Shown here piece by piece: positions 1-64,000 of a stretch of 64,000 bases of DNA. Source of the stretch: Amycolatopsis cihanbeyliensis (lineage in GTDB: Bacteria; Actinomycetota; Actinomycetes; Mycobacteriales; Pseudonocardiaceae); NCBI RefSeq assembly GCF_006715045.1, contig NZ_VFML01000001.1, forward strand, positions 3,688,501 through 3,752,500. The letters are read 5' to 3'. The notes under the pieces were generated by a model. That model saw only the letters and a program-made list of their open reading frames with translations. It did not search any database and had not been told where the DNA came from. A program made the position numbers and the translations under genes. Each line of letters opens with the position of its first letter. The stretch's first letter is position 1.

Positions 1-2
1 GG

Positions 3-389
3 TTCTCCGGCATCCTGCGCGAGCAGGTGTCCCCGGATCGGGGATCAACCGTGGACATCGAGACCGCGCTGACGGCCGCGGACGCCGAGGACATCGTGCG
101 GGGCCTGCCGGCCGGGCTGGACGAGCGGATCGGCGAGCGTGGCAGGGAGATCTCCGGCGGGCAGCGCCAGCGGCTGAACCTGGCGAGGGCGCTGGCCGTG
201 GACGCGGACGTGCTGGTGCTGGACGAGCCCACCTCGGCGGTGGACGCGCACACCGAGGCACGGATCACCGAACGGGTGGCCGCGCTGCGCCGCGGTCGCA
301 CGACCGTGGTGTTCAGCCAAAGTCCACTGTGGATGAATGTTGCCGACGAGGCGGTCCGGCTCGTACCGGAGGAGGAGCCATGCAGCTGA
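3..389 (+). CDS. ABC exporter ATPase half (C-terminal part, gene cut by window start)
   Basis: This is the end of an ABC transporter nucleotide-binding domain; its start lies outside the window. The visible reading frame carries a canonical ABC signature ([15 protein letters not shown]) and a Walker B with the catalytic glutamate ([12 protein letters not shown]). Where the H-loop histidine should be, the sequence reads VVFSQSPLW, so the switch histidine is missing. The following gene overlaps its last 10 bases and encodes a second transmembrane-plus-ATPase half, so the two almost certainly form one heterodimeric exporter. The missing H-loop here matches a degenerate signature in the partner: together they would make one inactive and one active ATP site. 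The substrate cannot be told. Confidence 0.85.
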
Positions 390-2122
390 AGCTGCCGCTG
401 GCGGGCAAGGCCGAGGCCCGTGCATGGGCCGGAACCACCGTGCGGGAGAACAAGGCCGGCTTCGCCGCGGTGATCGGGCTGTTCGCGCTGGCGACCGTCG
501 CCGGGCTGGCCGGGCCACAGATCCTCGGCCTGCTGGTGGACGCGGTGTCCGGCGGGGGCGGCACGGCGCGGGTCGACCTGCTGGCCGCGGCCTTCGTGCT
601 GTTGCTGCTGGTGCAGGCCGGGCTGAAGCGGCAGGCGAGGGTGCACGCCGGGGTACTCGGCGAGCGGGTGCTGGCGCGGACAAGGGAGTCGTTCGTGGCG
701 CAGTCGTTGCGGCTGCCGCTGGGCACGGTGGAGGCCGCGGGCACCGGCGACCTGCTCAGCAGGGCGACCTCGGACATCGACCGGGTCGACCACGCCACCC
801 GCAACGCCGCCCCGGAGATCCTGGTCGCCGCGGTCACCGTGCTGCTCACCGTCGGGGCCATGATCATCACCTCCCCGCTGCTGGCGCTCGGGCTGCTGGT
901 CGCGGTGGCGGTGCTGGTGGTGCCCACCCGGTGGTACTGGAAACGCTCACCCGAGGTGATCGAGCGGATGCTGGCGAGCTGGGCGGACATCCGTTCCGAG
1001 CTGCACGAGACCGCGGAGGGTGCGCGCACGGCGGAGGCACTGGGGCTGGTGCACCGCCGGATCCGGCAGGGTGAACGATCGGTGGCGAGGGCGCTGCACC
1101 GGGAACGGCGGTTGCGGGCGCTCACCGTGCGGTGGCTTCCCTGGTTGGAGCTTTCGCACGCACTGCCGGTCGCGGCCATGCTGCTGCTGGGCGGCTGGGC
1201 CTACGCCGACGGGCTGGCCGGGCTGGGCACCATCACCACGATGGTGCTCTACGCGCAGGCCCTCTCCGCACCGCTGGACGAGGTGCTGTGGTGGGTGGAC
1301 GACCTGTTGATCTCCGGCACGGCGCTGCGCCGGGCGCTCGGGGTGTACACCCCCGCCGAACCGGAGCGGGTGCCGCGCCGGCCGTGCGGGCAGGACATCG
1401 AGCTACGCGGGGTGCGCTTCGGCTACTCCGCGGCCAGCGAGGTGCTGCACGGGATCGACCTGCGGGTGCCGCGCGGTGAGCGGCTGGCCATCGTCGGACC
1501 CTCCGGCGCGGGCAAGTCCACCCTGGCCAGGCTGCTGGCCGGGATCGCGGCACCGAGCGCGGGCTCGGTGACGATCGGCGGGGTCGAGGTGTCCGGGATG
1601 CCGGAGGATCTGCTGCGCGGCGAGGTCTTGCTGCTCACCCAGGAGCAGCACGTGTTCGCCGGGACGCTGCGGGACAACCTGGCACTGCCGGCGAGCGCGA
1701 CCGGCTGGACCGATGCCGAACTGCTCGAGGCGCTGGCCGCGGTCGGCGCGCGGGACTGGGCGGAGGGTCTCGCCGAGGGGCTGGACACCACGCTGGGCGC
1801 GGGGGCGCCGGCCGTACCGGCGGCGGTGGCCCAGCAGCTCGCGCTGGCCAGGGTGGTACTGGCCGATCCGCACACCCTGGTGCTGGACGAGGCGACGTCG
1901 TTGCTGGACACCGGGTCGGCGCGGGACTTGGAGCGCTCGCTGAACCGGGTGCTGGCCGGGCGCACGGTGATCGCCATCGCGCACCGGTTGCACACCGCGG
2001 CCACCGCGGACCGGGTGGCGGTGCTGGAACAGGGCCGGATCTCCGAACTGGGCAGTCACACCGAACTGCTCGCGGCGGAGGGCCCGTATGCCCGGCTGGT
2101 CCTGACGGCGGCCGCGGGCTGA
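380..2122 (+). CDS. ABC exporter, fused transmembrane and ATPase domains
   Basis: A 580-residue half-exporter of the multidrug type, acting in the cytoplasmic membrane. The ATG at 380 follows GGAGGAG at 371-377 and overlaps the upstream gene by 10 bases, so translation is probably coupled; an earlier in-frame start at 329 has no ribosome site. The first 320 residues or so hold the membrane domain. The ATPase domain has Walker [10 protein letters not shown] near residue 373, a Q-loop ([11 protein letters not shown]), Walker B with glutamate (LVLDEATS) near residue 500 and an H-loop histidine (IAIAHRL). The ABC signature is degenerate: [19 protein letters not shown] stands where LSGGQ is expected. 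This fits an asymmetric heterodimer in which the partner supplies the working signature. Substrate unknown. Confidence 0.9.
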
Positions 2123-2163
2123 CCACGCCATGCCCGCCCCGCACACCTCCCCACCCCGGGAAA

Positions 2164-2246
2164 GCCCTGAACGTGGCGTTTGAGGCGTCAGATGTCCCAA
2201 AAGTGCCGTTCGTGACGCTGAGCGTCCGGAAAGCCACGTTCAGGGC
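2164..2246. repeat. Intergenic palindromic repeat, copy 1 (convergent junction)
   Basis: This 83-bp element begins GCCCTGAACGTGGC and ends with the inverted arm GCCACGTTCAGGGC. Inside are smaller inverted repeats, including GACGCTGAGCGTC. It lies between the convergent ends of the ABC exporter and purQ. Related copies occur at 5062, 41238 and 56727, all at convergent gene ends. Relative to copies 2 and 3, the inner block (CCCAAAAGTGCCGTTC) is in the opposite orientation. A bidirectional transcription terminator is the simplest reading, inferred from position and symmetry. Confidence 0.85.
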
Positions 2247-2266
2247 ACTCCCCGGCGGACGCGCTG

Positions 2267-2938
2267 TCAGGCGGTGACGGCGGCGTCCAGTACGGAGTAG
2301 AGCAGGCCGAGCCCGTCGTCGGAGGGACCGGTGAGCGCGTCGATGGCGTGCTCGGGGTGCGGCATCAGGCCGACCACCCGGCCGTTCGCGCTGGTGATCC
2401 CGGCGATGTCGGCGCGCGACCCGTTCGGGTTGCCATCGACGTAGCGGAACACCACCCGGCCCTCACCCTCCAGCCGGTCCAGCGTCGGCTCGTCGGCGAC
2501 GTAGCAACCGTCGATGTTCTTCAGCGGGATCAGGATCTCCGCGCCGGCGTCGAACCGGGTGGTCCAGGCGGTGCCGTTGTTCTCCACCCGCAGCCACTGG
2601 TCCCGGCAGATGAAGTGCAGCCCCTCGTTGCGCACCAGCGCGCCGGGTAGCAGGCCGGCCTCGCAGAGCACCTGGAAGCCGTTGCAGATGCCCAGCACGG
2701 GCATGCCCCCACGCACGGCGTCCAGCACCGAGCCCATCACCGGGGCGAACCGGGCGATGGCACCGGCGCGCAGGTAGTCGCCGTAGGAGAAGCCGCCGGG
2801 CACGATCACCGCGTCCACGCCCTTCAACTCGGCGTCGGCGTGCCACAGCTCGACCGGCTCGGCCCCGGCGTAGCGGACCGCACGCACGGCGTCCACGTCG
2901 TCCAGGGTGCCGGGGAAGGTGATGACGCCGATCCTCAC
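2267..2938 (-). CDS. purQ: Phosphoribosylformylglycinamidine synthase, glutaminase subunit
   Basis: PurQ (223 residues) releases ammonia from glutamine for the synthetase PurL at the fourth step of purine synthesis. It is a class I glutamine amidotransferase: the nucleophile is Cys85 in GICNGFQ, and the other triad members are His194 and Glu196 in PHPEH. The length is normal for the stand-alone bacterial subunit. The GTG start overlaps the purS stop as GTGA, so the two are translationally coupled. The purL gene for the large subunit is not in this window. Identification is firm. Confidence 0.97.
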
Positions 2939-3174
2939 GAGTCCACCCTGCGCACGGTCCAGTCCTCGATCACAGGGTTGGCCAGGAGACCCTCGGCGAT
3001 CTTGGCCAGCTTCTCGTCGTCGACCGAGTCGTCGACCTCCAACTCGAAGTGCTTGCCCTGGCGAACCTCGGTGACCCCGGTGAAGCCGAGGCGGGGCAGG
3101 GCGCCGGCCACCGCTTGACCTTGCGGGTCCAGGATCTCCGGCTTGGGCATGACGTCGACGACGACTCGGGCCAC
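2935..3174 (-). CDS. purS: Phosphoribosylformylglycinamidine synthase subunit PurS
   Basis: PurS (79 residues) is the small structural subunit that bridges PurQ and PurL in the FGAM synthase complex of bacteria with a split enzyme. The protein begins [20 protein letters not shown] and has the usual PurS pattern of a beta strand, the DPQG loop and the G-KHFELEV strand. A much longer open frame runs upstream to 3336, but the GTG at 3174 has a GAGGAG site about nine bases upstream and gives the family length, so it was chosen. Its stop overlaps the purQ start by four bases. Confidence 0.95.
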
Positions 3175-3401
3175 GGCAGGCTGCTCCTCGTCCGTATTTT
3201 CGCAGGCGGTACGCCAGGAGCCTAGCTGTGCTGCTCGCCGGAAGGGTGCTCGGGGCCGAGGAGCCCCCGACGCCCCTCGGCCCCGCTGTAATGAAAGACG
3301 TAAGACCCGGGTGAAACGTTGCGTGCCGATACGCACCTCACTGAGTCGGACGGATCGCTTACCACTTACGGTCGTCCCGATTGCGGCAAATGGGGGATGT
3401 C

Positions 3402-3419
3402 GGGTCGTGAGACCCTTTT
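3402..3419 (+). terminator. Hairpin plus T-run in the GMC gene leader
   Basis: GGGTC-GTGA-GACCC (3402-3415) is followed by TTTT, the form of a short intrinsic terminator or attenuator on the plus strand. It sits about 60 bases before the GMC oxidoreductase start, in the 306-base gap between the divergent purS and GMC genes. The same gap holds an inverted repeat, ATTGT...ACAAT (3451-3470), immediately before the ribosome site. Nothing else stands out in the gap. The stem has only five base pairs, so this is tentative. Confidence 0.4.
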
Positions 3420-3480
3420 CCCGCGCGCCCCGCGTACGGCAGGATCCACTATTGTCACCCCGTCAACAATCGGAGGTACC

Positions 3481-5067
3481 GTGGCCACGCAGGAGAGCTG
3501 GGACTACGTCATCGTGGGCGCGGGCAGCGCGGGCTGCGTGCTGGCGAACCGGCTGACCGAGGATCCCTCGTCCCGGGTGCTGCTGCTGGAGGCCGGCGGC
3601 GAGGACACCGCCGACGAGGTGCGGATTCCGGCGGCCTTCGCCTCGCTGTTCAAGACCCGGTGGGACTGGAACTACGAGACGGTCGAGCAGAAGCATCTCG
3701 GCAAGAGCGCCTACTGGCCACGGGGCAAGCTGCTCGGCGGATCCTCCTCGATCAACGCGATGATCTACATCCGGGGTAACCGCGCCGACTACGACGAGTG
3801 GCGCGATTCCCACGGCGCCGAGGGCTGGGGCTGGGACGATGTGCTGCCGTACTTCGTCCGCGCCGAGGGCAACACCCGGCTCGGTGGGCCGCTGCACGGG
3901 TCCGCAGGCCCGCTGCGCGTGGAGGACCGGGTGTTCACCCACGAACTCTCCCGTGCCTGGGTGGACTCGGCGGTCTCCTGGGGGCTGAAGCGCACCGAGG
4001 ACTTCAACGGCGAGTCGCAGGAGGGTGCCGGGCTGTACCAGGTCACCTGCCGCAAGGGGCAGCGCTGGTCCGCGGCGGACGCCTACCTGCGCCCCGCCAT
4101 GGGGCGGCCGAACCTGACCGTGCGCACCCGCGCGCAGGCGACCAGGGTGGTGCTCGATGGCGGCCGGGCCACCGGAGTGTCCTACCTGGAGGGTGGAGTC
4201 GAGCGGACCGCGTACGCCGAATCCGAGGTGCTGCTCTGTGGCGGGGCGATCAACTCGCCGCAGTTGCTGCTGCTTTCCGGCGTCGGGCCGGCCGAGCACC
4301 TGCGCGAGCACGACATCGAGGTGGCCGTGCAGCTTCCGGGAGTCGGCCAGAACCTGCACGACCACCCCGCCGCGCCGATCATCTGGTCCACAAGGGACAC
4401 CAGCGATGTGGTGGACTCCGCCACCCCGGCCGGCATGCTGCGCTGGCAGCTCACCAAGCGTGGCCCGCTGGCATCCAACATCGGCGAGGCGGGCGCGTTC
4501 CTGTCCACTGTGGGTGCTCAGGGCGCGCCGGACATGCAGTTCCACGTGGCACCGACGCTGTTCTACGACAACGGCCTGCGCGAGCCCACCGTGCCGGGGT
4601 TCACCTCGGCGGCCACGCTGGTGCGGGTACACAGCCGGGGCCGGCTCCGACTCCGCTCGGCGCACCCGCTGTGGCGTCCCGAGCTCGACCCCGCCTACTA
4701 CGCCGACCCCACCGACCTGGACGCCGTGCTCAGCGGGTTGCGCACGTTGATCGAGATCGGCCGCGGCGGCCCGCTGGCCCGCCACCTGGACAAGCCCTTC
4801 CTGCCGAACCGGCTGGACCTGGACGAGGACGCACTCGCCGAGCACGTGCGGGCGAACACCCAGACCCTGTACCACCCGGTGGGCACCTGCGCGATGGGCA
4901 CGGGGGAGCAGGCCGTGGTCGACCCCGCGCTGCGGGTACGCGGGGTGGACCGGCTGCGCGTGGTGGACGCCTCGGTGATGCCGGTGGTCCCGCGGGGCAA
5001 CACCAACGCGCCCACCATCATGGTGGCCGAGAAGGCCGCCGACCTGATCCGGGCACAAACACCCTGA
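3481..5067 (+). CDS. GMC-family FAD oxidoreductase (choline dehydrogenase-like)
   Basis: A 528-residue glucose-methanol-choline oxidoreductase, expected to oxidise an alcohol to an aldehyde using FAD. The N-terminus carries the dinucleotide-binding motif VGAGSAGCVLANRL and then LLLEAGG. The conserved GKLLGGSSSIN segment follows, and the C-terminus has the family's catalytic histidine and asparagine regions (LYHPVGTCAMG and PRGNTNAPTIMVAEKAA). The GTG start at 3481 follows CGGAGG; an upstream in-frame ATG at 3319 would add 54 residues unlike the family. The convergent neighbour is an aldehyde dehydrogenase, the enzyme class that would use its product, but they are not co-transcribed. BetA-like function is possible; the substrate is not established. 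Confidence 0.9.
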   Translation: MATQESWDYVIVGAGSAGCVLANRLTEDPSSRVLLLEAGGEDTADEVRIPAAFASLFKTRWDWNYETVEQKHLGKSAYWPRGKLLGGSSSINAMIYIRGNRADYDEWRDSHGAEGWGWDDVLPYFVRAEGNTRLGGPLHGSAGPLRVEDRVFTHELSRAWVDSAVSWGLKRTEDFNGESQEGAGLYQVTCRKGQRWSAADAYLRPAMGRPNLTVRTRAQATRVVLDGGRATGVSYLEGGVERTAYAESEVLLCGGAINSPQLLLLSGVGPAEHLREHDIEVAVQLPGVGQNLHDHPAAPIIWSTRDTSDVVDSATPAGMLRWQLTKRGPLASNIGEAGAFLSTVGAQGAPDMQFHVAPTLFYDNGLREPTVPGFTSAATLVRVHSRGRLRLRSAHPLWRPELDPAYYADPTDLDAVLSGLRTLIEIGRGGPLARHLDKPFLPNRLDLDEDALAEHVRANTQTLYHPVGTCAMGTGEQAVVDPALRVRGVDRLRVVDASVMPVVPRGNTNAPTIMVAEKAADLIRAQTP

Positions 5068-5142
5068 ACGTGGCGTTCGAGACGCTGAGCGTCGCGAACG
5101 GCACTTTTGGGACGTTCAACGTCCTGAAAGCCACGTTCAGGC
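5062..5142. repeat. Intergenic palindromic repeat, copy 2 (convergent junction)
   Basis: This copy runs from CCCTGAACGTGGC to GCCACGTTCAGG. The GMC stop codon TGA lies inside the left arm. It contains GACGCTGAGCGTC and GACGTTCAACGTC inner palindromes plus the CGAACGGCACTTTTGGGAC block shared with the copy at 41238. It separates the convergent GMC and aldehyde dehydrogenase genes. Confidence 0.85.
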
Positions 5143-5161
5143 CATCTCTGCGGGGAGGGGT

Positions 5162-6664
5162 TCAGCGCTTGCCGTGCAGCACGGCGGTCAGCTTGGCCAC
5201 CAGCGCGTCGGTCTTCTCGGTGCGGGCGAAGGTGGTGAGGGCCAGCAGTGCGGAGAACCGCTGCCGCGCGATCGCCTTCGGCCGGGCGAACTCGCGCAGC
5301 CCCTCCGGCCCGTGGATTCGGCCGAACCCGGAGTCGCCGACCCCGCCGAAGGGCAGCGAGGCGATCCCGGCGAAGGACAGCGGGGCGTTGATCGCCGTCT
5401 GCCCGGTGCGCAGCCGCCTGGCCAACTCCATCCCGCGCCGCTTGGCGAACACCGTGGAAGCCAGGCCGTAGCGGGAGTTGTTCGCCTTCTCCACCGCCTC
5501 GTCCATATCGGCGACCATGGCGATGGTGACGGTCGGGCCGAAGGTCTCCTCGCGCACCGCCTCGGAGTCCTCCGGCACGTCCACCAGCACGGTGGGCTGC
5601 ACGCACCGGTCGCCCACCGCCTCCGGCCCTCCGGTAAGCGCGCGCCCGCCCCGGGCAAGGGCGTCGGCGATGTGCCCGCGGATCACGTCGAGCTGCGAAC
5701 GCATGGTCATCGGGCCGTACTGCGCGCCCTCGTCGGAACCACCCCGGACCTGCCCGGAAAGCTCGACCACCTTGGCCACGAACTCGTCGTGCACCCGCTC
5801 GTGCACGTAGACCCGCTCCACCCCGACGCAGGTCTGCCCGGCGTTGGAGAACGCGCCCCAGACCGTGGCCTCGGCCGCCGCGTCCAGGTCGGCGTCGGCG
5901 TCCACCAGCAGGGGGTCCTTACCGCCGGCCTCGATGACCACCGGGGTGAGCGTCTCCGCGGCCGAAGCCATGATCTTCTTCCCGGTGGCCGTGGACCCGG
6001 TAAAGGCGATCTTGTCCACGCCCGCACCGGTGAGCGCGGCCCCGGTCGGCCCGAACCCGGTGACCAGTTGCAGCACCGGGTGCTCGGGGACCACCTCCTG
6101 GAAGGCGTCCACCAGCCACTTGCCCACACCGGGGCTGTACTCGCTCGGCTTGAACACCACCGCGTTGCCCGCGGCCAGCGCGTAGCTGATCGAGCCCATC
6201 GGGGTGTAGACCGGGTAGTTCCACGGACCGATCACGCCGACCACGCCCAGCGGTTGGTACTCCACCGTCGCGGCCTGGTTGGACAGCAGCAGGCCGGGCG
6301 AGCGGCGCTGCCTGCCCAGGACCTTGCCCGCGTGCTTGCCGGCCCAGGCGATGTGCTCGATGGCCAGCACCGCCTCCAACTGGGCGTCCCCACGCGGCTT
6401 GCCGGTCTCGGTGTGCACCACCTCGCACAGCTGCGCCAGCCTGCGCGCCAGCACACCCTTCCACCGGCGCAGCCGCTCGGCCCGGCCGGCGTAGCCGAGC
6501 GAGTCCCACCAGGCCGCCGCCTCCCTCGCCCTGGCGACGGCCTGCTCGACGTCGGCGGCGGTGTGCACCGGGTGGGTGCCGACCACCTCGTCGGTCGCCG
6601 GGTTGAGCGAGTCGAACGTCTCGGCCGCGGCGAGTTCGGAACGCGGAGCTTGCACGGTGGTCAT
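5162..6664 (-). CDS. NAD(P)-dependent aldehyde dehydrogenase
   Basis: A 500-residue aldehyde dehydrogenase oxidising an aldehyde to the acid. Visible family landmarks are the Rossmann segment GPWNYPVYTPMG, the cofactor loop FTGSTATGKKIM, the general-base glutamate in VIEAGGKDP and the catalytic cysteine in SNAGQTCVGVERV. The ATG at 6664 follows GGAGG and gives the usual length. The early residues (SLNPATDEVVGTHPV) resemble actinobacterial succinate-semialdehyde-type enzymes, but substrate cannot be assigned from motifs. It faces the GMC oxidoreductase gene and is divergent from the metallo-beta-lactamase-fold gene. A promoter with a palindrome over the -35 box is listed separately. Confidence 0.92.
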   Translation of the reverse strand: MTTVQAPRSELAAAETFDSLNPATDEVVGTHPVHTAADVEQAVARAREAAAWWDSLGYAGRAERLRRWKGVLARRLAQLCEVVHTETGKPRGDAQLEAVLAIEHIAWAGKHAGKVLGRQRRSPGLLLSNQAATVEYQPLGVVGVIGPWNYPVYTPMGSISYALAAGNAVVFKPSEYSPGVGKWLVDAFQEVVPEHPVLQLVTGFGPTGAALTGAGVDKIAFTGSTATGKKIMASAAETLTPVVIEAGGKDPLLVDADADLDAAAEATVWGAFSNAGQTCVGVERVYVHERVHDEFVAKVVELSGQVRGGSDEGAQYGPMTMRSQLDVIRGHIADALARGGRALTGGPEAVGDRCVQPTVLVDVPEDSEAVREETFGPTVTIAMVADMDEAVEKANNSRYGLASTVFAKRRGMELARRLRTGQTAINAPLSFAGIASLPFGGVGDSGFGRIHGPEGLREFARPKAIARQRFSALLALTTFARTEKTDALVAKLTAVLHGKR

Positions 6665-6710
6665 GGCGCCTCCATTGCCGACATCGGCTCCATTGGCTCG
6701 GCTGCCTGGT

Positions 6711-6739
6711 AGCCTACGACCTTGCTGGCACTGTGCCAA
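6711..6739 (-). promoter_or_regulatory. Putative promoter of the aldehyde dehydrogenase gene with operator palindrome
   Basis: On the minus strand TTGGCA (6739-6734) and TAGGCT (6716-6711) are 17 bases apart, a good vegetative promoter match, about 45 bases before the start codon. The perfect palindrome TGGCACTGTGCCA (6726-6738) covers the -35 box, as a repressor site would. The regulator is unknown. Confidence 0.45.
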
Positions 6740-6904
6740 TAGATTCCCGGCACGATGCCCTGGTACCCGCCAGCATCGCACAGGTCAGGGCCGCGCTCAC
6801 GGCGCCGAGCGGCGGCGGGCCGCGGCGTCCACTCCCGACGCGGTGAACTTGGCGACGCACTGGTGCGGCCGTAGGCTGGGCCACCCGCCAGCCTAGGAGA
6901 CACT

Positions 6905-7540
6905 ATGCGTATCGTCCATTTCGGACATTCGTGCGTGCTGCTCGAGACGCCCTCCGCGCGGATCCTGATCGACCCGGGAGCTTTCTCCTCCGGCTTCGAG
7001 GACGAGCGCGAGCTGGACGCGGTGCTCATCACGCACCAGCACTTCGACCACATCGACGCCGAGAAGCTACCCGGCCTGCTGTCCGCGAACCCCGGGGCGC
7101 GGCTGGTCACCGATCCGGGTTCCGCGGAGACGGTGGCCAAGCTCGGCCTCACCGCGCGCACCGTGCAGCCGGGCGACGCGCTGGACTTCGGCGGCACCGC
7201 GGTGCACGTCCTCGGCGGGCAGCACGCCACGATCCACGCCGATATCCCGGTGGTGCCGAACGTGGGCTACCTGGTCGGTCACGGCGCCTTCTACCACCCC
7301 GGTGACTCGTTCTTCGTGCCCGAGCAGCAGATCGACGTACTCGGCCTGCCCACCGCCGCGCCCTGGCTGAAGGCGGGCGAGGCCGTGGACTACCTGCGCG
7401 CGGTGCGCCCGCGAGTCGCCGTGCCGATCCACGAGGCGGTGCTGACCAACCCGGCCATGCACCACGGCCTGTTCACCAACCTGGCCCCGGACGGCACCGA
7501 GGTCAGGGTGCTACCGAAGCGGGAGACCGCGCGGCTGTGA
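6905..7540 (+). CDS. Metallo-beta-lactamase-fold hydrolase (UlaG/YfhI-like)
   Basis: A 211-residue metal-dependent hydrolase of the metallo-beta-lactamase superfamily. The metal-binding signature is THQHFDHID near residue 40, preceded by ILIDPGAFSSG, with further ligands expected in GGQHATIH and YHPGDS. The opening MRIVHFGHSCVLLE is typical of the L-ascorbate-6-phosphate lactonase-like branch found widely in actinobacteria. No substrate can be inferred. The ATG at 6905 is the only sensible start. Its 3' end overlaps the convergent DUF2334 gene by 38 bases. Confidence 0.85.
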   Translation: MRIVHFGHSCVLLETPSARILIDPGAFSSGFEDERELDAVLITHQHFDHIDAEKLPGLLSANPGARLVTDPGSAETVAKLGLTARTVQPGDALDFGGTAVHVLGGQHATIHADIPVVPNVGYLVGHGAFYHPGDSFFVPEQQIDVLGLPTAAPWLKAGEAVDYLRAVRPRVAVPIHEAVLTNPAMHHGLFTNLAPDGTEVRVLPKRETARL

Positions 7541-8309
7541 CCAGGGCGCCGGCATAGGTGGTTCCGGCGGCACCCGCATCTGTCGCGGCGTCCACGGCGT
7601 CCAGGAAAGCCCTTCGCCTGCCGGGACGTTCCAGGTCGCCCGCGTCCACCCCGAGCCGGACCAGCCCGCCCCGGCGGGCCGTGCGCGCCGCGCTGAGCAC
7701 CAGCGCGAAGCACCGCACCGTCTCGGTGGGCTGCTTCTGACCGTGCTTTCGCCGCACCCGCCCGCGGGGCCGCACAGCGCTGCTCATCGTCGCCCCCGGC
7801 TCGTCGTCGGTGCCGGTCGCGCTGCCGAAGCCCTGCACCCGCGCCCTGTGCACCCTGTCCGTACCCAGGTCGCGTACGGCCGAGAGGTCGGCACACAGCG
7901 AGAAGCCCCGCTCCCGCAGCGCGTCCAGCGTGCCGCGGGAGACCAGCCAACGGGGCGGCGCGAAGCCGTCGGCCCGCAACCCCGCCCGCTCCAGCGCGGC
8001 GGTGGCCGCGATCAGCCGCAGCCGCGCCTCGTGCGCGGGCAGCGCGGCGAACTCGGCCCTGCGGCCGAAACGCACCGTATGGTGACTGGGGGTGATCCGG
8101 TGGTCGTAGCCGTGCAGCAGCACCTGGTCCCCCCGCGCGACACGGGTACGCATCCACTCGGTGGCCTCCGCCGCACCGTCCCCCGCGCACGGGGTGAACA
8201 GCATGGACAGCGGAACGCCACGGTCGTCCAGCTCGGCCGCGAGCTCGGCGCAGCGGTGGAGTGCCTTCGGCGTGATACCGGAGAGCGAGACCAGCAGGCG
8301 AGCATCCAT
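7503..8309 (-). CDS. DUF2334 / polysaccharide-deacetylase-like protein
   Basis: A 268-residue protein beginning MDARLLVSLSGITPKALHRC. The (beta/alpha) layout, the early FTPCAGD segment, a metal-ligand-like LHGYDHR near residue 68, and FAPPRWLVS downstream match the DUF2334 family, which is related to NodB-type polysaccharide deacetylases. No signal peptide is seen. ATGs at 8318 and 8309 are both possible and neither has a strong ribosome site; 8309 matches the family start. The last 38 bases overlap the end of the convergent hydrolase gene. The residues from about 170 onward are rich in Arg and Ala and less typical. Confidence 0.7.
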   Translation of the reverse strand: MDARLLVSLSGITPKALHRCAELAAELDDRGVPLSMLFTPCAGDGAAEATEWMRTRVARGDQVLLHGYDHRITPSHHTVRFGRRAEFAALPAHEARLRLIAATAALERAGLRADGFAPPRWLVSRGTLDALRERGFSLCADLSAVRDLGTDRVHRARVQGFGSATGTDDEPGATMSSAVRPRGRVRRKHGQKQPTETVRCFALVLSAARTARRGGLVRLGVDAGDLERPGRRRAFLDAVDAATDAGAAGTTYAGALVTAARSPASVAP

Positions 8310-8688
8310 ACCACCCATGGCACCCGCCGCGGGTGACCATCCGTTTGCCCCGAGGTGACCGGGCGGAACCGGGTACGGGAAATGGTTACCCGAAGGTGGG
8401 CGGTCCGGCCGCGGTCTCCTCCAGCAAGGCGAGCCGGCCCCCGGCGTGGACCACGCCGGAACCGCGCGGCTGGTTCGTGAATCACTCAGATGCAGATCCC
8501 CGTCAGCCACCCAGAGCAACACGGCCGGAACTTTGCGTCACTGACGGTTGTTGCCGGCAGGGGATATGACCCTCCCGATGAATTGTCGATAATACCGGCG
8601 CATCCGTACTGTCGGACCGGTCGGCGACATATTTTTCATATTCGAGATCCGGATCCGGATATCCTCACCTGAAGTCAGGAAGTAATTT
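8310..8688. other. AT-richer intergenic region upstream of the secreted lectin-like gene
   Basis: About 380 bases without a convincing gene. The half nearest 8689 is clearly less GC-rich than its surroundings. It contains a possible plus-strand promoter (TTGTCG, 18 bases, TACTGT from 8585), repeated ATCCGGAT units near 8647, and a perfect palindrome CCTGA-AG-TCAGG (8668-8679) touching the ribosome site AGGAAGT of the next gene. Short frames here look unlike genes. Confidence 0.5.
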
Positions 8689-9273
8689 ATGCGAAGACTC
8701 AAGACAGTGGCGTGTTGCGCGGTACTCGTCGGACTCGTCATCGCCGCCCCCTCCTCCTTCGCGAGCAACCCCGGCGCGCCGGAGCGAGGCGGGGCCTCGA
8801 TCGCGCAGATCGACGGCCCGTACCTGTTCGTGCACCAGGTCACCGGCACCTACCTCATGACGGACAACTACAACGACAACGTGAACGAGACCATCCAGAC
8901 CTGGAACCTCGACCCACCGCAGAGCACCCCCGGCCTGCGTGGACACAAGTGGCACCTCAGCGCGACCTCGCCGGGAACGTACCGCATAGAAAGCTTCGAC
9001 AACCGCCGTTGCCTGACCGCCTCCACGGTCACCGCGAAAGACCATCCCCGCCTGCAGAACTGTGACGGCGATCCACACCAGAACTGGATAATTCAACGAG
9101 TATTCACCGATCGCGCCATCTACACGATCAGCCCGCAGAGCTATCCGGGATACGCGTTGGGCATTCGGGACAACCATCCGGTCAATGACTGGTACGTCGT
9201 TCCGACCCCGACCTGGGGCGGCGACCCGAGCTACTCACAGCATTGGCAGATCATTCTGAAGTCGGCGAGCTGA
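8689..9273 (+). CDS. Secreted ricin-type beta-trefoil (lectin-like) protein
   Basis: A 194-residue protein with a clear signal peptide (MRRLKT, a hydrophobic run, then SSFAS) and so exported. The mature part has repeats with features of ricin-type trefoil domains: YRIESFDNRRCLTAS, then LQNCDGDPHQNWIIQ, and a later YALGIRDN/SQHWQI element, equivalent to the CLD...W.. and Q.W repeats. Two cysteines (in RRCLT and QNCDG) could form a disulfide. A carbohydrate-binding role is inferred. The AT-rich leader and less biased codon use suggest a recent arrival or niche-specific gene. It stands alone, followed convergently by the TauE gene. Confidence 0.65.
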   Translation: MRRLKTVACCAVLVGLVIAAPSSFASNPGAPERGGASIAQIDGPYLFVHQVTGTYLMTDNYNDNVNETIQTWNLDPPQSTPGLRGHKWHLSATSPGTYRIESFDNRRCLTASTVTAKDHPRLQNCDGDPHQNWIIQRVFTDRAIYTISPQSYPGYALGIRDNHPVNDWYVVPTPTWGGDPSYSQHWQIILKSAS

Positions 9274-9335
9274 CACCGACCGGACCGCGGCCGTGGTCGA
9301 GCGGTGTGAACCGTGCGCTCGCCACGGCCGTGGGT

Positions 9336-10262
9336 TCAGGAGCCGCTGCGCGCGGGCTCCTGCTCGGTCGGGCCGTCCTCGCCGGCCAACGCGTTGATCC
9401 GCTTCTCCTCGCGGGCGGAGCGGATCGCGGTGAACAGCCCGGCCGCCCACAGCCCGACGATGGCCACGTAGACGAGCACGATCGTCGCGGTGGACGCCCC
9501 GGCCGCGCCGAGCAGGGTACGCGCGTTGGTGAACACGATCAGCCCACCGGCGGCCGCGCCCAGCACCCGCGGCGGCATCCGGCGGACGACCCAGGCCGCC
9601 AGCGGCGCCGCGATCACCCCACCGATCATCAACCCGGCCACCACGGTGTAGTTGAGCTGGTGTTGCTGGGACAGCGCGAAGAAGAAACCGAGGCTGGCGG
9701 CGAGCGCCACGATGAACTCGGCGGTGTCCACCGAACCGACCACCTTGCGCGGTTCCAGCCTGCCGGAGGACAGCAGCGTGGTGGTGGCCACCGGCCCCCA
9801 GCCGCCGCCACCGCTGGCGTCGATGAACCCGGCGATCAGGCCGAGCGGGCCGAGAAACCGACCGCTGGGCCGCTTGCTGGTGATCAGCTTGCCCAGCTTG
9901 AGGAAGGCGAAGCGGATGAGCACGTAGAGGCCGAGCACCATGAGCACGGTGGTGATCCACACCGCGGCGGAGTCCGCGGCCAGCGAGGTGAGCACGTACG
10001 CACCGAGCACCGCACCCACCCCGCCGGGCAGCGCGAGGATGCACACGGTCCGCCAGTCGATATTGCGGAACCGCCAGTGCGAGAGGCCGGAGGCCAGCGA
10101 GGTCCCGACCTCGGCGAGGTGCACAGCGGCCGAGGACACCGCCGGGGCGGTGCCGACGGCGACCAGCGTGGTGGTGGCGGTCACCCCGAACGCCATCCCG
10201 AGTGAGCCGTCGACGAGTTGAGCGAGGAACCCTGCCAGTCCGAACAGAAGGAGCGTTTGCAT
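9336..10262 (-). CDS. TauE/SafE-family sulfite/anion exporter
   Basis: A 308-residue membrane protein with about eight hydrophobic segments, of the TauE/SafE (formerly DUF81) family of sulfite, sulfonate or related anion permeases. The duplicated family motif is visible: GFLAQLVDGSLGMAFG near the N-terminus and GFIDASGGGGWGP in the second half. The C-terminus (about 30 residues) is charged and cytoplasmic. A short leader-peptide gene of a sulfur-associated type lies about 120 bases upstream on the same strand, which supports a role in sulfur-compound handling. Start at ATG 10262. Confidence 0.85.
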   Translation of the reverse strand: MQTLLLFGLAGFLAQLVDGSLGMAFGVTATTTLVAVGTAPAVSSAAVHLAEVGTSLASGLSHWRFRNIDWRTVCILALPGGVGAVLGAYVLTSLAADSAAVWITTVLMVLGLYVLIRFAFLKLGKLITSKRPSGRFLGPLGLIAGFIDASGGGGWGPVATTTLLSSGRLEPRKVVGSVDTAEFIVALAASLGFFFALSQQHQLNYTVVAGLMIGGVIAAPLAAWVVRRMPPRVLGAAAGGLIVFTNARTLLGAAGASTATIVLVYVAIVGLWAAGLFTAIRSAREEKRINALAGEDGPTEQEPARSGS

Positions 10263-10369
10263 CGAGACCTCGATCGGGCGGGCCGCGCCGGTGGCCGGTC
10301 GCGGCGGGGACGGGTCGAGTCAGGCCGGATGACAACCGCTGGGAAAGCGCAAGACTACATCAGCGGTTC

Positions 10370-10382
10370 GGGCCGGAGGCCC
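10370..10382 (-). promoter_or_regulatory. Hairpin after the leader peptide (possible attenuator)
   Basis: GGGCC-TCC-GGCCC on the minus strand begins one base after the leader-peptide stop codon and lies about 110 bases before the TauE gene. Such a placement would let ribosome position on the leader affect hairpin formation. There is no U-tract, so it may act on elongation or translation rather than as a classical terminator. Confidence 0.4.
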
Positions 10383-10383
10383 T

Positions 10384-10452
10384 TCAGGAAAGGCGGCACA
10401 GCGCGGAGTTGACGCGCAGCAGGTCGACGTGCCTGCGCTGAACCAGCGCCAC
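10384..10452 (-). CDS. Sulfur-type leader peptide upstream of TauE
   Basis: A 22-residue frame (GTG at 10452; an in-frame GTG at 10479 would give 31 residues) ending QRRHVDLLRVNSALCRLS. This closely matches the short Arg-Arg-His-Val-Asp-Leu ... Ser-x-Leu-Cys peptides that I recall being annotated as putative leader peptides before sulfur-assimilation and transporter genes in Streptomyces and relatives. GCAGGCAGG about ten bases before the 10452 start could serve as ribosome site. The single Cys codon near the stop may sense cysteinyl-tRNA. The role as regulatory leader of the downstream TauE gene is inferred. Confidence 0.7.
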   Translation of the reverse strand: MALVQRRHVDLLRVNSALCRLS

Positions 10453-10551
10453 CCCGCCGAAACCTGCCTGCCCGCACACGCACTCGATCGTGGCAGAGGC
10501 CCGGGAAATGGGCCAGCGGTTCCCAGATACTGAGCCGGCGAGTGACGCGGC

Positions 10552-11373
10552 TCACGCGGTGGTGTGCGCCCACTCCTGGACAACCGCCTCATCGCCGACG
10601 GTGACTCGCCCGGTACGCAGCACGGCCATCTTGATGCCGAAGGTGACCCCACCCTCGGGCGCGCGCCGGTACCGGGCCAGGGTGCGGATCGGCTCCGGCC
10701 CGAGCCGTGTCCCGGTGTCCTGGTCGACCGTCGGCACCGCGCAGCGCACGCACATCTTGGTATAGCCGAACTCCAGCTCCCCCACGGTCAGCCGGCGTAC
10801 CCTGTCCTCGGTGTGCGGCTCGGTCCAGCCACCCAGCACGATGTTCGGCCGGAACCGGTTCATCGGAACCGGCTCACCGCCCTGCTCGGCGATCCGCTCG
10901 TTCAGTCCATCCAAAGAGGACGGAGTGGTGACCAGGATCGCGCTGCTGTCGGCGAACCCGGCCGTTCCGGGAACGATGCCGTCGGTCGCCCGCTGGTGGT
11001 CCGGTGGTACCCGCAGCAGCCTGCTCGGGCCGCCCAGCACGGTGCTCAGCCAGTCCGCGGCCACGGCGCCCTGATCGATGCCCTTGCCCTCCCAGGCGAA
11101 TACCGCCGCCACGCTGCGTGGTCCTTCGAACACGACGTCCAGACGCAGGTCCTCGACCCCGGGTGCGGACAGGGTCAGCCGGTCCTGTTCCAGTACGGGC
11201 CGGACGGTCGCCAGCGCGGGAAAGCGGCGCTGGGTGCGGCACATGCCGTGCTCGTCGACCACCATGAACGCCCGGTCCCGCGCGAGCCCGGTCGCGGTCA
11301 CCTCCGCGGTGCGCACCGAGGTCCCGGCACAGCCCTTGACCGGGTAGTACGCAAGCTGGTCGACGCGAAGCAC
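10552..11373 (-). CDS. MOSC-domain protein (molybdenum-cofactor sulfurase C-terminal type)
   Basis: A 273-residue soluble protein with an N-terminal MOSC beta-barrel domain (LAYYPVKGCAG ... RDRAFMVVD) and a C-terminal MOSC domain whose conserved cysteine lies in KMCVRCAVPTVD. These proteins bind the molybdenum cofactor and, in relatives, act in N-hydroxylated-substrate reduction (mARC/YcbX) or cofactor transfer. It lies just beyond the narGHJIK operon, whose enzyme needs molybdenum cofactor, but is separated by a repeat array, so co-transcription is uncertain. The GTG at 11373 has AGGG about nine bases upstream; the GTG at 11382 is an alternative. Confidence 0.85.
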   Translation of the reverse strand: MLRVDQLAYYPVKGCAGTSVRTAEVTATGLARDRAFMVVDEHGMCRTQRRFPALATVRPVLEQDRLTLSAPGVEDLRLDVVFEGPRSVAAVFAWEGKGIDQGAVAADWLSTVLGGPSRLLRVPPDHQRATDGIVPGTAGFADSSAILVTTPSSLDGLNERIAEQGGEPVPMNRFRPNIVLGGWTEPHTEDRVRRLTVGELEFGYTKMCVRCAVPTVDQDTGTRLGPEPIRTLARYRRAPEGGVTFGIKMAVLRTGRVTVGDEAVVQEWAHTTA

Positions 11374-11441
11374 GCCGTCCACCCTAGCGGGTCTGGATGG
11401 TCTCGATCACCCGGTTGCGCGGCGCCGGCCGCTGAGTTCGG

Positions 11442-11540
11442 CAAACTCGCCTACGCGAACGGCAAACTCGGTTACGCGAGGGGCCAACTCGGTTACGCGA
11501 GGGGCCAACACGGTTACGTGGGGGGCAAACACGGTTGCGG
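11442..11540. repeat. 21-bp hairpin repeat array 1 (4.7 units)
   Basis: Units start at 11442, 11463, 11484, 11505 and a partial at 11526, each of the form C(A/C)AAC(T/A)CG-loop-CG(A/T)G-GGG. Within a unit a 4-bp stem forms: CTCG-GTTACG-CGAG in units two and three, CACG-GTTA-CGTG in unit four. The array lies just after narK and before the MOSC gene. Related arrays are at 19726, 27662 and 63516. Confidence 0.9.
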
Positions 11541-11545
11541 CCGGG

Positions 11546-12850
11546 CTATGGCGTGGTCGCTCGCCGGGGTTCGAGCTCGCAGGCCCAGGTCCATCGGGTC
11601 AGCCAGCCCACGCCGGTCAACCCGCCGGCGACCAGCACGGTGATCGCGAGGAAGGCGCTCGAGTAGCCCCCGGGACCACCGGCGGCGATCGCGCCCATGA
11701 CGGGCGGCAGGACGAACCCGCCGACCGCGCCGAGGCCGCTCACCCAGCCGGCGGCGCCGCCGATGGCGTGCGGGACGTAGCACGGCAGCAGCTTGAACAC
11801 GACGGCGTTCTGCAGGCCCATCCCGATGGCGATGCCGATGGTCGCGAGGAAGGCGATCCAGAACCGGCCGGTAAGGGCGACAGCCAGGCTGGCTCCCCCG
11901 ATGAGCAGGAAGTTGCCGAGCAACGCGTACCGAATCGAGATCCGGTCGGACAGCAGCCCGCCCGGTACCCGGACGAGCGCCGCGACCAGGGCGAACGCGA
12001 AGGTCAGCAGGCCCCCTTGACCGAGCGAGGTGTGGTAAGCACCGTTCCAGTATGTCGGCAACCATGCGGTCAGCGCGAGGAAGCCGCCGAAGGAGATGAG
12101 GTAGCAGCCGACCAGGACCCAGGTTGCCGGCTCTCTCGCCGCCGCGCGAAGGCCGCCGGTGAGGGAGCCGGGCGGCACCAGTTCCTGACCGAAAGCCGCC
12201 AGTTGCTCGCTGTCGGCGGGCAGCGCGGCCTTGCGTAGCTGGAACCACGGCGCGTCGCGCATCGCGACCGCGTAGCCGATGGTGATCAGCAGCAGCACGA
12301 CCGTCCATAACCCGTAGGCCGCGAGCATGGACAGCGAGGCGACGATCATGGGCAGGAAAAGGGCCGACAGGCTGGGGCCGGTGTTCCCGATCCCGGCATA
12401 GATGCCGAGCGGCCCGCCCTGGCCGTTCCTCGGGAACCAGTAGGAGATCTGCGCGGTACCGACCGGGAAGCTCGCGATACCGCAGCCGATCAGTACCCCC
12501 AGCCCGAGCAGCAGCGGGTAGGTGCCGGCCATCTCGCCGGGATAACGGCTCCACAGCAGCAGAATCAGCCCGATCATGCCGGCCAGGGTGAGGCCGAGCA
12601 GGACGAGAAACGGTGCACGGCCGCCGATCCGATCGACCATGGCGCCGAACGGGATCCGCAGCAGCGAGCCGGTGAGGCTGGGTGTTCCGGCCAGCAGTCC
12701 GGCCTCGATCGGGCTCAGCCGCAGCAGGTTCACGAACTCGGGAACCAGCGGGCCGAAGACGGCGACCCCGGCGAAGCCACCGAAGAAGCCGAGTGTCGCC
12801 AGCCACAGTGCGCGCTGCCTGCTCCCCCTGACGGCCGGGCGGGGAATCAC
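11546..12850 (-). CDS. narK: Nitrate/nitrite transporter, MFS family
   Basis: A 434-residue major facilitator protein with about twelve membrane segments that brings nitrate in and/or exports nitrite for the nitrate reductase encoded just upstream. The nitrate-signature loop is visible as YAGIGNTGPSLS in the first half, and the second conserved glycine motif as GLGAVGGFVLPP. The GTG start at 12850 overlaps the narI stop (GTGA), so it is the fifth gene of the operon and probably translationally coupled; a longer frame to 12979 would run inside narI. The mature N-terminus begins VIPRPAVRGSRQRALW. Confidence 0.92.
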   Translation of the reverse strand: MIPRPAVRGSRQRALWLATLGFFGGFAGVAVFGPLVPEFVNLLRLSPIEAGLLAGTPSLTGSLLRIPFGAMVDRIGGRAPFLVLLGLTLAGMIGLILLLWSRYPGEMAGTYPLLLGLGVLIGCGIASFPVGTAQISYWFPRNGQGGPLGIYAGIGNTGPSLSALFLPMIVASLSMLAAYGLWTVVLLLITIGYAVAMRDAPWFQLRKAALPADSEQLAAFGQELVPPGSLTGGLRAAAREPATWVLVGCYLISFGGFLALTAWLPTYWNGAYHTSLGQGGLLTFAFALVAALVRVPGGLLSDRISIRYALLGNFLLIGGASLAVALTGRFWIAFLATIGIAIGMGLQNAVVFKLLPCYVPHAIGGAAGWVSGLGAVGGFVLPPVMGAIAAGGPGGYSSAFLAITVLVAGGLTGVGWLTRWTWACELEPRRATTP

Positions 12851-13575
12851 CGTCGCCAGCCCCGGTGTGGCCGGCGAGTGCCGATCCGGTCGCCGGCGCG
12901 ACCGCGGTAGACGATGTAGGGACGGACCAGGTACCGGACCGGTGCGCTGAAGGCGTGCACGAGTCGGCTGAACGGCCACAGCGCGAACAGCGCCATGCCG
13001 AACAGGGTATGGAGCTGGTAGTCGAGTGGTGCCTGCGCCATCGGGCCCGGCCGTGGCTGCAGCAGGAAGATGCCACGGAACCAGGGGGCAACGGTCTCCC
13101 GGTAGTCGTAGCCGCCGCGCAGGCCGTTGTCCACGACGGTGGCGAGCAGCCCGGTGAGGACGGCCAGCCCGAGCAACAGGTACACGGCGATGTCATTCCC
13201 GCTGGTCGCCTTGCGCACGGCCACGACACGTAGTCGCCGCCACAGCAGCACCACCAGCCCCGTCGCGGTGGCGGCGCCGGCAAGGGTGCCGAGAGTCAGC
13301 GAAACGAGGCGGTAGTTCGTCGCGGTGATGCCGAGGAACTCGGTGACTCCCTTGGGCACCACGAGGCCGAGGATGTGGCCGCCGATCACGAGGAACAGCC
13401 CGGCGTGGAACAGCGGGCTTGCGATACGCAGCAGCCGCGACTCGTGTAGCTGGCTGGAGCGGGTCGTCCAGCCGAACCGGTCGTGCCGGTAGCGCCAGAT
13501 CGTCCCGCCGACAAAAGTCAGTAGCGTCAGGTAGGGCAGCACCACCCACAGCAGCAGGGGCACGGGCCCGCTCAT
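12847..13575 (-). CDS. narI: Respiratory nitrate reductase gamma subunit (cytochrome b)
   Basis: NarI (242 residues) is the membrane cytochrome b that takes electrons from menaquinol and passes them to NarH. About five membrane helices are visible. Histidines suited to haem ligation are in SPLFHAGLFLVIGGHILG and in YQLHTLFG ... RLVHAFS near the C-terminus, the usual NarI pattern. The ATG at 13575 overlaps the narJ stop as ATGA. The C-terminal tail is Arg-rich. Length is normal. Confidence 0.95.
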   Translation of the reverse strand: MSGPVPLLLWVVLPYLTLLTFVGGTIWRYRHDRFGWTTRSSQLHESRLLRIASPLFHAGLFLVIGGHILGLVVPKGVTEFLGITATNYRLVSLTLGTLAGAATATGLVVLLWRRLRVVAVRKATSGNDIAVYLLLGLAVLTGLLATVVDNGLRGGYDYRETVAPWFRGIFLLQPRPGPMAQAPLDYQLHTLFGMALFALWPFSRLVHAFSAPVRYLVRPYIVYRGRAGDRIGTRRPHRGWRR

Positions 13576-14207
13576 CGGCTCGACTCCCTCGCCGCGGTCG
13601 CGCCGTAGGGCTCGAGCCCGACCAGTTCGGCCGGTGGGGAGGAGGGCAGCGGCTCGGTCGGCCGGTTGGGCAGGGCGATCAGCACCGCGCTGATCGCGGC
13701 CTCGTACGGGGTCCCGCACGCGGCGAGGTTGCTCCGCAGCATCGACAACGCGGGCCGGAAGCCGGCCAGCGCTCGTGCACACTCGGTACCCGAAGCCGTC
13801 GCCGCGAGCTCCAGTAGCGCGGGTAGGTAGTCGGGCAGCTCGCCACCACGCGGACGGTAACCGTAGCGCCGGTACAGTCCGGCCAGCTCGGCGAGCGCGG
13901 AACCGCGCAACCGGGTGTCCCCGTGGGTGTACCAGGTCAGGTGCAGCCCTCGCCGCGGTCGCGTGTCGAACACGCCGACGTAGTGTTCTTCGGCGTCCCC
14001 GCGCCGCGTCGCGTGCAGGTGGTCGAGAACCAGCGCCAGCTCTCCCGCCGACGGGGTGTCGCCGAGCTCGTCGGCGCAGCGGCGAAGCAGCGGGAGGTAC
14101 TCGTACAACGTGTCATCGGGGTAGTGCAGGCACCACGCCGCCAGCAGCCAGGACACCGGGCGGGATCGTCGCCGCCTCCCGGAGGCCCGCTTGCCGAAAG
14201 GTCTCAT
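13572..14207 (-). CDS. narJ: Nitrate reductase assembly chaperone
   Basis: NarJ (211 residues) is the soluble chaperone of the TorD family that holds apo-NarGH during molybdenum-cofactor insertion and membrane docking. It is not part of the final enzyme. The helical pattern with WLLAAWCLHYPDDTLYEYLP at the start and EEHYVGVFDTRPRRGLHLTWYTHGD in the middle is diagnostic. The start ATG overlaps the narH stop, and its stop overlaps narI, in the standard narGHJI order. Confidence 0.93.
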   Translation of the reverse strand: MRPFGKRASGRRRRSRPVSWLLAAWCLHYPDDTLYEYLPLLRRCADELGDTPSAGELALVLDHLHATRRGDAEEHYVGVFDTRPRRGLHLTWYTHGDTRLRGSALAELAGLYRRYGYRPRGGELPDYLPALLELAATASGTECARALAGFRPALSMLRSNLAACGTPYEAAISAVLIALPNRPTEPLPSSPPAELVGLEPYGATAARESSR

Positions 14208-15775
14208 GTGGACTCTCCGGAGCTCGTGCGGAACAGGCCGTCCGGGCGGGTACCGGTCGGCCAGCTGGCCAGCTCGGTGCCGCCGCGACTCGCCGGGGCC
14301 CCACCCATGCCTGGGCCGCCCTCGGTGTCCAGGCTGCAGGTTGTGGCCAGCCCTTCCAGGTCGTGTGCCTCGCCGATGCCCGCGGTGGGGATGACGTAGC
14401 GTTCGTCGTACCTGGCCAACGCCAGCAGCCGGTACATGCTCGCCACATCCCGCTCGGTGAGTCCTGCCGCCTCCAGTGGCTCGGTGTTCGCGGGTTCGTC
14501 GAGGTTGACCGAACGCATGTAGCAGCGCATGGCGGCCAGCTTGCGTAGTGCCGCGCGCACCGGCTCCGGATCGCCGGCGGTGAACAGCGCCGCCAGGTAC
14601 TCCACCGGTATCCGCAGCGCGTCGATGGCGCCGAACAGGTTGCCGTGGTTCTCGCCGTCGAAGCCGGTCTCCGCCACCGCGTTCACCACGGGCGACAGCG
14701 GCGGGATATACCAGACCATCGGCAGGGTCCGGTATTCCGGGTGGAGTGGCAACGCGACCCGGTACCGCTGGATGAGCTCCGCCACCGGGGACCGGCGGGC
14801 GGCCTCCAGCCAGTCATGCGAGATGCCCGCGCGGCTCGCCGCGGCGGACACCTCGGGGTCGTCCGGGTCGAGGAAGAGATCGCGCTGGGCCGGGTAGAGG
14901 TCGCGCTCGTCGGCCACGCCAGCGGCCGCCCCGACCCGGTCGGCGTCGTAGAGCAGTACCCCGATGTAGCGCAGCCTGCCGACGCAGGTTTCCGCGCAGA
15001 TGGTCGGCTCGCCCGCCTCCAACCGGGGGTAGCAGAACGTGCATTTCTCGGCCTTGCCGGTGCGATGGTTGAAGTACACCTTCTTGTACGGGCAGCCCGA
15101 GACGCACATGCGCCAGCCACGGCACGCGTCCTGGTCGACCAGCACGATCCCGTCCTCGATCCGCTTGTACATCGCGCCGGAAGGGCAGGAGGCGACGCAG
15201 GACGGGTTCAGGCAGTGCTCGCAGATGCGCGGCAGGTAGAACATGAACGACTGCTCGAACTCGAACCGGATGCGCGTTCCCAGCTCCTCGCGCAACCCGG
15301 CGATCACCGGATCGGCTTCGCCCCGATCACCGATACCGAGGCTGTCGTCCCAGTTCGGTCCCCACCGCACGGCGGCGGGCTGCCCGCTGATGGCCGAGGT
15401 CGGGCGGGCCACGGGGCTGTCCTCGCCGAGCGGTGCCTCGGTGAGGTTCCGGTAGTCGTAGGTCCACGGCTGGTAGTAGTCGTCGAGCGTCGGCAGGTCC
15501 GGATTGCAGAAGATGCGCCACAGCCGGCGCAACCGGCCGCCGCCGCGCAGTTCGAGCCGGCCACGCCGGTTCAGCTTCCACCCGCCGCGCCAGGTGTCCT
15601 GGTCCTGGTACCCGCGCGGGTAGCCTTGCCCGGGGCGGGTTTCCACGTTGTTGAACCAGGCGTACTCCACACCGTCGCGGTTGGTCCAGGTCTGCTTGCA
15701 GGTGACCGAGCAGGTGTGGCACCCGATGCACTTGTCCAGGTTCATCACCATGGCCACTTGGGCCATCACCCTCAT
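14204..15775 (-). CDS. narH: Respiratory nitrate reductase beta subunit (iron-sulfur)
   Basis: NarH (523 residues) carries four iron-sulfur clusters linking NarI haem to NarG. The cysteine groups are visible: CIGCHTCSVTCKQ at the N-terminus; CEHCLNPSCVASCP; CRGWRMCVSGCPYKK, where a Trp replaces one Cys as expected for the [3Fe-4S] site; and CTFCYPRLEAGEPTICAETC. The ATG at 15775 follows AGGAGGTGGAG, and it shares one base with the narG stop. The open frame continues upstream to 16195 inside narG but that part is a shadow. Confidence 0.97.
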   Translation of the reverse strand: MRVMAQVAMVMNLDKCIGCHTCSVTCKQTWTNRDGVEYAWFNNVETRPGQGYPRGYQDQDTWRGGWKLNRRGRLELRGGGRLRRLWRIFCNPDLPTLDDYYQPWTYDYRNLTEAPLGEDSPVARPTSAISGQPAAVRWGPNWDDSLGIGDRGEADPVIAGLREELGTRIRFEFEQSFMFYLPRICEHCLNPSCVASCPSGAMYKRIEDGIVLVDQDACRGWRMCVSGCPYKKVYFNHRTGKAEKCTFCYPRLEAGEPTICAETCVGRLRYIGVLLYDADRVGAAAGVADERDLYPAQRDLFLDPDDPEVSAAASRAGISHDWLEAARRSPVAELIQRYRVALPLHPEYRTLPMVWYIPPLSPVVNAVAETGFDGENHGNLFGAIDALRIPVEYLAALFTAGDPEPVRAALRKLAAMRCYMRSVNLDEPANTEPLEAAGLTERDVASMYRLLALARYDERYVIPTAGIGEAHDLEGLATTCSLDTEGGPGMGGAPASRGGTELASWPTGTRPDGLFRTSSGEST

Positions 15776-18700
15776 CAGTACTCCACCTCCTGGGACCTGC
15801 GACGGAGAACGGTGATCTCGTCGCGCTGGTTTCCGGTCGGTCCGAGATAGTTGAAGCCGAAGCAGAGCTGCCCGTAGCCGCCGATCAGGTGGGTGGGTTT
15901 GACCTGCAGGCGGGTGAGCGAGTTGTGGATGCCGCCGCGCCGGCCGGTGGTCTCGCTCTTCGGCACGTTCACGGTGCGTTCCTGGGCGTGATACATCAGC
16001 ACCGTGCCCGCGGGGATCCGGTGCGAGACGATCGCGCGGGCGACGACCACGCCGTTGCGGTTCACCGCCTCGACCCAGTCGTTGTCCACGACACCGATGG
16101 CGGCCGCGTCCCCAGGACTGATCCAGAACGTCGGGCCGCCCCGGGACAGCGTCAGCATGAGCGGGTTGTCCTGGTACTCGGTGTGGATGGACCACTTGGA
16201 GTGCGGAGTCAGGTAACGGACGACGATCTCCGCGTCACCGGTGGGCCCGAGTTGTGGCTCGCCGGCGATCCGGTGCAGGTTCAGGGGTGGTCGGTAGATC
16301 GGTAGCTGTTCGCCGAGTTCGGTGATCCAGTCGTGGTCGAGGAAGAAGTGCTGGCGCCCGGTCAGCGTGTGCCACGGTTTGAGCCGCTCCACGTTCAGCG
16401 TGAACGGCGCGTACCTGCGCCCGCCCGAGACGTCACCGGACCATTCCGGGCTGGTCACCACGGATGCGGGTCGGGACCGCGTGTCGGCGAAGGTGATCCG
16501 GTGGTCGGATCCGCGCTCGGCGACCTCACTCAGCGGCAGGCCCACCTGCCGCTCCAGTGCGCGAAAGCCGGCCGCCGCGATCCGGCCGTTGGTGGTACCG
16601 GAAAGGGCGAGGATCGCGTCGGCACAGCAACGGTCGGTGTCCAGTAGCGGGCGGCCCGCTGCCGGTCCGCCGGAGGCCACACCGTTGTGTTCGGCCAGCC
16701 AGCCGATCTCCTCCCCGACCTCCACCGTGTAGCCCTTCACCGTCGTCCCGAGCTTGTCCAGCAGTGGACCGAGCGCGGCCAGCTTGGCGGCCACGGCCGG
16801 GTAGTCACGCTGCACAACGGCCAGTTGCGGCCCGGTTCGGCCGGGAACCGGAGCGCGGCCCTCGGTTCGCCAGTCCGGCAGCCTGCCCCGCGGCTGCGCC
16901 AGCTCACCGGGCGTGTCGTGGGCCATCGCCGTGGCCACCACCTCCCGCCGCGTGCCGAGATGTCGCTCGGCGAGCTGGCTGAACCGGCGGGCGATCGCGT
17001 GGAAGGCGTCGAAGTCGGTTCGGCATTGCCACGGCGGGTCCACCGCGGCGTTGAACGAGTGCACGAACGGATGCATATCCGTACTGGAAAGGTCGTACTT
17101 CTCGTACCAGGTGGCTGCCGGGAGGATGACATCGGCGAACAGCGTGGTGCTGGTCATGCGAAAATCCATGGCCACAAGCAGATCGAGCTTGCCGTCGCCG
17201 GTATCCGCCCGCCAGCGCACCTCGGCGGGGCGCCGTCCCGCTCCCAGTTCGTCCGACCGCGGCTCGGCATCGGTTCCCAGCAGGTGCCTGCGGAAGTACT
17301 CGTTCCCCTTGGCCGAGGAACCGAGCAGGTTGGACCGCCACACGGTGAGTACCCGCGGCCAGTTCCCCGGCGCGTCCGGATCCTCGCAGGCGAAACCGAG
17401 CTCGCCCGACCGGAGCAGGGACACCACGTGTTCCACCGGATCGAGCCTCGCCGCTTCGGCCTCCTCGGCGAGGTCCAGTGGGTTACGGTCGAAGGTCGGA
17501 TAGGACGGCATCCAGCCCGCGCGTGCGGACCTCGCGATGCAGTCCGCGGACGTGGCGCCGGCCAGGTCGCCTCGGGAACCCGGCCAGGTCAGCGCGTCCG
17601 CGGTGAACGGATCGTAACGCCATTGCCCGGTATGCAGGTAGAACCACGACGTCGCGATCATCTGTCGCATCGGCCGCACCCAGTCCGCCGCACTGGCCAC
17701 TGTGGACCAACCGGTGAGCGGGCGGACCTTCTCCTGGCCGACGTAGTGCGCCCAGCCACCCCCGTTGCGCCCCTGACACCCGGTCAGCAGCAACAGGGTA
17801 AGGAAGGTCCGGTAGATCTGGTCGGAGTGGAACCAGTGGTTGGTCCCCGCGCCCATCACGATCATGCACCGACCGCGTGACCGGATCGCCGTGTCGGCGA
17901 ACTCCCGCGCGATACGTGTCACCCGATCCGCGGGCACCGAGGTGATCTCCGCTTGCCAACCGGGGGTCCCCGGTGTGCCGGGATCGGCATAACCGCCTGG
18001 CCACTCACCCGGTAGGTCAGGCCTCGGCACCCCGTACTGGGCCAGCAGCAGGTCGAAAACCGTAGTGACCAGGGGGCCGTCCGGGGTCAACCGGGTCGCT
18101 GGCACCCCACGACGGACCTGGCCACCGCCATCCGTGCTGTCGAATCGTGGCAGTCGTACCTCGACCGAGCGCACCCGGCCGACCGCGGACCCCGCGCCGT
18201 ACAACGTAAGCAGCGGGACGGTGTCGGCGAGGTCGAGGTTCCATCGGCCGGATTCGGATTCGTTCCAGCGAAATCCGAGCGTGCCGTTCGGGGTCACCGG
18301 CCGCCCGGCCTGGTCCAGCACAACGGCTTTCCATTCCTCCCGCGGACCGACGTTGCCCAGGTCCGCGGAGGTGCAGAACTTCCCGGGAGACACCAGCCCT
18401 TCCCGTTCCTCGAGCGTGACCAGGAACGGCAGATCGGTGTAGCTTCGCACGTAGTCCACAAAGAACGGAGTCTGCCGGTCGACGAAGAATTCTTTGAGCA
18501 CCACGTGCCCCATGGCCATCGCCAGCGCCCCGTCGGTCCCCGGGTGCGGCGCCAACCATTCGTCGGCGAACATCGTGGAGTCGGCATAGTCCGGGGACAC
18601 GCCGACCACCTTCTGCCCCCGGTACCGCGCCTCCGTCATCCAGTGCGCGTCCGGCGTGCGGGTGACCGGAATGTTCGAACCCCACATCATCAGGTAGGCG

Positions 18701-19488
18701 GCATCCCACCAGTCCGCCGACTCGGGTACGTCCGTCTGGTCCCCGAGTACCTGTGGCGATGCCACCGGCAAGTCCGCGTACCAGTCGTAGAACGAGAGCA
18801 TCGGCGCGCCGATCAGCGAGAGGAACCGCGATCCGACCGCGTGGGACACCATCGACATGGCCGGAATGGGCGAGAAGCCCGCGATCCGGTCGGGACCGTA
18901 CCTCTTGATGGTGTGGACATGCCCGGCGGCGATTATCTCCACCGCTTCGTCCCAGCTTATTCGGACCAGCCCGCCCTTACCTCGCGCTCGCTGGTACGAG
19001 CGTCGGCTGCGCCGGTCTTCGACAACTGATTCCCATGCGGTCACCGGGTCGCCGGTCCGCTTTCGCGCGGCCCGGTACATGTCTACCAGCAACCCTCTTG
19101 CGTACGGGTAAGCCACCCGGGTCGGCGAGTAGGAGTACCAGGAGAACGAGGCGCCACGCGGGCATCCACGTGGCTCGTACTCCGGCCTGCCAGGACCCAC
19201 GGACGGGTAGTCGGTATCCTGCGTCTCCCAGGTGATGATCCCGTCCTTGACGTACACTTTCCAGCGGCACGAACCGGTACAGTTAACACCGTGCGTGGAA
19301 GGTACTATTCTGTCGTGCGCCCACCGGTCGCGATAGAAATCGTCGTTCGCGGCACCGTCGTACCGCGATACACTGTGACCATCAGCGGATATCTCATGTC
19401 GAGTGAGTAGACGGCCCATCGACAGCAAAGCCTCGCTCGCCGGGCCACGAGTGCACGGGTCGGCCCTGTCCGCACGCTTCGCGCACAT
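15775..19488 (-). CDS. narG: Respiratory nitrate reductase alpha subunit (molybdenum catalytic)
   Basis: NarG (about 1237 residues) reduces nitrate to nitrite at a bis-MGD molybdenum site on the cytoplasmic face. The N-terminal FS0 cluster motif is THGVNCTGSCRWKVYVKDG, with a His ligand. The CPRGASFSWYSYS segment and the YDWYADLP segment, which supplies the aspartate ligand to molybdenum, follow. The C-terminal part has the cofactor-binding GRQHFFLDHDW and PHSKWSIHTEY motifs. Starts at 19488 (chosen) and 19419 (MGRLLTRHEIS, with GAGG upstream) are both possible. First gene of narGHJIK; promoter region lies between 19489 and 19725. Confidence 0.97.
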   Translation of the reverse strand: MCAKRADRADPCTRGPASEALLSMGRLLTRHEISADGHSVSRYDGAANDDFYRDRWAHDRIVPSTHGVNCTGSCRWKVYVKDGIITWETQDTDYPSVGPGRPEYEPRGCPRGASFSWYSYSPTRVAYPYARGLLVDMYRAARKRTGDPVTAWESVVEDRRSRRSYQRARGKGGLVRISWDEAVEIIAAGHVHTIKRYGPDRIAGFSPIPAMSMVSHAVGSRFLSLIGAPMLSFYDWYADLPVASPQVLGDQTDVPESADWWDAAYLMMWGSNIPVTRTPDAHWMTEARYRGQKVVGVSPDYADSTMFADEWLAPHPGTDGALAMAMGHVVLKEFFVDRQTPFFVDYVRSYTDLPFLVTLEEREGLVSPGKFCTSADLGNVGPREEWKAVVLDQAGRPVTPNGTLGFRWNESESGRWNLDLADTVPLLTLYGAGSAVGRVRSVEVRLPRFDSTDGGGQVRRGVPATRLTPDGPLVTTVFDLLLAQYGVPRPDLPGEWPGGYADPGTPGTPGWQAEITSVPADRVTRIAREFADTAIRSRGRCMIVMGAGTNHWFHSDQIYRTFLTLLLLTGCQGRNGGGWAHYVGQEKVRPLTGWSTVASAADWVRPMRQMIATSWFYLHTGQWRYDPFTADALTWPGSRGDLAGATSADCIARSARAGWMPSYPTFDRNPLDLAEEAEAARLDPVEHVVSLLRSGELGFACEDPDAPGNWPRVLTVWRSNLLGSSAKGNEYFRRHLLGTDAEPRSDELGAGRRPAEVRWRADTGDGKLDLLVAMDFRMTSTTLFADVILPAATWYEKYDLSSTDMHPFVHSFNAAVDPPWQCRTDFDAFHAIARRFSQLAERHLGTRREVVATAMAHDTPGELAQPRGRLPDWRTEGRAPVPGRTGPQLAVVQRDYPAVAAKLAALGPLLDKLGTTVKGYTVEVGEEIGWLAEHNGVASGGPAAGRPLLDTDRCCADAILALSGTTNGRIAAAGFRALERQVGLPLSEVAERGSDHRITFADTRSRPASVVTSPEWSGDVSGGRRYAPFTLNVERLKPWHTLTGRQHFFLDHDWITELGEQLPIYRPPLNLHRIAGEPQLGPTGDAEIVVRYLTPHSKWSIHTEYQDNPLMLTLSRGGPTFWISPGDAAAIGVVDNDWVEAVNRNGVVVARAIVSHRIPAGTVLMYHAQERTVNVPKSETTGRRGGIHNSLTRLQVKPTHLIGGYGQLCFGFNYLGPTGNQRDEITVLRRRSQEVEY

Positions 19489-19514
19489 ATGAGTTCCAGC
19501 CAATCAATTTTGCA

Positions 19515-19551
19515 GCGTCGACGCGAGATTGATACTGAATCTTCCTTCAGT
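19515..19551 (-). promoter_or_regulatory. Palindromes in the nar operon upstream region
   Basis: Two inverted repeats lie 27-63 bases before narG: GCGTCGACGC (19515-19524), itself bracketed by ATCAAT (19504-19509) and ATTGAT (19528-19533), and ACTGAA-TCTTCC-TTCAGT (19534-19551). Half-sites of the TTGAT type resemble FNR/CRP-family targets, but the spacing is not the TTGAT-N4-ATCAA consensus. They are candidates for oxygen or nitrate control of the operon. Confidence 0.35.
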
Positions 19552-19725
19552 CCGACACGATGGCGCCAGGACAGGAACCTCGTAGGGCGACGGAAATGTC
19601 GTAGGGGTGCAACGACGATAGTGCCGAGTCCAGCGCCGGCCGCGCCTATTTCAGGCCGCAGCCGTCCCTACCTGAAAAAGTTGGGAAAAGTAGTGGCGCA
19701 CGCCGCAGTGAACATCTCGTCCCGG

Positions 19726-19775
19726 CCAACTCGGGTACGAGAACGGCAAACTCGCGCGCGCGGGTGGCAAACACG
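19726..19775. repeat. 21-bp hairpin repeat array 2 (2.4 units)
   Basis: Units at 19726 and 19747 and a partial from 19768 (CAAACACG). Unit one folds CTCG-GGTA-CGAG, unit two CTCG-CGCGCG-CGGG. It abuts the purB stop codon and lies upstream of the nar operon. The unit order (CTC units followed by CAAACACG) is as in the arrays at 11442, 27662 and 63516. Confidence 0.85.
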
Positions 19776-19777
19776 AT

Positions 19778-21208
19778 CTACAAGATCGGCTTCGGGGTGT
19801 ACCCTGCGGCCTCCGGGAAGCGTTCGAGCAACCGCTGCACCCGGTCGACCACGGCGGCCACCTGCTCCTGCGCGGTTCCGGTGAAGGAGATCCGGTCGTC
19901 GAGCAGCGCGCCGAGTTCGGCCCGCTCAAGGGGGATCCGGGAGTCGGCGGCCAGCCGGTCCAGCAGGTCGTTCTCGGCCTGGCCCTGCTCCCGCATGGCC
20001 AGCGCCACGGCCACCGCGTTCTCCTTGATCGCCGCGTGCGCGGTCTCCCTGCCCACCCCGGCCCGCACCGCGGCCATCAGCACCTTCGTGGTGGCCAGGA
20101 ACGGCAGGTACCTGGCCAGCTCGCGGTCGAGGACGGCGGGGAACGCGCCGAACTCGCCGAGCACCGTGAGCGTGGTCTCCAGCAGCCCGTCCAGCGCGAA
20201 GAACGCGTCCGGCAGCGCCACCCTGCGTACCACCGAGTCCGAGACGTCGCCCTCGTTCCACTGCGCGCCGGCCAGCTCGCCGATCATCGAGAGGTGACCG
20301 CGCAGCACCACGGCCAGCCCGTTGATCCGCTCGCAGGAGCGGGTGTTCATCTTGTGCGGCATGGCCGAGGAGCCGACCTGCCCCGGTTTGAATCCCTCGG
20401 TGACCAGCTCGTTGCCCGCCATCAGCCGGATCGTGGTTGCCAGGCTGGACGGCGCGGCCGCCAGTTGGACCACAGTGGACAGTACGTCGAAGTCCAGCGA
20501 GCGCGGGTAGACCTGCCCCACGCTGGTGAGCACCCGCTCGAACCCGAGGTACCCGGCCACCCGCTGCTCCAGCAGCCGCAGGGTGGCCTCGTCGCCGAGC
20601 AGGTCCAGCATGTCCTGCGCGGTGCCCACCGGCCCCTTGATCCCGCGCAACGGGTAACGCATGATCAGGTCGTCCAGCCGCTCGAAGGCGACCAGCAGCT
20701 CGTCGGCCGCGCTGGCGAACCGCTTGCCGAGCGTGGTCGCCTGCGCGGCCACGTTGTGCGAACGGCCGGCCAGCACCAGGTCCGCGTGCTCGGTGGCCAG
20801 CCCGGCCAGCCGGGCCAGCACCGCGGCCACCCGGACCCGCACCAGCTCCAGCGACCGCCGCACCTGCAACTGCTCGACGTTCTCGGTGAGATCCCGCGAG
20901 GTCATCCCCATATGCACGTACTCGTGCCCGGCCAGCGCGTTGAACTCCTCGATCCTGGCCTTCACGTCGTGCCGGGTGATCCGCTCGCGTTCGGCGATCG
21001 AGCCGAGGTCGACCCGCTCGAGCACCGCCTCGTAGTCCTCGATCACCCCGTCCGGCACCCGCACGCCGAGCTCGGCCTGTGCCCGCAGCACGGCGAGCCA
21101 CAGGCGGCGCTCCAGCGTCACCTTGTGTTCCGGGGACCAGAGCTCGGCGAGCTCGGCGGAGGCGTAGCGGCCGGCGAGGACATTCGGGATGGCGGGCTTC
21201 TGAGTCAC
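19778..21208 (-). CDS. purB: Adenylosuccinate lyase
   Basis: PurB (476 residues) removes fumarate from SAICAR and from adenylosuccinate, so acting twice in purine synthesis. The fumarase/aspartase superfamily signature GSSAMPHKMN is present, with the catalytic serine in its loop; the substrate-binding His is in the earlier GRSHNVAAQ segment and EYVHMGMTSRDLTEN. The GTG start (MTQKPAIPNVLAG) is taken at 21208. Followed directly by a 21-bp repeat array; the neighbour upstream is a sigma-regulator operon with no functional link. Confidence 0.97.
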   Translation of the reverse strand: MTQKPAIPNVLAGRYASAELAELWSPEHKVTLERRLWLAVLRAQAELGVRVPDGVIEDYEAVLERVDLGSIAERERITRHDVKARIEEFNALAGHEYVHMGMTSRDLTENVEQLQVRRSLELVRVRVAAVLARLAGLATEHADLVLAGRSHNVAAQATTLGKRFASAADELLVAFERLDDLIMRYPLRGIKGPVGTAQDMLDLLGDEATLRLLEQRVAGYLGFERVLTSVGQVYPRSLDFDVLSTVVQLAAAPSSLATTIRLMAGNELVTEGFKPGQVGSSAMPHKMNTRSCERINGLAVVLRGHLSMIGELAGAQWNEGDVSDSVVRRVALPDAFFALDGLLETTLTVLGEFGAFPAVLDRELARYLPFLATTKVLMAAVRAGVGRETAHAAIKENAVAVALAMREQGQAENDLLDRLAADSRIPLERAELGALLDDRISFTGTAQEQVAAVVDRVQRLLERFPEAAGYTPKPIL

Positions 21209-21239
21209 GACAGACGAGCGTAGCCGCGGCCCGCGCCGG

Positions 21240-21908
21240 TCACAGGGAGAGGTTCGGGTCCTCGGCGAGCTGGACCAGCGGCAGCTCGCCGAGGACCCGC
21301 TCGCGCTCTCCAGGTGCGGGCTGCCCGCCGTCCCGGGACCGGCGCGACGAGATGGACAGCTCGGTGTTGCCCGGCTCCTGCCTGATCACCCGCAGCGTGC
21401 CGTCGCCTTCTCCCGACTCCACGTCCAGCCGCACCTCGTGCGTCTCGCCCGAGCCGAGGTCCTCCAGCCGGAACTCCAGGGTGAGCTTGCCGTCGTCGTC
21501 CTCGAGCACCGCCGTGCCGGTCAGCGCACGTGGACCGTTCGGGTCGACCGTGCCATCGGGCCCGTTGCCGAACGGGCCGACGCTGACCAGCTCGGCGTCC
21601 TGGTACAGCCGCGGCAGCCGCTCGGTGAGGTGCCGCTCGAGCTCCTCGGCACGCTCGCTCAGGCCCGTCGCGGTGGGCTGCGCGGCGGCGGGAACGCTGC
21701 CCCGCGGCTCACTATCCTCGGTACCCAGGACGATCGGCACGGCGGCCGCGGCGAGGGCGATCACGGCCACCCCGGCACCCGCCGAGCCGACCGCGCGTCG
21801 CCGCGCTTTCCGGCGGGCGGTGGCCACCAGGGCGTCCGGGTCGAAGTCCAGCGGTGGCTCGTCCAGGACGGCGCTGCGCAGCGCGTCGCGTACCTGCTGT
21901 TCACTCAC
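21240..21908 (-). CDS. Membrane-anchored regulator paired with SigE-family sigma factor
   Basis: A 222-residue protein with a cytoplasmic N-terminus (VSEQQVRDALRSAVLDEPPLDFDPDALVATARR), one membrane helix at about residues 39-62 (VGSAGAGVAVIALAAAAVPI) and a C-terminal extracytoplasmic domain. It overlaps the sigma gene by four bases (GTGA), and this arrangement, with the same N-terminal layout in the paralogue at 23145, suggests a sigma-factor regulator. No zinc anti-sigma (HxxxCxxC) motif is present. Function is inferred from operon structure alone. Confidence 0.7.
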   Translation of the reverse strand: MSEQQVRDALRSAVLDEPPLDFDPDALVATARRKARRRAVGSAGAGVAVIALAAAAVPIVLGTEDSEPRGSVPAAAQPTATGLSERAEELERHLTERLPRLYQDAELVSVGPFGNGPDGTVDPNGPRALTGTAVLEDDDGKLTLEFRLEDLGSGETHEVRLDVESGEGDGTLRVIRQEPGNTELSISSRRSRDGGQPAPGERERVLGELPLVQLAEDPNLSL

Positions 21909-22453
21909 GGCACGTTCACCTCGTATCTGGAGCTGGCGGTAGTGGGGTCGAGCGGGGCGAGGATCCGTCCGAGTGCGGCCAGGCCGCGGGCGGTCTGGCT
22001 CTTCACGTTGCCCTCGGAGCAGCCGAGTACCTCGGCTGCCTCGGCCACCGAGAGCTCCTCGAAGTACCGCAGCACCACGGCGGCACGCTGCTTGGGCGGT
22101 AGCTCGGCGAGGCCCTGCCGGACGATCCGGCCCACCCAGTTCCGCTGGGCGGAAGCGGCGGGGTCGAGCGCCTCGTCCGCCACCTCGGGTACCGGTGCGG
22201 CCCGGTGCTCGCGGCGGCGCCAGGGTTTCCGTTTCTCGTCCAACCACACCCGCAACAGCACCCTGCGCGCGTAGTTGCCGAGCCGGTCGGTCTCGCGCAC
22301 CCTCGACCAGGCCCGGTAGATCTTCAGCAGGGCGTCCTGCATCAGGTCCTCCGCGAGGTGCCACTCGCCGCACAGCAGGTAAGCCACCCGGCGTAACCCT
22401 GGCGCCTGCGCCCGCGCGAAGTCGCGGAACGTCGATTCGTCCGGCTTGGTCAT
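21905..22453 (-). CDS. SigE-family ECF RNA polymerase sigma factor
   Basis: A 182-residue extracytoplasmic-function sigma factor of the actinobacterial SigE family. Region 2 is FARAQAPGLRRVAYLLCGEWHLAEDLMQDALLK and region 4 is LAELPPKQRAAVVLRYFEELSVAEAAEVLGCSEGNVKSQTARGL, which binds the -35 element. The ATG at 22453 follows a GGGGG ribosome site; the frame extends to 22504 without support. The membrane protein immediately downstream, overlapping by four bases, is its likely regulator. A close paralogous pair is at 23145-24390. Confidence 0.9.
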   Translation of the reverse strand: MTKPDESTFRDFARAQAPGLRRVAYLLCGEWHLAEDLMQDALLKIYRAWSRVRETDRLGNYARRVLLRVWLDEKRKPWRRREHRAAPVPEVADEALDPAASAQRNWVGRIVRQGLAELPPKQRAAVVLRYFEELSVAEAAEVLGCSEGNVKSQTARGLAALGRILAPLDPTTASSRYEVNVP

Positions 22454-22522
22454 CGCGCCCCCTTTCAACCCCTTCTCACGGCGCCCGCCGCGCCGGGGTT
22501 GCATGGGGTCAGCTGAGGGCGG

Positions 22523-23116
22523 TCAGCTGAGGGCGTTGCGCAGCATCCTGGCCGCGGCGGCCCTCGGTTCGGGATCCACGGCGACCAGCGCGTTCACCAC
22601 GGCACCGTCCACCAGCGCGATCAGCCGCTCCAGCTCGGCGGCGTCCACCGGGGTGCCTGACCGGGCGAAGATCTCGGTGAGCAGGGCGTTCAGCTCGACG
22701 GAGAGGGTGCGCATCAACGGCCGCAGGTAGGTGCGCCTGCCGGTGGCGACCAGCCGTTCATAGCGCAGCAGCACGGCCTCGGCATCGGCCTCCCGGCCCG
22801 CCTGCTCCGGGCCGAGCAGCAGCTCCAGCACCAGCTCGACCAGCGCGTCCACCCCCCGGTCACGGGTGGTCAGGTCGTCGAGGCAACGCCTGCCCTGAGC
22901 CAGCTCGGCGCGGGAATGGTGCTCGACGGCGGCGGTGACCAGGTCGTCCAGCGAGTCGAAGTAGTACGTGGTCGAGGCGAGCGGCAGGCCGGCTCGATCG
23001 GCCACGGCCCGATGCCGGACGGCGTCGAAGCCGCCCTCGGCGAGCAACCCGGCGGCGGCCTCGACCAGTGCGGCGCGCCTGCGCTCGCCCTTCGGCGTAC
23101 TCGCGGCTGTGGTCAT
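22523..23116 (-). CDS. TetR-family transcriptional regulator
   Basis: A 197-residue regulator. The N-terminal helix-turn-helix is ALVEAAAGLLAEGGFDAVRHRAVADRAGLPLASTTYYFDSLDDLV, the standard TetR DNA-binding layout, followed by an all-helical ligand/dimer domain. It sits between the two SigE-type sigma operons on the same strand, 28 bases after the first gene's stop and about 70 bases before the second. No target operator is seen. Ligand unknown. Confidence 0.88.
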   Translation of the reverse strand: MTTAASTPKGERRRAALVEAAAGLLAEGGFDAVRHRAVADRAGLPLASTTYYFDSLDDLVTAAVEHHSRAELAQGRRCLDDLTTRDRGVDALVELVLELLLGPEQAGREADAEAVLLRYERLVATGRRTYLRPLMRTLSVELNALLTEIFARSGTPVDAAELERLIALVDGAVVNALVAVDPEPRAAAARMLRNALS

Positions 23117-23144
23117 GACGGCTCATTGTGCCAAGTCGGTCGGC

Positions 23145-23891
23145 TCAGAACCGCGCGGCCAGCGCCGCCGCCAGGCTGTCGACGGATCCGGCGTACGGCG
23201 CCGTGCCCGCCTCCGGCGCGGGGGTGCTCAGCACCCACACGGTGCCGCCACCCCCGGTGGTGTGGCTGGCCCGCTCGCTGCCCTGCGGTTGCGGCGCGAG
23301 GCTGAGCGTGCTGCCGGCAGGCAGCACGACGACCGAGATCTGGCCGGACACCGTGCCGTCCCGGACGGCCACCCCGGCCGATCGCCATCCCGCGCCGCAG
23401 AGGCGGCTGACCACGGGTTTCGGCTGAGCGGTGACCGGGAGCTCGTCAGCGAGGGCGGTAACGAGCTCCCGGTCGACCTGGTCGCACCCTGAGGTGCTCT
23501 CGGCCCGAGGGCCGTCCTCCCCAGACCCTTCGCCCCCCTGCTTGGGCGAGGAGTCCGGGAAGCCTTGGGCGGGTGCCTCATCCGGTTGACGCTCGGAGGG
23601 CTGGGCGGGTTGCTCCGCCCCGCCGAACTCGGTCCCCGAATCGCGCTGGGCATCCACCGCGCTCGATCCGGCATTCGGAGCAGTCTCGAACGGGTCCATG
23701 TCCAGACCTACACCGAGTAGACCTGCCCCGGCAAGTACCAGCACCACGCTGCTGGCGCCGGCCGCGATTCCCATCCGGCGCCGCGCGGTGAGGCGGCGGG
23801 ACCTGGCGGCCACGTGCTCGGCGTCGAAGCCGGCCGCGGGCGGCTCCCCCGGTGCTTCCCGGAACAGCGTGCGCAGCTCGTTCTCATCCAT
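23145..23891 (-). CDS. Membrane-anchored regulator paired with second SigE-family sigma factor
   Basis: A 248-residue single-span protein: N-terminal cytoplasmic segment MDENELRTLFREAPGEPPAAGFDAEHVAARSRR, membrane helix at about 41-62, a low-complexity Glu/Gln/Pro/Ser linker of about 70 residues, then a small domain with two cysteines (TSGCDQVD and SRLCGAGW). The layout parallels the 21240 gene and it overlaps its sigma gene by eight bases. A role as sensor or anti-sigma factor is inferred from context; no known anti-sigma motif is seen. Confidence 0.65.
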   Translation of the reverse strand: MDENELRTLFREAPGEPPAAGFDAEHVAARSRRLTARRRMGIAAGASSVVLVLAGAGLLGVGLDMDPFETAPNAGSSAVDAQRDSGTEFGGAEQPAQPSERQPDEAPAQGFPDSSPKQGGEGSGEDGPRAESTSGCDQVDRELVTALADELPVTAQPKPVVSRLCGAGWRSAGVAVRDGTVSGQISVVVLPAGSTLSLAPQPQGSERASHTTGGGGTVWVLSTPAPEAGTAPYAGSVDSLAAALAARF

Positions 23892-24390
23892 GCGTGTCCA
23901 CCTCCTCCAGCACGCCTCGCAGGTTCGCCAGGCCGCGTGCCGTCTGGCTCTTCACATTGCCCTCGGAGCAGCCGAGGACGCTCGCCACCCCGCTGACGTC
24001 CAGGCCCTCGAAGTAGCGCAGGACCAGCACGGCACGCTGCCTCGGCGGCACCCTGCGCAGGGCCGCGAGCAGGTCCTGCCTGGTGGCGACCAGCTCGTCG
24101 AGCCGGTCGCCGCCGGGTGCGGGCTCGGGCAGTTCCTCGGTCTGCCGCTCCCGGCGCCACGGCCGGCGTGACTCGTCGATGGAGGCACGCACCAGGGTCT
24201 TGCGCAGGTAGGCGTCGGTCGCCGCCCGGTCCCGGATCTTGCGCCAGCGCCGGTGCAGCGCGACGAACGCCGTCTGCGCGAGGTCGTCCGCCTTGTCCCA
24301 GTCGCCACAGAGCATGTACGCGGTGCGCCGCACGGAGTCGCGCCTTGCGGCGAAGTACTCCGCGAACTCCTGCTCGTCGCGCTGGTCCAC
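23884..24390 (-). CDS. SigE-family ECF RNA polymerase sigma factor (second copy)
   Basis: A 168-residue sigma factor. Region 2: YFAARRDSVRRTAYMLCGDWDKADDLAQTAFVAL; region 4: RRVPPRQRAVLVLRYFEGLDVSGVASVLGCSEGNVKSQTARGLANL. It is strikingly like the 21905 sigma (shared GCSEGNVKSQTARGL), so the two arose by duplication. The GTG at 24390 (VDQRDEQEFAEYF) follows GCGGAGAG; the frame continues to 24534 without support. Its stop overlaps the membrane regulator's start (ATGGATGA). Confidence 0.88.
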   Translation of the reverse strand: MDQRDEQEFAEYFAARRDSVRRTAYMLCGDWDKADDLAQTAFVALHRRWRKIRDRAATDAYLRKTLVRASIDESRRPWRRERQTEELPEPAPGGDRLDELVATRQDLLAALRRVPPRQRAVLVLRYFEGLDVSGVASVLGCSEGNVKSQTARGLANLRGVLEEVDTHG

Positions 24391-24555
24391 GCGGTTGGCT
24401 CTCCGCTCGGTGTGTTGTCCTGGGGAAGACGGGACTAGAGGGTTCCACGGTTGCATGAGAGGAGGTGAACTTCTACCCGATCGAGTGAGCCGGTTGACGC
24501 TCCGCCTAACGTGCACGCGCGATTGAATCCGCAAGTACTCCTATGATGTGATCGG

Positions 24556-25587
24556 ATGGTGACCTCTCCCGTGCCCCCGGTGATCGACCTCCGTTCGGAC
24601 ACCGTCACTCGTCCGGACGACACCATGCGCTCCGCGATGTCCTCCGCCGAGGTCGGCGACAACGTGATCGACACCGACCCGACCATGCGTGAGCTGGAAC
24701 GGCGGGCGGCCACCGTGCTGGGCATGCCGGCGGCGCTGTGGACGCCCAGCGGCACCATGGCCAACCTGATCGCGCTGAGCATCCAGCTCAGCCGCGGGGA
24801 CCGGTTCCTGGCGCCCCGGGACGCGCATGTACTGGTCAACGAGCTGGGCTCGGCCGCATGGCTGGCCGGGGGCATGCCGGAGCCGCTGGACCACGACGCG
24901 GGGCCCGGCCGCCCCTCGCCGCGGGCGTTGCGCGCCGCGGTCGGTCCACGCGAGGTCCCGTACTACGGCCTGCGCACCTCGTTGCTCTGCCTGGAGAACA
25001 CGCACAACGCGGCCGGCGGCGCGGTCACCCCGCCGCATGAGCACGCCCGGCTGGTCGCCCTCGCCAAGGACGCAGGCCTGCGGGTGCACCTGGACGGCGC
25101 CCGGCTCTGGCATGCCGCCGTCACCCTCGGCGTGCTGCCGGCTGCGCTGACCGTCGGGGTGGACACGGTGTCCGCCTGCTTCAGCAAGGGCCTCGGCGCC
25201 CCGGTCGGTTCGGTGCTGGCCGGCAGTGCGGAGTTCATCGAGCAGGCCCGCCGGATGCGGCACATGCTCGGCGGCGGGGTGCGCCAGGGCGGGATACTCG
25301 CGGCGGCCTGCCTGCTGGCGCTGGACCGGGTGGACGAGCTGGCCGAGAGCCACGCGGCGGCGCGGCAGCTCGCCGAAGGGCTCACCGAGCTGGGCTGGCA
25401 GGTGGTCGAACCGCAGACCAATATCGTCCTCGCCCCGGTCGCCGACCTGGCTATGACCCTGGACTCACTGCGTTCACTGCACGTACTGGCCTCGCCGATG
25501 GCGGGTAAGGTTCGATTCGTGACGCATCGGGACATCTCGGCCGCGGACATCGACGAGGTGCTGCGGCGGATCAAGGCGGCGGCGTGA
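24556..25587 (+). CDS. ltaE: Low-specificity L-threonine aldolase
   Basis: A 343-residue PLP enzyme that cleaves threonine or allo-threonine to glycine and acetaldehyde. Landmarks: IDLRSDTVTRPDDTMRSAM at the start, the phosphate-binding PSGTMANL, the HLDGARLWHA strand, and the PLP lysine in SACFSKGLGAPVGS. Length is normal. ATG at 24556 is preceded only by a weak ribosome site. The next gene (HAD hydrolase) overlaps the stop by four bases, so both form an operon. Confidence 0.93.
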   Translation: MVTSPVPPVIDLRSDTVTRPDDTMRSAMSSAEVGDNVIDTDPTMRELERRAATVLGMPAALWTPSGTMANLIALSIQLSRGDRFLAPRDAHVLVNELGSAAWLAGGMPEPLDHDAGPGRPSPRALRAAVGPREVPYYGLRTSLLCLENTHNAAGGAVTPPHEHARLVALAKDAGLRVHLDGARLWHAAVTLGVLPAALTVGVDTVSACFSKGLGAPVGSVLAGSAEFIEQARRMRHMLGGGVRQGGILAAACLLALDRVDELAESHAAARQLAEGLTELGWQVVEPQTNIVLAPVADLAMTLDSLRSLHVLASPMAGKVRFVTHRDISAADIDEVLRRIKAAA

Positions 25588-26168
25588 CAGGCTGGGTGAT
25601 CTTCGACTACGGCGAGGTCATCTCCCGGCGCACCGAGGCGATCCCCGACCTCGCGGCCTGTCTGGATGTTCCCCGCGCGGACTTCGAGCCGGCCTACTGG
25701 GCGCGACGCGACGCCTACGACCGGGGGTGTTCGGACCTGGAGTACTGGCGCGCGATCGGTGACGCGCTCGGCGTGCGGGTGGACGAGGCCACCTCCGCCG
25801 AGCTGACCGAGATCGACATCGCGGGCTGGTCACCCACCGAGGACGCCACCCTGGAGCTGCTGGACTCGCTGTCCGCGAAGGGAGTTCGGCTGGCCCTGCT
25901 CTCCAATGCGCCCGCGTCCTTCGCCCGGTTCGCCGAGCGCCAGCCGTGGGCCCGGCACTTCCGGGACCTGCTGTTCTCCGGCGATGTCGGGATCGCCAAG
26001 CCGGACAAGGCGATCTTCGCCATGCTGCTGGACCGGCTGGAGGCGGCGCCCGCGGACTGCTTCTTCCTGGACGACCGTCAATACAATGTGGACGGAGCAA
26101 GGGCCGCCGGGCTGCGCGCGGAGCGCTGGCTCGGGGCCGCTTCCGCCCGGCAACACCTGCCGCTGTAG
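25584..26168 (+). CDS. HAD-superfamily hydrolase
   Basis: A 194-residue haloacid-dehalogenase-like hydrolase. Motif I is VIFDYGEVIS, where the usual second aspartate is replaced by Gly-Glu, as in the FDxGGV-type subfamily; motif II is LALLSNAP, motif III is the lysine in VGIAKPDKAIF, and motif IV is CFFLDDRQYNVDGARAAG. These suggest a small phosphatase. GTG start overlaps the threonine aldolase stop (GTGA). Substrate unknown. Confidence 0.87.
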   Translation: MTGWVIFDYGEVISRRTEAIPDLAACLDVPRADFEPAYWARRDAYDRGCSDLEYWRAIGDALGVRVDEATSAELTEIDIAGWSPTEDATLELLDSLSAKGVRLALLSNAPASFARFAERQPWARHFRDLLFSGDVGIAKPDKAIFAMLLDRLEAAPADCFFLDDRQYNVDGARAAGLRAERWLGAASARQHLPL

Positions 26169-26176
26169 GCGTCCGG

Positions 26177-26350
26177 TCAGGAACGGATGCGCTTGGGGTC
26201 GTTCTTGCCCTTGATCGCGCCGTAGGCCGCGGTGCCGAGGAACAGCACGCCACCGATGACGGCGAGCCAGAACAGCCCCTTGATCACGAACCCGAGCACC
26301 GTGAACGCCAGCCAGACGACGATCAGGACTCCGACGATCTTCCAGAACAT
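26177..26350 (-). CDS. Small hydrophobic membrane protein (57 residues)
   Basis: A short gene not obvious from length alone. ATG at 26350 follows GGAGGGAAGG, and translation gives MFWKIVGVLIVVWLAFTVLG followed by a second hydrophobic stretch (FVIKGLFWLAVIGGVLFLGT) and a basic tail ending KNDPKRIRS. Two membrane helices with a basic C-terminus are predicted. The good ribosome site, the smooth hydrophobic pattern and a stop nine bases from the convergent HAD gene support it as real. I recall similar short hydrophobic proteins in many actinomycetes; no function is known to me. Confidence 0.8.
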   Translation of the reverse strand: MFWKIVGVLIVVWLAFTVLGFVIKGLFWLAVIGGVLFLGTAAYGAIKGKNDPKRIRS

Positions 26351-26455
26351 GGCCTTCCCTCCGCGCTAGCTTCGCGTCTCTCCTTGCAGGTTGCCATGTA
26401 AGAAGGCAAATAGCTCGTAATGTGACGAAGCATCAGGGAGATATCCGGGTCGGCC

Positions 26456-27634
26456 TCAGGGAGTTCCAGGACCCAGCCAACCGCCGAGCCGCCGGACGCC
26501 CTGGGCGAGGTCCGCCCGTGACCCGGCGAAGGAGAACCGGACGAACCGCCCGCCCCGCACCGGGTCGAAGTCGACCCCCGGGGTGATGGCGAGGCCGGTG
26601 TCCGCGAGCAGCCGCTGGCACCAGCTCAGGCTGTCCGTGGTGTGCGCGGAGACGTCGGCGTAGGCGTAGAACGCGCCGTCCACCGGGGCCACCCTGTCCA
26701 GGCCGATCTCCCGCAGGCCGGCCACCAGCAGCTCGCGGTTGGCCCGGTAGTGCTCGACGTGGCCGTCCAGCTCCGCGTAGGACTCCGGTTCGAAGGCGGC
26801 CACCGCCGCCTGCTGGGCGAGCGCGGGCGGGCAGATGTTGAAGTTCCCGGTCAGCACGTCCACCGCGCGATGCAGCCGCCGTGGCACCAGCATCCAGCCG
26901 AGCCGCCAGCCGGTCATCGCGAAGTACTTGGAGAACGAGCCGAGTACCAGAGCCTCCCGCGAGCTGTGCCATGCGCAGCCGAGCTCGGTGCCGTAGGAGA
27001 TGCCGTGGTAGATCTCGTCGCTGATCAGCTGCACCCCGCGGGCCGAGCACCAGCCCGCGATCGCGGCCAGCTCGGCCGGCGCCAGCGCGGTGCCGGTGGG
27101 GTTGCCGGGGCTGGCCACCACCAGGCCGTCGATCGGGCCGAGCGTGTCCAGCAACTCGGTGGTCGGCTGGAAGCGGGTGTGTTCGTCGGTGGCGAACTCG
27201 ATCACCTCGCAGCCGAGCGCGGTGAGCAGGTTGCGGTACGCCGGATAGCCGGGCCGGGCCATCGCCACCCGATCGCCGGCCTCGAAGGCGGAGAGGAAGG
27301 ACAGCAGGAACCCGCCGGAGGAGCCGGTCGTCACGATCACGTCCTGCGGGCTCACCTCGAGCGCGTACCAGTGCCGGTAGTGCCGGGCGATGGCCTCGCG
27401 CAGCTCCGGGATGCCGAGTTGCACGGTGTAGCCGAGGTCCCCCGCACGCAACGCCTTCTCCGCGGCGTCCAGCACCGGGCGTGGCGCGCCCGCGGTGGGC
27501 TGCCCTGCGCACAACGCGATCACGTCGCCGTGGCTGCGCTGCCGCGCCTGCGCCGCGGACAGCACCTCCATCACGTGGAAGGGTGCGACATCGGCGCGGG
27601 AGGAGGGCCCGGGGAAGGCGGCGGGGTCGATCAT
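26456..27634 (-). CDS. PLP-dependent class I/II aminotransferase
   Basis: A 392-residue fold-type I aminotransferase. Seen: HGDVIALCAGQPTAGAPRPV at the start, SSGGFLLSF (phosphate loop), SPGNPTGTALA with the conserved Asn, SDEIYHGISY with Asp and Tyr, the PLP lysine in LGSFSKYFAMTGWRLGW, and the substrate-carboxylate arginine in RFVRFSFA near the end. This is the AspB-type layout of actinobacterial aspartate or aromatic transaminases; specificity cannot be set. Upstream is a 21-bp repeat array 28 bases away. Confidence 0.9.
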   Translation of the reverse strand: MIDPAAFPGPSSRADVAPFHVMEVLSAAQARQRSHGDVIALCAGQPTAGAPRPVLDAAEKALRAGDLGYTVQLGIPELREAIARHYRHWYALEVSPQDVIVTTGSSGGFLLSFLSAFEAGDRVAMARPGYPAYRNLLTALGCEVIEFATDEHTRFQPTTELLDTLGPIDGLVVASPGNPTGTALAPAELAAIAGWCSARGVQLISDEIYHGISYGTELGCAWHSSREALVLGSFSKYFAMTGWRLGWMLVPRRLHRAVDVLTGNFNICPPALAQQAAVAAFEPESYAELDGHVEHYRANRELLVAGLREIGLDRVAPVDGAFYAYADVSAHTTDSLSWCQRLLADTGLAITPGVDFDPVRGGRFVRFSFAGSRADLAQGVRRLGGWLGPGTP

Positions 27635-27661
27635 GCCGTCACCCTAGGCGCACCGGAATGG

Positions 27662-27745
27662 CAAACTCACGCGCATGAGCGGCCAACTCACGCGCATGAG
27701 CGGCAAACACGCGCGCGTGGGGAGCAAACACGCCGGGGGAGCTGG
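27662..27745. repeat. 21-bp hairpin repeat array 3 (4 units)
   Basis: Units start at 27662, 27683, 27704 and 27725. The first two fold CTCA-CGCGCA-TGAG and the third CACG-CGCG-CGTG. Compared with array 1 (CTCG...CGAG), both sides of the stem have changed together from G-C to A-T. It lies between the stop of the intein-bearing gene (27748) and the aminotransferase start. Confidence 0.9.
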
Positions 27746-27747
27746 GG

Positions 27748-30009
27748 TCAGTAACCCTGGTAGCCGCCGCCGGAGGCCATCGACTTCAGCCCAGGATGGC
27801 CCTCGAAGCCGCCGTAGCGGTCGAAGGTGTACCGGACGCCGGCGATGATGTTGTCCACCGGGTTGTAGATGTCGCCGTGGCCGGGGAGCTTGTGCGCCTG
27901 GAAGGTGGGGTCGATGCACTGCATCAGGCCCTTGGAGGGGGTGCCCTTGGCGGCGTTGGAGTTCCCGGTGAGGAACACCTGCTCCTCCTCGAAGGCCGTC
28001 CAGGTGCCCAGCCCGGTGCGCACGCACCAGACCTCCCCGCGGCCGGCGTCCTCCCGGGTCAGGAACGAGCCACTGATCACGGCGTTGTTCAGCTTGACCG
28101 CGGCCTCCGGGCTCCAGGTCTCCGGCTGCTCCGAACGGCTGCTGTGCAGCACCCGCGGGCGCGAGCCGGAAAGGTACACGGCCAGTGTCGTCGCCTCCAG
28201 CACCGGACCGGGTGCCTGGTAGATGGTCACCTGCGGCTTGGTGTAGCCCGGCTGCATCGTGCGGGTGCCCTCGGCGTCGATGATGGCTTCCAGCCACGCC
28301 TCCCGCTGCTCGCCGGACATCGCGAGCACCTGGGTGACCGCGTCCGACCTCGGATGCCCCGCGCGGGCCAGCAGATCCTGGGTGTACCCCGGCTCCAGCC
28401 GGAACTGGTGCCGGGCGCGGCCTGCCCGGTCGTCCACCGACACCGAGTGCGGCACGCCCGCCAGCAGGCTTCTCACCTGCTCGACCACCCGCGGCTTGGA
28501 CTGGGTGATCGACATGGTGAGCCGCCGCCCCCGGTGCTCGACCTGACCGTCCCCGGCGATCCAGCCGAGCAGCGCGGCCTCCCGCACGGTGACGTCCAGG
28601 TCGGCAGGGGTGTCCGCGGGCGCGGCGACCAGCAGCCGGTCCCTGCTGCGGATCTCCGCGGTGCTGACGAACTGGGACTCGGTGGCGTACGCGCTCTGCT
28701 GCTTGGGCGGCACCACCCCGTGCGCCTTGCGCCGGTGCACGGCCACGCCGTTGGCCGGCTGCGCGGCGGACCGCGGCTGGTAGCCGCACTCCGGGCAGAC
28801 CACCGGTAGCCCGGAACGCCGCACCCCGACCCGCGGCAGGTTGACCCAGCGGTGGTTCGGCGTGGTGGTGGCGTGCCAGCGGGAGTTGCCGATCCGGATC
28901 AGCGGCGCGTCCTGGTAGTGGATGACCTCCTCGATCCGGGTCCACTCGCTGCGGCCGGTGGCCGGGTTACGGCCGATCGTCTGGTCCCCGGCCCGCACCT
29001 GGTCGTGCTTCAGCCGTCCCCTGCGGGTCAGGATCATGGTGTCCAGCGGCACGCAGTCCCAGTTGTTGATCGCGTGCGGATCACCGCCGGACTCCTTCTC
29101 GATGATCGTCCAGATCTCGTCGATGTTGTCCTCGGTCACCGGGATGCCGTTGGCCTGCAGGATCTTGATGGCCTCCCGGATCCACTGCTCCACGTTGCCC
29201 GGCGGCGGACCGGAGCTCGGCGGGCCACCACTCGGGCCGAGGCCACCGCCACCGACGGCGCCCCCGCCCCCTCCTCCGGAGCCACCGCCGCCGCCACTGC
29301 CGCCACCGCCGACGCTCGGGCCGGGGCCCGCCCCGTTCAACCCGCCGCTGCCGCTCGGCGCGGTAGGGGCGGATCCGGGCTGCGGCACCGCGGAGAAACC
29401 GCCGCCGACCTCCTCCTTGACCAGGCGCATGGCCTTCTCGATGGCGTCATTGGCCTGGGTGAGCAGGTCGTCGATCCGGGTGGCGGCCCGCTCGGCGGTC
29501 TCACCGTTGGCCTTGGCCGCCTCCTCCCGGATGGTGGCCTCGTCCGGGTGCGGCGGCTTGGCGACCTCGCCACGCTGGAACGCCGCCTGCTGCTCGCGCG
29601 CGGCCTTGGCGTCGGTGTCGGCCTGGCGACTGCGCTCCTCGATCTCCTCCTTCGCGTCTTCCCTCGTCTGCTCGATATCCCGCTTGAGCCTGGCCAGGGT
29701 CTCCTGCAGGGTGTCCAACTCGGCGGCGACCTCGTCCAGCTTGTCCTTGACCTTGGTGCTGGCGGCGCCGATCCGGCCGACATAGTCGAAGAACGCCTCG
29801 GCGGCCGGGCCGTCCCACACCCCGCCCTGCAACGCGCTGGTGGCGTTCTGCAGCGCCGCGCTGTGGTCGCCCGCGCTCCTGGAAGCCTCGGCGAACTGGC
29901 GGGACACATCGTGGATGGCGCCGGGGTTCACCTTCTCCACCTGCGCGGCCTTGTCCTCGACCTTGCGCCACTCCGGCGGCTGCCCCGGCTCGGTCCTCTC
30001 GTCACCCAT
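27748..30009 (-). CDS. WXG-domain / lytic transglycosylase protein carrying an intein
   Basis: A 753-residue precursor. Residues about 20-115 form a WXG100-like helical hairpin (GGVWDGPAAEAFFDYV, WDG at 65-67). Residues 100-200 are charged and coiled-coil-like; 205-270 are a Gly/Pro/Ser linker. A soluble lytic transglycosylase (SLT) domain starts near 272, with the catalytic glutamate motif EKESGGDPHAIN (Glu306). At residue 319 the domain is interrupted by a 365-residue intein (to Asn683) and resumes SNAAKGTPSKGLMQCIDPTF. The spliced product would be 388 residues and would restore the ES...GLMQ core. No Sec signal is seen; export by type VII secretion is inferred from the WXG domain and the neighbouring EspC-, EspG- and PPE-like genes. 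Such an enzyme would cut peptidoglycan. Confidence 0.88.
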   Translation of the reverse strand: MGDERTEPGQPPEWRKVEDKAAQVEKVNPGAIHDVSRQFAEASRSAGDHSAALQNATSALQGGVWDGPAAEAFFDYVGRIGAASTKVKDKLDEVAAELDTLQETLARLKRDIEQTREDAKEEIEERSRQADTDAKAAREQQAAFQRGEVAKPPHPDEATIREEAAKANGETAERAATRIDDLLTQANDAIEKAMRLVKEEVGGGFSAVPQPGSAPTAPSGSGGLNGAGPGPSVGGGGSGGGGGSGGGGGGAVGGGGLGPSGGPPSSGPPPGNVEQWIREAIKILQANGIPVTEDNIDEIWTIIEKESGGDPHAINNWDCVPLDTMILTRRGRLKHDQVRAGDQTIGRNPATGRSEWTRIEEVIHYQDAPLIRIGNSRWHATTTPNHRWVNLPRVGVRRSGLPVVCPECGYQPRSAAQPANGVAVHRRKAHGVVPPKQQSAYATESQFVSTAEIRSRDRLLVAAPADTPADLDVTVREAALLGWIAGDGQVEHRGRRLTMSITQSKPRVVEQVRSLLAGVPHSVSVDDRAGRARHQFRLEPGYTQDLLARAGHPRSDAVTQVLAMSGEQREAWLEAIIDAEGTRTMQPGYTKPQVTIYQAPGPVLEATTLAVYLSGSRPRVLHSSRSEQPETWSPEAAVKLNNAVISGSFLTREDAGRGEVWCVRTGLGTWTAFEEEQVFLTGNSNAAKGTPSKGLMQCIDPTFQAHKLPGHGDIYNPVDNIIAGVRYTFDRYGGFEGHPGLKSMASGGGYQGY
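27961..29055 (-). mobile_element. Intein with LAGLIDADG endonuclease and zinc-finger-like insert
   Basis: Precursor residues 319-683. The splice motifs are Cys1 (CVPLDTMILTRRGRLKHDQV), block B with T-x-x-H (TTTPNHRW, His386), block F (EVWCVRTGLGTWTA) and a C-terminal VFLTGN followed by Ser684. The terminal Asn is present; the penultimate residue is Gly rather than the usual His, a form I recall from actinophage terminase-type inteins. Two dodecapeptide motifs, LLGWIAGDG (Asp487) and WLEAIIDAEG (Glu580), indicate a LAGLIDADG homing endonuclease with both acidic residues intact. A CPEC-x16-H-x4-H segment (405-430) looks like a zinc-binding finger. The gene is in frame throughout. Confidence 0.88.
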
Positions 30010-30037
30010 GCTCGGCCCCTGTGCCTGCTCGGCCCGC

Positions 30038-30355
30038 TTACGCGCGCATATCGTCCGGGTTGTGCACGGTCAGGCTGTCCCTGGCCGCCTCATCGGTTTC
30101 CGCGGTTACCTTCGCCGCGTCCCGCAGGGCCTCGCTGGTCGCCGTCATCAACCTGGCCGCGGCGGCGAGCTCGGCCTGCATTCCCGACGTGAAGGAGCCC
30201 AGCGCGGAGGAGATCCCGTCCGAGGTGTCCATCGCGCCGAACGGGTTCTCCCCGGCCACCCCGGTTACCCTGCCCTTCGCGGTTTCGAAATCGCCCGCGA
30301 GCTTGCCGATGTTTCCGGCCGTGATGTTCATGGAATCGGGATCATGTACCGGCAC
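30038..30355 (-). CDS. EspC/DUF2580-like type VII secretion target
   Basis: A 105-residue helical protein (GTG at 30355; ATG at 30331 possible). The body, NIGKLAGDFETAKGRVTGV ... AELAAAARLMTATSEALRDAAKVTAETDEAARDSL, has the long-helix hairpin of the EspC/DUF2580 group, whose members are secreted or act with ESX systems. No WXG and no exact Y-x-x-x-D/E motif is present. It lies 28 bases upstream of the WXG-transglycosylase gene, so the two may be expressed together, perhaps as partner proteins. Confidence 0.65.
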   Translation of the reverse strand: MPVHDPDSMNITAGNIGKLAGDFETAKGRVTGVAGENPFGAMDTSDGISSALGSFTSGMQAELAAAARLMTATSEALRDAAKVTAETDEAARDSLTVHNPDDMRA

Positions 30356-30472
30356 GCCTCGTCATCCCCTTCGCGCAGCTTTCCCGCCCATGGGACGTCG
30401 ACCTGCCCAGGGTGGTTCCGGGCCAACTGTAAAACGTCCGGAACCCGTTGTGCTCATCGCGCGGCCACCAAT

Positions 30473-31249
30473 TCAGGTTTCGTCCAGTAGTTCCCACACC
30501 CGCTGGGCGAGTAACCCGCTGTCCGCGGGCGCGATGGTGGCCCAGTCCCGACCATCGGTGTTGCGCTGGACCTGGAACAGGTACCGGCCGGCATCGGTGT
30601 CGTGAAACGCGACCACCCTTCCGGCGCGACGGGACTGGCCGTCCCGCGCGGTGCGCTGCGCGCCGAACTGCCCACGGGAAACCGTGCCCAGCAGCATCCC
30701 GGCCAGCTCCTGCGCCTGCCACAGCGCTACCTGGCGGTCCTCCAGCGCCGTCACCAGCGCCTTCGCGTCGCCGCGGGCCTGTGCGTCGGCCGCGCGCAGC
30801 GTCTCGTGCGGCAGGCTGACCGAACGCCCGACCCCCGGGTCCAGCTCGCCGGCCACCGACACCGCCGACTCGGCGAGCGAGCTCTCCCAGACCGGGATCA
30901 GCCACACCTCGGCACCGTCCACCACGCACAGCAGTGCCTGGCTGCCGGAGACCACCGCCATCCCCTTGATCTCGCGCTCGGCCCATACCCAGACGTCGAT
31001 GCCCGCCTTGGGCCGGGCCAGCAACTGCAGCTGGTCGACCAGCCCGCCACCGGCGCGGCCCGCCCTCGCCAGCCCGCGCCCGGCCAGGGCCCGCCACGCC
31101 CGCTCGGCCAGCTCGGCCCGCTCGCTGTGGGTGCTGCCCGGGCTGGGCACGTCCAGCGCGGGATGCCGCGGCGGCAGCCGCTCGGCCTCCCACACGACGT
31201 CGAACTCCAGTGTGGACAGCACGATGCTGCCGCCGGCCGAAGACTCCAT
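30473..31249 (-). CDS. EspG-family ESX secretion-associated protein
   Basis: A 258-residue protein whose sequence (LSTLEFDVVWEAERLPPRHPALDVPSPG, RAWRALAGRGL, LARPKAGIDVWVWAE, and a C-terminal DADAGRYLFQVQ-like strand region, actually TDAGRYLFQVQRNTDGRDW) matches the EspG chaperone family. EspG proteins bind PE-PPE-type substrates in the cytosol and deliver them to type VII secretion. The PPE-like protein encoded just upstream (31425-33113) is the obvious client. Starts at 31249 (ATG) and 31222 (GTG) are both plausible. Confidence 0.85.
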   Translation of the reverse strand: MESSAGGSIVLSTLEFDVVWEAERLPPRHPALDVPSPGSTHSERAELAERAWRALAGRGLARAGRAGGGLVDQLQLLARPKAGIDVWVWAEREIKGMAVVSGSQALLCVVDGAEVWLIPVWESSLAESAVSVAGELDPGVGRSVSLPHETLRAADAQARGDAKALVTALEDRQVALWQAQELAGMLLGTVSRGQFGAQRTARDGQSRRAGRVVAFHDTDAGRYLFQVQRNTDGRDWATIAPADSGLLAQRVWELLDET

Positions 31250-31285
31250 CCAGGCGCTCAGCGTCTGCTTGCAAACGCGCGACAC

Positions 31286-31399
31286 GATCGGCTCGGCCGG
31301 GCTCGGACTTCCTTCACAACGTCACCTCCGCGAATGCTGCGCCCGGCCTCTCCGATCGTGGGCTGTCGCCGCGCGCGTTCTTCCACTTGTCTCAAGCGG
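31286..31399. repeat. 115-bp intergenic repeat, copy A
   Basis: Aligns along its length with 43834-43949: both contain TCGGCTCGGC, CTCGGACT, GTCACCTCCGC, TCGTGGGCTG and GCGCGTTCTTCC in the same order with scattered differences. It fills the gap between the EspG and PPE-like genes. No open frame or terminal inverted repeats of a transposon type are seen in it. Confidence 0.75.
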
Positions 31400-31424
31400 C
31401 CAAGCCCGGTTCGGCAACGGGCGC

Positions 31425-33113
31425 TCAGCGCTCGTCGCCGGTGCCGTCCGGACCGATCACATCCGGGGCGACCATTCTCTGGTCGGTGAACAGGTCGTGG
31501 TCGTCCACGCCGAACTTGCGCACGTGGTCGCTGTCGGCCTCGCCCTCGGAAGGGGCGGCCCGTTCCAGCAGCCCGTCCTGGCCACCGCGCCCCTTGGGGT
31601 TGAGCCGGTCGGTGTTGCGCTTGGCCCGGTCCTCCTCCTCGGGCAGGTCCCCGATGGGCAGCGCACGCGGCGACTGGGCCGCCCCGGGGGCGCTCCTGCC
31701 GACACCGCGACCCCGCCGCTCCTGCTCGCCGCTCATCGCCCCGGCGACGCCACCCGCGCCGAGCGCGGTCGCGCCCATGGCCAGGTTCGAGCCGGCGCCG
31801 CTCGCCCTCGGCGGCGCCCCGGCCCCGGCCCCGGTACCGGTGCCGCCCGTGGCCCCGGAGGCCGACGCGTCCGGGACGGCGCTGGACATCTTGCCCTTGG
31901 CGAGCGGCGCCTCCGGGGCCGCGCTGCCCTGGTTGCCGGGCATGGCGACCTTGCCGACGCCCCCGCCACCCGGGGCGGATCCGGTGCCCGGGGTGCCGGG
32001 GACACCGCCGCCGGCCCGGCCGAGCGCGCCCTGGGCACCCTGCCCGGCCTGCCCACCGGGTGTCCCGGAGCCCGATGCCTGCGGCGAACCGGCCACCGCG
32101 CCGACCGTGCCGGAGGCCCCCGGTTGTTGCGGGGCACCGGTGCCCGTGGACGGCCGCCCGCCCGCGGCCGGATCCTGCGCCGCCGGCCGGGAGCCGGTGA
32201 CCACGCCGCCGCCCGCCGCGCCCGCCGGTCGGTCCGCGGCCGGGGCGCTCGGCGCCGCGCTGGGTGCGGTGCGATCCGGTACCGCGGAGCCGCCGGGCAC
32301 GGCGCCCGTCTGCCGGGGCGCCGCCGGGGTAGGGGACGCGATGCCGGCGGGGGCGGACGCGGGTTCCGGTGCGGGCGGGCGGACCGGGGTGGCCGGCTGG
32401 CCCGGTGCGGTGCCGCGCACCGGCTGGCCGTCGGCGCCCGCGGCCGTGGTCGTGTCGGGCGCGGGCGCGACCGGCGGCCCACCGGCGTCCACCGAGCCGG
32501 GAACCCGCTGCTGCGCGCTCATCCGCAGCGCCTCCGGTTCGACGATCTCCTCGACCGTGCCCAGGTTCTCCCCGCTCTCCCTGGCGTAGCCGTTCAGCGC
32601 CTCCAGTGCCTGCTGCCGCGCCTCCCTGCCCTGCGCGACCTTGCGCGCGTGATCGGTCTCGAAGCCGATGAGGCTGAACATCGAGTCGCCGAAGGTGTAG
32701 CCGCCGGCCCCGGCCCGCAGCACCTCCGGATCCGGCAACTTGTAGAGGGTCCGGTTGAACGCCTCGCCCTGCGCGAAGACCTTCTCCGCCGAGCCGGTGA
32801 CCTTGTCGTTCGCGTCTGCGGAGAACTCCGCCTTGCGCTCGACCGCGGCGCCTGCCGCGATGCCCGCCTCGCTCTGCCATTCGACGCCGAGCCTGCCCAG
32901 CTCCTCGCGCAGGGTGTCCTCGGTCTCCACCAGTGCGGCACCGACGGCCTTCAGCGCCGCCACGGCCTCCCCGATGCTGCCGATGCCGGCCCCCGAGCGG
33001 AACTGGTCGATCTCCTCGGCGATGCCCTCGTCGGTGTAGCCGTCGAAGCGCTGGTCCCGGATCCGGCCCACCAGCTCCGCGAGGCTGCCGTACTGAACGA
33101 TCGAACCGTCCAT
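31425..33113 (-). CDS. PPE-like type VII secretion substrate with long Ala/Gly/Pro linker
   Basis: A 562-residue protein. The first 190 residues are helical and resemble a PPE/WXG-type domain (LREELGRLGVEWQSEAGIAAGAAVERKAEFS), with a Y-x-x-x-D export-like motif in GGYTFGDSMF. Residues 200-460 are low-complexity Pro/Ala/Gly/Ser/Thr. The C-terminal 60 residues are acidic and conserved-looking (NPKGRGGQDGLLER ... FGVDDHDLFTDQRMVAPDVIG). ATG at 33113 follows GAGGAA; GTG at 33122 lies too close to it. An EspG-type chaperone gene follows and a DUF3558 lipoprotein gene precedes by five bases. Function in the envelope is inferred. Confidence 0.7.
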   Translation of the reverse strand: MDGSIVQYGSLAELVGRIRDQRFDGYTDEGIAEEIDQFRSGAGIGSIGEAVAALKAVGAALVETEDTLREELGRLGVEWQSEAGIAAGAAVERKAEFSADANDKVTGSAEKVFAQGEAFNRTLYKLPDPEVLRAGAGGYTFGDSMFSLIGFETDHARKVAQGREARQQALEALNGYARESGENLGTVEEIVEPEALRMSAQQRVPGSVDAGGPPVAPAPDTTTAAGADGQPVRGTAPGQPATPVRPPAPEPASAPAGIASPTPAAPRQTGAVPGGSAVPDRTAPSAAPSAPAADRPAGAAGGGVVTGSRPAAQDPAAGGRPSTGTGAPQQPGASGTVGAVAGSPQASGSGTPGGQAGQGAQGALGRAGGGVPGTPGTGSAPGGGGVGKVAMPGNQGSAAPEAPLAKGKMSSAVPDASASGATGGTGTGAGAGAPPRASGAGSNLAMGATALGAGGVAGAMSGEQERRGRGVGRSAPGAAQSPRALPIGDLPEEEDRAKRNTDRLNPKGRGGQDGLLERAAPSEGEADSDHVRKFGVDDHDLFTDQRMVAPDVIGPDGTGDER

Positions 33114-33118
33114 CTGTC

Positions 33119-33697
33119 TCACTTCCTCGCTCGTAACGTCTGCACGGCGAGCGTCGCCACCCGCTCCGACATGTCACACAGTTGCCGCAGGCCGAACGCC
33201 CGCGGGCTGACCGGGTAGAGCTGCGCCCGCAGGGTCTGCCCCCGGGCCACGCCGACCAGCGTCTGGCAGTCGCTCGGCCACCGGCCCTTCCGGTACCGCG
33301 TCAACGCGGGGAAACCGGCGACGGTGTCCCTCCGGATCAGCATGCGGTGCGCCCGCCGGGCACCCGCGGGCATGGAGTCGAGGCCGGTGTCGATCATGGT
33401 CTCCAGCACGTAGGAGTAGTACGGCTCGGTTCGATCGACGTCGAAGGAACAAGCCGCCCCGGAACGCCGCGGCGTGCTGTTCACCCCCAGCGCGTCCAGG
33501 TCCGCCGTGCCGAGCAGGGCGCACGGGTCCACCCCGTCCAGCGGCAGCTCGAACGGGCGCTGGTACCCGGGTTCCGGCCCACCGCTCGGGGTCTCCGTCG
33601 GCGCGGGGCCCGCTTCGGGCGTGGAATCGCAGCCGGCCAGCCCGGCGGCGGCCAGCACGGCCAGCACGGTGCGCCTACGCGCCGGGTACCCGGTCAC
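33119..33697 (-). CDS. DUF3558 lipoprotein
   Basis: A 192-residue predicted lipoprotein. The signal peptide ends in a lipobox LAGC (Cys23), followed by a Pro/Glu/Ser-rich spacer and a DUF3558 domain (PFELPLDGVDPCALLGTADLDALG ... GAACSFDV ... CQTLVGVARGQTLRAQLY). GTG at 33697 follows GGAGAG; the frame runs on to 33742 but the lipobox position favours 33697. It overlaps the upstream gene by 23 bases and is five bases from the PPE-like gene. DUF3558 proteins are common beside type VII genes in Pseudonocardiaceae; role unknown. Confidence 0.85.
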   Translation of the reverse strand: MTGYPARRRTVLAVLAAAGLAGCDSTPEAGPAPTETPSGGPEPGYQRPFELPLDGVDPCALLGTADLDALGVNSTPRRSGAACSFDVDRTEPYYSYVLETMIDTGLDSMPAGARRAHRMLIRRDTVAGFPALTRYRKGRWPSDCQTLVGVARGQTLRAQLYPVSPRAFGLRQLCDMSERVATLAVQTLRARK

Positions 33698-34103
33698 CGA
33701 AGCTCTCCGCCCGCTCGTCCTCACTGCCCTCGTACTCGGCACTGGCCGCGCGCAGCTGCTCGACCAGCGACCGCAGCCCCTGGACGTAGGAGCGGACCCG
33801 GCGCTCGTAGGACTCCTCGCCGTCCACGATGACGTTGTTCCACGCCTCGACCGCGTGGATGCTCACCACGTCCTGGGACGGCGGCTCGATCCGCAGCGCT
33901 TCCAGCTGGGCGCGCACCTTGTCCTGCAGCTGGTTGGCCTGGGTCTCGATGACCGCGGCGACCTCGAGCAGCCTGCTCGGGTCGACCCGGATGTCCCGCG
34001 CGTCCGGCGCCGTGGGCACGCCGGCCCCGAGCGAGTACGCGGCGAGCGCTCCCCCACCCGAACCGTCCGGTTGCTGGTCCTTGCCTGACGGATTGTCTGA
34101 CAT
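33675..34103 (-). CDS. WXG-like helical protein with type VII export motif
   Basis: A 142-residue protein: disordered N-terminus of about 40 residues, then two long helices (LLEVAAVIETQANQLQDKV and YERRVRSYVQGLRSLVEQLR) joined around HAVEAWNNVIVDG, the position of a WXG turn. The second helix is followed by AEYEGSEDE, a Y-x-x-x-E sequence as in type VII substrates. ATG at 34103 has GGCGGGGG upstream. It is the first gene of the cluster running down to 27748. Identification as a secretion substrate is by layout, not by a recognised family. Confidence 0.6.
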   Translation of the reverse strand: MSDNPSGKDQQPDGSGGGALAAYSLGAGVPTAPDARDIRVDPSRLLEVAAVIETQANQLQDKVRAQLEALRIEPPSQDVVSIHAVEAWNNVIVDGEESYERRVRSYVQGLRSLVEQLRAASAEYEGSEDERAESFGDRVPGA

Positions 34104-34239
34104 CGTGCGCACCCCCGCCTGCGGTCGGTAGCCGGCCAGTCCTGTGCGCAGGCTACCAACCTGCGTGTTATGGCGACCTGAGTTTTGGACGCGGGAGGGA
34201 GCCGCGTGGTTCCCGGAGAGCCGTTTCCGGAACCGGTTC

Positions 34240-35502
34240 TCAACCGGCAGGGACGGCGACCTCGCCGCGGGCCGCACGCAGCGCGATGTCCGTGCGGTGG
34301 TGCGCGCCGAGCAGGTGCACCTTGTCCACTCGCTGGTAGGCCTGCTGCCGCGCGGCCTCGAGGTCCTCCCCGGTGCCCACCACGGCGAGCACCCGGCCAC
34401 CGTGCGAGACCACGGCACCGTCCTCCCGCCTGCGGGTGCCCGCGTGCAGCACACCCTCGGCCTCGGCGCCGGTGATCACGTCCCCGGTCCGCGGCAGGCC
34501 GGGGTAGCCGTCGGCCGCCAGCACCACCGTGACGGCGGCACCCTCGGCCCACTCCAGCGGCGGGTGCTCGGCAAGCCGGCCGGTGGCGGTGGCATGCAGC
34601 AGCCCGGGCAGGGGGGTGCCCAGCAGGGCCAGCACGGCCTGCGTCTCCGGGTCGCCGAACCGGCAGTTGAACTCGATCACCTGGGGGCCGGACGAGGTCA
34701 GCGCGAGTCCGGTGTAGAGCAGGCCGGAGAACGGGGTGTCCCGCGCGGCGAGCTCGTCCACCACCGGGCGCACGATGGTCCGCACGATGTCGTCCACCAG
34801 CCCGGGAGACGCCCACGGCAGCGGGGCGTAGGCGCCCATCCCACCGGTGTTCGGGCCCGCGTCGCCGTCGCCGACCCGCTTGAAGTCCTGCGCGGGCAGC
34901 AGCGGCACCACGGTCCGCCCGTCCACGAGGCAGAACAGCGAGGCCTCCGGCCCGTCCAAATAGGACTCGAGTAGCACGGGATGGCCACCGTCCAGCAGCG
35001 TCATCGCGTGCTTGCGGGCGAGATCGACGTCCGGGGTGACCACGACACCCTTGCCCCCGGCGAGGCCGTCGTCCTTGACCACCCAGGTCGGCCCGAACCG
35101 GCCGAGTGCGGCATCCAGGTGCGCAGGGTTGTCCACGATCTCGCTGTGCGCGGTCGGCACCCTCGCCGCGGCCATCACATCCTTGGCGAAGGACTTGGAG
35201 CCCTCGATCCTGGCCGCGTCGGCGGAGGGGCCGAAGCAGGCGATGCCGGCCTTGCGCACGGCGTCCGCGGCCCCGGCCACCAGCGGCACCTCCGGCCCGA
35301 TCACCACCAGGTCTGCCTGCCACCCGCCGGCCAACTCGGCGATCGCGGACGGGTCGGCCACGTCCACGGCGAGCTGCTCGGCCATCGCCGCGATGCCCGC
35401 GTTGCCGGGGGCACAGGCCAGTGCGGTCACCGCCGGATCGTGCGAAGCGGCCAGGGCAAGGGCGTGTTCCCGGGCACCGGACCCGATTACCAGTACGCGC
35501 AC
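34240..35502 (-). CDS. purD: Phosphoribosylamine-glycine ligase
   Basis: PurD (420 residues) joins glycine to phosphoribosylamine, the second purine step, with ATP. The ATP-grasp landmarks are visible: [18 protein letters not shown] at the N-terminus, [15 protein letters not shown] (ATP loop), [12 protein letters not shown] and the metal-binding [14 protein letters not shown] signature. GTG start at 35502. Single gene with a 136-base gap to the type VII cluster downstream. Confidence 0.97.
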
Positions 35503-35767
35503 GCGTCAAAGGGTAGCCCCGAGGAACTTTGTCGACGAGTTCCCCCAGGAGTGTTATGCACGATCAGGCGATGGGGGCGCCCGGAGCCTGCGGAGACGTT
35601 GACTTGACGAAGGAAATCCGTGGTGACCGTCCGTGGCGGCTACACTCGTCCCGCCCCGCGACGTTCACCGTCCCGTCAGCGAGCATCCCGGTGCACTTCG
35701 CCCGCTTGACGCACGCGCTGGTGAGGGTTGCGCGGTACGTCGCAGAGTTCCGCTTGGAGGTCACCCG

Positions 35768-36892
35768 ATGGTGAGAACACGCTTGGCGGCACTGGCGCTG
35801 TCCGGTCTGGCCGTGCTCGGTGTGACGAGCGTCGCCGCCGGTTCGGCGGCCGCGCAGGACACCGGTACCGCTGCGGCCACCGCGGGCCGGGGGCACCATG
35901 AACTCGTGGTCATCGGGCACCGGGGCGCCTCAGGGTACCGCCCCGAGCACACGCTGGCCGGCTACGAGCTGGCGGCGCGGATGGGTGCCGACTATGTCGA
36001 GCCGGACCTGGTGACCACCAAGGACGGTGTGCTGGTCGCGCGGCACGAGCCGGAGATCGGCGGCACCACCGATGTCGCGCGACGGCCCGAGTTCGCCGAC
36101 CGCAAGACCACGAAGGTGCTGGACGGCGCGGAGGTCACCGGCTGGTTCGCCGAGGACTTCACCCTCGCCGAGCTGAAGACCCTGCGGGCCACGGAGCGCA
36201 TTCCGGACCTGCGGCCGAACAACACGATCTACGACGGCCGTTACGAGATCCCCACCTTCCAGGAGATCATCGACCTGACCCGGCGGCTGTCCTGGCGGCT
36301 GCACCGGCGCATCGGGATCTACCCGGAGACCAAGCACCCGACCTACTTCCGCGAGCAGGGCCTCGCGCTGGAGCCCGCGCTGGTGCGCACGCTCAACCGC
36401 AACGGGCTGAACCACCGGCACGCGAAGGTGTACGTGCAGTCCTTCGAGGTGAGCAACCTCAAGCGGCTCGAGCGCGAGCTGCGCGTCCCGCTGGTGCAGC
36501 TGATCGGCGGTTCCGGGGCGCCGTACGACTTCGTGGCCGGCGGTGACCCGCGTACCTACGACGACCTGGTGACCCGCACCGGGCTCGCCGAGATCGCCCG
36601 CTACGCCGACGGGATCGGCCCGGACAAGAACCGGGTCATCCCGCGGGACGAGCACGGCAACCTCGCCGAGCCGACCAGCCTGGTGGCCGACGCGCACCGG
36701 TTCCGGCTCCAGGTGCACCCGTACACCTTCCGCGTGGAGAACGCCTTCCTGCCAACGGATCTGCGGTCCTCGGCTGATCCGTCCGCCTGGGGCGACATCT
36801 TCGCCGAGTACGAGGCGTTCCGCGCCGCCGGGATCGACGGCGTCTTCGCCGATCACCCGGACATCGCGGTGGCCGCGCGGGACGGGCGCTAA
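35768..36892 (+). CDS. glpQ: Secreted glycerophosphodiester phosphodiesterase
   Basis: A 374-residue enzyme that hydrolyses glycerophosphodiesters to glycerol-3-phosphate and an alcohol. It has a signal peptide (to about residue 29, AAAQD) and so works outside the membrane. Catalytic landmarks: IGHRGASGYRPEHT, the metal-binding ADYVEPDLVTTKDGVLVARHEPEIGGTTDV, and GIYPETKHPTYF, which is the periplasmic GlpQ pattern. ATG at 35768 follows GGAGG. The stop overlaps the convergent MFS gene by four bases. The 265-base gap upstream of it holds no feature I can support. Confidence 0.93.
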   Translation: MVRTRLAALALSGLAVLGVTSVAAGSAAAQDTGTAAATAGRGHHELVVIGHRGASGYRPEHTLAGYELAARMGADYVEPDLVTTKDGVLVARHEPEIGGTTDVARRPEFADRKTTKVLDGAEVTGWFAEDFTLAELKTLRATERIPDLRPNNTIYDGRYEIPTFQEIIDLTRRLSWRLHRRIGIYPETKHPTYFREQGLALEPALVRTLNRNGLNHRHAKVYVQSFEVSNLKRLERELRVPLVQLIGGSGAPYDFVAGGDPRTYDDLVTRTGLAEIARYADGIGPDKNRVIPRDEHGNLAEPTSLVADAHRFRLQVHPYTFRVENAFLPTDLRSSADPSAWGDIFAEYEAFRAAGIDGVFADHPDIAVAARDGR

Positions 36893-38106
36893 CCCGACCG
36901 GCCAGCGGTCACCTCCCGCGCGGAGCCGACCGCCAGCACCGCGAGCGCGGCCACGGCACCCACCACGGCGAAGGCGTAGAAACCCCACGGGTACGCGATT
37001 CCCGCCGAGACCAGTGCCCCGCCCAGCAGCGGGCCGCTGATCGCGCCGAGCCGCCCGACCCCGGCCGCCCAGCCGAGTCCGGTGGCTCGGCCGGCGGCGG
37101 GGTAGGTGCTGCCGACGTAGGCGTACACCAGTACCTGCGCGCTGAACACGAAGAACCCGGCGATCAGCACGGCGAGGTAGACCCCGACGCCGGGCAGCTT
37201 GATGCTCAGCAGGGCGAGGAACACCGCGGCCGCGGCGAACCAGCCGATCGCCGAGGGGCGCACGCCGATCCGGTCGGCGACCCGCCCCGCGGCGAGCAGG
37301 CCGAGGACCGCGCCCACGTTCAGGGTCAGCAGGAAGCCGAGCGCCGCACCGAGCGGGTAACCCGCCTCCCGCATGATCTCCGGCAGCCAGGTGTTCATCC
37401 CGTAGACCAGCAGCAGCCCCATGAAGGACGCGACCCAGAACGCGATCGTCGCGCGCAGTAGTCCACTGTGGAACAACGTGCGGACGGCGGTCGATCCGCC
37501 CCGCGCGGCCCGGGAGGTGCTGGTGAAGGCTTCCGATTCCGGCAGGTGCCGCACCATCAGCGGGACGAGTACCAGCGCGGGGGCGGCGCCGAGCACGAAC
37601 ATCGCCCGCCAGCCCAGCGGTTCGATCACCAGCAGCCCGAGCAGCGCGGTCAGCACGGCCCCGACGTGGTAGCCGGTCATGATCGTGGTGGTGGCCGAGC
37701 TGTTCCGCCCGGAACGGGCGAACTCGGTCACCAGCGTGATGGCGGTCGGCAGGCAGCCACCGAGGCCGAGCCCGGCGAGGAAGCGCAGCAGGCCGAACAG
37801 GAAGGCCGAGGGCGCGACCGCGCACAGCAGGGTGAACGCGGAGAAGGAGACCACCGCCAGGATCAGCGCCTTGCGCCTGCCGATTACGTCGGTGACGGTC
37901 CCGATCGCCAGCGCGCCCAGCATCATGCCGACCAACCCGACGGTGGAGACCACCGAGGCGGTGCCCGCGGTCATTCCCCAGACCCCGTCGTCGAGCAGGA
38001 CGGGGATGACCGCACCGAGCACCACGAGGTCGAAGCCGTCGAGCAGGACGGCCGCCCAGCACAGCGGCACCACCCAGCGCGCGTCCCGGACTCCGGCAGT
38101 GGTCAT
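36889..38106 (-). CDS. MFS transporter, aromatic acid:H+ symporter type
   Basis: A 405-residue twelve-helix permease. The AAHS-family hallmark is the DGxD motif in helix 1 (VLLDGFDLVVLGAVIP), followed by GALAIGTVTDVIGRRKAL in loop 2-3 and GLGLGGCLPTAITLVTEF; these occur in 4-hydroxybenzoate, benzoate and vanillate carriers. No aromatic catabolic genes are adjacent, so the substrate is open. ATG at 38106 follows GGGAGG; a longer frame to 38163 lacks support. Confidence 0.87.
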   Translation of the reverse strand: MTTAGVRDARWVVPLCWAAVLLDGFDLVVLGAVIPVLLDDGVWGMTAGTASVVSTVGLVGMMLGALAIGTVTDVIGRRKALILAVVSFSAFTLLCAVAPSAFLFGLLRFLAGLGLGGCLPTAITLVTEFARSGRNSSATTTIMTGYHVGAVLTALLGLLVIEPLGWRAMFVLGAAPALVLVPLMVRHLPESEAFTSTSRAARGGSTAVRTLFHSGLLRATIAFWVASFMGLLLVYGMNTWLPEIMREAGYPLGAALGFLLTLNVGAVLGLLAAGRVADRIGVRPSAIGWFAAAAVFLALLSIKLPGVGVYLAVLIAGFFVFSAQVLVYAYVGSTYPAAGRATGLGWAAGVGRLGAISGPLLGGALVSAGIAYPWGFYAFAVVGAVAALAVLAVGSAREVTAGRSG

Positions 38107-38196
38107 GGCAACCTCCCGTGCTCCATCGCGACAGGTGTTCGCTAAGCGTCCGATGGTGCGCAATGCGTACGGAGGTTGACTACCGTTGCCTTCCGT

Positions 38197-39138
38197 TCAG
38201 TGGAAGCTCTTGGCCAGCTCGCCCGCCAACCGCCAGGTGCGCAGGCGGTCCTGCTCGCCGTTCAGGCCGGTGTTGACCAGCACCAGCTCGGTCACACCCG
38301 CGTCCAGGTACCGCCGCAACCCCGCCGCGACCGTCTCCTCGTCGCCGATCAGGGCAAGGTCGAGGGCGCGGGAGACTCCTTCCCGGTCGATGACCCGCTG
38401 GTAGGACGGGATGGTGTCGTAGAAGGCGAGTTGCTCGGCTGCCAACTCCCGCGCCTCGCTCACCTGATCGGTGACCAGCGCGGGCACCGCGGCGGTGACG
38501 GCGGGTGCCGGTCGGCCCGCACCCTCGGCGGCGGCGCTGATGGTCGGCACGATGAACTCGCCGAGCGCCCGTGGGCCCGCCAGGTACGGCATCGTGCCGT
38601 CGGCCAACTCCCCGGTGACCTTCAGCGCCTGCGGGCCCATCGCGGCCACATGCAGCGGCACGGGCGGCTGTGCCCCAGGCACCCGGGTGGACAGCGGCGG
38701 GCGGGCGGTCACCAGCTTGCCCGTGTAGTCCACCTGCTCGCCGGCCAGCACCTCGCGCAGCACGGTCAGCTGCTCGCGCAGGTTCTGGATGGGCGGCGGG
38801 TAGGGGACGCCGAACGCCGGTTCCTGCACGTTCTGCGCACCCAGCCCCACGCCGAGGGTGAACCGGCCGCCGGTGGCCGCCTGCGCGGTCTGCGCGGCAC
38901 CGCCGATCAGCAGCGGGTGCCGGGGGTAGATCGGCACCACGTAGGTGCCCACCGCGATCTCCGGCACCGCGCGCCCGGCCAGCGCGGCCATGGTGATCGC
39001 GTCCACGTCCATGATCTGCGGGAACCACGCCGAGCGCAGGCCGGCCGCCGCCGCCTCACCGGTGCGTTCGATCAGGGTCTCGACGATGTTGTCCGTCGCG
39101 CCCGCCTCACTCGCGGGTAGTGCCACTCCGATGCTCAT
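38197..39138 (-). CDS. LLM-class F420-dependent oxidoreductase
   Basis: A 313-residue TIM-barrel enzyme of the luciferase-like/F420 family. Typical pieces are GLRSAWFPQIMDVDAITMAALAG, VPIYPRHPLLIGGAAQTAQAATGGRFTLGVGLG and PPVPLHVAAMGPQALKVTGELADG. These enzymes use F420 (or FMN) to oxidise or reduce small substrates. ATG at 39138 fits family starts; a GTG 21 bases upstream is possible. Stands between the MFS carrier and purA. Substrate unknown. Confidence 0.87.
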   Translation of the reverse strand: MSIGVALPASEAGATDNIVETLIERTGEAAAAGLRSAWFPQIMDVDAITMAALAGRAVPEIAVGTYVVPIYPRHPLLIGGAAQTAQAATGGRFTLGVGLGAQNVQEPAFGVPYPPPIQNLREQLTVLREVLAGEQVDYTGKLVTARPPLSTRVPGAQPPVPLHVAAMGPQALKVTGELADGTMPYLAGPRALGEFIVPTISAAAEGAGRPAPAVTAAVPALVTDQVSEARELAAEQLAFYDTIPSYQRVIDREGVSRALDLALIGDEETVAAGLRRYLDAGVTELVLVNTGLNGEQDRLRTWRLAGELAKSFH

Positions 39139-39195
39139 ACCGGTGTGCAACCGCACCACCGGGACGGTATTCCGTTTCCCAGCAACCGAAACGGC

Positions 39196-40482
39196 TCAGG
39201 CGAACTCGTGCCGCACGATGGTCTGCTCCCGCCCGGGGCCGACGCCGATCGCGGAGACCCTGGCGCCGGCCAGCTCCTCCAGCCGCTCCACATAGGCCTG
39301 GGCGTTGGCGGGCAGGTCGGCGAAGGTGCGGCACTCGCTGATGTCCTCCCACCAGCCGGGCAGCTCCTCGTAGATCGGCGTGGCGTGGTGCACGTCGGTC
39401 TGCGTCATCGGCATGTCCTCGGTGCGGAAGCCGTCCACCTCGTAGGCCACGCACACCGGGACCGTCTCCAGGCCGGACAGCACGTCCAGCTTGGTGAGGA
39501 AGAAGTCGGTGACCCCGTTGACCCTGGTGGCGTACCGGGCGATCACCGCGTCGAACCAGCCGGTACGCCGCGACCGCCCGGTGTTCACGCCGACCTCGCC
39601 GCCCACCTTGCGCAGGCGCTCGCCCATCTCGTCGTCCAGCTCGGTCGGAAACGGGCCGGAGCCGACCCTGGTGGTGTACGCCTTGAGGATGCCGAGCACC
39701 GTGGTGATCCGGCCGGGCCCGATCCCGGAACCCGCGCTCGCACCACCGGAGGTGGGGTTGGAGGAGGTGACGAACGGGTAGGTGCCGTGGTCCACGTCGA
39801 GCATCGTGCCCTGGGACCCTTCCAGCAGCACCAGCTCGCCGCGCTCCAGCGCCTTGTTCAGCTCGAGCCGGGTGTCGGCGATCCGGTCGGCGAACCGCTC
39901 GCCCTGCTCGAGCACCTCGTTCGCGACCTGCTCGGCGTCCAGGGCCTTGCGGTTGTAGACCTTCACCAGCACCTGGTTCTTGAAGTCCAGTGCGGCTTCC
40001 ACCTTCTGCCGCAGGATCTTCTCGTCCAGCAGGTCCTGCACCCGGACGCCGACCCTGGCCACCTTGTCCTGGTAGCAGGGGCCGATCCCGCGGCCGGTGG
40101 TGCCGATCTTCTTCGCGCCCAGGTAGCGCTCGGTGACCTTATCGATCGCGACGTGATACGGCATGATCAGATGCGCGTCGGCGGAGAGCATCAGCCCCGA
40201 GGTGTCCACACCCCGGTCCTCGAGGCCGGTGAGCTCGTCCAGCAGCGCGCCGGGGTCGATCACGACCCCGTTGGCGATCACGTTGGCCACGCCGGGAGTG
40301 AGAATGCCGGAGGGGATGAGCTTCAACGCGAAATCCTGGCCGTCCGGCAGCACGACGGTGTGACCCGCGTTGTTGCCCCCCTGGTAACGCACCACCCACT
40401 GCACCCGGTCCCCGAGTAGGTCGGTGGCCTTGCCCTTGCCTTCGTCGCCCCATTGGGCACCGATGAGCACGATGGCCGGCAT
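39196..40482 (-). CDS. purA: Adenylosuccinate synthetase
   Basis: PurA (428 residues) makes adenylosuccinate from IMP, aspartate and GTP, the first step to AMP. The N-terminal GTP loop [12 protein letters not shown], the [10 protein letters not shown] segment, [35 protein letters not shown] and the aspartate-binding [13 protein letters not shown] are all intact. ATG at 40482 follows TGGAG; the frame extends to 40557 but this start matches the family. Divergent from a hypothetical gene. Confidence 0.98.
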
Positions 40483-40579
40483 GTGAAACTCCAGGTGTTC
40501 GGCAACAGGACAGTATTCGGCCGAGTCGGCCGGTGGCGCTGGTGAATGCCGGTGCATGACTGTAACGGAGGATGGTTAC

Positions 40580-41236
40580 GTGCGCGGACTGGTACTGATC
40601 TGCGGGCAGCACGCGCCGGAGCTGCCCGAGGCCGACGACGTACGGACCGAACGGCTGCCCGCGCGGCCAGGCAAGGCCGCGGTGGACCCCTTGCTGGTCG
40701 GCGAGGAGGCCGGGCACCTGATGGTCGCCGGCACCGACGCCGACCTCGCTGCCGTACTGCTTCGCTTGCTGCGCAAGGAAAAAATCGCCACCACGAAGGT
40801 CGGTTACATCCCGGCCGAGCCGCGTTCCGCGGTGGCCGGGCTGTGGGGGCTGCCCACCGATCCCCTCCGCGCGCTCGCGCTGGCCTGGGGCGGTGAGGTG
40901 GATCCGGTTCCGCTCATCCGGGACGATTCCGGCGGAGTGCTGGCCGGGCGTGGTGTTATCGGACCGGTACGTGGCGTCGGTTACTGCGACGACCAGCGGG
41001 CGCTGCGCGGCGGTGCCCGGCGGATCGAGGTCGAACCGGATGTCGAGGCCGGGCTGGTGGCCAGGATCACCAGGGGCACGCTGCTGCGACGCAGCTCCAC
41101 CTTCGCCGGCAGGGCCTTCGAGCTCGGCTGCCTGCCCACGACCCCGATCCTGGACGGGGTGCCCTTCTCCCGGACGGTGAACCGGTGGACCTGGTACCGG
41201 CACACCGAGGACCTGCGCCTGATCCGCACCGGGTGA
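40580..41236 (+). CDS. Conserved-looking protein of unknown function
   Basis: A 218-residue protein with no domain I recognise. It begins VRGLVLICGQHAPELPEADDV and has alternating hydrophobic strands (GHLMVAGTDADLAAVLLRLL, TTKVGYIPAEPRSAVAGLWGLP) and ends with FSRTVNRWTWYRHTEDLRLIRTG. The GTG at 40580 follows CGGAGG at the right spacing; an ATG at 40556 is the alternative. No signal peptide or membrane helix. The strand pattern faintly recalls nucleotide or lipid kinase folds, which I would not rely on. Divergent from purA; ends in palindromic repeat copy 3. Confidence 0.7.
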   Translation: MRGLVLICGQHAPELPEADDVRTERLPARPGKAAVDPLLVGEEAGHLMVAGTDADLAAVLLRLLRKEKIATTKVGYIPAEPRSAVAGLWGLPTDPLRALALAWGGEVDPVPLIRDDSGGVLAGRGVIGPVRGVGYCDDQRALRGGARRIEVEPDVEAGLVARITRGTLLRRSSTFAGRAFELGCLPTTPILDGVPFSRTVNRWTWYRHTEDLRLIRTG

Positions 41237-41237
41237 G

Positions 41238-41319
41238 GCCCTGAACGTGGCGATCGCGACGCTCAGTGTTGCGAACGGCACTTTTGAGACGTTCAACGTC
41301 CGGAAAGCCACGTTCAGGG
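41238..41319. repeat. Intergenic palindromic repeat, copy 3 (convergent junction)
   Basis: Starts GCCCTGAACGTGGC two bases after the upstream stop codon and ends GCCACGTTCAGGG. It shares CGAACGGCACTTTTG and ACGTTCAACGTCC with copy 2. Its first inner palindrome reads GACGCTCAGTGTT. It separates the convergent hypothetical gene and the TetR gene. Confidence 0.85.
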
Positions 41320-41327
41320 ACCTTTGG

Positions 41328-41978
41328 TCAGCGGAGCTTGCCGAGGACGCCGTCGCCGTGCTCGTACAGCCGCAGCACGCCGCCGACGGTGAACTCGGTG
41401 AGCAGGTCGATCAGCGCCGAGCGGTCCGGGGGCGCGCCCTGCCAGTCCAGCCGCAGCACGGTCTCGGTCATCGCGAAGTACATCGCGACCAGCGCGGTGT
41501 CCGCCCGGCCCGGCTCCACCCCGTGCGCGGCCCAGCGCTGCCTGCTGGCCTCGGTGTACAGCGGGACCAGCCGGGCGCGGATGCGGGTCATCGCGGGGTC
41601 GCCCGCGCGCTCGGCCTCCTGCAGCACCGGTAGCGCGTCCGGGTGTTCGTGCGCGAAGTCGAACAGGGCGGCGTAGTTGCGCCGCGCCCATGCCCGCAGG
41701 TCCGGTGCGGTCTCGTCCGTCGCCCTTGCGCTGATCCACTCGAAGGCGAGGTGTTCCACCTCGGCGACGACCTCGGCGAACAGCCCGGCCTTGTCCCCGA
41801 ACTGCTCGTACACGCTCTGCCTGCTCAGCCCGGCCCGCCCCGCGATCTGCCCGACCGTCGCGGCCTGCATCCCCTGCTCGGCGAACACCTGCCTGGCCGC
41901 GGTCAGCACCAGCCTCCGCTGCCGCGCGACCGACAGCTTGCGCGGGCGTCCCGGACCCCTGCGGGACGGGGTTGACAT
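41328..41978 (-). CDS. TetR-family regulator (likely controls the divergent lipase)
   Basis: A 216-residue regulator. After a basic N-terminal arm (SRRGPGRPRK) comes the helix-turn-helix VLTAARQVFAEQGMQAATVGQIAGRAGLSRQSVYEQFGDKAGLF, then a helical ligand domain. It is divergent from the secreted lipase gene; a perfect 9-bp-arm palindrome lies between them at 42003-42024 and would cover both promoters. Control of itself and the lipase is inferred. Confidence 0.9.
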   Translation of the reverse strand: MSTPSRRGPGRPRKLSVARQRRLVLTAARQVFAEQGMQAATVGQIAGRAGLSRQSVYEQFGDKAGLFAEVVAEVEHLAFEWISARATDETAPDLRAWARRNYAALFDFAHEHPDALPVLQEAERAGDPAMTRIRARLVPLYTEASRQRWAAHGVEPGRADTALVAMYFAMTETVLRLDWQGAPPDRSALIDLLTEFTVGGVLRLYEHGDGVLGKLR

Positions 41979-42002
41979 CGTGAGTCACCTCACCCAATCT
42001 CT

Positions 42003-42024
42003 TTTTCGACAGTGATGTCGAAAA
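42003..42024. promoter_or_regulatory. Palindromic operator between TetR and lipase genes
   Basis: TTTTCGACA-GTGA-TGTCGAAAA: perfect 9-bp arms with a 4-base centre, AT-rich ends, 24 bases upstream of the TetR start and 25 before the lipase start. This is the expected size and place for a TetR-dimer site. Confidence 0.75.
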
Positions 42025-42049
42025 CTTTCCCGCTCGATGAGGAGCAAGT

Positions 42050-43279
42050 ATGCGCGTTCCCTCCCGCGCCCGTCGGTTGCTCGGCACCCTGCTCGCCGCG
42101 GCCACCGGCATGGCTGTCCTGACGGTCGGCGCCGCCCCGGCCGCGGCGGAGTCGTTCTATGATCCCCCGACTCCGCTACCCCCGGGCGAGAACGGGGACA
42201 TCATCCGGCACGAACCTGCCGAGTTCTTCATCGATCCGATCAAGCTGATCCGGCCGGACGCGCAGGTCCAGCGGATCATGTACCGCAGCACGGACACCCA
42301 CGGCGAGCCGATCGCCGTCACCGGGACCGTGCTGACCCCGAACTCGCCGTGGCGGGGGGAGGGCCCGCGCCCGGTCGTCGGATACGCGCCCGGTACCCAG
42401 GGTGTCGGCGATGAGTGCGCACCGTCCAAGGCACTGTCCGCGGGTCTCGAGTACGAGGGCCCGTTCATCGCCGGCCTGCTGACCCGCGGCTACGGCGTGG
42501 TGGTCACCGACTACGAGGGGCTGGGCACGCCGGGGATGCACACCTACGTGAACCGGGCCGCCGAGGGGCACGCCGTGCTGGACGCGGTCCGGGCCGCGCA
42601 GCGGCTGCCCGAGGCGGACCTTCCGGGCGCGGGACCGGTGGCCACCGCGGGGTACTCGCAGGGCGGCGGGGCCTCGGCCGCCGCCGCCGAGCTGCACCCG
42701 GAGTACGCACCCGAACTGGACCTGCGCGGCTCCTACGCCGGGGCGGTACCGGCCGACCTTGCCGTGGTGGCAGAGAACCTGGACGGGCACTATGCCGCGG
42801 GCTTCCTCGGCTACGCGCTGCTCAGCATGGACGAGGCGTACCCGGAGCTGAACATCCCGGACGTGCTGAACGAGCGGGGCAAGCGGCTGCTGAGTGAGGT
42901 CGAGCACCAGTGCACCCCGCAGGCGATCGCGGCGCACGCCTTCACCAAGTCGACCGACCTGACCAGGGACGGCCGCCCGCTCTCGGCCTACCTCGACGAG
43001 GAACCGTATGCCTCGCGGGTCGCCGAGCAGCGGATCGGCGAGCGGCCGCCCGAGGTGCCGATGCTGGTGGTGCACAGCGTGCTGGACGACATCGTGCCCT
43101 ACGACCAGGGCAGGCGGATGGCCCGCGAGTGGTGCTCCGGCGGCTCGAACGTGCAGTTCAGCAGCTCGCTGGTGCCCACGCACGTGGGCGGCGCGATCCG
43201 GGCGTTCCCGGAGATGTTCCTCTGGCTCGGTGATCGGTTCGCGGGCAAGACGCCGCCGGACAACTGCGGGCGGTTCTGA
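42050..43279 (+). CDS. Secreted lipase (LIP/secretory lipase family)
   Basis: A 409-residue alpha/beta hydrolase with a signal peptide ending near APAAAES. The fold is that of secretory lipases: PRPVVGYAPGTQGVGDECAPS (oxyanion region), GYGVVVTDYEGLGTPG, the nucleophile elbow GYSQGGG, the acid in LVVHSVLDDIVPYDQG and the histidine in PTHVGGAIRAFP. Cys pairs (DECAPS, HQCTP, EWCSGG, DNCGRF) suggest disulfides. It would release fatty acids outside the cell. Likely repressed by the divergent TetR protein. Confidence 0.92.
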   Translation: MRVPSRARRLLGTLLAAATGMAVLTVGAAPAAAESFYDPPTPLPPGENGDIIRHEPAEFFIDPIKLIRPDAQVQRIMYRSTDTHGEPIAVTGTVLTPNSPWRGEGPRPVVGYAPGTQGVGDECAPSKALSAGLEYEGPFIAGLLTRGYGVVVTDYEGLGTPGMHTYVNRAAEGHAVLDAVRAAQRLPEADLPGAGPVATAGYSQGGGASAAAAELHPEYAPELDLRGSYAGAVPADLAVVAENLDGHYAAGFLGYALLSMDEAYPELNIPDVLNERGKRLLSEVEHQCTPQAIAAHAFTKSTDLTRDGRPLSAYLDEEPYASRVAEQRIGERPPEVPMLVVHSVLDDIVPYDQGRRMAREWCSGGSNVQFSSSLVPTHVGGAIRAFPEMFLWLGDRFAGKTPPDNCGRF

Positions 43280-43312
43280 GAACCTGTTCCCGGACTGGAC
43301 TTGGCTGCCCGA

Positions 43313-43332
43313 GGCGAGCGGAAGAACGCGCG
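43313..43332. repeat. 20-bp core of the 115-bp repeat, inverted copy C
   Basis: GGCGAGCGGAAGAACGCGCG here is the exact reverse complement of 43922-43941 within copy B. The two therefore bracket the DUF3151 gene as a 20-bp inverted repeat about 590 bases apart. Similarity beyond the core is weak. Confidence 0.8.
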
Positions 43333-43357
43333 CTGAGGAACCGGCACTGAGCCCGGG

Positions 43358-43771
43358 TCAGGACAGCCCGGTGGCCTCCGCCGCGGCCGGATCGGATTCG
43401 GTGAGGAACTGCTTGCAACGCTCGTACTCCTCGGCTTCCCCGATCCGGCCCGCCGCGGTGCCGAGGGCCGCCAGCGCCCGCAGGAAGCCCTGGTTCGGGC
43501 GGTGCTCCCAGGGGACCGGACCGTGCCCCTTCCAGCCGGCCCTGCGTAGCTGGTCGAGTCCACGGTGGTAACCGGTGCGCGCGTAGGCATAGGCGGCGAT
43601 CACCTCGCCGGCGGCAAGGGACTTCTCGGCCAGCGCTGCCCACGCCTCGCTGTAGTCGGGGTGCTCGGCGGCGACCTCGGTGGGGTCGGTGCCGGAGTCC
43701 ATCGCGGCCTCGGCGTCGGCGCGCTCCGGAAGGCGGGTCGGCTCGGGGCCGAGCAGGTTGGCGTGCGTCAT
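43358..43771 (-). CDS. DUF3151 protein
   Basis: A 137-residue soluble protein matching the actinobacterial DUF3151 family: MTHANLLGPEPTRLPERADAE, then VAAEHPDYSEAWAALAEKSL, YAYARTGYHRGLDQLRRAGWKGHGPVPWEH and PNQGFLRALAALGTAAG. The repeated helix pairs look TPR-like. In mycobacteria the family gene also lies beside fba, as here (two genes away), but its function is unknown to me. Flanked by the inverted 20-bp repeat cores. Confidence 0.85.
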   Translation of the reverse strand: MTHANLLGPEPTRLPERADAEAAMDSGTDPTEVAAEHPDYSEAWAALAEKSLAAGEVIAAYAYARTGYHRGLDQLRRAGWKGHGPVPWEHRPNQGFLRALAALGTAAGRIGEAEEYERCKQFLTESDPAAAEATGLS

Positions 43772-43833
43772 GCCGCAATTCTGGCAGAAACGCCGGAAGG
43801 GAACCTCAGTGTTCGCCTGGAAGCGCGCGGCGC

Positions 43834-43949
43834 GGTCGGCTCGGCGGGACTCGGACTCTGGTCACGACCGTCACCTCCGCAGGTCGCTCGCCCCGCCTCC
43901 CCGCTCGTGGGCTGCACCCAACGCGCGTTCTTCCGCTCGCCACAGCAGG
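43834..43949. repeat. 115-bp intergenic repeat, copy B
   Basis: Counterpart of 31286-31399, in the same orientation. It lies in the 200-base gap between the DUF3151 start and the small membrane peptide gene. The core CGCGCGTTCTTCCGCTCGCC (43922-43941) is repeated inverted at 43313-43332. Confidence 0.75.
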
Positions 43950-43973
43950 TCTCAGCGGCGCTCGGACGCTCTG

Positions 43974-44060
43974 TCAGAGCAAGGTGGTCAGCACCGTCGT
44001 CGCGCCGACCAGCACCAGCGCGGCGATCAGCACCGTGGCCACAACGCGTTTGGACATCAT
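43974..44060 (-). CDS. Very small single-helix membrane peptide (28 residues)
   Basis: ATG at 44060 (or the next codon) follows AAGGTGA, and the frame reads MMSKRVVATVLIAALVLVGA followed by TTVLTTLL and a stop. This is a short basic N-terminus plus one membrane helix. The good ribosome site and clean hydrophobic composition support a real micro-gene; it sits between fba and DUF3151 on the same strand. Function unknown. Confidence 0.6.
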   Translation of the reverse strand: MMSKRVVATVLIAALVLVGATTVLTTLL

Positions 44061-44133
44061 CCCGTCACCTTGCCGCTACCCCGAGATCCAGGGCAAATCC
44101 ACCACTCATCCGGGTGAACTTCCCCGCTGCCAT

Positions 44134-44173
44134 GAGTGACCGTTCCCGGCGTCGTCACCAGGAACGGTCACTC
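44134..44173 (-). terminator. Strong hairpin after fba
   Basis: A perfect 13-bp inverted repeat, GAGTGACCGTTCC ... GGAACGGTCACTC, with a 14-base loop, beginning 16 bases beyond the fba stop. It lacks a T-run but is the usual form of terminator in GC-rich actinobacteria. Confidence 0.8.
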
Positions 44174-44188
44174 CTGGCGGTGGGCTGG

Positions 44189-45220
44189 TCAGCGGAGGGT
44201 CTGGCCGGTGGACTTGAGGGCCCGGGTGGCCTCCACCACGCGGTCGGCCATCGCCGCCTCGGCGACCTTGAGGTAGCTACGCGGGTCGTAGGCCTTCTTG
44301 TTGCCCACCTCGCCGTCGATCTTCAGCACGCCGTCGTAGTTCTTGAAGAAGTGGTCGGCGATCGGGCGGGAGAAGGCGTACTGGGTGTCGGTGTCCACGT
44401 TCATCTTGATCACGCCGTAGGACAGCGCCTCGTGGATCTCCTCCAGCAGCGAGCCGGAACCGCCGTGGAACACCAGCTCGAACGGCTTCGAGCCCGCGGG
44501 AAGGCCGAGCTTCTCGGCGGCCACCGCCTGCCCGCGCTCGAGCACGTCCGGCCGGAGCTGGACCGCGCCCGGCTTGTACGAGCCGTGCACGTTGCCGAAG
44601 GTCGCGGCGAGCAGGTACCGGCCCTTGTCCCCGGCACCGAGCGTGTCCACGGTCTTCACGAAGTCGCCCTCGGCGGTGTACAGCTTCTCGTTGATCTCGT
44701 TCGAGACGCCGTCCTCCTCGCCGCCGACGACGCCGATCTCCACCTCGAGGATGATCTTCGCGGCGGCGGCCTTTGCCAGCAGCTCACCCGCGATCTCCAG
44801 GTTCTCGTCCAGGTCGATCGCCGAGCCGTCCCACATGTGCGACTGGAACAGCGGGTTCTCCCCGCGGTCCACCCGCTCCTGCGAGATCTCCAGCAGCGGC
44901 CGGACGAAGCCGTCCAGCTTGTCCTTCGGGCAGTGATCGGTGTGCAGCGCGATGTTCACCGGGTACTTCGCGGCGACCACGTGCGCGAACTCGGCGAGCG
45001 CGGAGGCACCGGTCACCATGTCCTTGACCTTGGTGCCGGAGGCGAACTCGGAACCGCCGGTGGAGAACTGGATGATCCCGTCGCTCTCCGCCTCGGCGAA
45101 GCCGCGCAGCGCGGCGTTCAGGGTCTCCGACGAGGTCACGTTGATGGCCGGGTAGGCGAACTCCCCTCCCTTGGCCTTGTCCAGCATCTCCGCGTAGACC
45201 TCGGGGGTCGCGATGGGCAT
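44189..45220 (-). CDS. fbaA: Class II fructose-bisphosphate aldolase
   Basis: A 343-residue zinc-dependent aldolase that splits fructose-1,6-bisphosphate in glycolysis and runs in reverse in gluconeogenesis. The class II features are NVTSSETLNAALRGF, the zinc-binding ALHTDHCPKDK, LEVEIGVVGGEEDGV, FGNVHGSYKPG and FHGGSGS plus KMNVDTDTQYAF. ATG at 45220; length normal. Terminated by the 44134 hairpin. Confidence 0.97.
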   Translation of the reverse strand: MPIATPEVYAEMLDKAKGGEFAYPAINVTSSETLNAALRGFAEAESDGIIQFSTGGSEFASGTKVKDMVTGASALAEFAHVVAAKYPVNIALHTDHCPKDKLDGFVRPLLEISQERVDRGENPLFQSHMWDGSAIDLDENLEIAGELLAKAAAAKIILEVEIGVVGGEEDGVSNEINEKLYTAEGDFVKTVDTLGAGDKGRYLLAATFGNVHGSYKPGAVQLRPDVLERGQAVAAEKLGLPAGSKPFELVFHGGSGSLLEEIHEALSYGVIKMNVDTDTQYAFSRPIADHFFKNYDGVLKIDGEVGNKKAYDPRSYLKVAEAAMADRVVEATRALKSTGQTLR

Positions 45221-45306
45221 GGGTTTCGTCCTCCTCGGATAGCAGGCGCCTACGCCCGCATCCTACGAGGCACCGGCGACCCGGCAGCACCCCACGAGGG
45301 AACCCG

Positions 45307-46134
45307 CTAGAACAGGGCGGCCGCGAGCTCCCGGTAGGCGGGTCGCGGGTCGGCCCCGTCCGCGGTGAGCACCTGGACGGCGACGTGGTCGGCCCCCGCT
45401 TCCAGGTGCGCGGTGATGCCACGGGCGATGGTCGCGGCGTCCCCGTGCAGCGCGAGGGCGTCCACCAGCCGGTCGCTGCCGCCGTTGTAGAAGTCCAGCT
45501 CGGTGTAGCCGAAGCGGAGCAGGCTGTTGGTGTAGTTGCGCAGGCCGAGATAGGCACCGACGACCGGGCGGGCGATCGCCCGCGCGCGCTCCGGGTCGGT
45601 GTCCAGCACCACCTTCTGCTCGGGTGCCAGCAGCGGGCCGGAGCCCAGCGTCTCGCGGGCCTGCCGGGTGTGCTCGGGGGTGGTCAGGTACGGGTGCGCG
45701 CCCGCGGTCCGCTCACCGGCGACCCGCAGTACCTTCGGGCCGAGCGCGGCCAGCACGACCGAACCGGCGGGCACCCCGACGGCGTCCAGTTCGTCCAGGT
45801 ATCCCAGGATCTTCTGGTACGGGCTGGTGTAGGCGTCCTGCATCTCCGGGTGCCCGACACCGACCCCGAGCAGGAACCGGTTCGCGTGGTCCACCGCGAT
45901 GCGGTGGTAGGAGGCCGCGACCTCGGCCGCGCCCGCGGTCCACATGTTCACGATCCCGGTGGCGACCGCGATCTTGCGGGTCGCCTCGAGCAGCCCGTCC
46001 ACCGCGGCGAGGTCGGCCGGTGGCGAGCCACCGATCCAGATCGTCCCGTAGCCCAGCCGCTCGGCCTCCTCGGCGAACTCGGGATCCACCGCGCCGGCCC
46101 GCCACACTCCGATCTTGCCCAGTTCGATACCCAT
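45307..46134 (-). CDS. LLM-class F420-dependent oxidoreductase
   Basis: A 275-residue member of the luciferase-like/F420 family: GKIGVWRAGAVDPEFAEEAERLGYGTIWIGG, IAVATGIVNMWTAGAAEVAASYHRIA, RFLLGVGVGHPEM and a C-terminal GADHVAVQVLTADG. It is shorter than the 38197 enzyme and of the TIGR03620-like kind. ATG at 46134. Divergent from an SDR gene, with a palindrome between them that may control both. Substrate unknown. Confidence 0.87.
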   Translation of the reverse strand: MGIELGKIGVWRAGAVDPEFAEEAERLGYGTIWIGGSPPADLAAVDGLLEATRKIAVATGIVNMWTAGAAEVAASYHRIAVDHANRFLLGVGVGHPEMQDAYTSPYQKILGYLDELDAVGVPAGSVVLAALGPKVLRVAGERTAGAHPYLTTPEHTRQARETLGSGPLLAPEQKVVLDTDPERARAIARPVVGAYLGLRNYTNSLLRFGYTELDFYNGGSDRLVDALALHGDAATIARGITAHLEAGADHVAVQVLTADGADPRPAYRELAAALF

Positions 46135-46187
46135 GTGGCTGCCAACGGTCGAAGTTCGTAAGGAATTCCCCAACCAGAACTACCCAT

Positions 46188-46200
46188 CAGTAGCCTACTG
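46188..46200. promoter_or_regulatory. Palindrome between divergent LLM and SDR genes
   Basis: CAGTAG-C-CTACTG is a perfect 13-base palindrome within a longer, imperfect dyad (46179-46209). It lies centrally between start codons at 46134 and 46257, so one repressor or activator could act on both genes. No adjacent regulator gene is present. Confidence 0.5.
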
Positions 46201-46256
46201 TGAGTAAGTTCTGTAACCTGCCGCCAGCAGGCAGAACGAGGTGTCGAGGAGGACCC

Positions 46257-47183
46257 ATGGCGAATCCGCTTTCCCGGCTGACCGGTTCCCGGAGGGCCGG
46301 AAGGGACACCGTGGTGCTGATCACCGGCGCGGCGCGGGGGATCGGTGCCGGGCTGGCCGAGCGGATCGCCGCCACGGGGGCGAAGGTCGCGCTGGTCGGG
46401 CTGGAGATGGACGAGATGCGCGCGGTGGCCGAGCGGATCGGCCCGAACGCGCACGCCTGGGAGGCCGACGTCACCGACTGGGCGCAGCTGCGCGCGGCCG
46501 TCGCCGGGGTGGTCGAGCACTTCGGCGGGATCGACACGGTGATCGCCAACGCCGGGATCGCGACCACCGGGTTCGTCCGCTCGGTCGACCCCGCCGCCTT
46601 CGAGAAGGTGATCGAGGTGGACCTGCTCGGTGTCTGGCGCACCTTCCGGGTGGCCCTGCCGCACGTCCTCGAGCGCAAGGGTTACCTGCTGGCGATCTCC
46701 TCGTTCGCCGCGATCGCGCACCCACCCGGGATGGCCAACTACACCGCGGCCAAGGCCGGGGTGGAGGCGTTCTGCAACAGCCTGCGCGCGGAGGTCCGCC
46801 ACCTCGGCGTGCGGGTGGGCGTCGCGCATCCCACCTGGATCCGCACCGACCTGGTGGAAAGCGCCGACGCGCACCCGGTGTTCGGCAAGCTCAGGGCGGG
46901 GATGCCCGGCCTGTTCGGCAAGACCTACCCGCTGGAGCTCGCGCTGGAGCAGTTGCAGGCCGGCATCGAGCGGCGGGCGCGGACCATCCACGTGCCCCGC
47001 TGGGTGGGCGCGGTGAAGTTGATCAGGTCACTGCTGCCTCCGATGATCGAGCTCGGTGCCCGGTTGCGGGTGCCGGCTGCCGACCGGGCGGCGCTGGAGG
47101 ACATCGCCGCCCGGGGCGCCAGGGAGGCCTCGGTCACCGGGCACGGCGGGCGCGCGGCGACTGCCCTTGAGGCAGTGGACTAG
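46257..47183 (+). CDS. Short-chain dehydrogenase/reductase
   Basis: A 308-residue classical SDR. Seen are the cofactor motif TGAARGIGAG, the NAG motif (VIANAGIATTG), the catalytic serine in LAISSFAAIAHPPG and Tyr-x-x-x-Lys in NYTAAKAG. The C-terminal 70 residues (RTIHVPRWVGAVKLIRSLLPPMIE) are longer than a minimal SDR and resemble mycobacterial steroid/lipid-linked members. ATG at 46257 follows GAGGAGGA. Substrate unknown; divergent from an F420 enzyme. Confidence 0.9.
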   Translation: MANPLSRLTGSRRAGRDTVVLITGAARGIGAGLAERIAATGAKVALVGLEMDEMRAVAERIGPNAHAWEADVTDWAQLRAAVAGVVEHFGGIDTVIANAGIATTGFVRSVDPAAFEKVIEVDLLGVWRTFRVALPHVLERKGYLLAISSFAAIAHPPGMANYTAAKAGVEAFCNSLRAEVRHLGVRVGVAHPTWIRTDLVESADAHPVFGKLRAGMPGLFGKTYPLELALEQLQAGIERRARTIHVPRWVGAVKLIRSLLPPMIELGARLRVPAADRAALEDIAARGAREASVTGHGGRAATALEAVD

Positions 47184-47316
47184 TCCAGTTCCGTGATCAC
47201 AGTCGGAACCGCTGGCGTCGACCGGGTGACCCGATACGCTTTGTGTGCGTGCCCTCGACCGGGGACACGCAAGGCGAACCCACCGTAGTCAACCGGTCGA
47301 GGACGGGCAGGTATCG

Positions 47317-47892
47317 ATGCAGGGCCCCGCGGAGAGCAGTGTCGAACGCACGCTCGGACATCTGCGCACGATCGACACGCCCGCGCGGCCCAGCGAACCC
47401 ACGGCGCCACTCAACCTGGAGGACCTCTACCGCACGCACCGGATGCGGCTCGTCCGGCTGGCCATCCTGCTGGTGGACGAGCCGGCCACCGCGGAGGACG
47501 TGGTGCAGGAGGCGTTCACCGGGCTGCACCGCAACTGGGGTCGGCTGCGCGACGCCGCGGCCGCGGTCGGCTACCTGCGCACGGCGGTGGTCAACGGCTC
47601 TCGCAGCGTGCTGCGGCGGCGCAAGACGGCGCGGGACTACGTGCCACCGCATACCGCGAACGCCCGCTCGGCGGAGAGTCTGGCCATGCTGTCCACCGAG
47701 CACCAGTCGGTGGTCAACGCGCTGGCGAAACTGCCGCCACGGCAGCGCGAGGTGCTGGTCCTGCGGTACTACGGCGGGCTGTCCGAGTCGGAGATCTCCG
47801 AAGCGGCCGGGATCTCCAAGGGCACGGTGAAGTCGACGGCCAGCCGGGCACTCGAAGCACTGCAGAAGGCAATGCACGAGGGGCATAAATAA
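47317..47892 (+). CDS. SigE-family ECF RNA polymerase sigma factor (orphan)
   Basis: A 191-residue sigma factor with a 35-residue N-terminal extension, region 2 (LYRTHRMRLVRLAILLVDEPATAEDVVQEAFTGLHRNW) and region 4 (LAKLPPRQREVLVLRYYGGLSESEISEAAGISKGTVKSTASRAL). ATG at 47317 with AGGT upstream; frames from 47245 are less likely. Unlike the pairs near 22 and 24 kb, no membrane regulator gene follows; the next gene is nagA, about 65 bases on. Confidence 0.87.
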   Translation: MQGPAESSVERTLGHLRTIDTPARPSEPTAPLNLEDLYRTHRMRLVRLAILLVDEPATAEDVVQEAFTGLHRNWGRLRDAAAAVGYLRTAVVNGSRSVLRRRKTARDYVPPHTANARSAESLAMLSTEHQSVVNALAKLPPRQREVLVLRYYGGLSESEISEAAGISKGTVKSTASRALEALQKAMHEGHK

Positions 47893-47929
47893 CGAGCTGG
47901 CTTCGAAGTAAGGGGGTTTTTCACTGGGG

Positions 47930-47945
47930 GCTGGTCTGGACCAAT
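47930..47945 (+). promoter_or_regulatory. DasR-type operator (dre) before nagA
   Basis: GCTGGTCTGGACCAAT differs at only three positions from the DasR consensus ACTGGTCTAGACCACT (established from Streptomyces). It ends 11 bases before the nagA start codon. DasR is the GntR-type repressor released by amino-sugar phosphates, and nagA is one of its classical targets. Confidence 0.82.
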
Positions 47946-47956
47946 ATGCTGTTGGT

Positions 47957-49111
47957 GTGAACGGTACCGGAAACTTCGTGATCACGGGCGCCAGAGTGGC
48001 GAGCCCGAACGGGATAATGGACTCCGGTTGGCTCGCGGTCTCCGGCGAGCTGATCACCGGTCTCGGTACCGGGGTCCCACCCGCAGGCGAGCAGGTGGAC
48101 GTCGGCGGGGCGCTGGTGGTGCCCGGATTCGTCGACACGCACTGCCACGGGGGTGGCGGCGGGTCGTTCTCCAGCACCGACCCGACCCAGTTCACCAGGG
48201 CGATCATGGCGCATCGCAGGCATGGCACCACCACCATGCTGGCCAGCCTGGTCTCCGATCCGATCCCGATCCTGGCCGACCAGCTCGCCGCGCTCGGCGA
48301 GCTGGTGCAGGACGGTGACCTGGCAGGCATCCACCTCGAGGGACCGTTCATCGCACGCTCCCGGTGTGGCGCCCACGACCCGGAGGCGCTGCGCGAACCG
48401 GACACCGACTCGGTGGACGCGCTGCTGGCCGCGGGGCGCGGCCATGTCCGGATGGTCACCCTCGCGCCGGAACTCACCGGCGGGATCAAGGCGGTACGCC
48501 AGCTCGCCGAGTCCGGGGTGATCGTCGCGGTCGGGCACACCGACGGGGTGGAGGAGCAGATCCGGCCCGCCGTGGACGCCGGGGCCACGGTGGCCACGCA
48601 CCTGTTCAACGGCATGCGCCCGCTGCACCACCGGGAGCCGGGTCCGATCGGGACCTTGCTGGACGACGGGCGGGTCACCGTCGAGCTGATCTGCGACCTG
48701 GTGCACGTTCACCCGACCATGCTGCGGCTGGCCGCCCGGCACGCGGGCGGGTCGCGGACGGTACTGGTCACCGACGCGATGTCGGCCACCGACGCCGCGG
48801 ACGGCACCTACACCCTCGGCAAGCTGGATGTGGATGTCCGGGACGGGGTGGCGAAGCTGGCCAGCAACGGTTCGCTGGCGGGTAGCACGCTCACCATGGA
48901 CACGGCGTTCCGCAACCTGGTCGTCGGCGCGGAGATGAGCGTTCCGGAAGCGGTGCGGGCCACCTCGGCCCGCCCGGCGGAGCTGCTCGGCGTCACCGAC
49001 AGGGTGGGCACGCTGAGCCCCGGCCTGCGCGCCGACCTGGTGGTGCTGGACGAGGACCTGCGCCCGGCGCGCGTGCTGCACCGCGGGAGCTGGGTCCCCG
49101 GCGTGCGCTAG
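47957..49111 (+). CDS. nagA: N-acetylglucosamine-6-phosphate deacetylase
   Basis: NagA (384 residues) removes acetate from GlcNAc-6-phosphate, feeding amino sugars from chitin and peptidoglycan turnover into metabolism. The amidohydrolase features are [12 protein letters not shown] (metal region), IHLEGPFIA (metal glutamate), [25 protein letters not shown] and the catalytic aspartate in [15 protein letters not shown] at 47957 lies just after a DasR-type box, which predicts induction by amino sugars. The stop overlaps the convergent lctP stop by four bases (CTAG). Confidence 0.95.
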
Positions 49112-50775
49112 GTGGCCAGCACGTAGACGAGCACGCCACCCGCGAGGCAGTAGTAGATCATCGGGAGGATCGTCTTGCGGATCAGGTCGCCTTCCCTGCC
49201 GAGCAGGCCGACCGTGGCCGAGGCGGCGACCACGTTGTGCACGGTGATCATGTTCCCGGCCGCGCCGCCGACGGCCTGACCGGCGACCACGGCCTCCGGC
49301 GCCACCCCGATGTTCTCCGCGGTGGAGAACTGGAACAGGGAGAACATCAGGTTGCTCACCGTGTTGCTGCCCGCGACGAACGCGCCCAGCGCCCCGATCC
49401 ACGGCGCGAACAGCGGCCAGGCCCCACCCGCCACCGAGGCCGCGCCGTCGGCGAGGGTCAGCGGCATGCTCTCGTAGCCCGCCGCGTTCTCCCCGGAGTT
49501 GATGAAGATCCGCACCAGTGGCAGCGCGAACAGCAACGCCACCGCGGTGCCCGCGAGCTGCTTGCCGGCCACCCGCCAGGAGGCCGCGATCTGCGTGCGG
49601 TTCATCCGGTGCAACCCGTATGCCGCCACGCTGGCCACGATCAGGATGAACCCGGGTAGGTAGAACGGCTGCAGGCTCTCCGCGACCTCGGTGCCGAGGA
49701 TGCCGTCGAAGTCCACCGACAACCCGGTGAGGAACTCCTGCACCGGCTCGACCGCCCTTGTCAGCACCAGCAGTACCGCGACCAGCAGGTACGGCGCCCA
49801 GGCCCGGCCGGGGTGCATCCGCCTGCCGGCCACATCCCCTTCCGGCCGCACGGTGCCGGTCCAGCGGGGTTGCCACTCCTCGCGCGGCGGGAACTCCCAG
49901 GGCGTGCCGGGCAGGAACAGGCCGCGCCGGGCCGCGGTGACCACGATCGCCAGGCCGACCAGGCCGCCGAGCAGCGCCGGGAACTCCGGTCCGAGCAGTC
50001 CGGCGACCACCACGTAGGGCACGGTCATGGACAGGGCCGCGAACAGCGCGAACCGCCACACCCGCAGGCCGTCGGCGAACCCGCGCGGCCCGCGCCCGCC
50101 GAAGAACCCGGTGAGCATGCAGGCCAGCAGCAGCGGGATCAGGGTGCCCACGATGGCGTGCACCACGGCGGCGTCCAGCGCGATCCGCGCGATGTAGTCG
50201 GGCATCTCCAGCCCCAGCACCGAGACCCGCCGCTCGACCTCCGCGCTGCCACCGAGCCCGTCGTTCACCCCGACCAGGATCGGCGTGCCGACCGCGCCGA
50301 AGGTCACCGGTGTGCTCTGGATGGTCAGCCCGACCATCACCGCCGCCATCGCCGGGAAGCCGAGCGCGAGCAGCAGCGGGGCGACCACGGCGGCCGGGGT
50401 GCCGAACCCGGACGCGCCCTCGATGAAGCTGCCGAACAGCCAGCCGATGATGATCGCCTGCACCCGCCGGTCCGGGCTGATGTCGGTGAAGGTCGCCCGG
50501 ATCGAGGCGAGCGCCCCGCTGTTCGCCAACGTGCCGAGCAGCAGCAACGCGCCGAAGACGATGTAGAGCAGGCCGCAGGCGAGGATCAGCCCCTGGATGC
50601 CGGAGGCCGCGATCACCACCGGCTCGACCTCCCAGACGTACGCGGCGGCGAGCACCACGACGACGAAACCGAGTGGCATCGCGTACTTCGCCGGCCAGCG
50701 GAAACCCACCAGCAGGATGCCGACGACCACGATGGGGGCAAGTGCGACCAGGCTGAGGACACCCAGGTTGTCCAT
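49108..50775 (-). CDS. lctP: L-lactate permease
   Basis: A 555-residue LctP-family lactate/glycolate:H+ symporter with about thirteen membrane segments. Diagnostic stretches are [66 protein letters not shown] and [27 protein letters not shown] at 50775. An FAD-linked oxidase of the glycolate/D-lactate type is encoded at 53237, so uptake and oxidation of 2-hydroxyacids may be linked, though the genes are separate. Confidence 0.95.
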
Positions 50776-50871
50776 GAACGGCCTTTTCCGTATCGTGAAA
50801 TGTGATTTCTGTCATACGTCAGGCCCGGCCGAGTCTGGCAGTGGAGTAATCACATGGTCAAGTTTCGGAAT

Positions 50872-50900
50872 CCGTACCAGCGCGGTAACCAGCGGTACGG
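50872..50900. promoter_or_regulatory. Long-spaced palindrome before the MerR gene
   Basis: CCGTACC and GGTACGG are perfect inverted 7-mers 15 bases apart, in the gap between divergent lctP and the MerR-type gene. A TACACT box at about 50917 precedes the GTG start by roughly ten bases, which would suit a leaderless message. Either a MerR autoregulatory site or an lctP operator. Confidence 0.45.
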
Positions 50901-50931
50901 GCGGATTGCCCTGCCTCCTACACTCCCGCGG

Positions 50932-51708
50932 GTGTCCGAGTCAGGTACCGAGTACCGGGTCGACGATCTCGCCCGAGCGGCGGGGACGACGGTCGGCAAC
51001 GTTCGGGTCTACCAAGATCGCGGCCTGCTGCCGCCGCCGATGCGGCGCGGCAGGGTGGCCGTCTACACCGAGGCGCATCTGGCCCGGCTACGGCTGGTGC
51101 TGGGGATGCTCGAGCGCGGCTACACCTTCGCGCAGATCCGCGAGATGATCTCCGCCTGGGAGGAGGGCCGCGACCTCGGTGACCTGCTCGGTCTCGAGGA
51201 AGTGCTCACCCAGCCGTGGTCGGACGAGGTACCGCAACGTATCCCGATCGTCGAGCTGACCAGGGAGTTCGGCAAGCATGCCGGGCCGGGCACGATCAAG
51301 CGGGCGCTCCGGCTCGGCATCGTCGAGCAGCAGGGGGCGCACCTGATCGTGCGCAGTCCACGGTTGCTCCAGGCGGGGCGCGAGTTGCTGGCCGCCGGCG
51401 TGCCGATGCCGGTCGTGCTGGACATCGCCGAGCAGATCCAGCGGCATACCGACGAGCTCGCCAAGCTGTTCCTGCGCATGGTCGATCAGCATGTGCTGCC
51501 CACCGAAGACCCGCAGTGGACCCCGAAGGCCGATGAGGTGCCCACCCTCACCGAGCGGGCGAAGCGGTTGCGCCCGCAGGCGCAGGCGGCGGTGTCCGCC
51601 TCGCTGGCCAGGTCGATGAGCCGGGAACTGAGCGCCTGGCTGGGGAACCGGTTCGGGCCGCTGTTGCAGCCCGAGGACGAGCGGGGCGACGAACGCGGAA
51701 GGGTTTAG
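50932..51708 (+). CDS. MerR-family transcriptional regulator
   Basis: A 258-residue regulator. The N-terminal winged helix is YRVDDLARAAGTTVGNVRVYQDRGLLPPPMRRGRVAVYTEAHLARLRLV, followed by a long C-terminal helical region with a second helix-turn-helix-like part (FGKHAGPGTIKRALRLGIVEQQG). GTG at 50932 is taken as start; an ATG at 50854 would add 26 residues without homology signs. It precedes a diiron oxygenase gene by 60 bases on the same strand, and this MerR/AurF-like pairing suggests it regulates that gene. Confidence 0.87.
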   Translation: MSESGTEYRVDDLARAAGTTVGNVRVYQDRGLLPPPMRRGRVAVYTEAHLARLRLVLGMLERGYTFAQIREMISAWEEGRDLGDLLGLEEVLTQPWSDEVPQRIPIVELTREFGKHAGPGTIKRALRLGIVEQQGAHLIVRSPRLLQAGRELLAAGVPMPVVLDIAEQIQRHTDELAKLFLRMVDQHVLPTEDPQWTPKADEVPTLTERAKRLRPQAQAAVSASLARSMSRELSAWLGNRFGPLLQPEDERGDERGRV

Positions 51709-51767
51709 TCTTCCATTCTTTCAATGACCGTTCTAATCTTTGGGTGTCCCGGCGAGAGGAACGGTCC

Positions 51768-52670
51768 ATGAGCCGCCGCATCCCGACACCGCCCGACCGC
51801 GAGGTCACCGCGCAGCGCCTGCAGCAGTCCTCGGCGCGACTGAACTACGACCCCGATGTGGACATCGACTGGGATGCCCCGCTGGATCCGGACAAGTTCT
51901 TCGTGCCGGAACAGCTGGTCACCCTGTACGGCACCGAGCTGTGGCAGCGGATGAGCAGGCAGCAACGCCTCGAACTGTCCAAACAGGAAATGATCAACAC
52001 GGTGAGCGTGGGGATCTGGTTCGAGACCATCCTGATGCAGATGCTGATGCGGCTGGCCTACCGCGGCGACCCGCGATCGCGACACGTGCACTACGCCTAC
52101 ACCGAGGTCGCCGAGGAGTGCAGGCACTCCACCATGTTCGGCAGGCTGATCGAGAAGGCGGGCGGCAAGCCGTACCGGCAGGACCTGCGCTGGTACGTGA
52201 TCGGCCAGGCGTTGCCGTTCGTGCTGCGCGGGCCGTCGATGTGGGCGGCGACGCTGATGGGCGAGGAGGTCTTCGACGTCCTGCAGCGGGACACCATGCG
52301 GGACGAGAACCTGCAACCGATCGTGCGCGCGGTGATGCGTATCCACGTCACCGAGGAGGCGCGGCATGTGCGCTACGCGCGGGAGGACCTGCTGCGCGGT
52401 ATGGGCCGGGTACGCAGGCTGGACAAGGAGTTCGCCCGTTACGTGGCCGCGCAGGGGGCGATGCTGCTGGCGACCGCGCTGACCCGTCCGGCGCAGTACG
52501 CCCGCGCCGGGCTGGACCCGCGGGAGGCGCGCAGGCAGGCCTTGGCGAACCCGCACCACCGGGAGGCCAAACGGCACGGCGCCGAGCGGGTGGTGCGGTT
52601 CCTCTCCGACGCCGACCTGATCGGTGGACCGACCCGGCGGCTGTGGCTGCGGTCCGGCCTGCTCGGTTGA
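51768..52670 (+). CDS. AurF-like diiron oxygenase
   Basis: A 300-residue helical protein of the p-aminobenzoate N-oxygenase (AurF) family, which uses a non-haem diiron centre. Iron-ligand motifs are EVAEECRHSTMFG (Glu-x-x-His) and HVTEEARHVRYARED, with other ligands in FETILMQML and MGEEVFDVLQR. ATG at 51768 follows GAGAGGAA; 51744 is less likely. The family oxidises aromatic amines in natural-product pathways, but many members in actinobacteria have no biosynthetic context, as here. Preceded by its likely MerR regulator. Confidence 0.88.
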   Translation: MSRRIPTPPDREVTAQRLQQSSARLNYDPDVDIDWDAPLDPDKFFVPEQLVTLYGTELWQRMSRQQRLELSKQEMINTVSVGIWFETILMQMLMRLAYRGDPRSRHVHYAYTEVAEECRHSTMFGRLIEKAGGKPYRQDLRWYVIGQALPFVLRGPSMWAATLMGEEVFDVLQRDTMRDENLQPIVRAVMRIHVTEEARHVRYAREDLLRGMGRVRRLDKEFARYVAAQGAMLLATALTRPAQYARAGLDPREARRQALANPHHREAKRHGAERVVRFLSDADLIGGPTRRLWLRSGLLG

Positions 52671-52722
52671 GCACCATCGGGTTGCCCGAATGATCCACTT
52701 GACTGGGCACTAGCGTTGGGGT

Positions 52723-53151
52723 GTGACCGAGCCAGCCGACGACGCTGACGCCGCCAGCTCCGCCGAGCACGAACGGCTGCTGGCGGAGGCGCTGCGTGCC
52801 CAGGCACGCTCGGCACCGCAGTCGGACCGCCCGCGCGAGTTCGACAGCTCCGCGTTCGACAGCTCCACGTTCGACAACACCTCGATCATCGGGCCGAAGC
52901 CGGCGGTGCCGGCCGCGGAGGTGCCGCACAGCTACGGCCTGCTGTCCGGTCCCGCGGCGAACTCGCTGGAGCACGAACGCGCCGCGCTGGAGTCGATGGA
53001 AGCCAGGGCGGGCGAGGCCGAGCCCGAGCAGGCCACCGTGGAGCAGCGGGTGGCCGGGCCCGCCCCGCTGCCGGTGCGCTGGATCCTGCTGCTGGCCGTG
53101 CTGCTCGGCCTCGCGGCCGGTTCGGTGATCGGGCTGCTCACCCTGATTTGA
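52723..53151 (+). CDS. Tail-anchored membrane protein of unknown function
   Basis: A 142-residue protein: an acidic, Ala/Ser-rich N-terminal segment with the repeat DSSAFDSSTFD, a central helical part (SLEHERAALESMEARAGEAE), and one C-terminal membrane helix (RWILLLAVLLGLAAGSVIGLLTLI), so the N-terminus faces the cytoplasm. GTG at 52723. No known domain. It follows the diiron oxygenase by about 50 bases but need not share function. Confidence 0.65.
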   Translation: MTEPADDADAASSAEHERLLAEALRAQARSAPQSDRPREFDSSAFDSSTFDNTSIIGPKPAVPAAEVPHSYGLLSGPAANSLEHERAALESMEARAGEAEPEQATVEQRVAGPAPLPVRWILLLAVLLGLAAGSVIGLLTLI

Positions 53152-53159
53152 ACCCTGGT

Positions 53160-53222
53160 CTAAAGCGGAGTGGCGAAGCTCCACAGGTGCCCGTCCAGGT
53201 CACGCAGACCGCATTCGCGCCG
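53160..53222 (-). pseudogene. C-terminal remnant of a VOC/PhnB-like gene
   Basis: The last 20 codons of the minus frame before the stop at 53160 read RECGLRDLDGHLWSFATPL, which is the typical ending of glyoxalase/PhnB-like proteins (..V.DPEGH.WSF.T). The frame upstream of this lies inside the FAD-oxidase gene in another frame, so the rest of such a gene is gone. A 60-base fossil of a deleted gene is the likely explanation; chance is possible. Confidence 0.4.
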
Positions 53223-53236
53223 GCCGGCCGCGGGAG

Positions 53237-54628
53237 TTACCCGGGCGCGAACATCGAGCCGGGGTTGAACAGGTTGTCCGGGTCGAGTGCGGCCTTGATC
53301 TGCCGGTGCACCCGCATGCCGACCGGACCGATCTCGCGTTCCAGCCAGTCCTGCTTGATCTTGCCGACGCCGTGCTCCCCGGTGACCGTGCCACCCAGCG
53401 CCATGCCGACCTCGAGGATGTCGTCGAAGGCCCGCTGCGCGCGGGCGGACTCCTCGGGTGAGGTGGGGTCGTAGACGATCGTGGGATGCATGTTGCCGTC
53501 CCCCGCGTGCCCGACCACGGCGATGCGCAGCCCAACCTCCTCGCTGATCCGGTGGCAGCCGGCGATCAGCTCGGCGATCCGGGTGCGCGGCACGCACACG
53601 TCGTCGGTGAGCCAGGTGCCGTACAGCTCCAGCGCGGTGAGCACGACCCTGCGCGCCTGTAGCAGCATGTTGCCCTCGGCGAGGTCGTCGGTCGCGTAGG
53701 TCATGTCGGAGCCGCAGTCCAGGCAGATCTGCTCCAGCACGGCGAGCTCGCGGCGGGCCACCTCGCCGCCGGAGTCGGACTGGCACAGCAGCAGCGCCTG
53801 GCAGCCGGAGCCGGCGCCGATGTCGGTCCTGAGGTACGCCTCGGAGGCCTTGATCGAGGTGGCGTCCATGATCTCCATCAGGGAGGGGACCAGGCCCTCG
53901 CGCACCACCCTGGCCACCGCCTCACCCGCCGCCTCGGTGCTGGTGAACCCGGCGACCAGGGTGGCAGGGGCCTGTGGCAGCGGGCGCAGCGCCACGGTGG
54001 CCTGGGTGATCACGCCGAGGGTGCCCTCGCTGCCGATGAACAGCCGGGCCAGGTCGTAGCCGGCCACCCCCTTGACCGTGCGACGCCCGGTCCTGAGCAG
54101 GGACCCGTCGGCGAGCACGACATCCAGCCCGAGCACCGAGTCGGTGGTGACGCCGTACTTCACGCAGCACAGCCCGCCCGCGTTGGTGGAGAGGTTGCCG
54201 CCGATCGTGCACCAGTCGTAGCTGGAGGGGTCCGGCGGGTAGAACAGCCCGTGCTTCTCCACCGCGTTCCGCAGGTCCAGGTTCACCACGCCGGGCTGCA
54301 CCACGGCCAGCCGGTTGGCCGCGTCCACCTCGAGGATCTGGTCCAGCTTGGTGAGCGCCAGCACCACGCAGCCGTCGATCGCGTTCGCCGCGCCGGAAAG
54401 GCCGCTGCCCGCCCCGCGCGGCACGATCGGCACCCCGGCCTCCGCGCAGGCACGCACGGTGGCCTGCACCCCTTCGACGTCCGCGGGGAGCACCACCGCG
54501 AGCGGCCTGCCCGCGGGTGCCAGCGGCATCATGTCCCTGGAGTAACTCGCGGTGACGTCGGCGTCGGTGAGCACGGCGTCCTTGCCGAGCTCGTCACGGA
54601 GTCGGGCGGGCAGGGCATCGTTGCTCAT
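53237..54628 (-). CDS. FAD-linked oxidase (glycolate / D-lactate dehydrogenase type)
   Basis: A 463-residue flavoprotein of the GlcD/D-lactate dehydrogenase family. The PCMH FAD-binding domain is evident (PLAVVLPADVEGVQATVRAC, VPRGAGSGLSGAA, GLFYPPDPSSYDWCTIGGNLSTNAGG, GSEGTLGVITQATV), and the C-terminal domain ends with the family's VGHAGDGNMHP and TVTGEHGVGKIKQ, where the histidines bind metal. ATG at 54628; the start overlaps the 3' end of the upstream MFS gene by 35 bases. It would oxidise a 2-hydroxyacid, passing electrons to quinone. Confidence 0.93.
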   Translation of the reverse strand: MSNDALPARLRDELGKDAVLTDADVTASYSRDMMPLAPAGRPLAVVLPADVEGVQATVRACAEAGVPIVPRGAGSGLSGAANAIDGCVVLALTKLDQILEVDAANRLAVVQPGVVNLDLRNAVEKHGLFYPPDPSSYDWCTIGGNLSTNAGGLCCVKYGVTTDSVLGLDVVLADGSLLRTGRRTVKGVAGYDLARLFIGSEGTLGVITQATVALRPLPQAPATLVAGFTSTEAAGEAVARVVREGLVPSLMEIMDATSIKASEAYLRTDIGAGSGCQALLLCQSDSGGEVARRELAVLEQICLDCGSDMTYATDDLAEGNMLLQARRVVLTALELYGTWLTDDVCVPRTRIAELIAGCHRISEEVGLRIAVVGHAGDGNMHPTIVYDPTSPEESARAQRAFDDILEVGMALGGTVTGEHGVGKIKQDWLEREIGPVGMRVHRQIKAALDPDNLFNPGSMFAPG

Positions 54629-56117
54629 GCCGCCCACGGTAGCCCTCCCGGCTGGTACGCAGGAGCAGCATCGCCTGCACCGCGGTGTAGGCCAGCAGCA
54701 CCGCACCGAGTACGGCGGACACCTGCATCCCGTGCACGAACGCCTGTTGCGCGCTGCCCAGCAACTCCCCGGCCTGCGCGGGCGGCAGTTGCCGCGCGGT
54801 GGCCACGGCGCCGCCCAGGGTGTCCCTGGCCGCGGCGGAAGCCGTCCCGGGCAGCTCGGCCCGGTAGACGGCGGTGGCCACACTGCCCAGCACCGCGACG
54901 CCCAGCGCCCCGCCGAGCTCGAACCCGGTCTCGGAGATCCCCGAGGCCGCCCCGGCGCGCCGTGGCGGCGCGGTGGAGATCGCCAGGTCGGTGGTCAGCG
55001 CCTCGGACAGCGGCACGCCCGCGCCGACCAGTACGAACCCGACCACCAGCGCGGCGATCCCGGACTCCACGCCGACCTGGGTCAGGGCGAGGAAACCGGC
55101 GGCCGCGGTCAGCAGACCGACCCCGATCAGGTGCGGCACCGCGAACCGGGTGGCGAGCTGCGCGGCGCCCAGCGAGCTCACCACCCCGGCCGCGGTCGCG
55201 GGCAGCATCCACAGCGCCGCGGTCACCGGGCTCATCCCGAGCACGAGTTGCAGGTACTGCGGGGCCAGGAAGAACACGCTGCTCAGCGCGAACACCCCGA
55301 GCGTGTTGGTACCAACCGAGACGCTGAACCGCCGGTCGCGGAACAGGTCCAGGTCCAGCATCGGGTCGGCCAGCCGCCGCTGCCGGTTGACGAACCGGAC
55401 ACCCACGGCGAAACCAAGCAGGATCGCGCCCACACCGAGCAGGTCCGGCCCGCTTTCCGCGATCTTCTTGATGCCGTAGACCACCGGCAGCACGGCGCCC
55501 AGCGACAGCACCGCCGAGAGCGGGTCGAACCGGCCGGGGTTCGGGTCCCGCGCCTCCGGCAGCAGGATCGGGCCGAGTACCAGCAGCAGCACCATCACCG
55601 GCACGTTGATCAGGAACACCGAGCCCCACCAGAAGTGCTCGAGCAGCCAGCCGCCGAGCACCGGGCCGAGCGCCATGCCGCCGGAGAAGGCGGCCGCCCA
55701 GGCCGCGATCGCGATCCGGCGCTGCCGGTCGTCGGTGAACACGGTGCGGATCAGCGAGAGGGTGGACGGCATCAGCGTCGCGCCACCGATGCCCAGCAGC
55801 GCCCGCGCGGCGATCAGCATGGGGGCGCTGGTGGAGAAGGCGGCGATGATCGAGGCGATCCCGAACGCCGCGGCGCCGGCCAGCAGCAGCCTGCGCCTGC
55901 CGATCCGGTCGCCGAGGGTGCCCATGGTGATCAGCAGCCCGGCCAGCAGGAAGCCGTAGCTGTCCACGATCCACAGCTGCTGCGCGCCGGTGGGCGCCAG
56001 GTCCTCGCTGAGGTACGGCAGCGCGAACCCGAGCACCGTCATGTCCACGCTGATCAGCAGCACCGGCAGCGTGAGCACGCCCAGCGCGACCCACTCCCTG
56101 CGTCCTGCCTCGACCAT
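54594..56117 (-). CDS. DHA2-family multidrug MFS exporter
   Basis: A 507-residue permease with about fourteen helices. Features: VLLISVDMTVLGFALPYLSEDLAPT in helix 1, GTLGDRIGRRRLLLAG in loop 2-3 (motif A), GIGGATLMPSTLSLIR and GPVLGGWLLEHFWWGSVFLINVP (motif C region). These are standard for QacA/EmrB-like drug:H+ antiporters. Divergent from a TetR gene with two operator-like repeats in between, so drug-inducible derepression is expected. Confidence 0.92.
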   Translation of the reverse strand: MVEAGRREWVALGVLTLPVLLISVDMTVLGFALPYLSEDLAPTGAQQLWIVDSYGFLLAGLLITMGTLGDRIGRRRLLLAGAAAFGIASIIAAFSTSAPMLIAARALLGIGGATLMPSTLSLIRTVFTDDRQRRIAIAAWAAAFSGGMALGPVLGGWLLEHFWWGSVFLINVPVMVLLLVLGPILLPEARDPNPGRFDPLSAVLSLGAVLPVVYGIKKIAESGPDLLGVGAILLGFAVGVRFVNRQRRLADPMLDLDLFRDRRFSVSVGTNTLGVFALSSVFFLAPQYLQLVLGMSPVTAALWMLPATAAGVVSSLGAAQLATRFAVPHLIGVGLLTAAAGFLALTQVGVESGIAALVVGFVLVGAGVPLSEALTTDLAISTAPPRRAGAASGISETGFELGGALGVAVLGSVATAVYRAELPGTASAAARDTLGGAVATARQLPPAQAGELLGSAQQAFVHGMQVSAVLGAVLLAYTAVQAMLLLRTSREGYRGRHEQRCPARPTP

Positions 56118-56135
56118 GATCTCCCCTTGAACTTA

Positions 56136-56195
56136 ACAGTCTGGACGGTACAGTTTCCGCCTCCAGTTGAAGATAGACCGTCTGGACGGTACAGT
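56136..56195. promoter_or_regulatory. Twin TetR-type operators between MFS exporter and TetR
   Basis: Two copies of AC(A/C)GTCTGGACGGTACAGT lie at 56136-56154 and 56177-56195, 41 bases apart on the same strand. Each contains the dyad ACNGTC-TG-GACGGT, perfect in the second copy (ACCGTCTGGACGGT). They sit immediately before the exporter start (56117) and the regulator start (56203) respectively, one operator per gene. Confidence 0.8.
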
Positions 56196-56202
56196 CAACC
56201 GC

Positions 56203-56733
56203 GTGCCGAAGCCCTCATCCCGGGACCGGATCCTGGACGCCTACGAGGAAATCCTGCTCACCCACGGGCCCGCCGCCGTCACCCTGGACGCCGTCGCGGC
56301 GCAGGCCGGCGTGTCCAAGGGCGGACTGCTGTATCACTTCGGGTCCAAGGATGCCCTGCTGGACGGCTTGCTGGAGCGGATGTCCCTGCTGACCGAGTCG
56401 GACGTGGCGAAGGCGCGCCAGGCCGAGGACGGGGTGGCGCGGTACTACCTGCGTTCCTCGGTCACCGACGCCAGCATGGACAACCCGTGGCACCGCACCA
56501 CGCTGGCCGCGGTCCGGCTGGCCGGCGACGAGCCGAAGGCCGCCGAGGCGTTGCAGGCCTGCATGCGCCCGTGGCGGGAACTGCTGATCGAGCACCTGGA
56601 CGACCCGCTGACCGCGGAGCTGGTCACGGTGATCGGGGACGGCCTCTACCTGCGCGCCTCCACCGGCGAGGATCCCAGCCCCCTGCTCGACCAGCTCGAC
56701 GAGATCCTGCTCCGGCTGGGCGCGAAGCCCTGA
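56203..56733 (+). CDS. TetR-family regulator of the divergent exporter
   Basis: A 176-residue regulator with helix-turn-helix ILDAYEEILLTHGPAAVTLDAVAAQAGVSKGGLLYHFGSKDALL and a helical ligand domain. GTG at 56203 (VPKPSSRDR) was chosen because the earlier ATG at 56167 lies inside the operator region. It should bind the twin sites and repress both genes until a drug-like ligand binds. Stop codon lies inside palindromic repeat copy 4. Confidence 0.9.
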   Translation: MPKPSSRDRILDAYEEILLTHGPAAVTLDAVAAQAGVSKGGLLYHFGSKDALLDGLLERMSLLTESDVAKARQAEDGVARYYLRSSVTDASMDNPWHRTTLAAVRLAGDEPKAAEALQACMRPWRELLIEHLDDPLTAELVTVIGDGLYLRASTGEDPSPLLDQLDEILLRLGAKP

Positions 56734-56809
56734 ACGTGGCTTTCCGGACGTCAGATGTCCCGAAAGCCACGTTCACGACGTCGAATGCCTCGATCGCCAC
56801 GTTCAGGGC
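56727..56809. repeat. Intergenic palindromic repeat, copy 4 (convergent junction)
   Basis: Starts GCCCTGAACGTGGC and ends GATCGCCACGTTCAGGGC, with an extra internal GCCACGTTCA arm at 56765 and inner repeats GACGTCAGATGTCC and GACGTCGAATG. The TetR stop is in the left arm. Next gene on the other side is the secreted propeller protein, convergent. Confidence 0.85.
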
Positions 56810-56815
56810 GCTCCC

Positions 56816-57742
56816 CTAGAAGCGGTCGACGGCTACGGCGCGGTAGGGGGTCTGCGGGGTGGGTGGCGTGCCGAAGCGTGCGTTGACCAGGTAGAACCGG
56901 GGGCCGAAGGCGGCCATGGTGGCTGGGACGTCGAAGCGGGGGTCGGTGGCCCGCCGGACCACCGTCGCCGCGGTGCCGTCCCGGTTCAGCTCCAGCCGGG
57001 TCACCGTGTTCGCGCGGTTCTGCACCACGTACAGGTCGCGGCCGGAGCGCAGTTGCCCGTCGTTGTGCGGCAGGGACTCCCCGCCGAGGTCGACCGCGCG
57101 GGCCACCCCGGTGGCCGGGTCGACCCGGAACAGGCGCCCGGTCACGGACTGGCCGATCAGCAGGGCCTTGCGGTCCGGGCTGGTCACGATCCCGTTGCCG
57201 TTGATTTCGCCGGGCACGTGCTCGATGTCCCCGGACAGCGGGACGGTGCCGACCTCCCGCTGCGCGGGCAGCTCGCCGTGCCTGCCGAGCGGCAGCTTGT
57301 ACAGCACCGGCCGGAAGGAGTCGGTGAACCACACGGCCTCGCGGGTGATCACCAGGTCGTTCACGAACGCACCCTCGGCGGCCAGCCGGTAGCTGGCCAG
57401 CACCTCGCCGGTGCGCGCGTCGAGCACCCGCGCGTCCCCACCGGTGCCGCCCGCGACGAACAGCCGCCCGCGCGCGGAGTCCACCTTGATGCCCAGCGAG
57501 GGGGTGCCCGGCCCCTGGCTGAGCACCCGGCCGCGCCCGGTGACCAGGCTGGCCCGGTAGATCCGGCCGTCGGCGCGGGAGCCGAAGTAGGCCGTGGGCC
57601 ACGCGCCGATCGCGATCCCTTCCGGCTGGAAGCCGTCCGGCAACCGCAGCTCGGTGGGGAAGAACGTGCGGGCGGAGGCGGGTGGGGCGAGCAGGGCGAA
57701 CGCGGCGAGCAGGGCGACCAGCAATCCGGAAATCCGTGCCAT
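56816..57742 (-). CDS. Secreted SMP-30/NHL-like beta-propeller protein
   Basis: A 308-residue protein with a signal peptide (ISGLLVALLAAFALLAPPASA) and a series of propeller-like strands, e.g. GIAIGAWPTAYFGSRADGRIYRASL, GIKVDSARGRLFVAGGTGG, VNDLVITREAVWFTDSFRPVLYKLPL and NGNGIVTSPDRKALLIGQSVTGRLFRVDP. The pattern resembles SMP-30/gluconolactonase-like propellers. No catalytic residues can be set. ATG at 57742 has only a weak ribosome site. Role unknown. Confidence 0.75.
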   Translation of the reverse strand: MARISGLLVALLAAFALLAPPASARTFFPTELRLPDGFQPEGIAIGAWPTAYFGSRADGRIYRASLVTGRGRVLSQGPGTPSLGIKVDSARGRLFVAGGTGGDARVLDARTGEVLASYRLAAEGAFVNDLVITREAVWFTDSFRPVLYKLPLGRHGELPAQREVGTVPLSGDIEHVPGEINGNGIVTSPDRKALLIGQSVTGRLFRVDPATGVARAVDLGGESLPHNDGQLRSGRDLYVVQNRANTVTRLELNRDGTAATVVRRATDPRFDVPATMAAFGPRFYLVNARFGTPPTPQTPYRAVAVDRF

Positions 57743-57846
57743 TCCGACGATTCTGGCGCACCCCGCGCGCCGGATCCAGAGACACGTATGACCTGCGACC
57801 TGACGCCGGGCACGTCCGGGCGGGTCAGCCCGGAAGGCCGCCGCGC

Positions 57847-58584
57847 TCAGGCCGCCGTGTGCGCCAGCCAGTGGTCGGCCAGGTCGCGGTCGCCGGTGAT
57901 GGTGACCCGGCTGGCGGGCAGCCGCCGGGTGAACACCAGCAGCAGGTCGCGGAGGGGACCGGCCAGTGTCGCGTCCGCGGTGCCGGTGGCGCGTGCCCAC
58001 CGCACGCCGTCGGGGGTACGGGTGATCAGCCAGCCCGGGCCGGTATCGGGGCGGAGCTGGAGGGTCTGGCCGGTACCACGCAGCTCGGCGAAGGCCGGTC
58101 GCATGGAGGGTGTGACCGGGTCGGAAAGGATCTCCAGCCACTCGCTGATCGCGTCGGCCGCGAGATCCGGCGCCACCTCGAACTCGGTGCCCGTCGCGAG
58201 TGCCGCATCCGCGTGGTGAACCGTGGTGTCGTGCAGCATCCGGCGCAGCCAGAACGTCGCGGGCCGCGGGCCGAAGAACGTCCACACCGGACTCTCATCG
58301 GCGACGAGCACCGCGTCCGCGAGATCCGCGGCGCCCTCGTGCAGCCAGCCGGACCACTCCTCCGTGAAGCCGGGATCCGCGTCGAGCGGGTCCGGTACCG
58401 GGCTCGGGCCGGAACGGACGATGCCCGCCGCCCAGCGGTGTGCCTGGCCGATGTGCCCGACCAGCACCCGCAACGGCCACTCCGGGCAGGTGGGCACGGA
58501 CGTGTCCGGGTCGGCGCGGGCCACCGCCGTGGCGAACCCCGCGGTGTGCTCGTGCAGTCCCTCGGCAAGTCGTGCGACATCCAT
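57847..58584 (-). CDS. Maleylpyruvate isomerase-family mycothiol-dependent enzyme
   Basis: A 245-residue protein of the DinB-like/maleylpyruvate isomerase family, which uses mycothiol. The N-terminal domain has RLAEGLHEHTAGFATAVARADPDTSVPTCPEWPLRVLVGHIGQAHRWAAG (the PEW..R.LV.H segment with its histidine) and later LHDTTVHHADAALA. The C-terminal domain (about residues 165-245) is SCP2-like. ATG at 58584. Divergent from a MerR gene with an operator-like repeat between. Confidence 0.85.
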   Translation of the reverse strand: MDVARLAEGLHEHTAGFATAVARADPDTSVPTCPEWPLRVLVGHIGQAHRWAAGIVRSGPSPVPDPLDADPGFTEEWSGWLHEGAADLADAVLVADESPVWTFFGPRPATFWLRRMLHDTTVHHADAALATGTEFEVAPDLAADAISEWLEILSDPVTPSMRPAFAELRGTGQTLQLRPDTGPGWLITRTPDGVRWARATGTADATLAGPLRDLLLVFTRRLPASRVTITGDRDLADHWLAHTAA

Positions 58585-58597
58585 GGCAGTACCGTAG

Positions 58598-58619
58598 AAA
58601 CTCCACTCGGCTGGAGGTT
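58598..58619. promoter_or_regulatory. MerR-type dyad between the mycothiol enzyme and MerR genes
   Basis: AAACTCCA-CTCGGC-TGGAGGTT: arms match at seven of eight positions, 14 bases from the start of the mycothiol-enzyme gene and seven from the MerR start. This is the usual form of MerR operators, so the regulator probably controls both divergent genes. Confidence 0.6.
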
Positions 58620-58625
58620 CGACCG

Positions 58626-59534
58626 ATGGTGAGCACCGACACACTGGGGATCGGCGACCTGGCCAGTCGGACCGGTGTGCCCATCCGCACGATCCGCTTC
58701 TACTGCGACGAGGGGCTGCTGGAGCCCGCGCGCAGCACCGGTGGGCACCGCCGGTTCGACGCGGCCACGGTCGACCGGCTGAACCTCATCCGGCGGCTGC
58801 GCGGGCTCGGGCTGGGCCTGCGGTCGATCGCCGACATCCTCGCGGGCCAACGCTCCCTCGCCGAGGCCGTGGCCGCCGAGCGGGCCGCGCTCGACCGCGA
58901 GGTGACGACGCTGGCCTGGCGGCGCTCGGTGCTGCGCGCGGTCGAGGAAGCGCCACTTGCCGACCGCACCACCCGGCTCCAGCTGTTGTCCGCGGTGCAG
59001 GACGGGTTCTCCGCGCACGAGACCCTCGTCCGTCTCTGGCGCCCGATGACCACCGGACCGATCCCGCCGGACACGGCCCGGATGTTCCTCGACATCGGCG
59101 CGCCGCGGCCGCCGGAACTGCCGACCCCGGAGCAGGTCGTCGCGTACGCCGAGCTGGTGCTGCTCGCCTCCGACCGGGCACTCGCCACCCGGCTGCGGGC
59201 CAGCACGCTCGTCGACCACGACCGGATCGCCGACCTCGGCGCGCTGCACGCCGCCGTCGGCGCGGCCTGCGAGCTGGCGGCTCCCCGGGTGGCGGCCGGG
59301 GCACGGGCGACGCCGGGACCCGCACTCGACCGGTTCGTCGCGGCCCACGCCGCCGCGCTCAATGCCCGCGACACCCCGGAGTTCCGGCGCGCGCTGAACC
59401 GGCGCACCGCCGCCGACCGGCACCCTCGGTTGCGCCGTTACTGGCACCTCGCCGGCGAGGTCACCGGCGAACCCGCGCCGGTCGGCGTCACGCACACCTG
59501 GCTGCTCGACGCCCTGGACCACTCGGTCAGCTGA
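58626..59534 (+). CDS. MerR-family transcriptional regulator
   Basis: A 302-residue MerR protein. The winged helix is LGIGDLASRTGVPIRTIRFYCDEGLLEPARSTGGHRRFDAATVDRLNLIRRLRGLGLGLRSIADIL, followed by a coiled-coil dimer helix and a 190-residue C-terminal domain large enough to bind a ligand. There are no cysteines at the metal-binding loop positions of MerR/CueR, so an organic ligand is more likely. ATG at 58626. Confidence 0.9.
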   Translation: MVSTDTLGIGDLASRTGVPIRTIRFYCDEGLLEPARSTGGHRRFDAATVDRLNLIRRLRGLGLGLRSIADILAGQRSLAEAVAAERAALDREVTTLAWRRSVLRAVEEAPLADRTTRLQLLSAVQDGFSAHETLVRLWRPMTTGPIPPDTARMFLDIGAPRPPELPTPEQVVAYAELVLLASDRALATRLRASTLVDHDRIADLGALHAAVGAACELAAPRVAAGARATPGPALDRFVAAHAAALNARDTPEFRRALNRRTAADRHPRLRRYWHLAGEVTGEPAPVGVTHTWLLDALDHSVS

Positions 59535-59558
59535 GCCCTCCGCTCACCGCGCCGACGT

Positions 59559-59981
59559 TCACGCCATGCCATACACCCGCTCGACGTGCAGGCGCAGCAC
59601 GAGACGCTGGTCGGCGACCATGACCGAGCGGTACTCGTCCCAGTCCGGGTGCTCACCCTGCAGGGCGCGGTACAGCTCGACCAGCTCGTCCACCACGGCG
59701 TCGTCCGGGGCCTTGGCGACCTCGGTCAGCTCGGCGGTGCCCTCGGCGACCGCGTAGGCCCAGCCGTCCTGGCTGGACACGTGCAGGCTGGCCCGTGGAT
59801 CGCGGCGCAGGTTCCTGGTCTTGGCGCGGCCGTCCGTGATCGACACCCGGATGATCCCGGCGTCGGGGTCGTAGTGGTGGGTGATGTTGGACAGCTGCGG
59901 CCTGCCGTCCCGCTTGAGCGTCACCAGTACACCGAGCGGGCGGCTGCCGATCAACTCGTGCAGCGCGTGATCCTGTGCCAT
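59559..59981 (-). CDS. PPOX-class F420-dependent oxidoreductase
   Basis: A 140-residue split-barrel flavin/deazaflavin enzyme. Landmarks: HELIGSRPLGVLVTLKRDGRPQLSNITHHYDP at the start and RVSITDGRAKTRNLRRDPRASLHV, where the K-T-x-N-L segment contacts the cofactor phosphate, as in Rv1155-type F420 reductases. ATG at 59981. Monocistronic; substrate unknown. Confidence 0.9.
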   Translation of the reverse strand: MAQDHALHELIGSRPLGVLVTLKRDGRPQLSNITHHYDPDAGIIRVSITDGRAKTRNLRRDPRASLHVSSQDGWAYAVAEGTAELTEVAKAPDDAVVDELVELYRALQGEHPDWDEYRSVMVADQRLVLRLHVERVYGMA

Positions 59982-60115
59982 GGCTCACTCAACAAGCCAC
60001 CCCTATCGTCGCATTCCGGCTGCCGCGTCACCCGGCCCAGAAATCTTCGGCTTCGGTGTCCGTCCGGGCCGTGGCCGTTCGTCGGTGGGTAGCAAGACGG
60101 TAAGGAAGGGACCTG

Positions 60116-60445
60116 ATGAAGTACATGCTGTTGATCTGTGGCGACGAGTCGGCCGCCGAGCACGCCGAGGACGGCTGCGGCGGCTGGTCCGAGGAGATGA
60201 CGGAACGTGGCGTGATCCGCGGCGGCGGTGGGCTGCGGCCGCCCAACGAGGCCACCACCGTGCGGGTGCGCGAGGGCGAGGTGCTGCTGGCCGACGGACC
60301 GTTCGCCGAGACGAAGGAGCAGATCGGCGGGTTCTGCCTGATCGAGTGCGCCGACCTGGACGAGGCGCTGGAGATCGCCGCGAAGCATCCGGCGGCGACC
60401 TACGGGACCATCGAGGTCCGGCCGATGCTGGAGTTCCCGGAATGA
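60116..60445 (+). CDS. YCII-related (DGPF) protein
   Basis: A 109-residue protein of the YCII/DGPF family: MKYMLLICGDESAAE at the start and the name-giving LADGPFAETKEQIGGFCLIE motif in the middle. Family members have a ferredoxin-like fold, and are often encoded next to ECF sigma factors or VOC proteins. ATG at 60116 follows AAGGAAGGGA. First gene of a three-gene operon with four-base overlaps. Confidence 0.92.
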   Translation: MKYMLLICGDESAAEHAEDGCGGWSEEMTERGVIRGGGGLRPPNEATTVRVREGEVLLADGPFAETKEQIGGFCLIECADLDEALEIAAKHPAATYGTIEVRPMLEFPE

Positions 60446-61074
60446 CCGGGATCAGGGAGATCATCGCGGCCGAACGCGCCGAGCTGGTCGAGATACTCGC
60501 CGAGCTGAGCGAGCAACGGTGGGACACACCCACGCTGTGCGCGGGGTGGCGGGTGCGCGAGGTCGTCGCGCACATCACCATGGCGTACCGGTACTCCGGG
60601 CGCCGGTTCCTCGGCGAGATGCTGAAGTCCGGCGGAAACTTCACGAAGATGTCCGACCGGTGCGCCCGGCGGGACGCCGGGCTGCTGTCCGCCGCGGAGC
60701 TCACGGCCGCGCTGCGGGACAACGTGCACCACCCGTGGAAGCCGCCGGGCGGCGGGTACGAGGGCGCGCTGTCCCACGACGTGATCCACGGCCTGGACAT
60801 CACCGTGCCACTCGGTATCGACCGCGCGGTGCCGCCCGAGCGGCTGCGGATCGTGCTGGACGGCTTCGAGCCGAAGCGGCTCAAGTTCTTCGGCGTCGAC
60901 CTGGACGGGATCGAGCTGCGCGCCACGGACCTGGACTGGAGCTACGGCTCCGGCACACCGCTGTCCGGCGCGGCACAGGACCTGCTGCTGGTCGCCTGCG
61001 GCCGCATGCTCCCGCCCGGCCGCCTGCACGGCGAGCCCAGCGCCCGCTTCAGCACAAGGGAGGCCCGATCGTGA
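60442..61074 (+). CDS. Maleylpyruvate isomerase-family mycothiol-dependent enzyme (second)
   Basis: A 210-residue DinB-like protein: EIIAAERAELVEILAELSEQRWDTPTLCAGWRVREVVAHITMAYRYSG (the CAGWRVREVVAH segment with the metal-ligand histidine) and LSHDVIHGLDITVPLG further on. This is the TIGR03083-like family that uses mycothiol. Start ATG overlaps the YCII stop (ATGA); stop overlaps the VOC start (GTGA). The paralogue at 57847 is only 2 kb away. Confidence 0.85.
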   Translation: MTGIREIIAAERAELVEILAELSEQRWDTPTLCAGWRVREVVAHITMAYRYSGRRFLGEMLKSGGNFTKMSDRCARRDAGLLSAAELTAALRDNVHHPWKPPGGGYEGALSHDVIHGLDITVPLGIDRAVPPERLRIVLDGFEPKRLKFFGVDLDGIELRATDLDWSYGSGTPLSGAAQDLLLVACGRMLPPGRLHGEPSARFSTREARS

Positions 61075-61469
61075 GCACCGAACCGATCGTGCTCGCCCTG
61101 CCGATCGCCGACCGCGGGACCTCGTTCGAGTTCTACCGCGCGGCGCTCGGCCTCGCGGCCCTCGGCGAGCCCGCCGAGGACGGCATGCCGGAGCCGCTGC
61201 GGTTCGCGGTCAACGACGGGCTGCACCTGATGCTCGTCCCGACCGAGGGCTTCGGCTGGGTGGTCGGCGGCCGGGAGGTCGCCGGACGCGGGACCTCGGA
61301 ATGCCTGCTCGGCCTGTCCGCGAGCACCGAAGCCGAGGTGAACCGGATCGTCCAGCGTGCCGCCGAGGCCGGGGCGGAGGTCGTCCTCGCGCCGGGACAG
61401 CAGCCGTGGGGCTACGCGGGCACCTTCGCCGACCCGGACGGCCACGCCTGGATGGTCACCAAGGTCTAG
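61071..61469 (+). CDS. VOC-family (glyoxalase-like) protein
   Basis: A 132-residue vicinal-oxygen-chelate protein: ALPIADRGTSFEFYRAALGL, LRFAVNDGLHLMLVPTEGFGWVVGG and the closing GYAGTFADPDGHAWMVTKV with the conserved D-P-D-G-H-x-W. Single-domain VOC proteins bind metals and often detoxify aldehydes or antibiotics. GTG at 61071 follows GGGAGG and overlaps the previous stop by four bases. Confidence 0.9.
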   Translation: MSTEPIVLALPIADRGTSFEFYRAALGLAALGEPAEDGMPEPLRFAVNDGLHLMLVPTEGFGWVVGGREVAGRGTSECLLGLSASTEAEVNRIVQRAAEAGAEVVLAPGQQPWGYAGTFADPDGHAWMVTKV

Positions 61470-61481
61470 CCGAAGGCCGTC

Positions 61482-61796
61482 TCAACTCCAACCGTTCCGC
61501 CGGAGGTCCCGGCACAGGTCGTCCAGGAGTTCGGCCGAACCGTCCGGATCGAGGGCGACGTCGCGGATCGCGGCGAAAGTACGCTCGCGGAGCTCAAGTT
61601 CCTCCGGATTTCGCGTCTTGACCGCACCGGCCACATGCGGGATGAACGCGATGTCGTCCTCATCCCGCCAGGGGTAGCCGAGGATCGTGAACGAGCCGGT
61701 GAGCCCTTGGTGACCTGCTGCCGACAATGGCAGCACTTGCACGACTACATTAGGTAACCGTGCAAGCTCAATGAGCTTAGCGAGTTGCCCGGCCAT
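61482..61796 (-). pseudogene. Detached C-terminal part of an XRE-DUF5753 regulator
   Basis: A 104-residue frame beginning MAGQLAKLIELARLPNVVVQVLPLSAAGHQG, TGSFTILGYPWRDEDDIAFIPHVAGA, then EELELRERTFAAIRDVAL. This is the C-terminal half of the DUF5753 domain that normally follows the XRE helix-turn-helix in a single protein of about 280 residues. It overlaps the upstream HTH fragment by 20 bases in a different frame, and about 100 residues of the family are missing between them. A deletion with frameshift is the simplest explanation. Both pieces may still be translated. Confidence 0.75.
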
Positions 61797-62124
61797 CAGG
61801 CTCGGTGAACCCCATGTTCATGGAAGGGAAGCGCGTGTGCGAAGTCGTGGTGTACTTCTTCCACCATGGCTTGGCCTTCGCCTGGCGCACCAGGTCCAGG
61901 ATTCCGTCCCACTCGTCTGCGGGCACCAGGTACAGGTCGAGCATGCTGCGCACGGTGTGCACGCTGGGGGTGGTCTTGCCGTTCTCGATCCGGCTGAGCG
62001 TCGCGGCGGAGAACTCCAGCCCGCGGCATGCCTCTTCGGTCGAGATTCGGGCCTGGTCACGTAGCGCCTTCAGTTGCCTGCCCAGTCGCCGGCGCAGGAA
62101 AGGTGGACTCACCTGCACGGTCAT
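61777..62124 (-). pseudogene. XRE helix-turn-helix fragment (N-terminal part of broken regulator)
   Basis: A 115-residue frame: FLRRRLGRQLKALRDQARISTEEACRGLEFSAATLSRIENGKTTPSVHTVRSMLDLY is a complete XRE DNA-binding domain, followed by KPWWKKYTTTSHTRFPSMNMGF, the start of the DUF5753 link. It then runs out after EPDGRATR. In intact family members the protein goes on for about 170 residues. It could still bind DNA. No DUF397 partner gene, which usually follows, is found downstream. Confidence 0.75.
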
Positions 62125-62210
62125 GTTTCCTCACTCAGAAATAACGGAACGTCACCTGCAATTACACCATGTTTCCAGCAGCCTGAACTTGCCGCTGGAT
62201 TCTTACGCCC

Positions 62211-62504
62211 ATGCCGACCTGGGATTACTGGCACCGGATGGAGTACCGGCGCGAGGTGCGGAAGGGCCACTGCGTGCTGGAGTACGTCGAGGTGTTCGAG
62301 GACCAGGGCTGGACGTTCTGTCACCGCCCGGAACGGCAGCGGGAGTGGTTCGCGCACTACACCCGGGCCTGCGCCGAGGACTACCTCGCCCGCGTCCGCG
62401 CCCGGCCCGGCACCTGGGTGGTCGGGGTGTGGCGCACGGGCACGTCCGCATCCGGCGAGGGCGAACTGCTCGGCTCGATCCGGATGAGGTGGACCCGCCG
62501 CTAG
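62211..62504 (+). CDS. Small Trp/Arg-rich protein of unknown function
   Basis: A 97-residue frame, MPTWDYWHRMEYRREVRKGH followed by VLEYVEVFEDQGWTFCHRPERQREWFAHYTRACAEDYLARVRARPGTWVVGVWRTG. Seven tryptophans and a mixed strand/helix pattern suggest a folded small protein. It is divergent from the broken XRE gene across an AT-richer gap, and its last four bases overlap the convergent lipoprotein stop (CTAG). No family recognised; the ribosome site is weak. Confidence 0.55.
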   Translation: MPTWDYWHRMEYRREVRKGHCVLEYVEVFEDQGWTFCHRPERQREWFAHYTRACAEDYLARVRARPGTWVVGVWRTGTSASGEGELLGSIRMRWTRR

Positions 62505-63466
62505 CCGATCATGGTCGCCACGTCCAGCGGCGCGTCCAGCGCTTCCCGCTCGACCATCACATCGGCCACCCGCTGGATGCGTTCCGGTTCCAGGGCAGGC
62601 GTGAAGCTGGTCCAGCCCACCTGCCCCGCGATGGCCGGGTCCACCTTGCCGACCTCGATCAGCAGCGGGCGGACCGCGCCGTGGTTGGTCGCGGCCTCCT
62701 CGGTCGCCCGGTCCAGGGCCTGCCGGAAGGCCGCCACCGTACGCGGGTTGGCGGCGGCGAACTCGGCGGTCGCGGCGAAGCCACCCACCGGCAGCGCCTC
62801 GGTGGAGCCGGAGGCGAAGTCGTGGATCGGCCGCACCTCCTGCTCGGCCGTCGCCTGGGTGAGGAACGGTTCGGTGAGAAACGCGGCGTCGACCTCGCCC
62901 CGGCTCAGCGCGCCGGGGGTGTCCGGGAACGGCAGCTCGATCCACTCGATACCGCCCGGGTCCACCCCACGCTCGGCGGCCGCCTGGGCGACGAGCAGGT
63001 GCGACAGGGTGTTCCGCGCGGTGATGGCCACCCGCTTGCCCGCCAGGTCACCGGCGTCCCGGACCGGCGAACCCGGCCCGGCCACCACGGCGGTGTTGCC
63101 CGGCGCGAGCTCGGTGACCGCCGCAACCAACCGCAGGTCCGCGACGTCCCGGGCCTGCGGTAGCAGGAACGCGGGGTAGCTGGAGAAGGCGATGTCCATA
63201 TCGCCGCCGATCAGCTTGGTCACCGCGTCCGCCCCGCTGCGGGTGAGCTGCGTGCGCACCTCCAGCCCCTCCTCGGCGAAGTAGCCGCGTTCGGCGGCCA
63301 GGAAGACCGGCAAGGTGTCCATCGAGGGCAGCACGGCGACGGTGATCGACGGCTTTTCCAGGTCGCTGCCCGCGGGGCCTGGCTCGGGCTCGTCCCCGCC
63401 GAGCAGGCCACAGCCGGTGAGCACGGCCGCGAGGGGGAACGCGAGAAGTAAGCGAAACCGGCGCAT
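62501..63466 (-). CDS. ABC transporter substrate-binding lipoprotein (NMT1/SsuA-like)
   Basis: A 321-residue exported lipoprotein (lipobox LTGC, Cys19) of the NMT1/THI5-like binding-protein family, which includes taurine, sulfonate, nitrate and thiamine-precursor binders. Features are SITVAVLPSMDTLPVFLAAERGYFAEEGLEVRTQLTRSGADAVTKLIGGDMDIAFSSYPA, and VAITARNTLSHLLVAQAAAERG. ATG at 63466 follows AGGAGAAG. No ATPase or permease gene lies beside it within the window, so the substrate and partner are unknown. Confidence 0.88.
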   Translation of the reverse strand: MRRFRLLLAFPLAAVLTGCGLLGGDEPEPGPAGSDLEKPSITVAVLPSMDTLPVFLAAERGYFAEEGLEVRTQLTRSGADAVTKLIGGDMDIAFSSYPAFLLPQARDVADLRLVAAVTELAPGNTAVVAGPGSPVRDAGDLAGKRVAITARNTLSHLLVAQAAAERGVDPGGIEWIELPFPDTPGALSRGEVDAAFLTEPFLTQATAEQEVRPIHDFASGSTEALPVGGFAATAEFAAANPRTVAAFRQALDRATEEAATNHGAVRPLLIEVGKVDPAIAGQVGWTSFTPALEPERIQRVADVMVEREALDAPLDVATMIG

Positions 63467-63515
63467 GCGTTGCTTCTCCTTCCGTTCGGACCCGGCGGCG
63501 GGTGTCGCTGAACAG

Positions 63516-63596
63516 CCAACTCGGCTACGCGAGCAGCAAACTCGCCTACGCGAGGGGCAAACACGGTTACGTGGGCGGCAAACACGATGGGGGCGG
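63516..63596. repeat. 21-bp hairpin repeat array 4 (3.9 units)
   Basis: Units start at 63516, 63537, 63558 and a partial at 63579. Unit one folds CTCG-GCTACG-CGAG, unit two CTCG-CCTACG-CGAG, unit three CACG-GTTA-CGTG. Lies 50 bases upstream of the binding-lipoprotein start and before the divergent MarR gene. Confidence 0.9.
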
Positions 63597-63678
63597 AAAA
63601 GGTTGCGTATGTGTTCGGCCACATCGGCGGTTACTTGGCTTGCGCAACTAACTTCGCCGGGTACATCCTTGACTTCGG

Positions 63679-63688
63679 CAACTAGTTG
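63679..63688. promoter_or_regulatory. Palindrome in the MarR upstream region
   Basis: CAACTAGTTG is a perfect 10-base palindrome within AT-richer DNA between the lipoprotein and MarR genes; GCAACTAACTT 33 bases before it is a related half-site. TTGACT (63669-63674) just upstream could be a -35 box. A MarR-type autoregulatory site is plausible. Confidence 0.4.
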
Positions 63689-63748
63689 TATCAGCCAAAC
63701 AAGACATGCTCGGCCAAAGACGGCGAAAACGGCACGAAAGACCTAACG

Positions 63749-64000
63749 ATGACTCCACCCGCCACCACCTCCGCCCCGGGCTACCCGGCTACCGAGGCCG
63801 AGCTGGCCACGGCCGACGAGCTCGGCCGCCAGGTCGTCCGGTTCATGCGGTTGATCAACCGGGCAAAGTCCCGGGTGGCCAAGCAGGGGCCGGACGGCAT
63901 CGAGCGAGCCGCGTACGCGCTGCTGTTCACACTGGTGCATGACGGGCCGCAGCGGGCATCCCAGCTCGCCGAGGCCCTGCACTCGGACATCTCCACGATC
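63749..64000 (+). CDS. MarR-family transcriptional regulator (N-terminal part, cut by window end)
   Basis: The first 84 residues of a MarR regulator: after a flexible start (MTPPATTSAPGYPATEAELA) come helix 1 (ELGRQVVRFMRLINRAKSRVAKQGPDGIERAAYALLFTLVHDGPQRASQLAEALHSDISTI), the beginning of the winged-helix domain. ATG at 63749. It is divergent from the binding lipoprotein and may regulate it or genes beyond the window. Confidence 0.85.
   Translation, partial: MTPPATTSAPGYPATEAELATADELGRQVVRFMRLINRAKSRVAKQGPDGIERAAYALLFTLVHDGPQRASQLAEALHSDISTI

What the first reader, a model, noticed from the sequence alone, without database searches (positions are those of the whole stretch)
27961..29055. 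Intein splitting the active site of a WXG-lytic transglycosylase
The SLT domain reads EKESGGDPHAINNWD, is interrupted by a 365-residue segment (Cys319 to Asn683), and resumes SNAAKGTPSKGLMQ. The catalytic glutamate motif and the GLMQ motif fall on opposite sides, so the enzyme cannot fold until splicing occurs. Inteins usually sit in nucleic-acid enzymes; one in a putative type VII-exported cell-wall hydrolase is unusual. It raises the possibility that splicing acts as a safety catch keeping a muralytic enzyme inactive in the cytosol. The segment boundaries and motifs are seen directly; export and control are inference.
Basis: partly seen in the sequence, partly recalled or inferred. Interest (0 to 1): 0.92.

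Follow-up and report, generated by a model that had tools for sequence, protein, structure and literature searches.

The report
Phage-type intein in cell-wall enzyme gene
A predicted self-removing protein insert (an intein) sits between the catalytic motifs of a bacterial cell-wall-cutting enzyme; it comes and goes among sister species, its closest relatives outside them sit at the very same spot in virus tail proteins, and it looks like a travelling selfish element rather than a built-in safety catch.

Summary
The 753-residue minus-strand ORF 27748-30009 is a WXG100/SLT protein whose SLT domain is interrupted by a 365-residue intein (Cys319-Asn683, +1 Ser684; 27961-29055), between Glu306 and GLMQ 694-697. 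In the genus (inferred to be Amycolatopsis), 78 of 80 genomes have the site intact: 20 carry the intein, 58 have the exact empty site WD|S. Presence is patchy (at least 13 changes on well-supported branches). Intein and extein trees conflict in two tested cases, and extein DNA beside the insert is co-converted in the same two, as expected for LAGLIDADG homing. Two copies have lost much of the endonuclease yet keep every splicing residue.

Its nearest relatives outside the host group are inteins at the same residue in the SLT domain of phage-type tape-measure proteins (joint clade 100/100); further phage relatives sit elsewhere in SLT domains. A safety-catch role is possible but unsupported. 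Splicing and cleavage were not assayed.

The parts
27748..30009 (-). whole ORF, 753 aa: WXG100 domain, Gly-rich linker, SLT domain interrupted by an intein
29692..29934 (-). WXG100 domain, residues 26-106
   Evidence: PF06013 37.3 bits; TIGR03930 35.2 bits, below its cut-off 44.85
29056..29199 (-). N-terminal part of the SLT domain (N-extein end), residues about 271-318, with Glu306 of ESGG
   Evidence: continuous SLT match in two intein-less orthologues; residue numbers
27961..29055 (-). intein, residues Cys319-Asn683 (365 aa)
   Evidence: exact empty site in 58 of 78 orthologues; profile of 44 relatives matches the Spl DnaX mini-intein chain 7cfv, E 3.4e-5; AlphaFold2 mean pLDDT 92.2
29053..29055 (-). 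Cys1 of the intein (Cys319)
   Evidence: invariant in 57 of 57 aligned relatives
28846..28863 (-). splicing block B, T65-P-N-H68-R-W70 (Trp = W of W-C-T)
   Evidence: T, H and W invariant in 57 of 57
28720..28797 (-). C2H2-like finger C87..C90..H107..H112 in the endonuclease part
   Evidence: each ligand present in 18-19 of 23 host rows, 3 of 3 same-site phage rows, 4-6 of 12 other SLT rows, 0 of 19 others; reading as a zinc finger is by eye
28546..28572 (-). first LAGLIDADG motif LLGWIAGDG (Asp169)
   Evidence: within the PF14528 match; Asp in 22 of 23 host rows
28267..28296 (-). second LAGLIDADG motif WLEAIIDAEG (Glu262)
   Evidence: read by eye; Glu in 22 of 23 host rows
28024..28026 (-). 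block F Cys344 (Cys662), C of W-C-T
   Evidence: invariant in 57 of 57
27961..27969 (-). block G Thr363-Gly364-Asn365; Thr is T of W-C-T
   Evidence: Thr and Asn invariant in 57 of 57
27751..27960 (-). C-extein, SLT C-terminal part, from Ser684 (+1) with GLMQ at 27919-27930
   Evidence: found in 79 of 80 genomes of the genus at E <= 1e-10
30473..31285 (-). EspG-family neighbour gene
   Evidence: PF14011 220.9 bits
31425..33122 (-). PPE-like neighbour gene
   Evidence: PF00823 25.6 bits, just under cut-off 26
30038..30355 (-). short ESX-like neighbour gene, 105 aa
   Evidence: only weak matches to EspB_fam and WXG100_ESAT6, under cut-off

Best explanation
A mobile LAGLIDADG-type intein has homed into the conserved catalytic stretch of the SLT (lytic transglycosylase) domain of a WXG100-SLT protein. 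Expected mode of action (inferred, not assayed): after translation the insert cuts itself out. The bond before residue 319 is attacked either by Cys319 itself or, as the W-C-T triplet suggests, by the internal Cys662; the N-extein moves to Ser684; Asn683 cyclises; and the SLT domain is left with WD-SN rejoined. At the DNA level the endonuclease part cuts empty alleles at the site and the gap is repaired from the intein-bearing copy, with nearby extein DNA copied along. The same intein clade occupies the same residue in phage-type tape-measure SLT domains, so the host gene and phages share a homing site. The likeliest history is entry from phage and then spread, loss and endonuclease decay among Amycolatopsis species. 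Shown here: the precise insertion, patchiness, tree conflict and co-conversion in two cases, decay series and phage kinship. Inferred: splicing, cutting, and direction phage to host.
For: Exact empty site in 58 of 78 orthologues, 20 filled. Presence needs at least 13 changes on starred branches of the extein tree. Intein alignment rejects the extein grouping for G029 (AU p 2.6e-4) and G084 (p 8e-112); G083 and G084 inteins are 87.2% identical at DNA level but their exteins 70.8%. Co-conversion in those two: at sites where donor and sister differ, near the insert donor:sister is 16:6 against 11:270 far away (G084, p 5e-15) and 25:7 against 56:206 (G029, p 3e-10). Splicing residues C1, T65, H68, W70, C344, T363, N365 invariant in 57 of 57 while two host copies, 279 and 251 aa, have lost much of the endonuclease. 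Endonuclease core of full-length copies under constraint, median dN/dS 0.185 in 120 pairs. Branch holding 23 host plus 3 same-site tape-measure-type inteins, support 100/100; tape-measure families by PHROGs. The host SLT piece matches 608 of 50,697 phage records; 10 of the 12 rows shown are annotated tape measure protein.
Against: No splicing or cleavage data. Not every case shows co-conversion: of 7 species tested, G009 shows none (0:28 near, 8:269 far), G100 leans the other way (2:49 near, 66:145 far, p 1.2e-5), G017 and G089 are not significant, G088 is intermediate (p 5.5e-4); the p values are not corrected for seven tests. The groups for the AU tests and the sisters and donors were chosen after both trees had been seen, which makes these p values lenient. 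Parts of the intein tree agree with the extein tree (for example G000, G013, G080, only 88/74), so vertical descent with losses also plays a part. Direction is not settled: the host rows form one group (97/98) and only three same-site rows outside it are known. No Pfam or NCBIfam intein splicing model reached its cut-off.
Confidence: 0.86

Rival explanations
1. Safety catch: splicing is conditional and keeps a muralytic enzyme inactive until it is exported or needed.
For: The insert lies between the catalytic motifs. Relatives in phage tape-measure-type proteins also break SLT catalytic motifs at several points, some directly after the catalytic Glu, and one in Gordonia phages breaks an M15-like motif (by eye). 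Zinc and copper inhibit splicing of other inteins (PMC7765530 passages), and a C2H2-like finger is present.
Against: 58 of 78 orthologues do without it, with gains and losses between close sisters. Wider relatives sit in what look like DNA polymerase, sigma factor, portal and terminase genes, which need no such catch (gene names by eye). The finger is missing in some copies. Insertion into active sites is the ordinary habit of inteins (PMC7765530 passages).
Confidence: 0.07
2. Dead insert: the intein no longer splices and the gene is a pseudogene in these strains.
For: No product has been seen; the penultimate residue is Gly rather than His.
Against: All 20 filled orthologues keep an open frame with ESGG and GL[ML]Q. 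C-exteins of pairs among the 16 species with full-length inteins are constrained (median dN/dS 0.128, 120 pairs). Splicing residues stay intact even where the endonuclease has decayed. The penultimate His is poorly conserved among class 1 mycobacteriophage inteins (PMC5050341 passages).
Confidence: 0.04
3. Ancestral intein of the genus, inherited vertically with many losses; mobility long gone.
For: Host inteins form one group, 97/98, partly matching extein groups; base composition like the exteins.
Against: AU tests reject vertical placement for G029 and G084 and their flanks are co-converted; the endonuclease core is constrained.
Confidence: 0.08
4. A conserved SLT insertion domain, not an intein.
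For: None found beyond the position inside the domain.
Against: Exact absence in 58 of 78 orthologues, splicing motifs, LAGLIDADG motifs and a match to a solved intein.
Confidence: 0.01

Closest known systems
Class 3 inteins (for example Mycobacteriophage Bethlehem DnaB, M. chimaera DnaB1)
   Same: W at block B 12, C at block F 4, T at block G 5 (definition in PMC5050341 and PMC3196547, passages); proposed phage origin
   Different: Those lack a nucleophile at position 1; this one has Cys1 in all 57 aligned rows. From recall only: Tori and Perler 2011 found that inteins with both features splice by the class 3 route; that paper is not held
Tape-measure-type SLT inteins in IMG/VR contigs L114 and L164 and in a Streptomyces albicerus scaffold (L111)
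   Same: Same branch (100/100), same insertion residue WD|SN, same motifs and finger
   Different: Host protein is of phage tape-measure type, not a WXG100 protein; inteins are 370-427 aa; the two collections they come from carry no annotation
Gordonia phages Mcklovin and Twinkle tape-measure intein
   Same: Best named-phage match, 34.7% identity; Cys1 plus W-C-T; sits in a cell-wall-hydrolase-like motif
   Different: Inserted in an M15-like HxH motif (NADH|SDHVHW, read by eye), not in SLT; annotated as tape measure protein only
Mycobacteriophage DNA methylase and metallophosphoesterase inteins
   Same: Distant relatives found by tblastn
   Different: About 23-27% identity, other host proteins and sites
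SLT domain PF01464 / tape-measure peptidoglycan hydrolase motifs (TM4; PMC1796659, only the listing and start of abstract seen)
   Same: The exteins are of this family
   Different: Here fused to a WXG100 domain near EspG

Membership tests
Intein (splicing element) | precise in-frame insertion with homologues lacking it | tested here: met
   20 filled, 58 empty, all WD|S, of 78
Intein (splicing element) | blocks A, B, F, G with Cys1, TxxH, Asn and Ser/Thr/Cys +1 | tested here: met
   57 of 57 for C1, T65, H68, N365; Ser684
Intein (splicing element) | match to a curated splicing-domain model | tested here: not met
   no Pfam or NCBIfam splicing model over cut-off for this insert; a mini-intein relative reaches PF14890 only below cut-off; but a profile of relatives matches a solved intein. 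Not taken as defining, since the models are known to be partial (own judgement)
Intein (splicing element) | self-splicing activity | not testable with these tools
   needs expression
Intein (splicing element) | Hint fold | tested here: inconclusive
   confident model, mean pLDDT 92.2, mostly strands at both ends with an alpha/beta middle; fold search never accepted
Class 3 intein | W-C-T triplet | tested here: met
   57 of 57
Class 3 intein | no nucleophile at position 1 | tested here: not met
   Cys1 in 57 of 57; so called mixed, not class 3 in the strict sense
LAGLIDADG homing endonuclease | two LAGLIDADG motifs with acidic residues | tested here: met
   PF14528 25.4 bits over 22.5 covers the first motif; Asp169 and Glu262; second motif by eye
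LAGLIDADG homing endonuclease | cuts the empty site | not testable with these tools
   indirect only: co-conversion clear in 2 of 7 cases, weaker in 1
SLT lytic transglycosylase | profile match and catalytic Glu | tested here: met
   33.1 bits in the filled protein, 44.9 and 49.5 bits in two empty ones; ESGG in 20 of 20 filled
WXG100 / type VII substrate | WXG100 domain | tested here: met
   PF06013 37.3 bits over 27.3; TIGR03930 under its cut-off
WXG100 / type VII substrate | YxxxD/E signal after the helical hairpin | tested here: not met
   only matches are at 715 and 732, inside the SLT part
WXG100 / type VII substrate | secretion through an ESX system | not testable with these tools
   EccC and EccD present in the genome; EspG nearby

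The most novel reading that the evidence does not exclude
There is a lineage of inteins that specialises in cell-wall-cutting catalytic sites of phage tails and of their bacterial hosts, and its splicing is tuned so that the muralytic domain stays off in the cytosol: a latch used by phage tape-measure proteins and borrowed by a bacterial type VII-linked enzyme.
Probability: 0.07. Interest if true: 0.88.

Novelty: new variant of a known kind. Interest (0 to 1): 0.56.

Why it matters
It adds a non-nucleic-acid home for inteins, with a shared homing site between phage tail proteins and a bacterial cell-wall enzyme, so phage-to-host intein traffic can be studied directly: natural filled and empty alleles exist in sister species, some with co-converted flanks, and with a decay series. 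It also gives a clean natural test of whether inteins in muralytic enzymes do anything for the host. The splicing-domain models in the two libraries used do not reach their cut-offs on it, so such inteins are probably under-counted (inference).

Tried and rejected
Conserved SLT insertion: rejected by empty sites. Foreign base composition: no contrast between intein and exteins in the eight genomes printed, so it says nothing about recent arrival. Plasmid carriage: no match in 72,556 records at E 1e-3. Wider cellular spread: 4 of 348 genomes in the order, the window's own among them, all in this genus or one sister genus of the same family; with the phage intein L164 as query 2 of 396 in the phylum, the window's own and one at 30% identity. 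Intein models: no Pfam or NCBIfam splicing model over its cut-off. Flanking DNA likeness between host and phage sites (15, 20 and 21 of 24 bases) is suggestive only, since the proteins are conserved there too. One match, G032 (E 5.8e-4, one stop), was dropped as spurious: 20 of 80, not 21. G011 (broken C-extein frame) and G071 (no match) were dropped before the 78. Viral loci L130, L171 and L172 and some others were not read and are not counted. Slips of mine: one search read one record per file (mended); bad patterns (mended). Papers: the check is partial. One search showed 20 of 44 papers, 25 of 111, 15 of 161, 8 of 10; others (25; 4; none) were shown whole. No title or abstract start in these listings describes an intein in an SLT or tape-measure domain.

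Full report
What is there. The minus-strand ORF 27748-30009 codes for 753 residues: a WXG100 domain, a glycine-rich linker and an SLT domain. Residues 319-683 (27961-29055) interrupt the SLT domain between Glu306 of ESGG and GLMQ at 694-697. The insert has LAGLIDADG motifs (PF14528 over cut-off) and the intein splicing blocks. A profile of 44 relatives matches the solved Spl DnaX mini-intein (7cfv, E 3.4e-5, the one match at E 0.01). An AlphaFold2 model is confident (mean pLDDT 92.2), but no fold search was accepted. No Pfam or NCBIfam splicing-domain model reached its cut-off.

Filled and empty alleles. The C-extein is found in 79 of 80 genomes of the genus. Of these, 78 have an intact site; G011 has a broken frame. 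20 carry the intein and 58 read WD|S directly. Lengths run from 366 down to 251 aa. In the two shortest (279 and 251 aa) much of the endonuclease is gone: the 251-aa form has neither LAGLIDADG motif in usable form, the 279-aa form keeps the second. Both keep the seven splicing residues checked.

Mobility. On the extein tree (DNA, quick search) the presence of the intein needs 14 changes, at least 13 forced by starred branches; random labels need 17.9 on average and 3 of 500 shuffles were as low, so it is clustered but far from one clade. Sister pairs such as G009/G035 and G084/G068 differ in state. The intein alignment rejects the extein grouping of G029 with G028, G090 and G094 (p 2.6e-4) and of G084 with G009, G001 and G079 (p 8e-112); G000, G013 and G080 do group (88/74), and adding G100 to them is not rejected (p 0.15). 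I chose these groups after seeing both trees, so the p values are lenient. Extein bases that separate donor from sister are donor-like near the insert and sister-like far away in G084 and G029, less so in G088, absent in G009, reversed in G100, not significant in G017 and G089 (sisters and donors picked from the two trees, seven tests uncorrected). Median dN/dS among full-length copies is 0.185 for the endonuclease core, 0.264 for the whole middle part, 0.076 for blocks F and G, 0.227 for blocks A and B and 0.128 for the C-extein: the endonuclease core is about as constrained as the splicing blocks, as expected for an element still in use.

Phage relatives. Three viral scans gave 48, 42 and 12 loci, with overlaps; a fourth gave 2, both already found. 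I read flanks of 47, 26 and 5 viral loci. In 17 distinct predicted viral contigs the intein lies in a stretch that reads, by eye, as an SLT domain: after the catalytic Glu (L168, L170, L208, L209, L212), NN|S (L163), WD|S (L114, L164), HP|S and VAD|S, two inteins in one domain (L165/L115), after the GL[ML]Q or GIPQ motif (L116, L118, L122, L127, L166, L169), and near the end (L117, L167). That makes eight positions by my eye alignment. +1 is Ser in all 16 contigs where that junction was read. PHROGs calls the host protein tape measure and/or transglycosylase for L114, L116, L117, L118, L122 and L163-L166, L168, L170; L127, L167, L169, L208, L209, L212 were not tested. A Streptomyces albicerus scaffold (L111) has the WD|S form in a tape-measure-like ORF. 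In the 57-row tree the 23 host inteins (20 from the genus set plus three from named Amycolatopsis genomes) and the three WD|S rows lie together at 100/100, the host rows alone at 97/98; four of the five GIPQ|S rows group at 99/96 (the mini-intein L127 falls outside, on a long branch), and the two Glu|S rows in the tree at 100/99. The tree is rooted at the midpoint for drawing only. The host C-extein itself matches 608 of 50,697 phage records, and 10 of the 12 rows shown are annotated tape measure protein. So one DNA stretch serves as a target in both worlds. The relatives were found by likeness to this intein, so the share of SLT hosts among them is not a fair count.

How it most likely works. 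Cys1, block B Thr, His and Trp, block F Cys, block G Thr and the last Asn are invariant in 57 of 57 rows; viral rows were found through patterns in some of these blocks, which favours this. The W-C-T triplet defines class 3 inteins, which by definition lack a nucleophile at position 1 (PMC5050341 and PMC3196547 passages). This family has both. From recall, such mixed inteins start splicing at the block F Cys; that paper could not be read. So a C319A mutant may still splice, and C662A is the better test.

Host gene. EspG, PPE-like and, further on, DUF3558 genes lie near it. EspG lies close by in filled and in empty genomes, for example G013 and G017 (filled), G020 and G074 (empty), comparing; I did not count all. 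EccC and EccD sit elsewhere in the chromosome. Export is plausible, not shown.

The safety-catch idea. Inteins commonly sit at active sites, where they are less prone to deletion (PMC7765530 passages). With 58 of 78 orthologues free of the insert and repeated gain and loss, a needed catch is unlikely. A conditional effect in filled strains is not excluded.

Novelty. Paper searches (open-access subset, listings seen only in part) showed no report of inteins in SLT or tape-measure domains; 'intein' with 'WXG100' gave no paper. Two actinophage intein papers and one on mycobacteriophage inteins do not contain 'tape measure' or 'lysin' (find in main text). One paper states that none of the endolysins of 224 mycobacteriophages is interrupted by introns or inteins (PMC3314691 passage). 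The kind is known; the home, the mixed signature and the shared phage and host site make it a new variant.

Noticed in passing
L165 / L115 (IMG/VR 3300037258_000024): Two related inteins within one tape-measure SLT domain (GHP|S and VVAD|S).
   Followed up: partly
L127 4001-4414: A 138-aa mini-intein without endonuclease directly after GAYGIPQ in an ORF that reads like a tape-measure SLT domain.
   Followed up: partly
L068 6001-7056: Gordonia phage Mcklovin tape-measure protein carries an intein, not annotated as such, in an M15-like HxH motif (NADH|SDHVHW).
   Followed up: partly
L111 980-3853: Streptomyces albicerus ORF joins a terminase-like start to a tape-measure-like end with the intein; looks like a prophage remnant.
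   Followed up: no
L037 (G011): C-extein of the SLT gene lies in a short broken frame; the gene looks disrupted in this genome.
   Followed up: no
L078 (G095): Intact empty SLT site, but the reading frame upstream of the glycine-rich stretch looks shifted, and the row has a very long branch in the extein tree.
   Followed up: no
L050 and L063 (G091): Two intein-bearing copies in one assembly with the same intein protein, contamination estimate 6%; duplication or assembly artefact.
   Followed up: no
L208, L209, L212: Three viral contigs with a 423-aa intein directly after the catalytic Glu (IQTE|SGGN).
   Followed up: no
L069 1501-2472: E. coli phage AV126 'hypothetical protein' reads as a DNA-polymerase-like ORF with a related intein (Cys +1).
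   Followed up: no
window 28720-28797: C2H2-like finger inside the intein, found only in the SLT-invading rows of the alignment and lost in some copies.
   Followed up: partly
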